From assembly GCA_903932685.1 (NCBI GenBank), contig CAIZGX010000049.1, forward strand, positions 1 to 45,264: a stretch of DNA of 45,264 bases, written 5' to 3'. A program made the position numbers and the translations under genes. The stretch's first letter is position 1; each line of letters begins with the position of its first letter. Below, piece by piece: positions 1 through 45,264 of this stretch. The notes beneath the pieces are model-generated. The model was given only the letters and a program-made list of their open reading frames with translations. It had not been told where the DNA came from and searched no databases. The stretch is from an uncultured Bacteroidota bacterium. Lineage in GTDB: Bacteria; Bacteroidota; Bacteroidia; Flavobacteriales_D; Sanyastnellaceae.

Positions 1-93
1 CTTCCGCAGGACCTTTCGCAGAATCTTGAAACCGGTGCTTCGCAAGACCTTCCGCAGGACCTTTCAAAGAATCTTGCTTGCACCTTTCAAAGA
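1..93. repeat. 12-bp tandem repeat tract 1
   Basis: About eight consecutive 12-bp units run from the window edge, for example ACCTTTCGCAGA (11-22), ATCTTGAAACCG (23-34), GTGCTTCGCAAG (35-46), ACCTTCCGCAGG (47-58), ACCTTTCAAAGA (59-70 and 82-93). One unit at 71-81 has lost a base. The segment 34-76 is identical except for one base to 11409-11451 inside a lipoprotein gene, so this belongs to the same family as the other four tracts. The tract starts at or before the window edge, so its left limit is unknown. Confidence 0.9.
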
Positions 94-102
94 ACTAAAT
101 GA
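1..102 (+). CDS. possible 3' tail of a repeat-linker ORF (partial)
   Basis: Frame 1 is open from the window edge to a TGA at 100-102 and reads as 4-residue units (LPQD, LSQN, LETG, ASQD, LPQD, LSKN) before a short unrelated end (ACTFQRTK). This is the same reading that the repeat gives in the two lipoproteins at 11250 and 44500. However, those proteins carry membrane helices after the linker and this frame ends without any. It may be the end of a truncated paralogue, or only the incidental open frame of an intergenic array, because a 12-bp unit keeps all frames in register. The missing upstream sequence would decide. Confidence 0.25.
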   Translation, partial: LPQDLSQNLETGASQDLPQDLSKNLACTFQRTK

Positions 103-170
103 TTTAAATCAAGACTTTTCGTCGTGAAACTCAAGAGCTGTCTGTCTTTTAGACACTTAAATCAGTATTC

Positions 171-191
171 ATTCGGAAAATAATTCCGAAT
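171..191. promoter_or_regulatory. inverted repeat upstream of clpB
   Basis: ATTCGGAA (171-178) and TTCCGAAT (184-191) form perfect 8-bp arms around a 5-bp spacer, 55 bp before the clpB start. It does not resemble CIRCE. It could be an operator or a stem in the leader. No convincing TAnnTTTG element is seen for clpB; the nearest, CGAATTTG at 187-194, overlaps the right arm and has two mismatches. Confidence 0.4.
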
Positions 192-245
192 TTGCTAATC
201 GGCTAGGCTATTGAAAGCTCCGCGATAATAATTTAATTTTTTAAA

Positions 246-2867
246 ATGAACTTCGAACAATTCACACTTAAAGCTCAACAAAGCGTTCAACGCGCGCAGC
301 AACTTGCAATGAGCATGGGCCACGGCAGCATAGAGGGATTGCATCTTTTGAAAGGAATACTAGAAGAAGACGATCGTATTCTTCCATTTATATTGAAAAA
401 ATTCAACACTACGGTTGAAGTGGTTAGCAATTCGGTTCAACTTGAATTGCAAAAACTTCCGAAGGTTACCGGCGGTGAAATTAATTTAAGTCGAAATGCA
501 ACCGACATGCTTCAGCGTGCAAGCGCCGAAGCCCGAAACATGAAAGACGACTTCGTTACCGTGGAGCATTTGCTCTTGGGAATGATGGACACGAAAGACG
601 CCTCCGCGCAACTGCTCAAAGATCGCGGGGTGAACAGCAAAGACTTGAAGGAATTGCTTCTCGATATGCGCAAAGGACAACGTGCAACGTCCTCCACTCA
701 AGAACAAACGTTTCAATCGTTGGAGAAATACGCGAAGAATTTAAACAAGCTCGCACAAGACGGAAAGCTCGATCCTGTAATTGGCCGCGATGAAGAAATT
801 CGTCGTGTGCTACAAATTCTTTCACGCCGCACTAAAAACAATCCAATTTTAATTGGCGAACCTGGCGTGGGTAAAACAGCCATTGCAGAAGGTATTGCGC
901 ATCGCATTATAAATAAAGACGTTCCTGAAAACCTTATAGATAAAACCGTCTACAGCCTAGACATGAGCGCGCTTGTAGCAGGTGCGAAATACAAAGGCGA
1001 ATTCGAAGAACGATTGAAATCGGTCGTGAAGGAAGTGCAAGAAAGCGATGGACAACTCATTCTTTTCATCGATGAAATTCATACGCTCGTTGGCGCAGGC
1101 GGCGGTGAAGGCGCTATGGATGCGGCGAATATTTTGAAGCCTGCCTTAGCTCGCGGAGAACTTCGAGCCATTGGCGCAACTACGCTCAATGAATATCAGA
1201 AGTACATTGAAAAAGACAAAGCGCTAGAGCGTCGCTTCCAACAGGTGATGGTGAACGAACCCAGCAGAGAAGATGCTATTTCTATTCTTCGCGGATTGAA
1301 AGAAAAATACGAATCGCACCACAAGGTTCAGATAAAAGACGACGCAATCATTGCTGCTGTAGACTTTTCCATTCGATATATCAGCGATCGTTTCCTTCCA
1401 GACAAAGCCATTGATTTAATTGACGAAGCCGCTTCGCGTTTGCGCATGGAAATAAATTCGAAGCCTGTTGAACTCGATGAAATTGAACGTAAAATTCTTC
1501 AACTTGAAATTGAAAGAGAAGCCATTAAGCGCGAAAACAATGTGACGCGTCTAAATGAAATTGGCGAAGAGATAGCTAATCTTCAAGAAGAACGCAACGG
1601 ATTATACGGACAATGGAAAGCAGAGAAAGATGTGGTAGAGCGCATTCAGCAAGCGAAGAAAGATATTGAACACTTCAAGGTGCAAGCGGAACAAGCCGAG
1701 CGCGAAGGAAACTTCGGTTTGGTGGCAGAACTTCGTTACGGAAAAATTCGTGAGAAAGAGCAAGCCATTGAAGTCGATCGCGAAGAACTTCAAAAACTTC
1801 AAACCAACACCAAAATGGTAAAGGAAGAAGTTGATCCGGAAGAAATTGCCGACGTGGTTGCGGCTTGGACAGGCATTCCTGTTTCGCGCATGATGGAAAG
1901 CGAGCGCGAAAAATTATTGCGCATGGAAGAGGAGTTGCACAAGCGCGTCGTTGGACAACAAGAAGCCATTGCCGCAGTGAGCGATGCGGTGAGAAGAAAC
2001 AGATCTGGATTAAGCGATGAAAAGCGTCCGATTGGATCCTTCATTTTCTTGGGCACAACAGGTGTTGGAAAAACAGAATTAGCGAAGGCGTTGAGCGAAT
2101 ATTTATTCAACGATGAAAACGCCATGACGCGCATAGACATGAGCGAGTTTCAAGAGAAGCACAGCGTGTCTCGCCTGGTAGGAGCGCCTCCTGGCTATGT
2201 TGGATACGATGAGGGCGGACAGTTGACCGAAGCCGTTCGAAGAAAACCATACTCCGTTGTGTTACTCGATGAAATTGAAAAGGCACATCCCGATGTGTTC
2301 AATATTCTACTTCAAGTTTTAGATGACGGAAGGTTAACAGACAACAAAGGACGCGTTGCGAATTTCAAGAATACGATTGTGATTATGACCAGTAATATTG
2401 GCTCCCACATTATTCAAGAAAACTACAATCACGTTGACGATAAAACCAACTTGACTTCACTCTTCGAAAAAACGAAAGAAGAAGTGATGGAAGTGGTGAA
2501 GAAGTCACTTCGACCTGAATTCTTAAATCGCATAGACGAAGTGATTATGTTCCCACCGCTTTTAAGAAAAGAAGTGCGGGAGATTGTAACCATTCAATTG
2601 CACATTTTAGCGCAGCGTCTTAGAAAAAATGACATTGTCTTGAAGGTATCTCCAGAAGCTTTGGAATGGCTCAGCCAAAAAGGCTATGACCCGCAATTCG
2701 GAGCGCGTCCTGTTAAGCGTGTGTTACAGAAAGACGTCTTGAATATACTTTCGAAACATTTACTTGCCGGAACTATAGATAAAACTGCCCCGGTGGTATT
2801 GGATATGTTTGAAGGAACACTCGTCTTCCGAAAAGAAATTGAAGGTGAAAAAATAGACGAAGCCTAA
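246..2867 (+). CDS. clpB: ATP-dependent chaperone/disaggregase ClpB
   Basis: ClpB (Hsp104 family) is a cytoplasmic hexameric AAA+ disaggregase that rescues aggregated proteins together with DnaK. The 873-residue product has the full family architecture: N-terminal Clp repeat domain (about 1-145), first AAA+ domain with Walker A GEPGVGKT (204-211) and Walker [10 protein letters not shown], a coiled-coil middle domain rich in Glu/Lys (about 400-525) which separates ClpB from ClpA/ClpC, and a second AAA+ domain with Walker A GTTGVGKT (603-610) and the pore loop GYVGYDEGG. Length and order are normal for the family. The ATG at 246 gives the expected start [11 protein letters not shown]. It is followed within 40 bp by a histidine kinase on the same strand; a 12-bp inverted repeat lies between them. 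Confidence 0.97.
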
Positions 2868-2874
2868 GTCCGTA

Positions 2875-2903
2875 GTGCACGAATTTGAAGTAAATTCGTG
2901 CAC
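2875..2903. promoter_or_regulatory. 12-bp inverted repeat just before the histidine kinase start
   Basis: GTGCACGAATTT (2875-2886) and AAATTCGTGCAC (2892-2903) are perfect inverted copies around a 5-bp spacer. The repeat begins 7 bp after the clpB stop and ends 1 bp before the kinase ATG at 2905. There is no T-tract, so it is not a typical terminator. It could be a protein-binding operator, or an RNA stem that limits translation of the kinase or protects the clpB 3' end. Confidence 0.55.
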
Positions 2904-2904
2904 C

Positions 2905-5454
2905 ATGGATTCAACAGCTAAACAGAAAAATTCAAGATTAAGAAAAGTCTTCAATACAGAGCAGAAAATGTATGCGCTGTATGGAGGACTTTTTGGTTTA
3001 ATGTTTCCAATTATTGGAACAATCGTAGAATGCTACATTCAGAATATGGGATTCAATTGTTCTCAATTACTCGTGTGTCAAGCCAGCACACCCATGTTAT
3101 GGATTATAGATATAGCACCTATTGTTCTTGCCGTTTTCTCTTCATTCGCTGGACAACAGATGGATCGCGTTCGCCAAACGAACGACGAGCTCAATGTTCG
3201 TTACGACCAAATGGTTTCTTTGCGCGAAATTGCAGATACGGCCAACGCATCGAAAAGCGAATTTTTAGCGAACATGTCGCACGAAATTCGCACCCCAATG
3301 AACGCAATCATTGGTATGAATTATTTGTTGAAGAAAACAACGCTTACGGAAAAGCAAGCAGACTATGTTCAGAAGGTAGAAACCTCGGCGAAAAATCTTT
3401 TGCGCATCATTGACGACATTCTTGACTTCTCGAAAATTGAAGCTGGAAAGCTTACACTCGAAAGCACCCATTTGTATTTGGAAGAATTAGTTTCTGACGT
3501 TGCAGATGCCGTGAACGTTAAACTGCAAAAGAAAAACAACGTTGAATTGGTTACGCACATCGACCCGAATATTCCTCCCGTAATTCTTGGGGATTCTGTT
3601 CGCTTACGTCAAGTGTTATTAAACCTTACAGACAACGCAGCCAAATTCACCGAAGAAGGCGAAGTGCATTTGTTCGCGAAAGTGGTAACGAAACTTCCAT
3701 ACGGAATCATCATTCGATTTGCTGTTAAAGACAGCGGAATAGGAATGACCGAAGAGCAAGTCAATAAATTATTCCAACCCTTTCAACAAGCCGATTTATC
3801 TACTACGCGAAAATTCGGTGGTACCGGATTGGGTCTCGCTATTTGTAAAAAAATAGTGGAGATGATGGACGGTGAGTTAACCGTTACCAGTGAAGACGGT
3901 GTTGGTTCTGAATTTTCATTCAATGCGTTTTTCTCGCTTTCAAACGAAGAGGCCAATAGTATTACGAAAGTTGAATCAATAGCTGGAATGCGCGCGCTTC
4001 TTGTAGATGATTCTGACAGTGCTCGAATCGTTTTGGAAGAGATGTTGTCGTCATTCGGATTTGAAGTTATGATGACTGACAATGCAAAAGAAGCCATTGA
4101 AATTTTCGAAAAAGAAAATGCCGCTAACCGCCCTTTCTCACTCATGGTTGTCGATTGGCGCATGCCAGGTATGGACGGATTGCAGTTGGTTGCTGAACTT
4201 CGAAAAAAAGATGGACAGCCCGTTCCTTCAGTGCTTATGGTAACCGCATTCGGTGTTGATACGGTTCGTCAGGCCGCTAAAGAAAAACTCATTGACGGAT
4301 TCTTATTGAAGCCTATCAATCCGTCTATTCTTTACGATACGATTAATAGCATTTTGCACTTGGGTGAAAAGCGCGTCTTAGACAAATCGAAGGATATTGA
4401 TGTTATCGAAAACTACCGCGCGGCATTGCAAGACTCGAAAGTATTGTTAGTGGAAGACAACGACATTAATCTTGAACTCGCGATTGAGCTTCTGCGCGAC
4501 GTGGGTATTGAACCTGATTTTGCACGCAACGGAAGAGAGGGTTGGGAAAAAGTGAAAGAGAACACGTATGACTGCGTGCTCATGGACATTCAGATGCCAG
4601 AGATGGACGGTCTTACAGCTACGCGTAAAATTCGTGAAGAGGAGCGCTTCAATTCGTTGCCTATTCTTGCCATGACGGCTCACGCTATGAAAGGTGAACG
4701 CGAAAAAAGTTTGTCGGCCGGAATGAATGATCACATTACGAAGCCCATTGATCCGCACATTCTCTACAACGCCTTAATCAAATACATCAAAGGTGAAGCC
4801 ACTGCAAATTCTGTAGCTGATTTTGCTGAGAAAAACGCAACAGCCGATGGTGACGCTCCATTTCAAATTGAAGGAGTAGATGTGGTGAACGGATTGAAAC
4901 GTGTTGCGGGAAAACAAGATTTGTATTTCAAATTATTGAAAACCTTCGTTGACAATTACACGGGTGTAACAGCGAAAGCACAAAAAATGGTTGTTGAAAA
5001 AAATGTTCCCGAACTGGCTGCATTGTTACATACCATTGCTGGAGTAGCTGGAAACATTGGCATTACAGAACTGTACGAACTGGCGCACCCCGTTTCAAGC
5101 GAATTAAAGAATGTTTCGCAAGAAGCCAATCCAACGTTGAATAGCACACACTTGCAAAAGACCATTGCTGTTTTCACCAAGCTTGAAAAGCAGCTTCCAA
5201 TCATTGAAAAATTCGTTAAAGCGAATGCGAAAACTGTTGCAGCCACAACAGAAGTTTCAGATGATGAATTGAATAAAAGACTCACTGCGCTCGCGAAAGC
5301 GATTGAAGACAACGACATGCAAGCGGGTGAACTGTGTGAAGAGATGATTGCAAAATTCACGTTGAGTGAAGACATGAAATCGAAATTAACAGGCATACAA
5401 AAAGCGCTGAACGAATTTGAATTCGATGCAGCTTTAGAAATTTTGAAGAAATAA
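2905..5454 (+). CDS. hybrid sensor histidine kinase with two receiver domains and HPt
   Basis: This membrane-anchored multistep phosphorelay kinase has 849 residues from the ATG at 2905; a GTG at 2875 would add 10 residues inside an inverted repeat and is less likely. Two hydrophobic segments (about 22-46 and 62-84) enclose a short loop with three Cys, so there is almost no extracytoplasmic sensor. Then come HisKA with the H-box [18 protein letters not shown] (His126), HATPase_c ([25 protein letters not shown]), receiver 1 (VDDSDSAR; phospho-Asp417 in [11 protein letters not shown]), receiver 2 (VEDNDIN; Asp561 in [11 protein letters not shown]) and a C-terminal HPt domain (His709 in [13 protein letters not shown]). 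The HPt allows phosphate to leave to a separate regulator. The receiver-cyclase 16 bp downstream on the same strand is the obvious candidate partner; that pairing is inferred. Confidence 0.93.
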
Positions 5455-5470
5455 TCAAACGATATTTTAA

Positions 5471-6490
5471 TTGGAAAACGTAGAACAAAAACCTTTAATC
5501 TTAGCCGTAGACGATTCGGTAGAAAATCTTCAAGTGCTATCTGCCTTGTTGAAAGATCACTACCGCGTAAAGATTGCAAAGAGTGGAGAAAAGGCATTAG
5601 AAATTGCTCAGCAAGAACAACAGCCAGATCTTATTCTTTTGGACATTGTTATGCCCGAGATGGACGGATTCACGGCTTGCGAAAAGCTGAAGAGCAATCC
5701 GATGACACAAAAAATTCCGGTAATCTTTTTAACTGCTTTGAATGAAGTAGCCGATGAGACTCGCGGATTCAAAGTGGGTGGTGCCGATTTTATTATTAAG
5801 CCCTTCAACCCGGATATTGTTATGGCGCGCATTAGCACGCACATAGCACTTCAAGCAGAGCGAAGAAAATCAGAATCACTCTTGCGTATTCTACTTCCTG
5901 AAAGAGTTATTTCCGATTTAATGCAAAAAGGAAAACACATACCCGAGATTCACAAAAACGTAAGTATTCTGTTTTGCGATTTCGTTGGATTCACCACCAT
6001 TACTGCTACGCTAACTCCAGAATTTCTGATTGAAGAATTGTCTGAAATTTTCAGTGAGTTCGATGAGATTTGTTCACGCAACAATGGCATGCGCATTAAG
6101 ACCATTGGCGACGCTTACATGGCAACAACAGGTATTGGAACAGACACGACAGATCACGCGAAAGAAATGGTTGTCATAGCGCATGAGTTCATTGAGTACC
6201 TTGAAAAAAGAAATGAAGTTTCAAAGCAGGCGTGGACGTGTAGAATTGGCGTTCACAGTGGTGATATCATTGCTGGTATTGTTGGGAAATCGCGTTTCAT
6301 TTATGATATTCTTGGTGACAACGTAAACATAGCAGCTCGAGTGGAAAGTAACGGAACGCCGATGAAAGTGACCATTACCCATGCAACGAAATCTCTTATC
6401 CCAAGTGGATTTCAATATGAATCGAAAGGAAATGTAATGTTGAAGGGAAAAGGTGAAATGGAGTTATTTCTAGCTGAAAAAGCTTTTTAA
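5471..6490 (+). CDS. response regulator with class III adenylate cyclase output
   Basis: A 339-residue cytoplasmic protein predicted to make cAMP from ATP under phosphorelay control. An N-terminal receiver (VDDS at 13-16, phospho-Asp58 in LLDIVMPEMDG, Lys in KPFNPD) is joined by a helix containing LLPERVISDL to a class III cyclase domain. The catalytic set looks complete: metal-binding Asp170 (FCDFVGFT) and Asp214 (GDAYMA), adenine-selecting Lys210 (RIKTIGD) and Asp279 (YDILG), and transition-state Asn286 and Arg290 (NVNIAAR). Lys plus Asp at the specificity positions favours ATP over GTP. The start is a TTG: a stop (5468-5470) lies immediately before it and no ATG or GTG occurs before the receiver. 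The 3' end overlaps the opposing HD gene by 4 bp. Confidence 0.92.
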   Translation: MENVEQKPLILAVDDSVENLQVLSALLKDHYRVKIAKSGEKALEIAQQEQQPDLILLDIVMPEMDGFTACEKLKSNPMTQKIPVIFLTALNEVADETRGFKVGGADFIIKPFNPDIVMARISTHIALQAERRKSESLLRILLPERVISDLMQKGKHIPEIHKNVSILFCDFVGFTTITATLTPEFLIEELSEIFSEFDEICSRNNGMRIKTIGDAYMATTGIGTDTTDHAKEMVVIAHEFIEYLEKRNEVSKQAWTCRIGVHSGDIIAGIVGKSRFIYDILGDNVNIAARVESNGTPMKVTITHATKSLIPSGFQYESKGNVMLKGKGEMELFLAEKAF

Positions 6491-7089
6491 CTTTTTTGGG
6501 CAACACGCAAGCGAACTTCGTTTAAGTTCTGCTCCTTTTTCATATTTCTTCGTGTTTGATTCGAACGTGTGTGGTAGCTGTGGGCTTCTAAAAATTTCAC
6601 TTGCAGATTGTCCCATGTAATACGGTCACTCATTTCTCCACAGGCCGACATTTCGAGAAATAAATTTTCGCCTATTAAATCAAAATCTTCTCTTCCCAAA
6701 TAATCTAAATCGGCATCACACAGAATTCGTTCCAAGTGATTCAATGGGTTCTGCGGCATGCGCGTTGCGCGAATGCAACCGGCAATAATATCGCAATCCT
6801 CGAGGGTCAAGGTGCTCAATCCTCCTATGTTCTGAAAAAAGTCGACACTCGCTTGTTCATGCCCTGTGCGAACTTCTAAGAACCCTGTATCGTGGAACAA
6901 GGCCGCAATTTTAAGAATTTCTAATTCGCGCAGAGAAATGCCCTCAAGTTTACCAATTGTTTGTGACTGCTCAATTACATCAAGCGTATGACGAACATCA
7001 TGATAGTAATAATGTTTATTCAGCCCGTCTTTTAAGCGCTGAAGCACCGGTTCAAGGTGTTGCAAATAGAAGGCACTTAATTCTGTCAT
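6487..7089 (-). CDS. HD-domain phosphohydrolase
   Basis: A 200-residue soluble protein of the HD superfamily, metal-dependent phosphohydrolases that often act on nucleotides. The metal-binding pattern is visible: H...HD in YYYHDVRHTLDVI, then ALFHDTGF with the paired His-Asp, GHEQAS, and a later Asp in LCDADLDYLG. No other domain is present, so the substrate cannot be assigned. It converges on the adenylate cyclase gene and overlaps it by 4 bp. A role as cyclic-nucleotide phosphodiesterase opposing the cyclase is possible but is only a hypothesis from position. The ATG at 7089 is the only good start; the gene is divergent from the universal stress genes. Confidence 0.8.
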   Translation of the reverse strand: MTELSAFYLQHLEPVLQRLKDGLNKHYYYHDVRHTLDVIEQSQTIGKLEGISLRELEILKIAALFHDTGFLEVRTGHEQASVDFFQNIGGLSTLTLEDCDIIAGCIRATRMPQNPLNHLERILCDADLDYLGREDFDLIGENLFLEMSACGEMSDRITWDNLQVKFLEAHSYHTRSNQTRRNMKKEQNLNEVRLRVAQKS

Positions 7090-7151
7090 CAGGCAAATTA
7101 TTAATGTAAATTTCGTGAAATAAAACCAAGACTAAGATGAATATTCTTTAT

Positions 7152-7159
7152 TACTTTTG
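7152..7159 (+). promoter_or_regulatory. -7 promoter element for usp pair
   Basis: TACTTTTG matches the Bacteroidota -7 consensus TAnnTTTG and lies 11 bp before the ATG at 7171, which would give a very short leader. No clear TTG -33 element is seen at the expected distance, so the call is moderate. Confidence 0.45.
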
Positions 7160-7170
7160 AACCACCGAAT

Positions 7171-7995
7171 ATGAAAAACATTAATCGCATTCTTATTCCC
7201 TTTGATTTAAGGGAAGATAGCTATAACGCCATTTTGCACGCAGAGTTCATTGCTCGTAGTGCGAATTCTGAAATTGTCTTACTTCATTTGGTGAAGAGCG
7301 CGAGCGATATTCCCTTTGCGCAGAATGAATTAAACAAGTGGGCCGATCGCATTCGCGAATCGTTTGAAGGGACAGTGAAAACCATTGTTGAAGAGGGTGA
7401 TCTTTCTTCTACTGTTGATGAAATAGCTAAACTTCAAAACTGTGGACTTGTTGTAATGCCAACGCACGGAATGCGCGGTATGCAGCGTATTACTGGAAGC
7501 CTTGCTTTGAAAGTTGTTTCCGAATCAACAACCCCCTTTATTGTAGTTCAGCAAAGACCTATTCGTCCAGAAGGATATAAGAAAATGGTAATTCCAGTGA
7601 CGTTTCGTCAGCAGTTGTTGGAAGAGGCAAGCTTCTTTTCAGAAATGGCGAAATTGTTTAATAGCGAAGTTTATTTTATTGCTCAACAGGTGGCTAGCGG
7701 CAACGATGAGGAACTTCTTTCAAAAGTTGAAGAGATATTCAGCCTTGCGAACATCCCCTTCAGCATGCACATTGAAAATGACCAGAGGCCATTTGCAAAA
7801 TCTGTCGTGTCATACGCTGCAACCGTTGATGCCGATTTAATTTGCGCTGTAAATTTCTCTTTTGAATACTTGTATACGCTCTTCCCACGCACGGAAGAAG
7901 AAGGTTTAATCTACAACGAGGCTCAAATTCCGGTATTGTTGATAACGCCAGAGCAGCAAGATGATTCTGTTTATTACATACCCATGTGGCACTAA
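7171..7995 (+). CDS. tandem universal stress protein (UspA family)
   Basis: A 274-residue cytoplasmic protein made of two Usp folds (about 1-135 and 138-274). The first repeat starts INRILIPFDLREDSYNAILHAEF and ends with VVMPTHGMRGMQRITGSLALKVV, the ATP-binding-type G-2x-G-9x-G[ST] region. The second repeat is diverged and lacks that glycine motif, so only the first half is likely to bind nucleotide. The gene after it encodes a second tandem Usp with the same THGMRGMQ motif, so the pair is a local duplication. Function is presumed stress-related; the ligand and partner are unknown. Confidence 0.85.
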   Translation: MKNINRILIPFDLREDSYNAILHAEFIARSANSEIVLLHLVKSASDIPFAQNELNKWADRIRESFEGTVKTIVEEGDLSSTVDEIAKLQNCGLVVMPTHGMRGMQRITGSLALKVVSESTTPFIVVQQRPIRPEGYKKMVIPVTFRQQLLEEASFFSEMAKLFNSEVYFIAQQVASGNDEELLSKVEEIFSLANIPFSMHIENDQRPFAKSVVSYAATVDADLICAVNFSFEYLYTLFPRTEEEGLIYNEAQIPVLLITPEQQDDSVYYIPMWH

Positions 7996-8008
7996 AAAAT
8001 TAATTGAC

Positions 8009-8836
8009 ATGTCTAAAATTATTGTCCTTTCAGATTTCTCAAGCACTTCCGATGTAGCTGGGAATTACGCGTGTGAAATATCAAAAACACTAAAAACTCC
8101 TGTTGAAATTCTTCATATTGTTAAAGACAAGTCTGGGGAATCTTCAGCTTTGGAACAGTTGAACAAACAAATCGCGAAGTTCAATGAAAACACAGGCGTT
8201 ACTGCAGTGCCTGTCATTCAGTTTGGAAATATTTTCGATGTCATTCCGAAAGTAACAGAAGAGCTTACAGGAGAGCTAGTAGTTATGGGAACGCACGGTA
8301 TGCGTGGCATGCAGTTTATTACAGGCAGCAATGCCCTTAGAGTTATTACAGATTCTGACGCACAGTTTATTGTAGTTCAAGAAAACACCACGCAGACTGC
8401 GAATATTAAAAAGATTCTGGTTCCATTGGACTTACATAAGGAAACGAAACAGAAGATTAAATTCGCAAGTGAACTCGCTGCAAAGTTCAACGCAGAGGTT
8501 CATATTATATGCCCGAAAGAATCTGATGAGTTCTTAAATAACCAGGTGAAGCGTAACATGAGTTATGCTGAAGGGTATTTCAATGAGCGTGGCATTGCAT
8601 GTAAAACGAAAGTAACGGAGGAAGGAAGTTCTGGATTTGTTAAGGAGATTATAAAATACGGTCAGTACGCTGAGATTGATTTGATCTGCATCTTAAATTT
8701 TGCCGGTGAGCGATTGATTCATGCTTTTGGCGCTGATGCCGAGCAGAAAATTATTACCAACGAGGCTGGAATACCGGCCATGGTTATTAATCCGATTAGC
8801 GCGAACGTTGATTCACGTAGCATCTTCGCGCAATAG
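8009..8836 (+). CDS. tandem universal stress protein (UspA family), second copy
   Basis: A 275-residue two-Usp-domain protein, paralogous to its upstream neighbour and 13 bp downstream of it on the same strand. The N-terminal half carries VVMGTHGMRGMQFITGSNALRVI, the nucleotide-binding glycine motif; the C-terminal half (about 140-275, starting IKKILVPLDLHKETKQKIKFASEL) again lacks it. The ATG at 8009 gives MSKIIVLSDFSS, which aligns with the start of a Usp fold; an in-frame start at 7961 would overlap the previous gene and is rejected. The two genes probably form one transcript. The tRNA-Pro promoter follows 25 bp after the stop. Confidence 0.85.
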   Translation: MSKIIVLSDFSSTSDVAGNYACEISKTLKTPVEILHIVKDKSGESSALEQLNKQIAKFNENTGVTAVPVIQFGNIFDVIPKVTEELTGELVVMGTHGMRGMQFITGSNALRVITDSDAQFIVVQENTTQTANIKKILVPLDLHKETKQKIKFASELAAKFNAEVHIICPKESDEFLNNQVKRNMSYAEGYFNERGIACKTKVTEEGSSGFVKEIIKYGQYAEIDLICILNFAGERLIHAFGADAEQKIITNEAGIPAMVINPISANVDSRSIFAQ

Positions 8837-8861
8837 GTTAAAAAAGATTTTGTCAGAAGTC

Positions 8862-8890
8862 TTGTTAATTCAAAAAGAGCTGTATATTTG
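8862..8890 (+). promoter_or_regulatory. promoter of the tRNA-Pro/tRNA-Arg genes
   Basis: A TTG (8862-8864) and TATATTTG (8883-8890) are separated by 18 bp, which fits the Bacteroidota -33/-7 arrangement. The tRNA-Pro gene begins 28 bp after the -7 box. Confidence 0.7.
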
Positions 8891-8918
8891 CACCCCCTTA
8901 GGGTGCTAAAGAGCATTT

Positions 8919-8992
8919 CGGGGTGTAGCGTAGCCCGGTATCGCGCCTGCTTTGGGAGCAGGAGGTCGTAGGTTCGAATCCTGCCACCCCGA
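8919..8992 (+). tRNA. tRNA-Pro (anticodon TGG)
   Basis: Acceptor CGGGGTG (8919-8925) pairs with CACCCCG (8985-8991). The anticodon stem CCTGC/GCAGG encloses the loop TTTGGGA, giving anticodon TGG at 8953-8955. The T arm has GGTTCGAATC. The discriminator is A8992 and no CCA is encoded. A rho-independent terminator-like hairpin follows directly. Confidence 0.96.
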
Positions 8993-8998
8993 CAAAGA

Positions 8999-9027
8999 AA
9001 AGACAACTCGGTTGTCTTTCTTTTTTT
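8999..9027 (+). terminator. terminator-like hairpin after tRNA-Pro
   Basis: AAAGACAAC (8999-9007) pairs with GTTGTCTTT (9011-9019) around a TCG loop, followed by C and seven T. It lies between the two tRNA genes, so it either attenuates or separates them. Confidence 0.75.
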
Positions 9028-9037
9028 ACAGATGAAT

Positions 9038-9111
9038 GATCTCGTAGCTCAGTTGGATAGAGCATCTGCCTTCTAAGCAGACGGCCAGGGGTTCGAATCC
9101 CTTCGGGATCA
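9038..9111 (+). tRNA. tRNA-Arg (anticodon TCT)
   Basis: Acceptor GATCTCG (9038-9044) pairs with CGGGATC (9104-9110), with one G-T pair. The anticodon stem TCTGC/GCAGA encloses CTTCTAA, giving anticodon TCT. D arm AGCTCAGTTGGATAGAGC and T arm GGTTCGAAT are typical. No CCA is encoded. The last 16 nt are duplicated downstream at 9264-9279 as part of a 60-bp direct repeat. Confidence 0.96.
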
Positions 9112-9155
9112 CGAAGAGACAAAAAAGTCCTCAACGCAAGTTGGGGACTTTTTGT
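9096..9155 (+). repeat. 60-bp direct repeat, copy 1 (tRNA-Arg 3' end plus terminator)
   Basis: This segment is identical base for base to 9264-9323, 168 bp downstream in the same orientation. It contains the 3' 16 nt of tRNA-Arg, a short spacer and the whole terminator hairpin. Confidence 0.95.
9122..9153 (+). terminator. rho-independent terminator of tRNA-Arg
   Basis: GTCCTCAAC (9127-9135) pairs with GTTGGGGAC (9140-9148), with one T-G pair, around a GCAA tetraloop. Flanking A6 and T5 extend the stem and provide the U-tract. Confidence 0.9.
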
Positions 9156-9194
9156 TTGGTGGAATTCGGCCAAGTTTACTTGAGGTCGAATGAA

Positions 9195-9236
9195 GACAAA
9201 CAAAAAACAGGAATGAAATTCCTGAACTTTTTTGTC
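9195..9236 (+). terminator. terminator-like hairpin between the two repeat copies
   Basis: CAGGAAT (9208-9214) pairs with ATTCCTG (9218-9224) around GAA, followed by a T6 run; outer GACAAA (9195-9200) can pair with TTTGTC (9231-9236). It has the same overall design as the tRNA-Arg terminator but a different stem, and no gene is seen upstream of it in the 108-bp inter-repeat segment. It may be a leftover of a lost insert or gene. Confidence 0.45.
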
Positions 9237-9263
9237 TCGGAATTCGGAGCCAAAGGGAACTGC

Positions 9264-9323
9264 AATCCCTTCGGGATCACGAAGAGACAAAAAAGTCCTC
9301 AACGCAAGTTGGGGACTTTTTGT
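9264..9323 (+). repeat. 60-bp direct repeat, copy 2 (partial tRNA-Arg plus terminator)
   Basis: A perfect copy of 9096-9155. Only the 3' part of the T arm and acceptor of tRNA-Arg are present, so this is not a functional tRNA. A second copy of the terminator hairpin (9295-9316) is included, and its final TTG (9320-9322) is at the right distance to serve as the -33 element of the next gene. Confidence 0.95.
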
Positions 9324-9348
9324 ATTTTCCATTTTTTCGATACTTTTG
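9320..9348 (+). promoter_or_regulatory. promoter of lipoprotein at 9370
   Basis: TTG (9320-9322), 18-bp spacer, then TACTTTTG (9341-9348), matching the -33/-7 consensus. The start codon lies 21 bp after the -7 box. The -33 element belongs to the tail of the duplicated tRNA terminator. Confidence 0.65.
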
Positions 9349-9369
9349 AATAATCTTACTATTCTATTT

Positions 9370-10479
9370 ATGTCGAAAATTCTTACGCTGATAATTTTCT
9401 GTGCATTCTTATTAAACGGATGCACAATAGAAAAAAAACGATACTCAAGCGGATATCACACATCTTGGCATTCATCTAAAAATCGTGAAGAAAAAAGCGA
9501 TATCATTCAGAGCAATTACGATAATTTTTACCCACTCGTTTCATTCAAGGAAATTGAAAAAAATAATTTGAAGGAAACAACGGTGATTAATTCTTCGTCA
9601 AACACGAGCGCTAAAAAAAACAAATCTCCCAAAAAAAAACATGCTATACGTAAACTTCAAAATACTGAACTAGACAGTATTCCGAAAGATTCCATAAATT
9701 CAGCGACTACAGAAAATATTCAACGCTCTGAACTAGCAGAAAAATTCCTAAATGACGAAAAAAAATTAAGTTTCTGGCAGTTGGTTTTTGGTTTGAGTTC
9801 AACGGCTGGGGCTGCCGGAATTTCGATTTTCTATTATCTTGAAAACGTTCTATCCTCACTATTAATAGTCGGTGGAGGGCTTGGCATGCTCGTCTCAATA
9901 ATTCTCGTTTTTATATTCCTTGCCCGCAGAAGCAACATCAAGCATGAATATAGACAAGCCCTGAGGAGGAGTTCAATCGGAGGGCAAGCGAATAATCTAG
10001 AAAATCTAAACAAAGAGATAAAAAAACTCACGATTCAAAAAGTACTTTTCGGGCTAGGTATTCTTACGATTGTAATTCCTCCGTTTTTAATCGGAATAGC
10101 CTCCTTAATATTGTTTATTACAAAATCTAAACAACGTAAACGCCTCATTGTCGAGCGAAAACAAATGACCGGAAAATTCGTAGCGAATGACATAACAGAA
10201 CAAAATGTTCAGCTTCCTAAAGATAGCGCCAGCCTGAAGGAACTTCAAATGGTGAACACGAATCGAAGAATACGAAGAAACGCCTTATTTGCAACAGCAA
10301 TGTTCTTTGTTTCAATCATTGCTTACCTCATTGACGTAACAGATGTAGGTTCTTTCGGCTTCCTCATATACCCTTTTCCGCTTACGCTGCTTGGTATTTT
10401 CTTATTAACTTTAATAATCTTAGTTATAAAGAAAAAAATATTATCGAATCAGATTCAAAAAAAACGAGGCAAAAGCTAA
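9370..10479 (+). CDS. multi-pass lipoprotein, GYH-motif paralogue A
   Basis: Function unknown. The 369-residue product starts at the ATG at 9370 with a lipoprotein signal peptide ending LLNGC; an upstream in-frame start would run through the tRNA terminator repeat. The predicted lipidated Cys (about residue 18) opens the family motif CTIEKKRYSSGYHTSWH shared with the genes at 11250, 20884 and 44500. A Lys/Ser/Asn-rich linker (about 35-135) follows, here without the 12-bp repeat. The rest holds about five to six hydrophobic helices (about 138-155, 160-180, 225-250, 305-325 and 330-360) separated by basic loops. A lipid-anchored N terminus on a polytopic inner-membrane protein is unusual. It is the longest of the four paralogues. 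Confidence 0.8.
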   Translation: MSKILTLIIFCAFLLNGCTIEKKRYSSGYHTSWHSSKNREEKSDIIQSNYDNFYPLVSFKEIEKNNLKETTVINSSSNTSAKKNKSPKKKHAIRKLQNTELDSIPKDSINSATTENIQRSELAEKFLNDEKKLSFWQLVFGLSSTAGAAGISIFYYLENVLSSLLIVGGGLGMLVSIILVFIFLARRSNIKHEYRQALRRSSIGGQANNLENLNKEIKKLTIQKVLFGLGILTIVIPPFLIGIASLILFITKSKQRKRLIVERKQMTGKFVANDITEQNVQLPKDSASLKELQMVNTNRRIRRNALFATAMFFVSIIAYLIDVTDVGSFGFLIYPFPLTLLGIFLLTLIILVIKKKILSNQIQKKRGKS

Positions 10480-10498
10480 TCCAGCCAGCCTAATTCTA

Positions 10499-11131
10499 TT
10501 AATCGATAAAGCTTATAAAATCTTCTTTCGACTTCCTCACCTTCTTAGCCTTGATTAAATAATCCTTTTCCGGATTTCTATATCCTAAGGGAAGTAGAAG
10601 AACTGACTTCAATCCTTTTTCTTCAAGAGCTAGAATGCGGTCAACTTCGGCAGGGATAAAGCCTTCCATTGGGGTCGCGTCTACTTCTTCCATTGCGGCA
10701 GCCAGCATTGCAATTCCTAAAGCAATATAGACTTGCTTGGATGTGTGCTCGAAATTCACTTCTGCAGCACGAGGAACATAACTATTCAAAATGGAATTGC
10801 GATATTTCTCCCATCCTTCACCTTGCACTCCACGAACTTCAATAACTAAATCGAACCACGCATTCACTCGGTCTGCTGTGTAAGTGTCCCACGCAGCAAA
10901 GACCAACAGGTGAGAACAATCTTCAACTTGACTCTGGTTATGCGCTGCCGGTCTCAACTCAGATTTCAATGCTGGATTTGTGATCACCAACAATTCGTAA
11001 GGCTGCAATCCGCTTGAAGACGGAGACAAACGTATCGCTTCCAATATCCTTTCAATCTTATAATCACTCACCTTTTCACCATTCATGGCCTTCACCGCAT
11101 ATCTCCACTGCATTGCTTCTACTGCATTCAT
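10499..11131 (-). CDS. NAD(P)H nitroreductase family protein
   Basis: A 210-residue cytoplasmic flavoprotein of the nitroreductase family (NfsB-like), which reduces nitroaromatics or quinones with NAD(P)H through FMN. N-terminal RYAVKAMNG and RLSPSSSGLQPYELLVI correspond to the FMN-binding R-S-x-R-x-[FY] region and the S-S-x-x-x-Q-P-[WY] motif; a C-terminal LLPLGYRNPEKDYL segment matches the G-Y segment and ends with basic residues. Length is normal. It is divergent from the lipoprotein at 11250. The physiological substrate cannot be told from sequence. Confidence 0.88.
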   Translation of the reverse strand: MNAVEAMQWRYAVKAMNGEKVSDYKIERILEAIRLSPSSSGLQPYELLVITNPALKSELRPAAHNQSQVEDCSHLLVFAAWDTYTADRVNAWFDLVIEVRGVQGEGWEKYRNSILNSYVPRAAEVNFEHTSKQVYIALGIAMLAAAMEEVDATPMEGFIPAEVDRILALEEKGLKSVLLLPLGYRNPEKDYLIKAKKVRKSKEDFISFID

Positions 11132-11249
11132 AATCTTCTATTTTTTGTAAAGTTATTTCGAATAACACACTTCAAACAACAAACTCTTCAGCATGTTTAC
11201 CGGTATTCCCAAATTTCCTTAATTTCACTTTTCGTTTACAACCTGCACC

Positions 11250-12089
11250 ATGAGATTAAACCTAGCGCTAATGGCGTTCCTATTTTGTGTAATCGCCTTT
11301 ACCTCTTGCTCGATTGAAAAACGCATCTATGAAAAAGGATATCATATTTCATGGCTGCATCCAAAACCGATGAACCCTCTGGCAGATGTTTCACAAGGTT
11401 GTTCCAAAGGTGCTTCGCAAGACCTTCCGCAGGACCTTTCGAAGAATCTTGAAACAGATGTTTCACAAGACCTTTCAGAGAATCTTGAAACAGATGTTTC
11501 ACAAGACCTTTCGGAGAATCTTTCGAAGAATTTAGAATTTAATACGCCTTCAGACACCATTACGCCAACGACTAAAGAAGACGATTACTTCGGACAAAAA
11601 GAAACCAACTTACCAAATGAAAACAAAGAAGCGTTCTTTGGTCCCCCGATAAGAAAACCAAAAACGGTAGAACAACTTAAAAAAGCAATTGGAAGAGACT
11701 TCAAGCTCGTTTTAATTGCTATGATTCTCGGCGGTATTTCGGGCGGATTACTCGCCCTCATCGGACAGTCAGCTACCGGAGTTAGCGACGGATACGTTTT
11801 CCTAATGATTCTGTTCTTTTTGTCAATAGCCGGATTCATATTCTACCTCGTTCGAGGTTTACTCCGAATTTTAAAATTAACAGTGCTAAAAATATTCGGA
11901 AAGAAAGACGACGCCCCAATTAACAGAAGAGAAAAAAAACATCGCTTGAGAGAGTCTGAACATCAATACCTCAGAAGATTCGGACTGTGGTTTGGACAAA
12001 ATTTGTTCAGTCCGATAGGACGATTGAAAATTCTCGGACTGCTGCTGCTAATTGCGATTCCACTGCTCGTGATTTTCAATCCGCATTAA
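11250..12089 (+). CDS. multi-pass lipoprotein with repeat linker, GYH-motif paralogue B
   Basis: Function unknown. The 279-residue product has a lipoprotein signal peptide (lipobox FTSC, Cys at residue 20) followed by the family motif CSIEKRIYEKGYHISWLHPK. Residues about 46-93 are a linker encoded by twelve 12-bp units and reading as ASQD/DLSENLETDVSQ repeats; it is polar, acidic and probably disordered. A second acidic stretch precedes three likely membrane helices (about 152-172, 180-200 and 257-276). The 3' end overlaps the opposing GH3 gene by 4 bp. The linker differs in length and sequence from the paralogues while the motif and the membrane part remain, so the repeat looks inserted or expanded in frame. 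Confidence 0.8.
   Translation: MRLNLALMAFLFCVIAFTSCSIEKRIYEKGYHISWLHPKPMNPLADVSQGCSKGASQDLPQDLSKNLETDVSQDLSENLETDVSQDLSENLSKNLEFNTPSDTITPTTKEDDYFGQKETNLPNENKEAFFGPPIRKPKTVEQLKKAIGRDFKLVLIAMILGGISGGLLALIGQSATGVSDGYVFLMILFFLSIAGFIFYLVRGLLRILKLTVLKIFGKKDDAPINRREKKHRLRESEHQYLRRFGLWFGQNLFSPIGRLKILGLLLLIAIPLLVIFNPH
11386..11529 (+). repeat. 12-bp tandem repeat tract 2 (in coding linker)
   Basis: Twelve units of exactly 12 bp with no indel, such as ATGTTTCACAAG (11386, 11458, 11494), ATCTTGAAACAG (11446, 11482) and ACCTTTCGAAGA (11434). Part is organised as a 36-bp higher-order unit present about twice. It shares 43 bp with one mismatch with tract 1 and the same 36-bp unit with tract 5. Confidence 0.93.
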
Positions 12090-14719
12090 TTCGGAAAATA
12101 TTCCCACACAAATTCTTGTTGAATTTCTCTGCTCGAACTGCCGAACATAATGCGGTATTTTCCTTGCTGAAACTTCCATTCATTATTCCCCATGTATTCC
12201 TGAAGTTCTTGCTGACCAACTCGGAAAATCAATTCTCTTTCTTCGTTGGGTTGAAGGAAAACTTTCTGAAATCCTTTCAACTTTTGAACGGCTTCCACGC
12301 GCTGTGAATTCGGACGTTGAACATACATCTGCACCACTTCACTTCCAGCCACTGCACCCGTGTTCTTCAATTTAATTGAAACCTCACAATACTTATTTCT
12401 ACCCTCTCCTTTTTCATTGGCATTCAAGTCGGTCAATAAAAACGAAGTATAACTCTTTCCATATCCGAAAGGAAAAAGTGGCAGCCCCGTTCCATCAATG
12501 TAATCACTTCCTCTTCCGGTTGGCTCATGCCAATAACTCAATGGCAACTGTCCTTCATGACGTGGAAACGTAATTGGCAACTTCCCACTTGGATTCACCT
12601 TTCCAGATAAAACATTCGCAAGAGCATACCCCTGCTGTTCTCCTGCATACCAAATCATAACAACACCATCTACTTCATTCAACCAACGCTCCATAACAAT
12701 GGCGCTTCCGCCAACTAAAACAACAACGATTGGCTTGCCTGTTTTCGCTAATTCTAAGATCAACTCCTCTTGATTTCCCGGCAGGGATAACTTACTTCTA
12801 TCTTGAAACTCTCCTTCTTCAATTCCAGCAACAACAACAATTGCATCGGCTTTTTTCGATAGTGAAACAGCGCGTTGAATTTCTTCAGCCTCTGTATTCT
12901 TTCTTTTTCCAACCAAGGCCAATTGAGCGTTTCCAAAGGTTTCGCGAAATTCAATTCGAAGATTGTACGACTTTCCTTTTTCCAATTTCATAGAATGAAG
13001 CACCGAATGAAACGAAACTTTTTCCCACTGATCAATTACCAATTCATTGTTCACATACATGCGGAATCCGTCGTTACCCTTCAACCCAATGGCTTCCCAA
13101 TTGTTATCGGAAGGCGTGAATACTGTTTCAAATTTCGCACTGAATTTTTCCTTTTGAATTTGCTCATCGGGCGAATAAAACGTGTAATAAAAATCCAACA
13201 CACCTTTCCATTTCTTCGCCACTTCAATACCTTGAAAATTCAATTCAGAAAAATAGCGCGCTTGAATCTCTGACAAATTTCCTTCCGGAAGAATTTCTTC
13301 CTCTTCAATTCTGCGGCTGCTTCCGCGAGTGTATTCAATTCCAACATTGCCTTCGTAATGTTCCTTCATTCCATCGAAAACATTCACCAAGGAATGGCCG
13401 CTTCCGCTGTATCCGCCCAAGCGACAGTCAGTCGCGTCTTCACCCACCACTAGGATTCTTTTATAATTGGAAGAAAGCGGCAAAACATTGTTTTCATTCT
13501 TCAATAACACAATGGATTCTTCCGCTGCTTTCAAAGCAAGTTCTTGCTGAAGTTTTAAATCTATTTCATGATATTCCGCATACGGATTCTCGAACAATCC
13601 CAATTCAAACTTCACACGTAAGACGCGCGCAACAGCCGAGTCTAAGGCAGATGTACGCACTTCATTTTTCAAGAAAGGAGAAGAGAATAATTTATCGTGA
13701 TGAATAGACGTTTGAAAAATGACATCCATTCCGTTTTCAATGGCCTGCTTTCCACTGGTTGGATAATCGGGCGAAGTGTTGTGCAAGACATTCGCTCCAC
13801 CCACAGCGCCGGCATCTGAAATAACAACGCCGTTGAACTTCCAATTTTCTTTTAATGTATGTTGAAGGAGATCAGAATTCATGCTACAAGGAACTCCGTT
13901 AAGCGAATTGTAACTAGCCATCACGCCGCGGGCTCCTGCATCGAAACACGCACGGAAAGGTGGATAGTGAATTTCATTCAAGGCATTATCGTCGAGATGA
14001 ATGGGATAGCTGTCTCTTCCGCCATCGCCCACGTTTGCAACAAAGTGTTTGGGCGTTGCAACAATGTTCTTCGATTCGAAAGCACGGACGAATGCGGCTC
14101 CGAAGAGACTTGATAAATATGGATCTTCCCCATAGGTCTCTTCCGTTCTTCCCCAACGAACATCGTTTGCAATGTTCACCACAGGAGAAAGCACCATGCG
14201 CCAACCGCGTTGGAAAGAAGCGGTAGCAATCGCATCCGAAACTTCTTCCATTAAGGCTGTATTAAAACTCGCTGCAAGGGCAATCGATTGCGGATAAGAA
14301 ACACCTCCCTTCGCCACCACTCCGTGCAACGACTCACCGAAAAAGACCGCTGGAATTCCCAATCGCGTTTGGGTAACCAAATACTTTTGAATACGCAGCA
14401 TCTCTGCGAGTTCACTCTCAATTGCATTTCCTTTTGAATAATCTAACATCTGCTGTCCGGCAGCCTCGTTCAGACCAGACGTATTCATTTCAATCCCGAA
14501 AATTCCATGTGTGTAGTCAGACTCTTGGAATACTCCGTCGTGCGCAATCATGAAGACTTGATAGAACTTTTCTTCAGCAGTCATGCGCGAAAGCAAATCT
14601 TTCACGCGCACTTCAACCGAAAGGTTCGAGTCTTTGTATGGTAAGATTTGCGCGTGTAATTGCAACGAAGCAAGGCAAGCAAAGAACAGTATTCGAAGAT
14701 TCAAAAGTGATGTTTTCAC
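12086..14719 (-). CDS. secreted glycoside hydrolase family 3 with PA14 insertion
   Basis: An 877-residue exported beta-glycosidase (beta-glucosidase or beta-xylosidase type). It has a Sec signal peptide ending LQLHAQ and a GH3 N-terminal barrel including KHFVANVGDGG and the nucleophile Asp302 in VVISDAGAV. The GH3 C-terminal domain carries a PA14 insertion (about 490-600; segments DFYYTFYSPDEQI and DGFRMYVNNELVIDQW), and a fibronectin-III-like end has EVVQMYVQRPNS and KLKGFQKV. PA14 inserts usually shape sugar specificity or add carbohydrate binding; the substrate is not predictable here. It starts 12 bp after the DsbA-family gene on the same strand, so co-transcription is possible. No SusCD or sensor gene is next to it. 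Confidence 0.93.
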   Translation of the reverse strand: MKTSLLNLRILFFACLASLQLHAQILPYKDSNLSVEVRVKDLLSRMTAEEKFYQVFMIAHDGVFQESDYTHGIFGIEMNTSGLNEAAGQQMLDYSKGNAIESELAEMLRIQKYLVTQTRLGIPAVFFGESLHGVVAKGGVSYPQSIALAASFNTALMEEVSDAIATASFQRGWRMVLSPVVNIANDVRWGRTEETYGEDPYLSSLFGAAFVRAFESKNIVATPKHFVANVGDGGRDSYPIHLDDNALNEIHYPPFRACFDAGARGVMASYNSLNGVPCSMNSDLLQHTLKENWKFNGVVISDAGAVGGANVLHNTSPDYPTSGKQAIENGMDVIFQTSIHHDKLFSSPFLKNEVRTSALDSAVARVLRVKFELGLFENPYAEYHEIDLKLQQELALKAAEESIVLLKNENNVLPLSSNYKRILVVGEDATDCRLGGYSGSGHSLVNVFDGMKEHYEGNVGIEYTRGSSRRIEEEEILPEGNLSEIQARYFSELNFQGIEVAKKWKGVLDFYYTFYSPDEQIQKEKFSAKFETVFTPSDNNWEAIGLKGNDGFRMYVNNELVIDQWEKVSFHSVLHSMKLEKGKSYNLRIEFRETFGNAQLALVGKRKNTEAEEIQRAVSLSKKADAIVVVAGIEEGEFQDRSKLSLPGNQEELILELAKTGKPIVVVLVGGSAIVMERWLNEVDGVVMIWYAGEQQGYALANVLSGKVNPSGKLPITFPRHEGQLPLSYWHEPTGRGSDYIDGTGLPLFPFGYGKSYTSFLLTDLNANEKGEGRNKYCEVSIKLKNTGAVAGSEVVQMYVQRPNSQRVEAVQKLKGFQKVFLQPNEERELIFRVGQQELQEYMGNNEWKFQQGKYRIMFGSSSREIQQEFVWEYFPN

Positions 14720-14731
14720 AAATCTAAAAAT

Positions 14732-15355
14732 TTAGTTCATCTCATTCAAAATCTGTTCGAAAACCTCTACAGGCTGAGCGCCAGAAACTGCCGACTCTCT
14801 ATTGAAGACAAAGAACGGAACCCCCCGGGCACCGAACTGTTGGGCAGTATAGGCATCTTCATTCACGGCCTCTTCAAATTCATTGGAAGATAAAACACGT
14901 TGAACATCGGCTTCATTCAATCCAACAGAAACAGCAACTTGAATCAGATTTTCCTCTTCATTCAAATTCATATTGTCTGTGAAGTGTGCTTTTAAAAACG
15001 CTTCTTTTAATTCAGATCCTTTTCCTAAAGACTTCGCGAAATGCAACACACGATGTGCGTGAAAGGTATTCATCACAAATGAACTTCGAAGCTTCATGTC
15101 TAATCCCGCTTCTACAGCGATCGACTCCACACGTCCCATCATGCCGTTCACTTGCTCAATAGACATTCCCTTCTTCTCTGCTAAATGTTCCACCACCGAA
15201 GCGCCTGCATCATCGGCGGTCACGCTCGGATCTAGTTGGAAGCTCTTCCATTCAATCTCCACACTCTTTCCGGTCTTCGCAAGGGCTTGCTCTAAGTGTC
15301 GTTTACCTATGTAACAAAACGGACATACGATGTCGCTCCATATTTCTATTTTCAT
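14732..15355 (-). CDS. DsbA family oxidoreductase (FrnE-like)
   Basis: A 207-residue thioredoxin-fold protein with the CPFC active site at residues 11-14 (EIWSDIVCPFCYIGK) and the all-helical insert typical of DsbA/FrnE/2-hydroxychromene-2-carboxylate isomerase relatives. The cis-Pro loop is GVPFFVFN. There is no signal peptide, so it should act in the cytoplasm, which fits FrnE-type proteins and not periplasmic DsbA. The substrate is unknown. The ATG at 15355 aligns with the family start. A TAnnTTTG element ends only 4 nt before this ATG, and a repeat tract fills the space up to the xseB stop. Confidence 0.88.
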   Translation of the reverse strand: MKIEIWSDIVCPFCYIGKRHLEQALAKTGKSVEIEWKSFQLDPSVTADDAGASVVEHLAEKKGMSIEQVNGMMGRVESIAVEAGLDMKLRSSFVMNTFHAHRVLHFAKSLGKGSELKEAFLKAHFTDNMNLNEEENLIQVAVSVGLNEADVQRVLSSNEFEEAVNEDAYTAQQFGARGVPFFVFNRESAVSGAQPVEVFEQILNEMN

Positions 15356-15359
15356 TGTG

Positions 15360-15367
15360 CAAAGCTA
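15360..15367 (-). promoter_or_regulatory. -7 element 4 nt before the DsbA-family start
   Basis: On the minus strand TAGCTTTG is a perfect TAnnTTTG. It is followed by CACA and then the ATG, so transcription would begin at about the start codon. No clear -33 TTG lies at 17-21 bp; that region is at the edge of repeat tract 3. Confidence 0.5.
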
Positions 15368-15383
15368 GTAACACATTGTTAAG

Positions 15384-15557
15384 GTTCTGCGAAAGGTCAG
15401 TTGCAAGGTGCGGTGCAAGTTGTTTCACAAGGTGCTTTGCAAGGACGCTTCGCGTAGCGACCTTCCAACGGACCTTTCGAAGAACCTTTCGAAGAACCTT
15501 GTGAAACACCTTGTAATTACACCTTGTGCAACACCTTGCAACTGCACCTTGTAAAAC
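15384..15557. repeat. 12-bp tandem repeat tract 3 (intergenic, inverted symmetry)
   Basis: About fourteen units with three small indels, such as GTGCTTTGCAAG (15432), ACCTTTCGAAGA (15472 and 15484) and ACCTTGTGAAAC (15496), fill the gap between the xseB stop and the DsbA-family start. The left half and right half are in opposite orientation: CAGTTGCAAGGTG (15398-15410) is inverted at 15532-15544 and TGTTTCACAAGG (15421-15432) at 15497-15508, correctly nested, so the tract can fold into one long hairpin. No credible gene is encoded in it. Confidence 0.9.
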
Positions 15558-15559
15558 AC

Positions 15560-15760
15560 CTATTGATCCATCTCTTTCAAAATCTGATTCACATCCTCCT
15601 CTGTCGAAGACAATTTCGTTTTACAGATTGCAATTAACTCGGAAGCGCGTTTCACCTTCTCAGATAAAATGTCTACTGTAATTTGTCCCAATTCAATTTC
15701 AGTTACAATGGCCTGCAATTCCTCGAATGCACGTGCATAGTTTACTTCTGGTTCACTCAT
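15560..15760 (-). CDS. xseB: exodeoxyribonuclease VII small subunit
   Basis: XseB is the small, coiled-coil subunit of exonuclease VII, which degrades single-stranded DNA from both ends as a complex with XseA. The 66-residue product has the family pattern NYARAFEELQAIVTEIE followed by L...KVKRASELI and CKTKL, and is of normal size. It lies 4 bp downstream of xseA on the same strand. Its stop codon directly touches repeat tract 3, so the last residues could have been changed by the tract; they end EMDQ. Confidence 0.93.
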   Translation of the reverse strand: MSEPEVNYARAFEELQAIVTEIELGQITVDILSEKVKRASELIAICKTKLSSTEEDVNQILKEMDQ

Positions 15761-15764
15761 ATTT

Positions 15765-17135
15765 TTATTCTTTAATGGATTTTATTGTTCCGTTATACAA
15801 TAGTGTTGTTATGGCTTCACCTGAATTCACTTCACTCTCATCGGTTACAGCCTTACCATTTACCAAGGTTATGCTGAATCCGCGTTTCAACACATTTCGC
15901 GGATCTAACAAACGAACACTGTTCTCCAATCCGTTTACCAACATTAGCTCCTTCGACATCCGAACGTTTATTCGGTTTTTCATTCCTTCTTGCAATTTTG
16001 AAACGGAAACACGCTCTGCCGTTATGAGTGTTCTCGCGTCGTTCGCCAAGGCCTTGGAGAGCTTTTGAATATTTCCTTTCTCGTTAGAAACGTGCTGAAT
16101 TGTTTTCGTACGCAAGCCCACACGAAGCGTTTCAATCTTCGAAGTGTTCTTGACCAAAGTTGTTTCAACCACTGATCGAAACAACAACACAAAGCCATGC
16201 AATTTCGTTTTCGTTTCGGCAAGAAGACGCAACGATTTGTCTGCTATCGCTTCTTCAGCGCGTTGTACGGGTAAAGAAAAATTATGAAATTGCTGAATGA
16301 AGTAATTGCCAAGGTCTGTCGGTGTAATTAGATTTTTATAAGCGACCATATCTGCAACAGATTCATTCACGCGGTGACCAATACCCGTGAGCACAGGCAA
16401 AGGAAACTCGGCAATTACCTTGCATAGGTTGACATTGTTGTAACAAGCCAATCCAATGTCTCCGCCACCTCCCCGAACAATAACGACCGCATCGAAGTGA
16501 TGGGCGACTTTCCGAATGCGATTCAATTGAAGAGAAATATCAGCCACAGCCTTATCTCCTTGAAGAAGCGAAGGAAAAAGCATGTGAAAGAACTTGTAAT
16601 TCCACGAATTCTCATCCAAGACATGTGTAAAATCTTGGTATCCCTTGCTGTTCGCAACTGAGATTATAGCCAATCTCTGCGGAAGAAGGGGCAAAATCTT
16701 CTTTCTATTTAAATCGAAAAGTCCTTGCTGCTTAAGAGTATGAATGCTGTTCTGCTTTTCTTGTTCTAAATCGCCTAGGGTGTAGCTCGCATCAATTTCA
16801 TGAATGGTAAGCGAAATTCCATATTTAGAATCGAATCCGACCGAGACATTCATAAGCACTTTAATTCCGTCCTTTAATGGCTCCTTCAATACTTGAATAA
16901 AATTCTGATTGATTCGCTCATAATCGTTCTTCCAAAGATTGGCTCGCATTTCCGCCACAATCACGCCGTCTTGCTTTTCCACAAGTTCCGGATAGGCATG
17001 TCCACTTTTCGGATAAAGGTTCAACTTATTCATTTCCGCCACGATCCAATAACGCCCGTCAAATGAGACTTCCAGGGCTTTTCGAATACTTTGCGTGAGT
17101 TGAAGAAGGGTGAATGTTTTTTTCGGGGCTGACAT
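15765..17135 (-). CDS. xseA: exodeoxyribonuclease VII large subunit
   Basis: XseA is the catalytic subunit of exonuclease VII, acting on single-stranded DNA in repair. The 456-residue product has an N-terminal OB-fold domain (WIVAEMNKLNLYPKSGHAYPELVEKQ), the catalytic domain with VVIVRGGGGDIGLACYNN and LTGIGHRVNESVADMVA, and a helical C terminus for XseB binding. The C-terminal GFSI segment (RNVLKRGFSITLVNGKAV) is present. The ATG at 17135 (MSAPKKTFTLLQL) is preferred; a start at 17201 would add a 22-residue stretch not expected in the family. It forms an operon with xseB. Confidence 0.94.
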   Translation of the reverse strand: MSAPKKTFTLLQLTQSIRKALEVSFDGRYWIVAEMNKLNLYPKSGHAYPELVEKQDGVIVAEMRANLWKNDYERINQNFIQVLKEPLKDGIKVLMNVSVGFDSKYGISLTIHEIDASYTLGDLEQEKQNSIHTLKQQGLFDLNRKKILPLLPQRLAIISVANSKGYQDFTHVLDENSWNYKFFHMLFPSLLQGDKAVADISLQLNRIRKVAHHFDAVVIVRGGGGDIGLACYNNVNLCKVIAEFPLPVLTGIGHRVNESVADMVAYKNLITPTDLGNYFIQQFHNFSLPVQRAEEAIADKSLRLLAETKTKLHGFVLLFRSVVETTLVKNTSKIETLRVGLRTKTIQHVSNEKGNIQKLSKALANDARTLITAERVSVSKLQEGMKNRINVRMSKELMLVNGLENSVRLLDPRNVLKRGFSITLVNGKAVTDESEVNSGEAITTLLYNGTIKSIKE

Positions 17136-17513
17136 AGGAAGTGAAATTAGGACGAAAATGCACCTTCCTTTCCATTGTGGATAATTATTTGACCGTGCCA
17201 AAAATTAAATTCCCTGTTGAAATTTATTTCGAAATTTTATATGACCCTTATCATTATTGAAAATAAATATTTTTGAACAGGGGTACTCGCCCTTCATTTT
17301 TTCAACAGTTAAAAACTATTTGCCCTTTCGCGCGAGATGTCATTCTACTTTTGATGTCCAGGTTTGAAAAAATCACCCCGTTTTAATTTTTAACGCTCAA
17401 ATCCTTTATTTACGGGACTTCCCGCACATACAGGAACAGCCACCGCTTTGCTTTTTTTTTCGTGCAGGAACACTGCACACCTAACAAATACTTTCGCCAA
17501 GAGACAAAAAACT
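17136..17513. other. 378-bp divergent intergenic region xseA / ATPase
   Basis: No gene is seen. It contains two TAnnTTTG matches on the plus strand, TATTTTTG (17268-17275) and TACTTTTG (17346-17353), and a TTG at 17320-17322, 23 bp before the second. These are candidate promoters for the ATPase gene but leave a long leader. GTGCAG (17462-17467) and CTGCAC (17473-17478) can form a small hairpin 36 bp before the ATPase ATG, after a T9 run. No clear promoter for xseA is found. Confidence 0.5.
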
Positions 17514-18938
17514 ATGCATCAAATCTTCATTCACGCCGAGAATTTCACGGTATTTCAAGAAAAACAAACCTGGGAAATTGGAAGATTAAATTTCCTTTAT
17601 GGAGAATTAGCAACAGGGAAAAGCAGCCTATTTAAACTCCTTGAATTGTTTCCCAGTAACGATCAAGAAATGAAGGAAGTGAAACACTTCCAATCGTTCG
17701 GTCCACACGCCAATTTCGAGAATATCTTACACGACAAGAGCAAACCATTAAAGATTGGCTTTGAGGTTCGAGCTGAAATTGGTGTGTTTACTCAAACCTA
17801 TGAATTCAAACCAGGCGAAAAGAAAAAGGAAGGCATCCTCTCCAATTTCAAAATCATCTTCAATGAAGAAATTGTCTTTGAATACGTCGATGGCGATGGT
17901 CAGCTGTTTACCCTTCCCACCTTGAACCTTTTCGAGGCGGCAAGAGATTTCCTGTCAAAGCAAGAAAAAGACGCACCCCTCGCGGACGATTGTCCTACAC
18001 GATCTGAATTACTCATCGCCGTCTTCCGTCTCGCCGACGATTCAAATTACATTGGGAAAGTTGAGCGCGAATTCTTTCAACGAACTCCTGCCCTGAAAAT
18101 GAGAAAAAAAGCTCCGAAGCAAGATACTGATTTACCCTTCGAAGATTTCTTCTTTCAACTCTTCGAAATCACTGAATTCAATGGACTCAGCGATTTTGCT
18201 GAATCACTCTCTTGGTTTATTCGTCAATGCTTCTCCACGCTGGGTCTTTACTTTCAACGAAACATACTCAACACCACGCAGAATTACAATCGCTTCGCGC
18301 CTACTGCATTCAAAAAGATAGAAGACGGCTTTAAAAAACTCGACGAATTTGAAATTTTTTCTGACGAAAAAAAAACAACTCCAATTTTTAAGGACTTCGG
18401 ATTACCTAAGCCAATAAAGTCTGAAATCAATGATAGCGAAGGAAACAATTACGGCTATTCTTACCTCTTCGAATATTCGAATAAGAAACGTGTTCAATAC
18501 TACCAACTAAGTTCAACGGAACAACGAAAAATCTTCCTCCTCACGCAGATTATCGCCCATCAACACATGCACTGTGAATTCGATTTTCACAATGACTGCG
18601 GTTGGATGTACATAGACAATTTAGAAAACCTCATACCTCTTGATGAGCTCAGCACCTTCATAAAAAATCTATTGAAGCATTTTCCGAAGTACCACTACTT
18701 CTTCGAAACGCGAGGCACGCACGTTGAATCGCTCACGAAAGAATTGATTCGATCGAAGAAAATTAAGAAGTCTGAAATTCGAATTTACCACTTCATTAAA
18801 AACAAAAAAAACCATACCGCCTATGTAAGTCAGCACACCATTACCAAACGAAACGAAGTCTTCCCTTCGCTCTACAACACCAATAAAATCGAGGAAAACT
18901 GGAAGAGAAAAATCCCACTTCAACTTCACTTCAACTAA
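17514..18938 (+). CDS. AAA ATPase of the RecF/OLD-like type, unknown role
   Basis: A 474-residue cytoplasmic P-loop ATPase. Residues 1-45 have the layout of RecF/SMC-type ATPases: a short beta strand pair (IFIHAENFTVFQ), then Walker A GELATGKSS (30-38). A signature-like motif LSSTEQRKI begins at about 332. The Walker B-like strand GWMYIDNLEN (363-372) lacks the usual consecutive acidic pair: Asp368 is followed by Asn, with Glu371 three further on. A terminal strand FFETRGTHVESL resembles the switch (H-loop) region. The middle is charged and not recognised, and no TOPRIM or nuclease domain is seen. The ATG at 17514 was chosen over an upstream TTG-type start because the fold starts there. A VWA gene follows 70 bp later. 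Defence or DNA-repair roles are possible but unproven. Confidence 0.7.
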   Translation: MHQIFIHAENFTVFQEKQTWEIGRLNFLYGELATGKSSLFKLLELFPSNDQEMKEVKHFQSFGPHANFENILHDKSKPLKIGFEVRAEIGVFTQTYEFKPGEKKKEGILSNFKIIFNEEIVFEYVDGDGQLFTLPTLNLFEAARDFLSKQEKDAPLADDCPTRSELLIAVFRLADDSNYIGKVEREFFQRTPALKMRKKAPKQDTDLPFEDFFFQLFEITEFNGLSDFAESLSWFIRQCFSTLGLYFQRNILNTTQNYNRFAPTAFKKIEDGFKKLDEFEIFSDEKKTTPIFKDFGLPKPIKSEINDSEGNNYGYSYLFEYSNKKRVQYYQLSSTEQRKIFLLTQIIAHQHMHCEFDFHNDCGWMYIDNLENLIPLDELSTFIKNLLKHFPKYHYFFETRGTHVESLTKELIRSKKIKKSEIRIYHFIKNKKNHTAYVSQHTITKRNEVFPSLYNTNKIEENWKRKIPLQLHFN

Positions 18939-19008
18939 AAAAACAAGGTTGTCAAAACTTTACTTAGCCTTGTTCAACACCACATCTTTGCGTAAATAAT
19001 TAAACAAA

Positions 19009-19644
19009 ATGAATAAACAAAACGCCACCCATTACCACATTGTCTTGGACAAAAGTGGAAGCATGCAATCGCATTACAAAGAAACCCTTGAAGGTTTGAA
19101 TGAAAAACTTCATTCTATAAAAGCCATTCAAGAGCGCAACTTAGATCAGCCGATCTATGTCTCTCTTACACTTTTCTCAGACAGTCCTGAGCTGGTCTTC
19201 GAAAACCTGCCTGCGGCAGAACTACCCGTGCTTACGGAAAAAGATTACGTGCTAGACGGCATGACCGGATTGCTCGACGCAATAGGCACTGTAATCAACC
19301 GCATGAAGTATGCAGTAGGACGTGACCTGAAAGAAAAGAACGGAACGGTAATGATTGTCATCTTCACCGACGGAGGAGAGAACGCATCACGCATGTTCAA
19401 GTTCCCTGAAATATCTTCTTCGATTAAAGAATTGGAAGCTCCGGGTAATTGGAACTTCGCCTTCATTGGAGCAGATATAGATGCTTGGGGCGCTGCGAGC
19501 AGACTGAACATGCAACAATCACGTGTATATTCTTCCGCCAAAGATGACGTTAAGCAAACTATGAACTATGCTGCCAACGAATTGGAGCGTTCACTTCACT
19601 TCAAAAGATCTGGCAAAAATTGGGAAGGTTTTGGTGAATTATAA
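19009..19644 (+). CDS. von Willebrand factor A (VWA) domain protein
   Basis: A 211-residue single-domain VWA protein. The metal-ion-dependent adhesion site looks complete: DKSGSM (Asp14, Ser16, Ser18), a Thr in DGMTGLLDAIG, and Asp in IFTDGGEN. There is no signal peptide or membrane segment, so it is cytoplasmic and likely binds a protein partner through the metal site. Cytoplasmic VWA proteins often work with ATPases or metal-dependent enzymes. Here the neighbours are an ATPase upstream and a Cys-cluster protein 17 bp downstream, which suggests a three-gene unit. A CATCTTTG at 18983-18990 is one base from the -7 consensus and could give this gene its own promoter. Confidence 0.85.
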   Translation: MNKQNATHYHIVLDKSGSMQSHYKETLEGLNEKLHSIKAIQERNLDQPIYVSLTLFSDSPELVFENLPAAELPVLTEKDYVLDGMTGLLDAIGTVINRMKYAVGRDLKEKNGTVMIVIFTDGGENASRMFKFPEISSSIKELEAPGNWNFAFIGADIDAWGAASRLNMQQSRVYSSAKDDVKQTMNYAANELERSLHFKRSGKNWEGFGEL

Positions 19645-19661
19645 TTATTAAATTTATCGTC

Positions 19662-20843
19662 ATGCGAACACGGGTTCATTTATTAAAATCAGAAGAAGTA
19701 GACCAAGCTGCCTACCACGAAATTTTGCAACAGTTGCAATCGTTTTCGGGTCCGCTCGAATTTGTCTCTACAATAGATGAGCCCGTGTTTGAAGACGACC
19801 TAGGCTTCGAATTCGACAACGATGATGAGAAAGGTCGAGACACTTCTCTTTCGTTGCCTGATGAAATGCTACATCATGAAGTCAGTTACTCTATCAGCGA
19901 AATAAGCTATTCTGAAAAGGCTTATTATCACGAAGCTCCTGAGAAACTAACCCGATTAAAGTGGGAAGATATTTTCGATCGCTGCAAGTCGTTTCGTTCG
20001 AAGAATGATATTTCAGAATTTGAATTCGTCATACTTCTTACCGACAAAGGCAATGAATTCAATTGGTTTGCTGCGCCAGATCCGAAGGAAGGAAGAAATG
20101 GATTCGTTCAAACATCTGGACTCGGATTCTACTTACCTGGATTTTCTCGAGCGAGTATCGTTTATTTGATCGTTACTCATTTGCTTCGTCATCTCATGTT
20201 CTCCGACATTCGTGAGATGTCAGAAGGCGTGCACCAAACATCGGTTGGATGCATGAATGATTTTTGTGGAAACAAGAACGAGCTCATCTTAAAAATTCGA
20301 ACGGCAGACTTATGCTCTGATTGTGTCAAGCGTTTGGAAGACAAAAAAGTGCATCCCCTTCTTGCCAGCCAAGTATTCGAAATCATGGAAGCCACTCGCA
20401 GCGAAATCTTGTTCAGAGATCGTTACTCTTTGTTGAAGAAACCGAGCCGCATGAGCATCACAGGACCAAATTTCAAGATTCAATTCCCCGACCTTGCTAA
20501 CATTGAATTAAAACTCGATAAAATTGAAAAAACAACCTATCTGTTTTTCTTAGGCAAACCCGAAGGCGTGAAACTTAACATGCTCGATGAGCACAGAGAG
20601 GAGTTCACTGAATTGTACTTAAAGGTCAGTCCTACCTCGACAAGAGATACTGCGTCTAAGCGCATCAATGAGCGCACAGCTAATGCGAACACTCAAAAAA
20701 TAAGTGAGACCATTTCGAAGATCAGAAGAAAGATTAATGAACTTCTTGGAAATGAAATGGCAGAGCACTACATCATTGCTGGTGCAAATGGTGAATTGAA
20801 GAAGATTGGCGTTGACAGGAATTTAATTTCCTTCTCGCAATAA
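19662..20843 (+). CDS. unknown protein with HxxxH and four-Cys cluster
   Basis: No function is assigned. The 393-residue product has an acidic, Ser-rich N-terminal third with a D/E-rich patch (about 40-62). A central region then has THLLRH (His173 and His177), GVHQTSVG, and a cluster C-x4-C (Cys197, Cys202) and C-x2-C (Cys218, Cys221). This order recalls archaemetzincin-like zincins, but the catalytic Glu of HExxH is Leu here, so protease activity is doubtful; a structural zinc site is more likely. The C-terminal part (about 285-393) begins TTYLFFLGKPEGVKLNMLDE and is helical; I believe similar segments occur in other Bacteroidota proteins but cannot name the family. It is 17 bp after the VWA gene. 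Confidence 0.7.
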   Translation: MRTRVHLLKSEEVDQAAYHEILQQLQSFSGPLEFVSTIDEPVFEDDLGFEFDNDDEKGRDTSLSLPDEMLHHEVSYSISEISYSEKAYYHEAPEKLTRLKWEDIFDRCKSFRSKNDISEFEFVILLTDKGNEFNWFAAPDPKEGRNGFVQTSGLGFYLPGFSRASIVYLIVTHLLRHLMFSDIREMSEGVHQTSVGCMNDFCGNKNELILKIRTADLCSDCVKRLEDKKVHPLLASQVFEIMEATRSEILFRDRYSLLKKPSRMSITGPNFKIQFPDLANIELKLDKIEKTTYLFFLGKPEGVKLNMLDEHREEFTELYLKVSPTSTRDTASKRINERTANANTQKISETISKIRRKINELLGNEMAEHYIIAGANGELKKIGVDRNLISFSQ

Positions 20844-20883
20844 TCGATTTTTTCAATTGAAATTTTCCCTGTATTTTCACTTC

Positions 20884-21513
20884 ATGAAATACAGAATTTG
20901 CTTTTCTATCATTTCCTGTCTCCTGCTCTTCTCATGTTCCATGGAGAAGAAATTGTATTCTTATGGATATCATGTTGAATGGTTTCATTCAAAAAAGGAT
21001 GCACAAGAATTATACGAGCCGGAAGAGATTCATTCTTTACCTCTGATCAGCGCTTCAGAAAATTCCTCGATTATACTTCCCGAAGAAACCCGCTCGGTCT
21101 TGCCTATTCATGAAAATGTTTTAGAAGAAGACACCATCGTTCCTAGCAATCCAGCTAAAACAGATGAAGAATATGTTACTCCGAATTTTGTTACTGGCGG
21201 AACGCCTGAAGCGTATGACCTCGAGAACAATTTTTTAAATGAAAAAGAGAAAGCAGAACTCGACCGACGAACAAAGTATCTCATTATCTCAGCGATACTG
21301 ACCATCTTCCCTCTTTATTTTTTATACATGCCTTTACTTTTTATTAATCTTCTCGTGATTAAGAAAATTCGAATGTTAGCGAAAAGAAGTCCGTATGAAA
21401 GTTACTATTTGAACAAGATAAAACAGTACTGGCGTATCATGCGCTGGCCCCTCTATGTACTTGGCATTGCCTTGCTTCTTATCTTATTTTTTCTGGCAGT
21501 TTACGGCCTATAA
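20884..21513 (+). CDS. multi-pass lipoprotein, GYH-motif paralogue C
   Basis: Function unknown. The 209-residue product from the ATG at 20884 has a signal peptide with lipobox LFSC and the shared motif CSMEKKLYSYGYHVEWFHSKK. An acidic linker (about 40-125) lacks the 12-bp repeat. Two to three hydrophobic helices (about 140-170 and 187-208) end the protein, separated by a basic loop. An earlier non-ATG start at 20857 would put residues before the signal peptide and is rejected. It follows the Cys-cluster gene by 40 bp on the same strand and overlaps the opposing transporter gene by 6 bp. Confidence 0.78.
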   Translation: MKYRICFSIISCLLLFSCSMEKKLYSYGYHVEWFHSKKDAQELYEPEEIHSLPLISASENSSIILPEETRSVLPIHENVLEEDTIVPSNPAKTDEEYVTPNFVTGGTPEAYDLENNFLNEKEKAELDRRTKYLIISAILTIFPLYFLYMPLLFINLLVIKKIRMLAKRSPYESYYLNKIKQYWRIMRWPLYVLGIALLLILFFLAVYGL

Positions 21514-22920
21514 GCTTGAATTAAGAAAAACAAGTAAAGCCAACAACAGAAACGAAATCACATTCACCACAATTCCAATGGTGAACATGTCCTTGGCTTT
21601 TACCCATCCGGTTCCGTAGGCAATCGCATTCGGAGGAGTACTCATAGGGAACATGAAATCACAACTGGCCGCTAACGTAACTGGAATTGCCCAAGCTGCT
21701 GGTGAGATTCCATTGGCTTGAGCAAGAACACCAACGATAGGGACAAACAAGGTTACCATGGCCAAGTTGCTCATGAGAGCGGTAAGCAAGAGACCTATTC
21801 CACACAACAAAATCAGATAGGCTGTTGAACTTCCAACGTTCACAACCGACAACCACTGAGCAAGTCGCTCCAACAAACCCACTTCTTTAAAGGCAAGCGA
21901 CAAAGCCAGTCCACCACCGAACATTAACAACACTCCCCAAGACAATTTCTCTGTGTCCTTCCATTCCAACAAGGCAACCGAACGATCATTCGGTTCACTT
22001 GCTGTATTCGGAATGAAAAACAAAGACAATCCGAACGCTAAAGCAATCCAGGTGTCATTGAAAGCAGGAATTTTCAATGCCGATGAAATCGGAGATTGGA
22101 AAATCCAACAGAGCACCGCTCCAGCGAAGACATACAAAACTCTGCGTTCAGTCTTCGAGATACCTCCCATCTCCTTGCGAAGCCGATGTAATTCTTCATG
22201 AGCCCCATCAATGGTCTCTTTCCGTTTAAAATGAATTTTAGAAAGAACTAAAAACACAAGAAACAAAAGTACCAACGAGAATGGAACACCAAACTTCATC
22301 CAATCTAAAAATGAAATTTCTTCACCAAACTGTTCTTTCACAATGCCTGCAGCCGCAACGTTTGGCGGAGTTCCAATTAAAGTGGCCATGCCGCCTATGC
22401 TCGCTGCATACGCAACTCCCAAAACCAACGCCCGTTTAAATTTTGCTTCGTGATTGTGAGCCGCAAGCAAATGCCCAACAGAAGCAGCTATCGGAATCAA
22501 CATCATGGCAGTTGCAGTGTTGCTAATCCACATACTCAATACGTAGGACGATAACATGACGGCAAGTAAAATTCTCGCCTTCGCGTTACCCGCTAGATCC
22601 AACAAGCGAAAAGCGATTCGCTTATGCAATCCGTGTTTCTCAATGGCCAACGCCAATAGAAATCCTCCTAGAAACAAAAAGACAAATTTATCGGCGTAAG
22701 GGACCACTACCTTTTCCATGCTCATGACATTCGCTATTGGAAAAACCAACATCGGAACAAGCGCCGTCACCGCCATGGGTATCACTTCAGATATCCACCA
22801 CCACAGCATAACTAAAACGGTAGACAAGACTACCCGTTCATTCCACGACAACCAATTCGGCAGTCCAAGTGTTATCGCGAATGCAAGAACAACAGGAAGG
22901 AATAAATTTATTTTTCGCAT
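21508..22920 (-). CDS. SLC13/DASS family anion symporter
   Basis: A 470-residue polytopic inner-membrane protein of the divalent anion:sodium symporter family (dicarboxylate, citrate or sulfate uptake). Two family signatures of the inverted repeat are seen: SNTATAMMLIPIAAS with GTPPNVAAAGIV in the first half, and SNLAMVTLFVPIV with PMSTPPNAIAYGTG in the second. About 11-12 hydrophobic segments are present, and a charged loop (about 227-255, KIHFKRKETIDGAHEELHRLRKE) divides the halves. Length is normal. The exact anion is not predictable; SNT and STPPNA motifs fit dicarboxylate-type carriers. It starts 8 bp after the small repeat protein on the same strand. Confidence 0.9.
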   Translation of the reverse strand: MRKINLFLPVVLAFAITLGLPNWLSWNERVVLSTVLVMLWWWISEVIPMAVTALVPMLVFPIANVMSMEKVVVPYADKFVFLFLGGFLLALAIEKHGLHKRIAFRLLDLAGNAKARILLAVMLSSYVLSMWISNTATAMMLIPIAASVGHLLAAHNHEAKFKRALVLGVAYAASIGGMATLIGTPPNVAAAGIVKEQFGEEISFLDWMKFGVPFSLVLLFLVFLVLSKIHFKRKETIDGAHEELHRLRKEMGGISKTERRVLYVFAGAVLCWIFQSPISSALKIPAFNDTWIALAFGLSLFFIPNTASEPNDRSVALLEWKDTEKLSWGVLLMFGGGLALSLAFKEVGLLERLAQWLSVVNVGSSTAYLILLCGIGLLLTALMSNLAMVTLFVPIVGVLAQANGISPAAWAIPVTLAASCDFMFPMSTPPNAIAYGTGWVKAKDMFTIGIVVNVISFLLLALLVFLNSSL

Positions 22921-22928
22921 GGACGAAT

Positions 22929-23264
22929 TTAGTAAAGCAACTGCTTCTTAGAAGCATTCTTCCATCCTGCTTTGTACTCTGCATCGACGAAATAGATTTT
23001 CAAATCAGCTTTGTACTCGGCATCTTCAAAATATATTTTCTTATTCGCTTTGTATTCGGCATCTACGAAAAACCAACGACCATCGTTGTTGCCAGCTTTG
23101 TATTCTGCATTCTCTTTATAGACCAACAAATCTGCCTTGTACTCCGCGTCTACCACATAAACCTTCACCTGCGCTTTGTATTCAGCATCTACTGAATAAA
23201 TCTTTTGAGCACTTGCACTCATTCCAAACACGCACAATGCAAAAAGTAGAACGATCGATTTCAT
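22929..23264 (-). CDS. secreted 7(1) septoil-knot-like repeat protein
   Basis: A 111-residue protein with a Sec signal peptide (MKSIVLLFALCVFGMSASAQ) followed by six copies of a short repeat of the form K-[IV]-[YF]-x-[VE]-[DN]-A-E-Y-K-A, broken once by GNNDGRWFF before the fourth copy, and ending GW. This pattern matches my memory of the small DUF6150/septoil-knot family, whose members fold into a 7(1) knotted beta structure; the assignment is from motif recall and was not searched. Function is unknown. The ATG at 23264 gives the signal peptide; a longer open frame to 23480 runs through repeat tract 4 and is rejected. It may share a transcript with the transporter 8 bp downstream. Confidence 0.75.
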   Translation of the reverse strand: MKSIVLLFALCVFGMSASAQKIYSVDAEYKAQVKVYVVDAEYKADLLVYKENAEYKAGNNDGRWFFVDAEYKANKKIYFEDAEYKADLKIYFVDAEYKAGWKNASKKQLLY

Positions 23265-23296
23265 AAGTGTGTTTATTGTTTCAACGAAGATAAACA

Positions 23297-23476
23297 ATGC
23301 TTTGCAAGATTCTACGAAAGATGCTTCGCAAGACGCTTCGGGAGATGTTGCACAAGACCCTACACAAGACGCCTCGCGAGACCTTTCGAAGAATCTTACG
23401 AAGTATCTTGTAACACATCTTTCGTAGAATCTTGCAAAGCATCTTTCGCAGAATCTTACAAAGTATCTTTCGAAGA
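23297..23476. repeat. 12-bp tandem repeat tract 4 (15 exact units, intergenic)
   Basis: Fifteen units of exactly 12 bp, 180 bp in all, with no indel. Left units are of type ATGCTTCGCAAG; right units are of the inverse type, such as ATCTTGCAAAGC and ATCTTTCGAAGA. A perfect 27-bp inverted repeat links 23297-23323 to 23416-23442. The tract fills almost all of the space between the divergent septoil-knot gene (start 23264) and rlmD (start 23492), so promoters of both genes must lie inside or at its edges. Confidence 0.95.
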
Positions 23477-23479
23477 ACA

Positions 23480-23487
23480 TATATTTG
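23480..23487 (+). promoter_or_regulatory. -7 element of rlmD, 4 nt before the start codon
   Basis: TATATTTG is a perfect TAnnTTTG, begins 3 bp after repeat tract 4 and is followed by CCCC and then the GTG at 23492. Transcription would start at or next to the start codon. The -33 position falls inside the last repeat units and has no TTG. Confidence 0.6.
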
Positions 23488-23491
23488 CCCC

Positions 23492-24913
23492 GTGCTAAAA
23501 AAGAATCAAATACTCGATATTAAAATAGACCGCTTTGCCTTCGGAGGCAATGGCATTGGACTATTGAAAACCGACAAAGGCGATTTTACCGTTTTTGTTG
23601 AAAACACCTTCCCTGGACAACTCGTTCGCGCGCAGGTGATAAAGCCCGACAAACGATTTGCGAATTGCAAATTAGTTGAAGTCTTAGAGAACTCTCCCGA
23701 TGAAATAGACTTGCCTCACCAACGCATTCCTGGCGCACCTTACGCCGCATGGCCCATAGAGAAGCAGCACGAAGCGAAAAAGGATTCTTGTCTTCAACTC
23801 TACAAACGCATTGGGAAAATTGAGAACATAGACGAACTCTTCGACGAATACATCGACTCTCCTTCCGTTTGGAACTACCGAAACAAAATGGAATATAGCT
23901 TCAGTGCTATACGCTACGACCTTCCAACCAAAACTGAACTCGATGATTTCGGTCTAGGCTTCAAGCACAGAGGCACTTGGTGGATGGTTGAAAATCTAGA
24001 TGCTGAATCAGGTCTCTTCGATGCGACATTTGAAAATAACCTGCATCGCATTCGCACCTTCTGCATAAACAGCGGACTTCCTGCCTGGCATCCACCCAAG
24101 CGCGAAGGTTTCTTCAGATACGTTGTGGTTCGAAAATCATTCACCCATGACCTTCTTCTGATTAACCTAGTTACTTCTTCGGTTGGACTAGAGCAGTTCG
24201 ATCGCAATGGATTTGTCAAACTCGTTTTAGACATTTTAGGTGATCGCTGTGGTGGAATTATTCATACACTAAATGACGATACGGGAGACCGTGCTGAACC
24301 TCTAAACGGATCTTCGCATCTACTGTTCGGGAATTCAGAAATTGAAGAAATTCTATTGGGATTGAAGTTCAAAGTAAACATGAAGAGCTTCTTTCAAACC
24401 AATCCGAAAAGCGCTGAAAGACTCTATACAAAAGCAATAGATTACTGCAATCCGGCTGAAGTTCCAGATGGATATATTCTCGATCTGTTTTGTGGAACAG
24501 GAACTATAGGACAACTCATTGCGCAAAAAACGTCCCTACCGGTTGTAGGTGTTGATATTGTGGAAACGGCTATTGCAGACGCTAAGGAAAATGCAAAAGA
24601 AAACAATGTTTCTAACGTTGAATTCTTCGCTGCAGATGTAGGAAAATTCTTGTTGGAACAACCGCAATTTCAAAATCAAATCAATACGTTGGTGCTTGAT
24701 CCTCCACGTGGAGGTATTTCTCCGAAGACATTACGAAAAGTAATTGGACTTGATGCGAAGCGCATCGTTTACATTTCATGCAACCCTTCTACACAAGCAA
24801 GAGATTGTGAGACACTTATACTTTCAGGATATAATTTGAAGAAAATTAGTTTCGTCGATCAGTTTCCACACACCTCTCACTTAGAGGCGGTGGCTCTGTT
24901 TGAAAAAATTTAA
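23492..24913 (+). CDS. rlmD: 23S rRNA (uracil-5-)-methyltransferase RlmD/TrmA family
   Basis: A 473-residue SAM-dependent RNA m5U methyltransferase. An N-terminal TRAM domain (about 5-60) is followed by a central region and a Rossmann methyltransferase domain with DLFCGTGTIGQLIA (SAM site), VLDPPRGG and YISCNPSTQARD, which holds the catalytic Cys. The iron-sulfur Cys cluster of enterobacterial RlmD is absent: the matching region reads GAPYAAWPIEKQHEAK. The RlmD or RlmCD name is therefore by family, and the target uridine is not certain. The GTG at 23492 is the best start; upstream in-frame codons lie in the repeat tract. The 3' end overlaps ftsA by 4 bp on opposite strands. Confidence 0.88.
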   Translation: MLKKNQILDIKIDRFAFGGNGIGLLKTDKGDFTVFVENTFPGQLVRAQVIKPDKRFANCKLVEVLENSPDEIDLPHQRIPGAPYAAWPIEKQHEAKKDSCLQLYKRIGKIENIDELFDEYIDSPSVWNYRNKMEYSFSAIRYDLPTKTELDDFGLGFKHRGTWWMVENLDAESGLFDATFENNLHRIRTFCINSGLPAWHPPKREGFFRYVVVRKSFTHDLLLINLVTSSVGLEQFDRNGFVKLVLDILGDRCGGIIHTLNDDTGDRAEPLNGSSHLLFGNSEIEEILLGLKFKVNMKSFFQTNPKSAERLYTKAIDYCNPAEVPDGYILDLFCGTGTIGQLIAQKTSLPVVGVDIVETAIADAKENAKENNVSNVEFFAADVGKFLLEQPQFQNQINTLVLDPPRGGISPKTLRKVIGLDAKRIVYISCNPSTQARDCETLILSGYNLKKISFVDQFPHTSHLEAVALFEKI

Positions 24914-26436
24914 TTTACTGCTTCGTCGTTTTCAAAGAATCCTTTGAAGCGACCTACAATACTTTCACCGAATGGTATGCGTGTCTTGCGAACGGGTGCA
25001 ACTGATTCTTCCTCTTGCTGATTAACGCTATTTGTCCAATCATGCTCTTTCTCCTCTTGCATTTCCGGAGTAACAGTTTCTTCGCGATTCACTTCTTCCT
25101 CTGAAGACGCAATGCCCATAGAACTCATATAATCGGCGAAACTGCTTGTGGCAACATCTATCTCAATCGTGTCTTCAACCATTGGCGAAATAAATTCCTC
25201 TTCAACAACTTCCTCGCTCACCACTCGCTCGAAATAATCCTCTCCTACATTCTCTTCACCGGTAATAACTAAGCCAACACCGGTTGAAAGAGCTGGCGGA
25301 AGTTTTGACTCATCGGCGTAATTAATTACGTGCTCAATAGGCTTACCAATGCGACAATCCAATCCCGTGATATACTCTACCAATTGCTTAATGTGCTTCA
25401 ATTGCGCGCCACCACCGGTAAGTACAATTCCTCCAATTAATTTGCGCTCATATCCACTGCGCATTATTTCGAAGTGTACCAACTCTAAAATTTCTTTCAT
25501 GCGCGCCTCAATTATTCCTGAAAGCGCACCCAACGTAATCTCTTTCGGGGTTCTTCCGTTCAAGCCAGGAACAACCACTTTAGCATTCTGCGTTTCCGCA
25601 GGCAATGCAGATCCATACTGAACTTTCAGTTGCTCAGCATGCTTGCTTAAAATTTTACATCCCGATTTAATATCCTCTGTCAAAATATTTCCACCAAAAG
25701 GAATAACGGCGGTATGACGAATCAGTCCATCATGGAAAATCGCAATATCCGTTGTTCCTCCGCCAATATCTACCAATGCTACTCCTGCTTCCTTCTCTTC
25801 ATCGCTCAATACAGCTGCAGAGCTCGCGATGGGCTCTAGAGTTAATTCACCCACCTCTAGACCAGCCAATTTCACGCAACGATAAATGTTTTTTATAGCT
25901 GGAAGTGAACCTGTGATGATGTGGAAATTCGCTTGTAAACGCACACCAGCCATTCCCACTGGATCTTTAATTCCGCCTTCAGTATCGACAGTATATTCTT
26001 GTGGAATAACGTGAATAATCGACTCGCCAGCTGGCACATGAATCTTGAACATATCCTCTTTCAAGGCTTGTAAATCGGCTGTGTTGATTTCCGTTTCTAA
26101 ATCCTTGCGAGTATAAATTCCAGGCTGTTGAATGCTCTTGATGTGCTGACCAGCAATACCCACGTTCACGCGATGAACCTTGATTCCACATTCCATTTCT
26201 GCCTTCTGAACAGCTTCCTTAATTGAAGCAACCGTTTGGTCAATGTTCAACACTATACCGCGCTTCACACCGTCGCTCTTGCTCCGACCAATTCCAAGAA
26301 TGGTCACCTTTCCGAGCGAATCTATTTTACCCACAACACAAGCAATTTTGGTTGTTCCAATATCAATTCCTACAACTAATTTTTCTTTGTTGCTCGGGGT
26401 TGGAGAGTTGTAAGTGGCGAATGTATTGTATTCCAT
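24910..26436 (-). CDS. ftsA: cell division protein FtsA
   Basis: FtsA is the actin-like protein that tethers FtsZ to the membrane. The 508-residue product has the family nucleotide site VVGIDIGTTKIACVVGKI, the 1C domain, VALVDIGGGTTDIAIFHDG and GIVLTGGGAQLKHI. The C-terminal tail of about 110 residues is long and acidic, then ends with IPFGESIVGRFKGFFEN, the amphipathic membrane helix. The tail is longer than in most FtsA. It is the last gene of the dcw operon here: 11 bp after ftsQ, but followed by the convergent rlmD and not by ftsZ. Confidence 0.96.
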   Translation of the reverse strand: MEYNTFATYNSPTPSNKEKLVVGIDIGTTKIACVVGKIDSLGKVTILGIGRSKSDGVKRGIVLNIDQTVASIKEAVQKAEMECGIKVHRVNVGIAGQHIKSIQQPGIYTRKDLETEINTADLQALKEDMFKIHVPAGESIIHVIPQEYTVDTEGGIKDPVGMAGVRLQANFHIITGSLPAIKNIYRCVKLAGLEVGELTLEPIASSAAVLSDEEKEAGVALVDIGGGTTDIAIFHDGLIRHTAVIPFGGNILTEDIKSGCKILSKHAEQLKVQYGSALPAETQNAKVVVPGLNGRTPKEITLGALSGIIEARMKEILELVHFEIMRSGYERKLIGGIVLTGGGAQLKHIKQLVEYITGLDCRIGKPIEHVINYADESKLPPALSTGVGLVITGEENVGEDYFERVVSEEVVEEEFISPMVEDTIEIDVATSSFADYMSSMGIASSEEEVNREETVTPEMQEEKEHDWTNSVNQQEEESVAPVRKTRIPFGESIVGRFKGFFENDEAVN

Positions 26437-26447
26437 ATTCTTAAAAA

Positions 26448-27395
26448 TTATTGAGGTTGTTGAACGGCTTGCGCCGCTGCTGGTATTAAATCGTTAGGGA
26501 TGGCAATCGGAGCGTTGTTAGCCATAATCGCTAGTGTGTCTGTTGGCGCGGCAAACATCTCTGCTCCGCGCTTTTCGCAAATAACTTGATTTTCAAAATT
26601 CAAATTTATGCGACTGTATTTCTCAAGATCGGTGATATAAACTTGGGAACGGTAAAACTGAAAGAGCATTTTCGTTTTCATTTCCAAGTTATAAATACTT
26701 CCGTAATCTATAATGTGTCGGCCAATTCGCGGAATGACTTCCAGCGTTCCCATTGCTGTTAAATGAACATGCTCAGTCCAATCTTTTAAGTCGATGTTCT
26801 TCCGCACATGATTTCCAAAAACAATCAATTCATCCAAAAAAGTCAATCCTAACGTATTCTCATCGTAATAATCTTTTGTCGCTGGGTATTGCATCGCGCC
26901 CATAACTCCTTCAACCGTATAAATCGGAACATAGGCCACAGCGCGATCCAACAAATTAAACGACTGCCCCAACGTATCTACATAAAATCCGCTTCCATCA
27001 CTGTTCATCACTCGGAACATCGGTGCGCGTTGCTGAATGTCGATGTTTAAAATACCATCGACTCCCATGTGAACATTGCACGATTGAATTGCCGGATGCC
27101 TATTCACGGCGACCTGAATGGCGCTTACGTCTATTTGATTCATGGGAGTTCCTTGAAGCAAACCAAAGCGACTGTGGACAATAGAATCTATTTCTTGTTT
27201 TGAAATCAACTCATCAACATTTTGTCCACGATGAATATTCACGCGCACCTCAGGAACCGGCTGCGCGCCGTGCCTCGATATCGAAAACGCCCAAAGAACT
27301 ATTGCTCCAGCGCCCATTAGTACAAAGAACGCCAACACCAAAACCCTCATGAACCATGAAGATTTCTTTGTTGTATTTCCCGACTCTTTTTTCAT
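26448..27395 (-). CDS. ftsQ: cell division protein FtsQ/DivIB
   Basis: A 315-residue bitopic inner-membrane protein of the divisome, linking FtsL/FtsB-type proteins and FtsWI. It has a basic cytoplasmic N terminus, one membrane segment (about 15-36, FMRVLVLAFFVLMGAGAIVLWAF), a POTRA-like domain (about 48-115; VRVNIHRGQNVD to LNIDIQQRAPMFRV) and a beta domain with FYVDTLGQSF. The tail is Ala/Pro/Gln-rich. It overlaps murC by 4 bp (ATGA), indicating translational coupling, and position between murC and ftsA supports the name. Confidence 0.9.
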   Translation of the reverse strand: MKKESGNTTKKSSWFMRVLVLAFFVLMGAGAIVLWAFSISRHGAQPVPEVRVNIHRGQNVDELISKQEIDSIVHSRFGLLQGTPMNQIDVSAIQVAVNRHPAIQSCNVHMGVDGILNIDIQQRAPMFRVMNSDGSGFYVDTLGQSFNLLDRAVAYVPIYTVEGVMGAMQYPATKDYYDENTLGLTFLDELIVFGNHVRKNIDLKDWTEHVHLTAMGTLEVIPRIGRHIIDYGSIYNLEMKTKMLFQFYRSQVYITDLEKYSRINLNFENQVICEKRGAEMFAAPTDTLAIMANNAPIAIPNDLIPAAAQAVQQPQ

Positions 27396-28783
27396 TTTAC
27401 TCGTTCTTTCATGTATACCTCCAACGAAGAAACAAGGGTGTCTATGTCACCCGCGCCTAAGGTTAAAAGCACATCAAACTGCAGTTTATTTAACAAAGTG
27501 AAGATGGCATCTTTCTCCACTAAGTATTTCTCGTCCTTTTGAATTTTATCAAATAGCCATTGTGAATCAATTCCCTCAATGGGTAATTCGCGAGCTGGAT
27601 AAATAGGTAGCAAAATAGGAATGTCTAAGAGCGCTAAACTCTCTGCAAAGCCATCTGCAAAATCTCTTGTTCTTGAAAACAAGTGTGGCTGGAAAATTCC
27701 AACAATTTTTTTACCGGGAAACAATTCACGCACCGATCGAATGCATGCTGAAAGCTCTGTCGGATGATGCGCGTAGTCATCGATATAGACTCCTTGCTCG
27801 CTCTTCAAGCGGACATCAAATCGTCTAGCTACACCTTTGAAACTAGTCAGGAGATTCGGCAAATCTTGAATTGCAACTCCGGCAAGCAATGCGCAAGCCA
27901 TGGCAACCACTGCATTCTCTACATTGTGTCTTCCAGGCAATCCCAAGCGAACATTTGCTAATTCACCATTTGGTGCATGAAAATCGAAAACATAAGCACC
28001 TTCTTCTACACGAATGTTCGTCGCGAAATAATCGGCTTCCGACAAGATGCTGTAGGTCAAAACTCCGGAGCGATCTGACTTCAACTCATCGTGAATATTC
28101 AACTCCTTCTTCACCACAACATTTCCATCTGCCCGAGTCTGCTTTAGGAAAAGCAAAAAACCTTCTCGAATACTTTCTTCGTTTCCATAGATATCCAAAT
28201 GATCGGGATCCATAGAGGTCAATGCTGAAATCTTAGGAAACAACGTCAAGAAACTTCGATCAAATTCATCGGCCTCCACCACTGTTCTTGAGGTGTCTGA
28301 AAGCAAAACATTGCTCTTGAAGTTGGAAGAAATTCCACCTAAAAAAGCATTGCAACCTATGGTTGAATGAAGAATGTGAGCGACCAATGTCGAAGTTGTA
28401 GTCTTTCCGTGTGTTCCTCCAATGGCAATGGTTTCATCGAGTTGTGTAATGTAACCTAACAGTTCACTTCGCTTCCATATTTTAAATTCATGCTGAAGAA
28501 AATACTGCAACTGCGACGAGTCTTTTGGAACAGCAGGAGTTCGAATGATGAGTACTTTTTCCTTCGGTGTGGAATGAAGCAACTGCGGCAAAGACATCAC
28601 ACTGTCCTCGTACTGAACAGAAATTCCTTCCAATTCCAATTCCGTTGTTAAAGCAGTAGACGTGCGATCGTAACCCATCACATGCACTCCCTTGCGATGG
28701 AAATAACGAGCAAGTGCCGACATGCCAATGCCGCCAATACCTAAGAAATACATGACATCGCACGTTAGCTTACGCTCTTCCAT
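27392..28783 (-). CDS. murC: UDP-N-acetylmuramate--L-alanine ligase MurC
   Basis: MurC adds L-Ala to UDP-MurNAc, the first peptide step of peptidoglycan synthesis in the cytoplasm. The 463-residue product has the N-terminal nucleotide-sugar motif FLGIGGIGMSALA, the ATP-binding GGTHGKTTTSTLV (about 118-130), VVEADEFDRSF, MDPDHLDIYG and the C-terminal DDYAHHPTE. The ATG at 28783 is chosen: a TTG at 28795 would add four residues. The start lies inside the end of murG (14-bp overlap). Confidence 0.96.
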   Translation of the reverse strand: MEERKLTCDVMYFLGIGGIGMSALARYFHRKGVHVMGYDRTSTALTTELELEGISVQYEDSVMSLPQLLHSTPKEKVLIIRTPAVPKDSSQLQYFLQHEFKIWKRSELLGYITQLDETIAIGGTHGKTTTSTLVAHILHSTIGCNAFLGGISSNFKSNVLLSDTSRTVVEADEFDRSFLTLFPKISALTSMDPDHLDIYGNEESIREGFLLFLKQTRADGNVVVKKELNIHDELKSDRSGVLTYSILSEADYFATNIRVEEGAYVFDFHAPNGELANVRLGLPGRHNVENAVVAMACALLAGVAIQDLPNLLTSFKGVARRFDVRLKSEQGVYIDDYAHHPTELSACIRSVRELFPGKKIVGIFQPHLFSRTRDFADGFAESLALLDIPILLPIYPARELPIEGIDSQWLFDKIQKDEKYLVEKDAIFTLLNKLQFDVLLTLGAGDIDTLVSSLEVYMKERVK

Positions 28784-29882
28784 ACACCACTTCAATTAAG
28801 GTATCTACAATTTCTGAAGTTGCATTCGGTTTCGCGAATGCAGCGATATTTCCTTTCAATTCTAAAATTTCGTTTTCGTTTTGAAGCAACTCTGAAACGA
28901 CTTCAGCCAACTTCAATTCTGCTTCATTATCACGAACCATGAGAGCAGCTTGCTTTGAAACAAGCGCCATGGCGTTCTTCGTCTGATGGTCTTCTGCCAC
29001 ATTTGGAGAAGGCATAAACACCACTGGCTTTCCTACGAGCGACAATTCAGAAACACTCATTGCACCTGCTCTTGAAACTATCACATCTGCCGCGGCATAT
29101 ACCAAAGCCATGTCTTGAATAAAATCGAACAGAAGCAATCCTGAAGTCTCATTGTACTTCGACTCTAAATTCGTTTTGTAAATCTTTCCACATTGCCAAA
29201 TAACCTGAAATCCTCGCTGAATCCAAGTATTTAAAGACACCTCAACAGCATTGTTCACAGCGCGCGCGCCTAAACTTCCACCAATAATTAATATTGTTTT
29301 TTTAGTTGAATCGAAATTCAATTTCACTAATGCTTCTTCTTGAGCGTATGGCAACTTCACGAAATCTTTCCGAACCGGATTTCCAGTTAGTTGAATTTTT
29401 TCTTTCTGAAAGAAAGCATCCATGCCTTCATAAGCCACACATATCTTTTTCGCTCGCTTCGCCAATAATTTATTGGTCATACCTGCGTACGAATTCTGTT
29501 CTTGCAACACCGTTGGAACACCAGCCGTTCCTGCCGCACGAAGCGTTGGACCGCTTGCATATCCACCAAAACCTACAGCAACTTGCGGACGAAATTCTTT
29601 CACCACAGCAATCGCCTTCAACATGCTTTTCAATATTTTAATTGGAAGTAAAAAATTCGAAAGCGTCAATTTGCGTTGAAGTCCAGCAATAGGAAGTCCA
29701 ACAATTTTATATCCCGCTTGAGGAACTTTTTCCATTTCCATCTTTCCTTCCGCCCCAACAAATAAAATCTCACATTCTGGAAAGCGTGATTTTATTTCGT
29801 TCGCCACTGCTATAGCAGGAAATATATGTCCGCCTGTTCCACCGGCAGACAACAAGACTTTATTTAGAATTCGATTTTCCAT
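28770..29882 (-). CDS. murG: N-acetylglucosaminyltransferase MurG
   Basis: MurG transfers GlcNAc from UDP-GlcNAc to lipid I, making lipid II at the cytoplasmic membrane face. The 370-residue GT-B protein has SAGGTGGHIFPAIA near the N terminus, VGFGGYASGP, VLQEQNSYAGMTNK, the GGSLGARAVNNAV loop, and the donor-binding VVSRAGAMSVSEL with PSPNVAEDHQTKNA. Length is normal. It follows ftsW by 5 bp and overlaps murC. Confidence 0.96.
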   Translation of the reverse strand: MENRILNKVLLSAGGTGGHIFPAIAVANEIKSRFPECEILFVGAEGKMEMEKVPQAGYKIVGLPIAGLQRKLTLSNFLLPIKILKSMLKAIAVVKEFRPQVAVGFGGYASGPTLRAAGTAGVPTVLQEQNSYAGMTNKLLAKRAKKICVAYEGMDAFFQKEKIQLTGNPVRKDFVKLPYAQEEALVKLNFDSTKKTILIIGGSLGARAVNNAVEVSLNTWIQRGFQVIWQCGKIYKTNLESKYNETSGLLLFDFIQDMALVYAAADVIVSRAGAMSVSELSLVGKPVVFMPSPNVAEDHQTKNAMALVSKQAALMVRDNEAELKLAEVVSELLQNENEILELKGNIAAFAKPNATSEIVDTLIEVVYGRA

Positions 29883-29887
29883 ATAAA

Positions 29888-31072
29888 TTAAAAAGGAGCT
29901 TCTTCTAATTCATCGGCTTGTTCTATATCGTCGTTCTCTTCATCCATCTTCGAAATACTCAATATTACTCCGAACATTATAGCAACGAAAACAATCGATG
30001 TTCCTCCCATACTCACTAGCGGCAAAGGCTGTCCCGTAGTTGGAAATAAATCCACTGCCACCCCCATGTTAATGAATGCTTGAATAGTGATGACGAGACC
30101 AAGTCCGAGCGCTGTTAATCCACCGAAATATTTCGGACTTCGAATAGAGATTCGTATGACTCGGAATAAGAAAATAACATACATCAGCATTACCAACGCT
30201 CCGCCGAGTATAGATCCATACTCTTCAATAATGAAGGCGTAGATCATATCTGAATAAGGATGCGGTAGGAAATTCCTTGAAGTCCCAGAACCGGGACCTT
30301 TCGGAATAATTCCTCCCTCGTAAATGGCATATTGTGCCAATTCAATTTGATATTTCGAATCGTCCATGGCTCCCGCCTGAACTTCTTTTCCAACCAAACG
30401 ATTTTTCCAAGTGCTGTAACGCGGAAGTAATTTTTCCGGACCTAATTCTCCAACAACAATTATCAAGAGTAAAATTCCAACCACCGCTGCAATTAACTTG
30501 AACAAATGCTTCCATGGAACTCCTCCAAACACCAACATTAAAAAACACACAAACCCAATTAATGCTGCTGTAGAAAAGTTTGCCGGTAGCACCAGTCCGC
30601 ATACCATGGCTATGGGTATCACGATCGGCAGGACTCCCTTCTTAAAATCGTCTAACATTTGTCGCTTTACTGTTAGCTGACGTGCGACATAAATGATTAG
30701 AACCAATTTCGCCAAATCACTCGTCTGGAAGGTCACACCAATTCCGGGTATTCGAATCCAACGATCGGCGTTGTTGATGTTCGAACCGAAGAACATCGTG
30801 AACACCAATAAGGGTATTACCACCCAAATCATGAGCTGTCCTATCCGAGAAAAAACGGTCAAAGGAAGCAGATGCGTGCCGTACATAAACGCGAGTCCGA
30901 GTCCAAGCATAAATACATGCTTAATCAAAACTCCTGCGCTGCTTCCGCCTTCTGCCTTCCACACCAAAGAAGAAACAGCACTGTATACCGCTAACACCGA
31001 AAGGGTGCACAAAAAAAGTGCAACCATCCAGATCACGCGATCTCCCTTTAGGTGTGAAAGAAATTTTTGCAT
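29888..31072 (-). CDS. ftsW: SEDS peptidoglycan polymerase FtsW
   Basis: FtsW polymerises lipid II at the septum together with FtsI. The 394-residue product has about 10 membrane segments and SEDS motifs: DRWIRIPGIGVTFQTSDLAKL, RNFLPHPYSDMIYAFIIEEYG containing the catalytic-type Asp, and TTGQPLPLVSMGGTS. The C-terminal tail is short and acidic. Position between murD and murG identifies it as FtsW and not RodA. Confidence 0.95.
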   Translation of the reverse strand: MQKFLSHLKGDRVIWMVALFLCTLSVLAVYSAVSSLVWKAEGGSSAGVLIKHVFMLGLGLAFMYGTHLLPLTVFSRIGQLMIWVVIPLLVFTMFFGSNINNADRWIRIPGIGVTFQTSDLAKLVLIIYVARQLTVKRQMLDDFKKGVLPIVIPIAMVCGLVLPANFSTAALIGFVCFLMLVFGGVPWKHLFKLIAAVVGILLLIIVVGELGPEKLLPRYSTWKNRLVGKEVQAGAMDDSKYQIELAQYAIYEGGIIPKGPGSGTSRNFLPHPYSDMIYAFIIEEYGSILGGALVMLMYVIFLFRVIRISIRSPKYFGGLTALGLGLVITIQAFINMGVAVDLFPTTGQPLPLVSMGGTSIVFVAIMFGVILSISKMDEENDDIEQADELEEAPF

Positions 31073-31075
31073 GAA

Positions 31076-32419
31076 TTACAATCCTTTTACCGCAACTTTA
31101 AATTGACGACCTCTGTCTTCGTAGTTCTCGAACAAATCGAAGGATGCACAAGCAGGAGACAACAAAACAGTGTCACCATCTTTTCCCAAATCGTAAGAAA
31201 CACGAACGGCTTGCTCTGCGCTATCTGTATCAATAATAGTATCTACAATTGATCCGAAAGCTTTTCTAATTTTAGAGCTGTCCTTTGTTAGGCAAACAAT
31301 TGCTTTCACTTTAGACTTCACCAATTCCGCCAATTCAGAATAGTCGTTTCCTTTGTCTGTTCCACCAGCAATCCAAATGATAGGCTTGTCAACAGATTCC
31401 AATGCATACCAAGTTGAGTTAATGTTTGTAGCCTTGCTGTCGTTAATGAAACGAATACCATGAATACTAGCAACAAACTCCAAGCGGTGCTCAATGTTTT
31501 CGAAATTCATTAAACTGTCGCGAACAGCCTCTTTTCTCAACTCTAAAAAGCGAGCTGCTGCTCCGGCTGCCATACTGTTCTGCAAATTGTGTTTGCCTTG
31601 CAATGCTAGTTCTGTAATTTTCATAGTAAATAAATTATGGTTTGTGTTTAGGTTGAAATTTGATTCGTCGCAATAGCCACCTTGCTCGTAAGTCTTTCCA
31701 GGCTGAATTGAAATTGGAAATAGGGTGGCGTTCAATACATGGCGTGCCATAGTCTCTGCAGTAATAGCATCGTCAGCATTGAAAATGAGAACATCGTTAG
31801 ATGTTTGATTTTGCGCAATGCGAAGTTTCGCATCGGCGTATTTACTTAAATCGTAATCGTAACGATCTAAGTGATCTGGTGTAATGTTCGTTAGAATAGC
31901 AATGTCGGCTTTGAACGAATACATATTGTCCAATTGAAAACTGCTTACTTCCAACACATAAAAATCGAAGTTCTCTTCAGCCACTTGTCTAGCGAAGCTC
32001 TTCCCAACATTTCCGCCAAGACCTACATTCAGTCCAGCATTTTTCAAAATGTGATACGTCAACAAAGTGGTCGTTGTCTTCCCGTTGCTACCTGTAATAG
32101 CAATGAGTTTCGCCTTTGTGTAACGGTATGCGAATTCCAATTCCGATAACACAGGAATGTTTTTTTCGTGCAGCGCAACAATCAACTTTGCCGAGTTCGG
32201 AATACCCGGGCTCTTCACAACTTCGTCTGCATTCAGAATTAATTCTTCGGTATGTGTTCCTTCTTCGAAAGCAACGCCGTGCGCATTCAATTCAGCTTTG
32301 TATTTGTCTTTCAACAATCCCTTATCGGAAAGGAATACATCATACCCCATTTTCTTAGCAAGCACTGCTGTGCCCGCTCCGCTTTCGCCTCCGCCTAGAA
32401 TGACCAGTCGCTTACTCAT
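31076..32419 (-). CDS. murD: UDP-N-acetylmuramoylalanine--D-glutamate ligase MurD
   Basis: MurD adds D-Glu to UDP-MurNAc-L-Ala in the cytoplasm. The 447-residue product starts [18 protein letters not shown], with ATP site ITGSNGKTTTTLLTYHIL, VLEVSSFQLDNM, NITPDHLDRY and the C-terminal NDSKATNINST and LLSPACASFDLFENYEDRG. The ATG at 32419 overlaps the mraY stop as TAATG, so translation is likely coupled. A start at 32476 would extend into mraY and is rejected. Confidence 0.96.
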   Translation of the reverse strand: MSKRLVILGGGESGAGTAVLAKKMGYDVFLSDKGLLKDKYKAELNAHGVAFEEGTHTEELILNADEVVKSPGIPNSAKLIVALHEKNIPVLSELEFAYRYTKAKLIAITGSNGKTTTTLLTYHILKNAGLNVGLGGNVGKSFARQVAEENFDFYVLEVSSFQLDNMYSFKADIAILTNITPDHLDRYDYDLSKYADAKLRIAQNQTSNDVLIFNADDAITAETMARHVLNATLFPISIQPGKTYEQGGYCDESNFNLNTNHNLFTMKITELALQGKHNLQNSMAAGAAARFLELRKEAVRDSLMNFENIEHRLEFVASIHGIRFINDSKATNINSTWYALESVDKPIIWIAGGTDKGNDYSELAELVKSKVKAIVCLTKDSSKIRKAFGSIVDTIIDTDSAEQAVRVSYDLGKDGDTVLLSPACASFDLFENYEDRGRQFKVAVKGL

Positions 32420-33642
32420 TATCTTACTTTTAAAGTGATGATGGTTAATACCGCTAGCATAATTCCGATGATCCAAAAGCGAGAAACAATTTTCGCTTCG
32501 TGCATTCCTTTGCGTTGGTAGTGGTGATGAAGTGGTGACATTAAGAAAATGCGACGTCCTTCACCATACTTTTTTCTTGTGTACTTGAAGTACCCAACTT
32601 GAATCATTACGCTCAAGTTTTCCACTAAGAATATTCCGCATAGAACTGGAATAAGAAGTTCTTTTCGAATGGCTATTGAAAACGTTGCAATAATTCCACC
32701 GAGCGCTAAACTTCCTGTATCGCCCATGAACACTTGCGCTGGGAAACTGTTGTACCATAGGAATCCTACACAAGCTCCTACAAACGCAGCAATGAATACC
32801 GTAAGTTCACCGCTATGCGGGATGTACATCACGTTCAAGTAATCTGCAAAAATGTAGTTACCTGAAACGTAAGCGAAGATGGCCAACGTAATACCAATGA
32901 TTGCGCTTGTTCCTGTTGCTAACCCATCAATACCATCTGTAATATTTGCACCATTCGAAACTGCTGTTACAATGAATATGACAATTAGTGCAAACACTCC
33001 CCACAACACCCATGGACTTTCCATACTGTCTGGAACCAACCAAGCATAGTCAAATTCGTTGCCTTTGATGAAGGGAATAGTTGTCTTTAAACTCTTCTCT
33101 TCCTCCCATTGCATAGCCTGTTCTTCGGTTGTTGCATTCTGAATTTGAACATCAGAAACTTTCTCTTTAATGGTCACAGACGGATTCCAATAAAGCATAC
33201 TCGCTACAATAATTCCCACTCCTATTTGCCCGACAATTTTGCTCTTCCCAGCAAGTCCTTCTTTGTTCTTTTTAAAGACCTTGATGTAGTCGTCTAAGAA
33301 TCCGATGAGCCCCAACCAAATGGTTGCAATGATCATGGTTTGAATGTAAATGTTGGTTAGATCAGCTAGCAACAAAGTCGGAACCAGAATCGCAGCAAGA
33401 ATAATAAGTCCACCCATAGTCGGTGTTCCGGCCTTTTGCATTTGTCCGTCCAATCCCAAATCACGAATGGTCTCACCCACCTGCTTCTTGCGAAGAATAC
33501 GAATCAGGTTTTTTCCAAAAACCATAGATATGGTTAATGAGATAAGAATGCTCAGGGCAGCGCGAAACGATAAGTAGTGAAACAACCCTGATCCAGGGAA
33601 GTGCATATGCTTATCGAGGTATTCAAATAGGTGATACAACAT
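32419..33642 (-). CDS. mraY: phospho-N-acetylmuramoyl-pentapeptide transferase MraY
   Basis: MraY makes lipid I from UDP-MurNAc-pentapeptide and undecaprenyl phosphate in the inner membrane. The 407-residue polytopic product has [40 protein letters not shown] and [10 protein letters not shown], all family signatures. It carries a periplasmic or cytoplasmic insertion (about 155-205, [20 protein letters not shown]) that makes it longer than the roughly 360 residues usual in proteobacteria; such inserts are known in Bacteroidota. It is 2 bp after murE. Confidence 0.96.
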
Positions 33643-33644
33643 AC

Positions 33645-35099
33645 TTAGTTCGTTTGAAAGAGTTCTGTTATAATTTTTAAATCATCAAAGGGATGTTTCA
33701 CTCCACTGATCTCTTGGTATTTCTCGTGTCCTTTTCCCGCGATAAGAATGATATCACCAGGCTTTGCAAGTGAACACGCCACTTCAATAGCTTCGCGACG
33801 ATCGGTTACTGACAATACTTTTTTCTTTTGAATCGGATCAAGACCTGCAACCATCTCTTGAATAATACTCTTCGGATCTTCGCTGCGTGGATTGTCACTT
33901 GTGACAATTACTCGATCGCTTTTATTCGCAGCGATAGAGGCCATTATCGGACGCTTCGCGCGATCGCGATCACCGCCGCAGCCAACCACTGAAATAATTT
34001 CTTCTTGTCCACGAACAGACTGAATCGTATTCAAAACATTTTCCAAAGCATCTGGCGTATGCGCGTAATCCACAATGGCAATAGTGCCGTCTTGCTTGCG
34101 TATGTATTGAAAGCGGCCTTCGGGTGCGCCCAATGCAGAAAGATGAACAAGCACGGTAGTTGGGTCTGTTCCTAGCTCAACAGCCGCGGCAAAAACAGCA
34201 GTCAAATTGTAGGCATTGAATTCGCCAATTAATGGAGAGTGCAATTCAAATCGATCAATGTTAATCTGAAGTCCTTCAAGCGTATTCTCAACTAACTTGG
34301 CTTTATAGTCAGCCATGGTGTGCAACGCGTAGGTGCGAATGCGCGCTTTGCATGCTGAAACTAACGCATCGTGATAGCGATCATCTGCGTTCACAACCGC
34401 GTAAGCGTTCGCGCCCAATTGATCGAATAAAATCTTCTTCGCTTTTATGTATTCATTCATTGAACCGTGATAGTCCAAATGATCATGCGATAGATTCGTG
34501 AAAATGGCGCCGTCAATTTGCACACCAGCCATTCTATTCTGATGCAACGCATGCGATGAAGCTTCCATGAAAACATGAGTGCAGCCTTCGCGTTGCATGC
34601 GTGCCAATAAGTCGTTCAACGCAACAGCATCAGGTGTTGTATGTGTAGAAGGAACTTCAACTTCGTTAATACGATTCACAACGGTAGAAAGCAGTCCGCA
34701 TTTGAAACCCATTGAACGATACAAGCGAAATAAAAGGGTTGCAACCGTTGTTTTTCCATTGGTTCCTGTGACAGCCAACACCTTCATTTTTTCTGAAGGA
34801 TTATCATAAAAATTCGCTGCCATTATACCCAGGGCTCTCGAGGTGTCGGCTACTTGAACATAGACAATGTTTTCCTCTAATCTCTCTGGTAAATCTTGGC
34901 AAACGATAGCCGCAGCGCCTAACTCAATGGCCTTCGATATGAATAAATGTCCATCTGACTGCAATCCCTTAACAGCAACAAACAGTGCCATTGATCTAAC
35001 AGCTCGTGAGTCAGAAGTAATACTCTCTACAGCAACGTTAGTATTTCCAACAACACCTTCTAATCGTACTTTGTACAATATATCTTGCAGCAGCTTCAT
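33645..35099 (-). CDS. murE: UDP-MurNAc-tripeptide ligase MurE (meso-DAP type)
   Basis: MurE adds the third amino acid to UDP-MurNAc-L-Ala-D-Glu. The 484-residue product has [19 protein letters not shown] at the N terminus, ATP motif [49 protein letters not shown] and the substrate-selecting motif DNPR (SDNPRSEDP). DNPR predicts meso-diaminopimelate as substrate, so the cell wall should be of DAP type. The start overlaps the ftsI stop by 4 bp (ATGA). Confidence 0.96.
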
Positions 35100-37192
35100 C
35101 GTAATGTAATTTGAATGAATTGATGATTGGCCTTTGTTCCAGGAAGTACAGTTTGCGAAACCACCTTTCCGTATCCAGAGGTTGAAACCTTTAGTCCTCT
35201 TTTTTCCAAGACATACACCGCATCAGAGAGTCCCATTCCACGAACGTCCGGAACCTTTTGTCCATTTTCGTCTTTGCTTGAAAGCGTCAGTGTACTGCCA
35301 TCTGCGGTTGCACTTACGATTTGCGCGTCAGTTTCTACTGCATAAGGGAATTGAACATGCGAGAATGCCTTGCGCAATGAGTTTGATTCTCCAGATAAAA
35401 TTGTCGGAATCCAAGGTTGTGCAACAAACGTGCTGTCACTCCCCATGGCGTTGTGCGGAATATCCAATTCGGTTCCGAATAATATATTCGCTAAATCACG
35501 AAAGACGGGTGCTGCAACCTTGCCACCGAAAGCCTCGAAAACTCTGGCTTTATTTACAACAACAATGCACGAATACTTAGGATCCTCAGCTGGGAAATAC
35601 CCAACAAATGAGGCTCTGTGATAATTCTCGAGATAGACACCGTTCTCATTAATACGAGCAGTTCCTGTTTTTCCTGCGGCGCGATAAGGAGAATGTTTAA
35701 ACACGCCCTTACCTGTTCCAATAGTGGTTACAGCCTCCATAAGCTTGCGACCCTTAGCTATGGTTTCTGGTTTTAAAAAATTCTCTCGAATAACAACCGG
35801 TTCATACTTTTCGTAAGTCAAACCGTTTTTTCGAATCTCACTCACCAAGCGAGGCTTCATGAATTTTCCACCATTCGCTATGGCATTGTAAAAACACAAT
35901 TGGTGAAGAGGTGTTACTTGAACCTCATAACCAACAGCCATTTGAGTCAAGCTTAAATCACTCCAATCAGCCGCCTTAGTTGTTCGCTTCACAACTGACT
36001 TTCCTTCACCCAGCAAATCAATACCTACCAATTGTCCGTATCCAAAACGGTCTAAGTAATCCAAGAACTTCTGCGGATTGCTTCCAAACACATCACGCAC
36101 AACCATGGCTGTGCCTACGTTTGAAGATTTCGCATAAACTTGTTCAATCGTAATTGAACCACATGCCTTGACATCTCGCAGCGTGTGATCACCAATTGTG
36201 AATGTTCCTCCTCCGGTATGTACAACCTTTCCAAGATCTAAGTTGCCTTCTTCTATTGCCGCTAAAAGACTCGCAAGCTTCATGGTGGATCCAGGCTCGA
36301 CACTTTGCGTTAATGCAAGATTTTCTATTTCGTAAAATTTATTGGAAACAGAATCGTAAGTCAAATTAGCCAGTGCCTTGATGTAGCCTGTTTTCACTTC
36401 CATCAAAATCACACAACCCCAATCGGCGCGGTTCACTTCCATGGTGTGACGCAAAGAACTCTGAGCGGCATCTTGCAAGTGAACATCTAATGTGGTAACG
36501 ACATCAAATCCTGGTTCTGGCTCAACTACGTAATCATCGCTCATGGGAACCCACGTATCGCCGCCTACCTTCTGTTGCATCTGCTTGCCCGCCTTTCCTC
36601 TTAAAAGTGAATCGTAAGAAGCTTCCAAACCCACCATGTTGCTCTCTCTGAAAATCCCAATGGTTCTTGCTGCCAAAGCACCATAAGGCTTCGAACGTTT
36701 GTCCCTTGAATTAATAACGAATCCACTTCTCAGCTTTCTCGCATTCACATAAGGCAATGCCTTGAATTTCTGTAACTGATTATAATTTATATGATCAATA
36801 ACTTTCATGTACCCATTCTTCGATTCAATAGCAGACAAGAACATATCCTTGTACTCCTGAGCTGTTCGGTCACGAAACAAATCAGAAAGTCCAGCACAGA
36901 GGCTATCCAATTTCGAATTGAAACGCTCAATGTTATAACCGCCTTTGCTGTCCCAGCGGATTTCATATTCCGGAACACTGGTTGAAAGTGGGGATCCGTC
37001 AGCTGCAAGAATTCTTCCACGCTCTGGTTCAATATCACGAATCTTATAGGTAAACTGAGCAGCTCTCTTCTGCGCGTCTTCGTTTGGAATGGCCTGAATG
37101 TAAAACACTTTACCAATGATGATAAGAGCCAAAACGCATAAAACCACGTACAAGACATAGATCCAAACAGATATCTTCTTCAACTCATTCAT
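35096..37192 (-). CDS. ftsI: FtsI-type penicillin-binding protein with PASTA domain
   Basis: A class B transpeptidase that crosslinks septal peptidoglycan with FtsW. From the ATG at 37192 it has 698 residues: short cytoplasmic tail, one membrane helix (about 6-28), dimerisation/pedestal domain, and a transpeptidase domain with the catalytic SxxK in VEPGSTMKLAS, SSN in YAKSSNVGTA and KTGT in AAGKTGTARI. One C-terminal PASTA domain starts VPDVRGMGLSDAVYVLEKRG. Another ATG at 37222 would add 10 residues and increase overlap with the upstream gene; both are possible. PASTA on FtsI is common in Bacteroidota and in Gram-positive bacteria. Confidence 0.93.
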   Translation of the reverse strand: MNELKKISVWIYVLYVVLCVLALIIIGKVFYIQAIPNEDAQKRAAQFTYKIRDIEPERGRILAADGSPLSTSVPEYEIRWDSKGGYNIERFNSKLDSLCAGLSDLFRDRTAQEYKDMFLSAIESKNGYMKVIDHINYNQLQKFKALPYVNARKLRSGFVINSRDKRSKPYGALAARTIGIFRESNMVGLEASYDSLLRGKAGKQMQQKVGGDTWVPMSDDYVVEPEPGFDVVTTLDVHLQDAAQSSLRHTMEVNRADWGCVILMEVKTGYIKALANLTYDSVSNKFYEIENLALTQSVEPGSTMKLASLLAAIEEGNLDLGKVVHTGGGTFTIGDHTLRDVKACGSITIEQVYAKSSNVGTAMVVRDVFGSNPQKFLDYLDRFGYGQLVGIDLLGEGKSVVKRTTKAADWSDLSLTQMAVGYEVQVTPLHQLCFYNAIANGGKFMKPRLVSEIRKNGLTYEKYEPVVIRENFLKPETIAKGRKLMEAVTTIGTGKGVFKHSPYRAAGKTGTARINENGVYLENYHRASFVGYFPAEDPKYSCIVVVNKARVFEAFGGKVAAPVFRDLANILFGTELDIPHNAMGSDSTFVAQPWIPTILSGESNSLRKAFSHVQFPYAVETDAQIVSATADGSTLTLSSKDENGQKVPDVRGMGLSDAVYVLEKRGLKVSTSGYGKVVSQTVLPGTKANHQFIQITLR

Positions 37193-37547
37193 GGCTCGTC
37201 TTGAAGAAATTTGAATCGACATCTATGATGAACGGAGTGGTTGTAGAATTCACCAAACCCCAAGGAGCCACTTGACCTACGACTTCACTGTGCTGAGATT
37301 TAACACTTAATTCACTTGCATTGGTGCTGTACTCAGAATTCAAATTCTTAAGTTCATCCTTCGTGTTTTTGATTTCAATCTGAACCGATTCAAAGTAGTA
37401 AATCATACTAATTTGAATGAAGAAAAGCACCACTATAAAAAAGAAAAAAGGCATCTGACGCACCAACGACTGGCGTGTCAAGAATTCTCCTCCTATGATT
37501 TCTCTGAAGGTAATTCCTTTGCGTTTTGTTTCTTCGTTCTTAGCCAT
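37185..37547 (-). CDS. ftsL: FtsL-like cell division protein
   Basis: A 120-residue bitopic protein in the ftsL position between rsmH and ftsI. It has a charged cytoplasmic N terminus (about 1-30), one membrane helix (about 32-52, MPFFFFIVVLFFIQISMIYYF) and a predicted coiled coil after it (VQIEIKNTKDELKNLNSEYS). The sequence is diverged as usual for FtsL, so the name rests on size, topology and place. It overlaps ftsI by 8 bp with the chosen ftsI start. Confidence 0.82.
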   Translation of the reverse strand: MAKNEETKRKGITFREIIGGEFLTRQSLVRQMPFFFFIVVLFFIQISMIYYFESVQIEIKNTKDELKNLNSEYSTNASELSVKSQHSEVVGQVAPWGLVNSTTTPFIIDVDSNFFKTSHE

Positions 37548-37585
37548 TTTTAAATACCGAACGAATATTCATTCGGTTTAAAGTT

Positions 37586-38479
37586 TTATTTTTTTTGTCC
37601 TACTCGAAGTTTAGCACTTCGACTTCTGCCATTTCTTTCTATTTCTTCTTGTGATGGAAGAATCGGTTTGCTCTTCACCGGCTCTATCTGACGCTCGAGA
37701 TTTCCGAAAAAATCCTTCTTTATCTCTCCTTCTAAATTTCCAGACCGAAGGAAATCTTTCACCAAACGATCTTCCAAACTGTGATAACTAATCACCACCA
37801 ATCTTCCCTCCGGAGCCAATAGCTCCAACGATTGTTCAAGGAACTCTTTCAAAACAGCAATCTCATCGTTCACTACCATTCGAAATGCCTGGAACATTTG
37901 CGCCAAGAATTGCTTCTCCTTGCCTCTCTTCGCAAACGACTGCGTGCAGTCGATCAAAGCTTGAGTGGTGCCCAAGGGCTTGTGCATATCAATTTCCGTT
38001 GCAACTTTGTAGGCTCCGTCTAGCTCGCCGTACATTCTAAGTGCATCTGTAATCTCTTGAACGCTGGACTTATTGATCCATTCATCTGCAGAAATGCCAG
38101 ACGACTGATTCATGCGCATATCCAAAGGACCGTTGAACCGGATTGAAAATCCACGCTCGCCAGAATCGAACTGATGACTGCTAACACCCAGGTCTGCCAA
38201 AATCCCATCGACTTGCTGAAATCCGTGTAGCTCAACCCAATTCTTAACGAATCTGAAATTTTGAGGGACAAAAATCAATCGCTCATCTTGCGGGACATTT
38301 TTCGCTGCCTCACCATCCTGATCAAACGCAATGAGTTTTCCCGTTGTCAACTGTTTCAATATTTCTTTCGAATGACCTCCGCCTCCAAAAGTCACGTCTA
38401 CATAAACCCCGTTAGGTTTAATGTTTAACCCCTCAATCGACTCTTTCAACAGCACAGGGGTATGATAAACTTGCTCCAT
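37586..38479 (-). CDS. rsmH: 16S rRNA (cytosine-1402-N4)-methyltransferase RsmH
   Basis: RsmH (MraW) methylates C1402 of 16S rRNA. The 297-residue product starts YHTPVLLKESIEGL, with SAM site YVDVTFGGGGHSKEIL, DGILADLGVSSHQFD, the helical insert, QMFQAFRMVVNDE and VVISYHSLEDRLVKDF. Its C terminus ends NGRSRSAKLRVGQKK, typical for the family. The start codon overlaps the mraZ stop as TAATG. Confidence 0.97.
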   Translation of the reverse strand: MEQVYHTPVLLKESIEGLNIKPNGVYVDVTFGGGGHSKEILKQLTTGKLIAFDQDGEAAKNVPQDERLIFVPQNFRFVKNWVELHGFQQVDGILADLGVSSHQFDSGERGFSIRFNGPLDMRMNQSSGISADEWINKSSVQEITDALRMYGELDGAYKVATEIDMHKPLGTTQALIDCTQSFAKRGKEKQFLAQMFQAFRMVVNDEIAVLKEFLEQSLELLAPEGRLVVISYHSLEDRLVKDFLRSGNLEGEIKKDFFGNLERQIEPVKSKPILPSQEEIERNGRSRSAKLRVGQKK

Positions 38480-38955
38480 TACTTGTCGCCCTTTGCGTCA
38501 ATGTCTTTCCTAACCTCTTCAGCCAACGCTCCAAAATCCATCTCCTCGCCCAATACTTCAGCGTTGTATTGATCTAAACTCCAGATTTCCATCTTCTGTC
38601 CCAATCCAGAAATAACCAATTCATTCTTCGAACCGTCAACTCCTGCATATTCTAAAAGACTTGCCGGAAGTGATAACCGACCTACACTATCCAATTCAAG
38701 ATGCGTTGCACCTTTCATAAACTTGCGTTGGAACATCTGATGCTTTTGATTGTATCTGCTCAATTTCGACATCTCTTCATTTACCATGTCCCATTCTGGT
38801 TTTGGATAAACCACCAAGCACTGTGTGAAGATGTCGCGATTCACTACCAAACCATGATGAAGAATATCCTCCAGCTGCTTTTTCAAGCGTGCAGGAAAGA
38901 GCAAGCGCCCTTTTGCGTCGACTTTACAGTGGTATTCTCCGAGTAGGTTTAACAT
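38479..38955 (-). CDS. mraZ: transcriptional regulator MraZ
   Basis: MraZ is the DNA-binding regulator that opens most dcw clusters and usually represses its own operon. The 158-residue product has two AbrB-like swapped-hairpin repeats: GEYHCKVDAKGRLLFPARLKKQL and ATHLELDSVGRLSLPASLLEYAGV. The ATG at 38955 gives MLNLLGEYHC, the usual start; the start at 38997 adds 14 residues that would overlap the operator and is rejected. Upstream is a row of TGG[GT][AT] boxes at about 10-bp spacing. Confidence 0.96.
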   Translation of the reverse strand: MLNLLGEYHCKVDAKGRLLFPARLKKQLEDILHHGLVVNRDIFTQCLVVYPKPEWDMVNEEMSKLSRYNQKHQMFQRKFMKGATHLELDSVGRLSLPASLLEYAGVDGSKNELVISGLGQKMEIWSLDQYNAEVLGEEMDFGALAEEVRKDIDAKGDK

Positions 38956-38974
38956 TCGATTGTGAATTGTTTTC

Positions 38975-38982
38975 CAAAAATA
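38975..38982 (-). promoter_or_regulatory. -7 element of the dcw operon (PmraZ)
   Basis: On the minus strand TATTTTTG is a perfect TAnnTTTG, 19 bp before the mraZ ATG. No TTG is found at the -33 distance; that position lies in the MraZ-box array. Confidence 0.6.
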
Positions 38983-39027
38983 ATCACTTCTTCCCACTTT
39001 TTACCACTAAATAACCACAAATTACCA
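38982..39027 (-). promoter_or_regulatory. MraZ operator: row of TGGKW boxes
   Basis: Reading toward mraZ, TGGTA (39027-39023), TGGTT (39017-39013), TGGTA (39006-39002), TGGGA (38996-38992) and TGATT (38986-38982) follow at steps of 10, 11, 10 and 10 bp. E. coli MraZ is known to bind TGGG-type repeats at 10-bp spacing upstream of mraZ. The last boxes overlap the -33 to -7 region, so binding would block the promoter. Confidence 0.65.
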
Positions 39028-39114
39028 TTTTGTTAAAAACTTCGGAGAGAAAACCAGTGGACACAGATTCCAAAACCCTTGTTAAATAACGTATTAGACC
39101 TTGTTTACAGCCGG

Positions 39115-39129
39115 TGGGAAAAAGTGGGA
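39115..39129 (+). promoter_or_regulatory. second MraZ-type box pair in the divergent region
   Basis: Two TGGGA boxes (39115-39119 and 39125-39129) are spaced 10 bp on the plus strand, directed toward the hydrolase gene. A single TGGGA on the minus strand lies at 39157-39153. They may allow MraZ to act on the divergent gene too. Confidence 0.4.
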
Positions 39130-39239
39130 AATGTTAATTACAATGAACACACTCCCACATTCACCGCGAATTGTTCATTGCTTGTAACATTGTGCGCCAG
39201 TTGTCGAGCAAAATCGCGTAAATTCGTGAGCTATAGATT

Positions 39240-40001
39240 ATGGAATACACTTTAAAAACCGACGGTGATTACACCTACATTGAGGAAGGCGAGGGCAAAC
39301 CACTTGTTCTCCTTCATGGCTTATTTGGAGCATTGAGCAATTTCAAAGACGTGGTGGATCATTTCAGACCACGATATAAAGTTGTCATCCCAATGCTGCC
39401 GCTATACACCATGCCCATGCTCACCACAGGGGTAAAGTCCTTGGCCGAATTTTTACATGACTTCATTCAACATAAAAAATGGGACAAGGTGAATCTCTTA
39501 GGAAATTCACTCGGTGGACACGTTGCCCTGGTGTACACGAAAAACCATTTGGAAAAAGTTGAATCGCTTATCCTTACCGCCAGCAGTGGCCTGTATGAAA
39601 ATGCATTCGGATCAAGCTTTCCAAGGAGAGAAGACAAAGAATTCATTCGTCAAAAAGTTGCTCTTACATTCTACGATCCGAAACACGCCACTCCGGAGTT
39701 GGTAGATGAGTGTTATGAGGTAGTCAATGACCGTAACCGCGTGATTCGCATTCTTGCGCTTGCAAAAAGTGCCATTCGCCATAACATGACCGACGATTTA
39801 AAAGACATGAACATTCCAGCGTGCTTAATCTGGGGGAAAAACGACACTATCACTCCTCCAGAAGTGGCAGAAGAATTTCAACACAAACTTCCACAAGCCA
39901 AATTGTATTGGATAGAAGAATGCGGACACGCGCCTATGATGGAGCAATCTGAGCAATTCAACAATCTACTCGACGCTTGGTTAATTGAGCAAAATATCTA
40001 A
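39240..40001 (+). CDS. alpha/beta hydrolase
   Basis: A 253-residue cytoplasmic alpha/beta-hydrolase. The N-terminal oxyanion segment LVLLHGLFGA, the nucleophile elbow LLGNSLGGHVAL, an acid in IWGKNDTITPPE and His in EECGHAPMMEQ form a complete catalytic triad. There is no signal peptide. The substrate is unknown; esterase, peptidase or carbon-carbon hydrolase activity is possible. It lies 6 bp upstream of engB on the same strand and is divergent from mraZ. TAAATTCG (39219-39226) is one base from the -7 consensus and could be its promoter. Confidence 0.88.
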   Translation: MEYTLKTDGDYTYIEEGEGKPLVLLHGLFGALSNFKDVVDHFRPRYKVVIPMLPLYTMPMLTTGVKSLAEFLHDFIQHKKWDKVNLLGNSLGGHVALVYTKNHLEKVESLILTASSGLYENAFGSSFPRREDKEFIRQKVALTFYDPKHATPELVDECYEVVNDRNRVIRILALAKSAIRHNMTDDLKDMNIPACLIWGKNDTITPPEVAEEFQHKLPQAKLYWIEECGHAPMMEQSEQFNNLLDAWLIEQNI

Positions 40002-40007
40002 AGCAAA

Positions 40008-40640
40008 ATGAGCAAAGAATTAATTCATTCTGCTACGTTCGTTAAGTCATCTGTTGAAATCGACAAGTGCCCACTTCCGGCATATCCTGAATTCGCCTTT
40101 ATTGGCCGTTCGAACGTGGGTAAGAGTTCACTCATTAACATGTTGGTGAACAAGAAAGGTCTTGCCAAAACATCTTCAAGCCCTGGAAAAACCCAGACCA
40201 TCAATCACTTCCTGATAAACGAAGAAAAGAACCCGTGGTTTTTGGTCGATCTTCCAGGATACGGCTACGCCAAAACTTCTAAGACAGAGCGCAACAAGTG
40301 GGGAAGTTTCATTCGCAGTTACCTCGACAAACGCGAGAACTTGATTTGCACTTTTGTACTGCTAGATTTCAGAATACCTCCGCAAAAAATTGACATTGAA
40401 TTCATGCAATGGTTGGGTGAGCAAGGACTGCCCTTCTGCATCGCCTTCACGAAGTGTGAGAAACTCACAGAACTTCAGAAAACCATTCGCTTCGATGCCT
40501 TTACAGTTGAATTGAAAAAGACATGGGAAGAACTTCCGCAACACTTCCTTACTGCAGCTGTAGAGCGCATGGGGCGTGTTGAAATTCAAGAGCAAATTGA
40601 AGCCTGGAGAAAGGAATTCGCGAACGACTTTACGTTATAG
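40008..40640 (+). CDS. engB: ribosome biogenesis GTPase EngB/YsxC
   Basis: EngB is an essential GTPase for large ribosomal subunit assembly. The 210-residue product has G1 GRSNVGKSS (33-41), G2 region KTSSSPGKTQTINHFLI, G3 DLPGYGYAK and G4 FTKCEKLT. The G3 and following NKWGSFIRSYL are typical of the TrmE-Era-EngA-YihA group. Length is normal. It follows the hydrolase gene by 6 bp and overlaps gldC by 6 bp at the 3' end. Confidence 0.96.
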   Translation: MSKELIHSATFVKSSVEIDKCPLPAYPEFAFIGRSNVGKSSLINMLVNKKGLAKTSSSPGKTQTINHFLINEEKNPWFLVDLPGYGYAKTSKTERNKWGSFIRSYLDKRENLICTFVLLDFRIPPQKIDIEFMQWLGEQGLPFCIAFTKCEKLTELQKTIRFDAFTVELKKTWEELPQHFLTAAVERMGRVEIQEQIEAWRKEFANDFTL

Positions 40641-40964
40641 CGGCGGATTTATCTTCATCTTCTCAGCATAATAGTCACAGAAATCGCGCATGGTTGCTGC
40701 CATTCGCGCATCGCCTGTTGCCTTTTCGAAACTATCTGAAAGAGTCAACAACGTCTGATGAACGAAGAATGTCATTTCTTCCACTTGCATTTCTTTCGTC
40801 CATAAATCTATGCGCATCGTGTTGGCCTCAGCCTTGTCCCACACAGAGAGAATCATGGCTTTACACTCTGCCTTCTTTCCAAGTTCTGGAGCTTCCCATT
40901 GAATGGTCTCAGGCACATTGTTTTCGTCTAATTCAATATCAATTGTTATGGTCGACTTCTTCAT
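40635..40964 (-). CDS. gldC: gliding motility protein GldC
   Basis: A 109-residue soluble protein matching GldC of gliding Bacteroidota: ITIDIELDENNVPETIQWEAP, AMILSVWDKAEANTMRIDLWTKEM, and MTFFVHQTLLTLSDSFEKATGD followed by MRDFCDYYAEKM. GldC accompanies GldB in gliding motility and type IX secretion; it enhances but is not strictly needed for gliding in Flavobacterium. It overlaps gldB by 4 bp (ATGA), so the two are translationally coupled. Confidence 0.9.
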   Translation of the reverse strand: MKKSTITIDIELDENNVPETIQWEAPELGKKAECKAMILSVWDKAEANTMRIDLWTKEMQVEEMTFFVHQTLLTLSDSFEKATGDARMAATMRDFCDYYAEKMKINPPL

Positions 40965-42004
40965 AAATTCGGTTTGTATGCTTGTAATATTTTCTGCGCG
41001 TTGTCTTCTTTCATTAATCGATCAACGGTAATCTCCGGATGTTTTTCCATATAACTCTTCACCATTTGAAAACCCATAAACACCCCCAACTGCGGAGCGC
41101 TTTCTTGAGGAACATTCTCTGCATTGGTAAATGGAGCATATTCAAACCACTTCTGCACCTCTACTCTATTCTTAGAAAAGAGCACCTCTTGTCTGGCAAT
41201 TTCCTTCCACACATTCAACTGATGCCCCTGTGTCCACGTGTATTCCTTTGAAGTCCATGCCATGAGTGTTGAGTCTTGAATTTCTTCAAACGCTAACCAG
41301 GTGAGGTAGTGTGCCTTCCCATGAAAGATCATTTCTGAGAGCATATCATTTTCATGTTGAAGGGTATCTGACTTCAACAAATAATAATAAGCTAAATTCT
41401 TAATTGCATTAGGCACAAGCTGAGCGCGAGTCATATCGTCCTTCTGGTATTGCGGAAAAGGAACCGACTTCGTGATTCTATTTTCGTTTCCTAAATAAAA
41501 ATCCAATCCAACGGCTAAGTATTCATCTGTGCTGTAGGCACCGATATTGAATCCTGAATTCATCCAAATCAACTGAGGAGGTTTCATATTCGGAATCAAC
41601 GTTTGCATGCGAAGAGCAGCTTCCAATATTTTTTCATGAAGGGAATCGAGACGTTCTTGCGGATAGTTCTTTTCAATTTCTGATTTCAAATCTCGAAAAT
41701 CGGGATGACTTACAAACCCCTGAACCATTTGAACCGTTGATAGGCTGTCGCATGGCCCGGCGTTTAGTATGCGCTCGAGATAGAGGCAGAAAAACTTCCC
41801 GTATTTCGTTTTTAATTCAGAAATATTCTGAGAGTTTTTCCAATCGGCAATGAAAAAGTCTTGATCAAACCTCAGAGGATTCAACGATTTACCTTCAACT
41901 TCCACATCAATATCTTTGTGCTTGTCTGCCTCTCCGCAGGAGTAACAGAGGATTGTCAACAAAATTGACAATACAGCAAGGTAGGAATTCGTTAGCTTTG
42001 GCAT
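40961..42004 (-). CDS. gldB: gliding motility lipoprotein GldB
   Basis: A 347-residue lipoprotein with signal peptide LAVLSILLTILCYSC (lipobox Cys about residue 23) and the GldB-type body: LRFDQDFFIADW, FCLYLERILNAGP, a domain with PPQLIWMNSGFNIGAYSTDEYLAVGLDFYLG, and a C terminus with NVPQESAPQLGVFMGFQMVKSYMEKHPE. GldB is required for gliding in Flavobacterium. The ATG at 42004 is chosen over a TTG four codons upstream. GACTTTTG (minus strand, 42021-42014), one base off the -7 consensus, lies 9 nt before the ATG. Confidence 0.9.
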   Translation of the reverse strand: MPKLTNSYLAVLSILLTILCYSCGEADKHKDIDVEVEGKSLNPLRFDQDFFIADWKNSQNISELKTKYGKFFCLYLERILNAGPCDSLSTVQMVQGFVSHPDFRDLKSEIEKNYPQERLDSLHEKILEAALRMQTLIPNMKPPQLIWMNSGFNIGAYSTDEYLAVGLDFYLGNENRITKSVPFPQYQKDDMTRAQLVPNAIKNLAYYYLLKSDTLQHENDMLSEMIFHGKAHYLTWLAFEEIQDSTLMAWTSKEYTWTQGHQLNVWKEIARQEVLFSKNRVEVQKWFEYAPFTNAENVPQESAPQLGVFMGFQMVKSYMEKHPEITVDRLMKEDNAQKILQAYKPNL

Positions 42005-42039
42005 AGTTATTTGCAAAAGTCATTAAAAAAGACCTTCAT

Positions 42040-42861
42040 ATGAAAAAAATAAACACCTTAATTCTGTTCTGCACATTGACAATGATGTCTTTTGCGCAGG
42101 CGACTGCAACAACCAACAAGTTTCGTTTGGGCTTTAAAGTCTCTCCAAATATTTCTTGGCTGGCAAGTGATAACAGCAATATGACTGTTGGCGACAAATC
42201 TCTTCAATTTGGATATGGTTTGAACTTCGATATTTTCTTCGCGGAAAATTATGCAATAGGTACCGGCTTCAACATCAACAATACCGGTGGTAAATATTCA
42301 TACTTCGCAGAATACACGGGGGATGATATTGATGCTGTTGGAAATGTAGTAACGAATATGAAGCAGGTAGGATTAATTAGTAGAGATCTTCGACTTCAAT
42401 ATTTGCAAATTCCGTTGACCTTCAAAATGAAAACCAATGAGATTGGCTACCTAACCTATTGGGGACAATTCGGGTTGGGTTTAAACATGAATCTTAAGGC
42501 TCTCAGCGATGACAACATTGATTACTTGTATTACCAAAACAAAAACACCTTCGCATGGGAAAAATCAAACCGAGAGACATCAACAATAAGCTCGAACGAT
42601 ATTAAAAATGAAGTAAATATCTTTTCTGCCAATTTAATGTTCGCTGCAGGTGTTGAATATAACCTATCTGGAAATACAAGCATCTTGGCAGGACTTACTT
42701 TCCAAAACGGTTTTACCGATGCGTTAAAAGGAAATGGCGTAGTGAAGGATCAAAGCACGAACTCGCCCACATTTAATGGAGGTGCTGCGAACACCCCTAA
42801 AACCTTCGAGTTATCCGGACTCCCGAATTACATTGAATTGAACATCGGCATTTTATTCTAA
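42040..42861 (+). CDS. outer membrane beta-barrel protein (porin-family type)
   Basis: A 273-residue exported protein with a Sec signal peptide (ends MMSFAQA) and alternating beta strands typical of the 8-stranded OMP_b-brl family: FRLGFKVSPNISWLASDN, FGYGLNFDIFFAENYAIGTGFNINNTGG, GYLTYWGQFGLGLNMNL, and a final strand with PNYIELNIGILF, where the terminal Phe is the barrel-assembly signal. Function is unknown; such small barrels are common in Bacteroidota. It is divergent from gldB and ends in a terminator hairpin that also serves the next start region. Confidence 0.85.
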   Translation: MKKINTLILFCTLTMMSFAQATATTNKFRLGFKVSPNISWLASDNSNMTVGDKSLQFGYGLNFDIFFAENYAIGTGFNINNTGGKYSYFAEYTGDDIDAVGNVVTNMKQVGLISRDLRLQYLQIPLTFKMKTNEIGYLTYWGQFGLGLNMNLKALSDDNIDYLYYQNKNTFAWEKSNRETSTISSNDIKNEVNIFSANLMFAAGVEYNLSGNTSILAGLTFQNGFTDALKGNGVVKDQSTNSPTFNGGAANTPKTFELSGLPNYIELNIGILF

Positions 42862-42880
42862 TAGATAAAATTCATTTTGT

Positions 42881-42913
42881 AAATCCCGTACCTTTGAGGT
42901 TCGGGATTTTTTT
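42881..42913 (+). terminator. terminator after the barrel gene, overlapping the nadE promoter
   Basis: AAATCCCG (42881-42888) pairs with CGGGATTT (42902-42909) around a 13-nt loop, followed by T4. The ATG of nadE starts right after the T-tract at 42914. The loop contains TACCTTTG (42889-42896), a perfect TAnnTTTG. Confidence 0.75.
42889..42896 (+). promoter_or_regulatory. -7 element of nadE inside the terminator loop
   Basis: TACCTTTG matches TAnnTTTG and is 17 bp before the nadE ATG. No TTG is seen at the usual -33 distance; a TTTTG at 42875-42879 is too close. Confidence 0.45.
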
Positions 42914-43696
42914 ATGAAAAAAAAGCAAACTGTAGAATACATTGTAAAATGGCTTAACAACTATTGCGAGACCAATGGTATGCGCGGATTTGTGATTGGT
43001 GTTAGCGGTGGAATTGACTCTGCGCTAACATCTGCGCTTTGCGCAATGACAAACAAACCGACCCTTCTAGTAGAGATGCCCATTCATCAGGCGCCAAGTC
43101 ACGTAAGTCGCGCACAACAGCACATTGCATTTCTTAAAAAGAGATTTGAAAACGTAACAAGTCTTCAAGTCGAATTAACTACTTCTTTCGATACACTTGT
43201 TCAAGCACTGCCGCCTTCAGACAATGAATATTTATACAATTTAAGCTTGGCCAACACACGTGCACGCCTGCGTATGACCACGCTCTTTTATCTAGCCGGA
43301 ACTCACAGGCATCTTGTTGCTGGTACTGGAAATAAAATCGAAGATTTCGGCGTTGGATTTTTCACGAAGTACGGAGATGGCGGCGTTGATCTATCGCCCA
43401 TAGCGGATTTAACCAAGACAGAAGTTTATTCCTTAGCTGAATCGCTTGGAATTCATGACGACATATTAAACGCTGCACCCACAGATGGTCTCTTTGGAGA
43501 TGACAGAAGCGATGAAGATCAACTGGGAGCTAGCTATCCTGAGCTCGAGTGGGCAATGGCTTACATCGATAATGGTGAAAAAATCTCCAAGCGCGAACGT
43601 GATGTTTTGGACATTTACCAAAAATTAAACAAGCAGAATCAACACAAAATGCAACCCATTCCGGTTTGTATTATACCTGAAGACCTACGAACATGA
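42914..43696 (+). CDS. nadE: NH3-dependent NAD+ synthetase
   Basis: NadE makes NAD+ from deamido-NAD+, ATP and ammonia. The 260-residue product has the N-type PP-loop VSGGIDSALTSAL (about 30-42), TRARLRMTTLFYLAG, GTGNKIEDFGVGFFTKYGDGGVDLSPIADLTKTEVY and PTDGLFGDDRSDE. There is no glutaminase domain, so the enzyme uses free ammonia. Length is normal. It overlaps the SDR gene by 4 bp (ATGA). I recall nadE next to gldBC in other Flavobacteria, which would fit this order. Confidence 0.95.
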   Translation: MKKKQTVEYIVKWLNNYCETNGMRGFVIGVSGGIDSALTSALCAMTNKPTLLVEMPIHQAPSHVSRAQQHIAFLKKRFENVTSLQVELTTSFDTLVQALPPSDNEYLYNLSLANTRARLRMTTLFYLAGTHRHLVAGTGNKIEDFGVGFFTKYGDGGVDLSPIADLTKTEVYSLAESLGIHDDILNAAPTDGLFGDDRSDEDQLGASYPELEWAMAYIDNGEKISKRERDVLDIYQKLNKQNQHKMQPIPVCIIPEDLRT

Positions 43697-44475
43697 TGAA
43701 TTTAGATTTAACTGGAAAGACTGCCGTGGTTTGCGGCGCCACGCAAGGAATAGGTTTCGCAACTGCAATGCAATTGGCAAAACAAGGCGCTTCAATTGTG
43801 CTTATTGCTCGCAGTGAGGAACGATTGATAAACGCCATTTCACAGCTTGAAAATTCCGAAAGGCATTCATACGCAGTCGCAGACTTCTCTCACCCACAAT
43901 CGGTGAAAGAGGCTATTCAGAAAGTCACTGCGCAACACGACATAAACATTCTTGTAAACAATACAGGCGGACCCAATCCAGGCAAAGCCATAGAGGCCGA
44001 CATAGAAGAATTCCGTCAAGCATTTAATGCGCACCTCATCTGCAATCAAATCTTAGCTCAAGCTGTTGTTGAAGGAATGAAGAAAGCAGGATACGGTCGA
44101 ATTGTAAACGTAATTTCAACTTCAGTAAAACAACCTCTTCCAAATTTGGGAGTGAGCAATACCATTCGCGGAGCAGTTGCAAGTTGGAGCAAGACTTTAG
44201 CGTCGGAACTTGGAGCTTTCGGAATTACTGTAAACAATGTACTTCCGGGCGCTACATCAACAGGAAGACTGGAACAAATCATGAATAATAAAGCCGCGAA
44301 AACAGGACATACTGCAGAAGAAGTGAAGCATGAAATGGAAAATGAAGTTCCTCTAAAACGTTTGGCTAAACCTGAAGAAATTGCTAACGCAATTTCGTTC
44401 TTGTGCTCTCCTGCCGCTGCCTACATCAACGGAATTAACTTACCTGTAGACGGAGGAAGAACACTTTCGTTATAA
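43693..44475 (+). CDS. short-chain dehydrogenase/reductase with altered active site
   Basis: A 260-residue Rossmann-fold SDR resembling FabG: nucleotide motif GATQGIGFA (near residue 15), NNTGG, GRIVNVISTS and the C-terminal PEEIANAISFLCSPAAAYINGINLPVDGG. The catalytic YxxxK is replaced: the aligned segment reads SNTIRGAVASW, with Ser for Tyr and Arg for Lys. FabG-like SDR groups without the Tyr are known. The protein may be a divergent reductase or a binding protein; no pathway is implied beyond coupling to nadE (4-bp overlap). Confidence 0.88.
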   Translation: MMNLDLTGKTAVVCGATQGIGFATAMQLAKQGASIVLIARSEERLINAISQLENSERHSYAVADFSHPQSVKEAIQKVTAQHDINILVNNTGGPNPGKAIEADIEEFRQAFNAHLICNQILAQAVVEGMKKAGYGRIVNVISTSVKQPLPNLGVSNTIRGAVASWSKTLASELGAFGITVNNVLPGATSTGRLEQIMNNKAAKTGHTAEEVKHEMENEVPLKRLAKPEEIANAISFLCSPAAAYINGINLPVDGGRTLSL

Positions 44476-44499
44476 GATTTCTGTTTAATACTTCTCACT

Positions 44500-45174
44500 T
44501 CACAAATAGTGAAAGACAACTGCTATTGCTAAAATTGTAGCGATAGCCACTATCAAACCTCGTGTAATAAATGAAGAGAATGGCAGTAAATAAGCCACTG
44601 CCATCAGCAATAAAGCTATCCAGAAATTTTTGCTAAATCCTTCCAACAAGAAAATGGTTAGTGCTGGTAAGAACAGAGCTAATACGATTAGAAGAATGAG
44701 TTCCAAGTCTGAATCAATAGATTGACCCGTACCCTGTGAAACAAAGGTTTCAAGATTCTCCGAAAGGTCTTGTGAAACGACTGTTTCAAGATTCTCCGAA
44801 AGGTCCTGCGGAAGGTCTTGCGAAGAATTTTGCGAAGCACCTTCGGAACGACCTTGCTCAGCATCTTGAAAAACACCTTCGGAACGACCTTGTGAAACAT
44901 CTTGAAAAACACCTTCGGAACGACCTTGTGAAACATCTATTTCAAGATTCTCCGAAAGTTCCTGAGAAACATCCGTTTCAAGATTCTCCGAAAGATCTTG
45001 CGAAGCATCTCGCTCCGCGTCTTGTGCAACATCTCGCGAAGCGTCTTGCTCCGCATCCTGCTTCGCATAATGATTCCACTCAATATGATACCCCGGTTGG
45101 TATACGCGCTTTTCTACCGAACACGAAGCCAAGGCAAGAAGGGCAAATACGAGGACAATCCAATTTTTATTCAT
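44500..45174 (-). CDS. multi-pass lipoprotein with repeat linker, GYH-motif paralogue D
   Basis: Function unknown. The 224-residue product has a lipoprotein signal peptide with lipobox LASC (Cys about residue 18) and the shared motif CSVEKRVYQPGYHIEWNHYAK. Residues about 37-148 are encoded by 28 copies of the 12-bp unit and read as ASQDLSENLETDVSQ and VSQGRSEGVFQD repeats. The C-terminal 65 residues hold three to four hydrophobic helices; LIVLALFLPALTIFLLEGFS followed by NFWIALLLM resembles the Pmp3/YqaE membrane family. Half of the protein is repeat-encoded linker. The gene is convergent with the SDR gene. Confidence 0.8.
   Translation of the reverse strand: MNKNWIVLVFALLALASCSVEKRVYQPGYHIEWNHYAKQDAEQDASRDVAQDAERDASQDLSENLETDVSQELSENLEIDVSQGRSEGVFQDVSQGRSEGVFQDAEQGRSEGASQNSSQDLPQDLSENLETVVSQDLSENLETFVSQGTGQSIDSDLELILLIVLALFLPALTIFLLEGFSKNFWIALLLMAVAYLLPFSSFITRGLIVAIATILAIAVVFHYL
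44731..45066 (-). repeat. 12-bp tandem repeat tract 5 (in coding linker)
   Basis: Twenty-eight units of exactly 12 bp (336 bp) with no indel, reading on the plus strand for example ATTCTCCGAAAG (44755, 44791, 44947, 44983), GTCTTGTGAAAC (44767) and ACCTTCGGAACG (44839, 44875, 44911). Two higher-order 36-bp units are visible, one shared with tract 2 and one private. It is the longest tract in the window. Confidence 0.95.
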
Positions 45175-45232
45175 AATTAAATTTTTATTTATTGGTCGAA
45201 TGTAAGTCTTTACTCAGGCCATAGGCAAAAGA

Positions 45233-45258
45233 AGAGGGTTGACTTTCGTCAACCCTCT
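45233..45258. terminator. terminator-like hairpin at the right edge
   Basis: AGAGGGTTGAC (45233-45243) pairs with GTCAACCCTCT (45248-45258) around TTTC. T-rich sequence on the minus strand side (TTCTTTTG) suggests it ends a minus-strand gene lying right of the window, or works in both directions. Confidence 0.65.
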
Positions 45259-45264
45259 CTTTAC

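Follow-up and report, generated by a model that had tools for sequence, protein, structure and literature searches.

A dispersed family of palindromic repeats with potential 12-nt mini-hairpin units in one Flavobacteriales genus, whose stems are probably kept by the copying of the repeat itself

The window analyzed here is the whole 45,264-nt stretch of a contig from an uncultured Bacteroidota bacterium. Between a minus-strand gene for a small protein and the plus-strand gene rlmD, it contains a 182-nt tract of related 12-mers (23297–23478). Five arrays of such units in the window pass the array filter, the rlmD tract included. The features are as follows.

1–135, no strand: array of the same family at the contig start
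11386–11531, no strand: array in frame inside the ORF 11250–12089
15384–15559, no strand: array between a DSBA-domain gene and xseA, its minus and plus units being separated by the 18-bp palindromic hub GACGCTTCGCGTAGCGAC
22929–23264, minus strand: small protein matching Pfam DUF6150 (PF19647), with a signal-peptide-like N-terminus (by eye)
23285–23292, minus strand: TATCTTCG, probable -7-like motif of the minus-strand gene
23297–23380, minus strand: left arm of seven 12-nt units, the GNA-loop strand being the minus strand
23297–23323, plus strand: left copy of a 27-bp perfect inverted repeat
23381–23382, no strand: 2-bp hinge AC at the orientation switch
23383–23478, plus strand: right arm of eight 12-nt units CTT-X-Y-GNA-Y'-X'-A[T/C], both inner stem pairs intact in 8/8 (by eye)
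23416–23442, plus strand: right copy of the 27-bp inverted repeat, the reverse complement of the left copy
23480–23487, plus strand: TATATTTG, -7-like motif (TAnnTTTG) of rlmD
23492–24913, plus strand: rlmD, 23S rRNA (uracil-1939-C5)-methyltransferase, with a GTG start (TIGR00479, 243.3 bits against a cut-off of 183.55)
44755–45032, no strand: array of the same family near the contig end

The tract consists of 15 units, seven on the minus strand and, after the AC hinge, eight on the plus strand. The switch of orientation and the 27-bp inverted repeat had been recognized in the initial annotation, and both were confirmed, the repeat being exact over its whole length. The same annotation counted fifteen perfect 12-mers; the number and the unit length are correct, but 13 distinct sequences are seen among the 15 units when they are read by eye on the GNA strand. 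The end of the tract lies two bases further than position 23476, at 23478. The distance of 32 bp to the start of the minus-strand gene (23264) is right, while that to the GTG of rlmD is 13 bp from the true end and not 15 bp. The name "septoil-knot", given to the gene at 22929–23264 in the initial annotation, was returned by no search, the Pfam match being DUF6150. This gene encodes VDAEYKA-type repeats and has its own period-39 DNA repeats. Scanned against Rfam at gathering scores, the window shows two tRNAs only, and no known RNA family at the tract.

The unit consensus is CTT-X-Y-GNA-Y'-X'-A-[T/C], where X and X' are positions 4 and 10, and Y and Y' are positions 5 and 9. Within the rlmD tract, 13 of the 15 units are paired at X-X' and 14 at Y-Y' (by eye). 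For the covariation analysis, units were located by seven conserved positions only, the inner stem letters were never used, and identical runs were collapsed. The sample comprises 901 units, of which 204 are distinct, and was drawn from stretches fetched from seven related MAGs and from the genome to which the window belongs (G000), whose arrays were fetched only in part. X-X' is a Watson-Crick pair in 835 of the 901 units (mean of 500 shuffles 326.7, maximum 362) and Y-Y' in 826 (mean 486.4, maximum 523); orthologous arrays recur in these counts, and hence the units are not independent. When distinct units alone are counted, X-X' is paired in 155/204 and Y-Y' in 152/204 (shuffle maxima 88 and 113). 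None of the ten non-partner column pairs of the 901 units exceeds its shuffle maximum. The outer pair 3-11, the letters of which were used to locate the units, is slightly above the shuffle range (877 against a maximum of 866); it is T-A almost throughout, with C-G in eight cells. The inner pairs are both intact in 791 units, while 79 units have one and 31 have none, and ten fully paired stem types are observed. Judged from its letters, each 12-mer can form a mini-hairpin, the stem letters varying while the pairing is kept.

The covariation is equal in coding and non-coding DNA. Units inside ORFs are paired at X-X' in 362/396 and at Y-Y' in 357/396 (shuffle maxima 178 and 249), and intergenic units in 467/490 and 459/490 (199 and 284). 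The data would fit a constraint that acts on the DNA and not on a single transcript, although they are no proof of it.

The loop is GNA in 673/901 units (GAA 349, GCA 185, GTA 109, GGA 30), and the closing pair 5-9 is C-G in 602/901. The stem types among the 791 fully paired units include GC (245) and CC (73), with two G-C pairs each, and CG (27). According to the available text of PMC4686876, a GNA loop with at least two G-C pairs makes unusually stable DNA, the Tm of GCGAAGC reaching up to 78 °C. For phage N4, the accessible part of PMC4496689 states that the 5' G and 3' A of the loop and the C-G closing pair are needed for hairpin extrusion, and that extrusion is seen at sub-physiological superhelical density. 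The whole combination of a GNA loop, a C-G closing pair and two G-C pairs is present in only part of the units analyzed here. At position 12 in the 901-unit loci, units with X'=G mostly end with C (122 vs. 14 with T), and those with X'=A or T mostly with T; for X'=C, T is found in 309 and C in 138.

The read loci, 97 in number, contain 133 arrays of 3 to 40 units. Stem pairing is scored in the parse behind the counts on 133 arrays (location, polarity and the arm match of 24 arrays); the analyses of polarity, of arm matching and of residue pairing were repeated without stem scoring. The arrays have an outward polarity. With the stem-weighted parse, 47 of the 133 are minus-then-plus, none is the reverse, 59 are single runs and 27 alternate, and with the stem-free parse the same loci give 157 clusters, of which 43 are minus-then-plus, one is plus-then-minus and 110 are single runs. 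These numbers, too, include orthologous arrays more than once. The gap from minus to plus units is 2 bp in 49/98 cases (AC 23, GT 17) and 18 bp in 17/98 with the stem-weighted parse, and 2 bp is also the commonest gap with the stem-free parse (21/47). From plus to minus units, the gap is 10 bp in 35/44. Most of the 18-bp hubs read GACGCTTCGCGTAGCGAC or its complement; the hub is itself palindromic, and is found in the window at 15444–15461. A palindromic seed inserted either way round would always give the outward polarity. On contig C4 of G000 (locus L010), two arrays (41079–41222 and 42197–42220), about 1 kb apart, are in opposite orientation and point outward.

Screening with a two-unit pattern (X and X' free, at most one mismatch) detected the family in eight of the nine genus genomes, the own genome included, and in none of the 51 other genomes of the family and order. 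From a collection of 84,980 species genomes, 91 matching stretches were obtained, and seven MAGs with the title Flavobacteriales bacterium or Chryseobacterium gleum account for 77 of them. The arrays are common to the MAGs titled Chryseobacterium gleum (L038, L039 and other CAMCUG/CAMCVP/CAMDFE records) and the genus genomes, and the title looks like a misassignment. Varied complementary stems were not seen by eye, with up to 20 units inspected each, in 11 of the 14 stretches from other taxa and in two viral-contig matches; these 14 stretches and two matches were left out of the array and covariation counts. Two gut Clostridia MAGs, RGIG5487 and RGIG1834 (L082, L099, L113, L119), have 12-bp arrays around CTTCCGAAGAAC, and the same varied complementary stems were not seen by eye in the first 20 units of L082 and L099.

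A looser two-unit pattern with at most one mismatch gave 124 matches against 7 for the reversed control in G000, and 99 against 5 in G004. It was used instead of a two-mismatch scan, in which the control matched 54 and 64 times. The most divergent genus member, G007, gave 7 against 2, near the values of array-less family members (9 vs. 6, 12 vs. 12 and 4 vs. 6). As far as searched, the family is restricted to one genus of Flavobacteriales. No earlier description of such a hairpin-unit family was found among the open-access papers listed, as judged from their titles and the first lines of their abstracts.

Arrays are frequently found inside genes. According to mechanically called ORFs, some of which may start upstream of the true start, 59 of the 133 arrays are inside ORFs. 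Among the 56 intergenic arrays with both neighbors called, 36 are between co-directional, 11 between convergent and 9 between divergent genes. Ten carrier proteins were submitted to Pfam; nine showed matches, one of them below the cut-off, and the tenth none. The matches are phosphoglucomutase, GH3/beta-lactamase, periplasmic binding (below the cut-off), glycosyltransferase 2, shikimate dehydrogenase, cyclase, GNAT, acetyl-CoA synthetase and dephospho-CoA kinase. The carrier ORF 11250–12089 of the window has no match in Pfam (0.01) or NCBIfam (0.001), and a similar ORF with a different array is present in L035.

In aroE, coaE and a glycosyltransferase gene, the insertions are in frame, and are present or absent at orthologous sites. 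In the AroE alignment, the insert is present in G001, G002, G004, G005 and G006, and absent from G000, G007 and seven relatives in the family and order, the record of G003 being partial and G008 giving no match. The unit strand at this site differs between G002/G006 and G001/G004/G005 (by eye). The CoaE alignment, made without G003 and G007, shows an in-frame insert in G002, G005, G006 and G008, which is absent from G000, G001 and G004. In the glycosyltransferase alignment, made without G002 and G007, the insert ranges from none in G001 up to 22 units in G006.

Inside ORFs, each unit encodes a repeat of four residues. With the stem-free parse, 277 of the 289 antisense ORF units are in one frame and encode [D/G]-x-x-[Q/K/E]. 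In 259 of these 277, a pair by class is formed by residues 2 and 4 (shuffle mean 119.0, maximum 143), the pairs being A-Q 101, S-K 65, V-Q 54, P-E 20, R-E 7, H-E 5 and a few others; the stem-weighted parse gives 272/284. This residue covariation is a shadow of the DNA stem.

The rlmD gene was found in seven of the nine genus genomes, and the contig of G002 stops short of the tract, so that six could be read. Five of them (G000, G001, G004, G005 and G006) have an array of 145–458 bp (parse) in the rlmD spacer with the same outward polarity, and in G007 a single intact unit is left in what is, by eye, a decayed remnant. Non-conservation of the symmetry in relatives had been proposed as a refutation; the outward polarity is conserved in 5/5 genomes with a readable intact array, an outcome that favors the initial annotation. 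Units and length turn over under this polarity, as the arrays of the locus differ in units and arm composition between genomes, and the relatives read do not retain the perfect 27-bp arms (by eye). Both genes are preceded by TAnnTTTG-type motifs, presumably the Bacteroidota-type -7 promoter motif. On the rlmD side, TATATTTG or TATCTTTG is present in 6/6 readable genus genomes, and on the other side TATCTTCG has the same spelling in 5/6 genomes, with TATATTCG in G007. The tract had been expected to overlap both promoters, which is only partly supported; the -7-like motifs lie just outside it, and the -33 regions could fall inside.

It is fairly likely that the rlmD tract is one member of a dispersed palindromic repeat family with 12-nt hairpin units, in which the stem is kept for the copying of the repeat itself and not for the host. 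The unit is a potential mini-hairpin with a 3-bp stem, a GNA or similar triloop and a YCT linker. An array would begin as a small palindromic seed, and units would be copied in tandem outward from the hinge or hub. The arms may grow by hairpin-assisted slippage or unequal exchange, with the hairpin needed for copying as single-stranded or extruded DNA, and the family may spread as the palindromic seed. Units that cannot pair would be copied less, so that stems would stay paired without host selection. The array at the rlmD locus is placed between two outward-facing promoters, where its growth would be tolerated, and this copy presumably has no dedicated regulatory role. An effect of absorbing supercoils by this copy is possible, as is a host role of the arrays at promoters. 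Mobility by a RAYT or a reverse transcriptase was considered and is not favored, as the search of the nine genus genomes (own included) for a consistent propagating enzyme revealed a Y1 transposase in four and RVT_1 in none; the genomes with no Y1 match are G003, which is 96% complete, and four others, several of these five being incomplete.

The same observations could be explained if the array is a structural promoter element, whose C(GNA)G units extrude under negative supercoiling and buffer it or shape promoter activity, the host keeping the stems. Negative supercoiling is expected to be strong between divergent promoters. Of the 60 gene sides that face outward from an array, 24 have TAnnTTTG no further than 60 bp from the array end, compared with 1.2 for mononucleotide shuffles; orthologous loci recur in this count. 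The arrays often abut promoters from upstream. The conserved place and polarity at the rlmD locus, where the array and the flanking -7-like motifs are kept in five genomes, would also fit a promoter-linked function together with these motifs. The loop rules are the same as those for the extrusion of N4 promoter hairpins, as given in the accessible part of PMC4496689. Against this explanation, 59 of the 133 arrays are inside ORFs, with equal covariation there; only 9 of 56 intergenic arrays are divergent, which is no evident excess by raw count; and G007 has only the decayed remnant at the rlmD locus. This explanation is considered rather unlikely. Control of both genes by one factor, as suggested in the initial annotation, is unsupported, with arrays also located between co-directional (36) and convergent (11) genes and in 59 ORFs. 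Free variation of the stem letters, as seen here, is not expected under a sequence-reading factor.

It is improbable that the units function as hairpins in transcripts, for mRNA stability, attenuation or the like. The whole tract folds well as RNA (z = -8.7), and units of co-directional intergenic arrays have the GNA loop more often in gene sense (189) than in antisense (95). Mismatches of ORF units on the GNA strand are C-A (23) more often than G-T (10), and C-A corresponds to G-U on the other strand. Nevertheless, there is no clear wobble signature, with G-T 20 and C-A 29 overall (10 and 23 in ORFs, 10 and 6 in intergenic DNA), and ORF mismatches that correspond to G-U number 19 on the mRNA strand against 14 on the other. 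In ORFs, most units have the GNA strand in antisense (286 vs. 110). At the rlmD locus, the -7-like motifs are outside the tract, and the tract would therefore be transcribed from neither promoter.

The remaining two explanations are both very improbable. The first, proposed in the initial annotation, is that the two arms form a long hairpin or cruciform and are kept for that fold. The 27-bp arms are exact, the outward polarity is conserved, and the fold of the 182-nt tract has z = -7.7 as DNA, with none of 200 shuffles as good either as DNA or as RNA. A high whole-tract score is, however, expected of any array of such units with an orientation switch. Standard nearest-neighbor folding counts against the unit hairpins of the preferred reading: the right arm alone has z = -0.71 (plus strand) and -0.06 (minus strand), with the unit hairpins unfavored, and the whole tract prefers the long hairpin. 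Folding parameters are suspected to under-rate GNA triloops. The matching of units between arms in the best register is not above shuffles. With the stem-weighted parse, the 24 two-armed arrays that have three or more units in each arm give 34 against 37.0 expected from shuffles (2 against 2.19 in the rlmD tract), and the stem-free parse gives 26 against 27.9 for 27 arrays (3 against 2.07 in the rlmD tract, identified by the order of output). The arms are of different unit types, clearly so in G006 and G004, and 59 of the 133 arrays have a single orientation. Selection for a long hairpin was rejected on the arm matching. The idea of a folded DNA element is borne out by the covariation at the scale of one 12-mer, and not as a long hairpin; the pairing is supported as local, within one 12-mer, rather than at the level of arms.

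The second is that a protein repeat with the [D/G]-x-x-[Q/K/E] linker is selected and the DNA pattern follows from the codons, which agrees with the single frame of 277/289 antisense ORF units, but intergenic units covary alike, X=A (TAA in the common frame) is rare in ORF units (2/396) and present in intergenic units (38/490), so that coding restricts units but does not make them, and to our knowledge nothing in such a peptide requires A or V with Q, S with K, or P with E.

The preferred reading, a repeat whose stems are kept by its own copying, can be compared with known systems. The available parts of PMC2229807, PMC10969869 and PMC2996958 describe Rickettsia palindromic elements (RPEs) and other protein-coding palindromes as selfish elements, located both in intergenic regions and in frame in conserved genes. 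Like RPEs and the Wolbachia protein-coding palindromes, the palindromic repeats of this family are both intergenic and in frame within conserved genes (59/133 in ORFs), and like RPEs they are present or absent at orthologous sites, as in the AroE, CoaE and glycosyltransferase alignments. The comparison with RPEs is by description and not by sequence. As far as the available descriptions go, RPEs are single elements of 105–146 or about 150 bp with long stems, in contrast to the tandem 12-nt units of variable number with a 3-bp stem. The long stem with terminal inverted repeats characteristic of RPEs is not seen, the arms of the family not being paired unit by unit. The hosts also differ, the family being found in a Flavobacteriales genus with a freshwater look, judged from MAG names alone.

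REPs of the GTAG and CGTC superfamilies are likewise short hairpins in many copies, with sub-families showing complementary stem changes and some copies in genes, according to the accessible text of PMC3733652. The same text gives REPs as 20–40 bp long with stems of 5–13 bp, a GTAG/CGTC end and often a nearby RAYT gene, whereas the unit consensus of this family has neither a GTAG nor a CGTC tag, and its 12-nt units are arrayed head to tail. By analogy, the family appears to work like RPEs, with stem sub-types like those of REP families, yet it is filed as neither, because both the long single palindrome and the tag are missing.

PARCELs (palindromic amphipathic repeat coding elements) are also tandem protein-coding repeats with DNA dyad symmetry; their unit is amphipathic, of 25 residues or 75 nt, often in membrane-targeted proteins, against a repeat of four residues here, and the features described in the available part of PMC2996958 do not include stem covariation within single 12-nt units. 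The mitochondrial palindromic microsatellites and double-hairpin elements of Fusarium and Allomyces are similar in being small optional palindromes argued to be mobile, and different in being intergenic and in organelle genomes, as far as the accessible portion of PMC7218506 describes them. The early-promoter hairpins of N4 and the d(GCGAAGC) mini-hairpins share the C(GNA)G loop rules with part of the units (available parts of PMC4496689 and PMC4686876), but these are described there as single polymerase-recognized hairpins or synthetic oligonucleotides, and not as a genomic repeat family.

A broader interpretation is that the copied thing is the fold and not the sequence, i.e., a selfish C(GNA)G-type 12-nt mini-hairpin that has gone through at least ten stem types and remained paired, spreads in a hairpin-dependent manner and, once inside genes, imposes covariation on proteins, residues 2 and 4 of each tetrapeptide covarying without any reason in the protein. 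This is offered as a tentative and somewhat doubtful extension. If true, the family would serve as a large natural experiment on very small DNA hairpins, on whether they form in bacterial cells and whether they matter there, with hundreds of units that carry complementary changes in their stems, both in coding and in non-coding DNA. It would also provide a system for the spread of protein-coding palindromes, with a tiny countable unit, relatives with and without copies, and the clear prediction that paired stems grow and broken stems do not. Methods that take covariation as a sign of protein contacts could be misled by such residue covariation, which derives from DNA.

Several contigs start or end in or near arrays. 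The window does so at position 1 and at 45032–45264, and the same is seen for contigs C11, C41, C64 and C68 of G000. The arrays of the family probably break the assembly.
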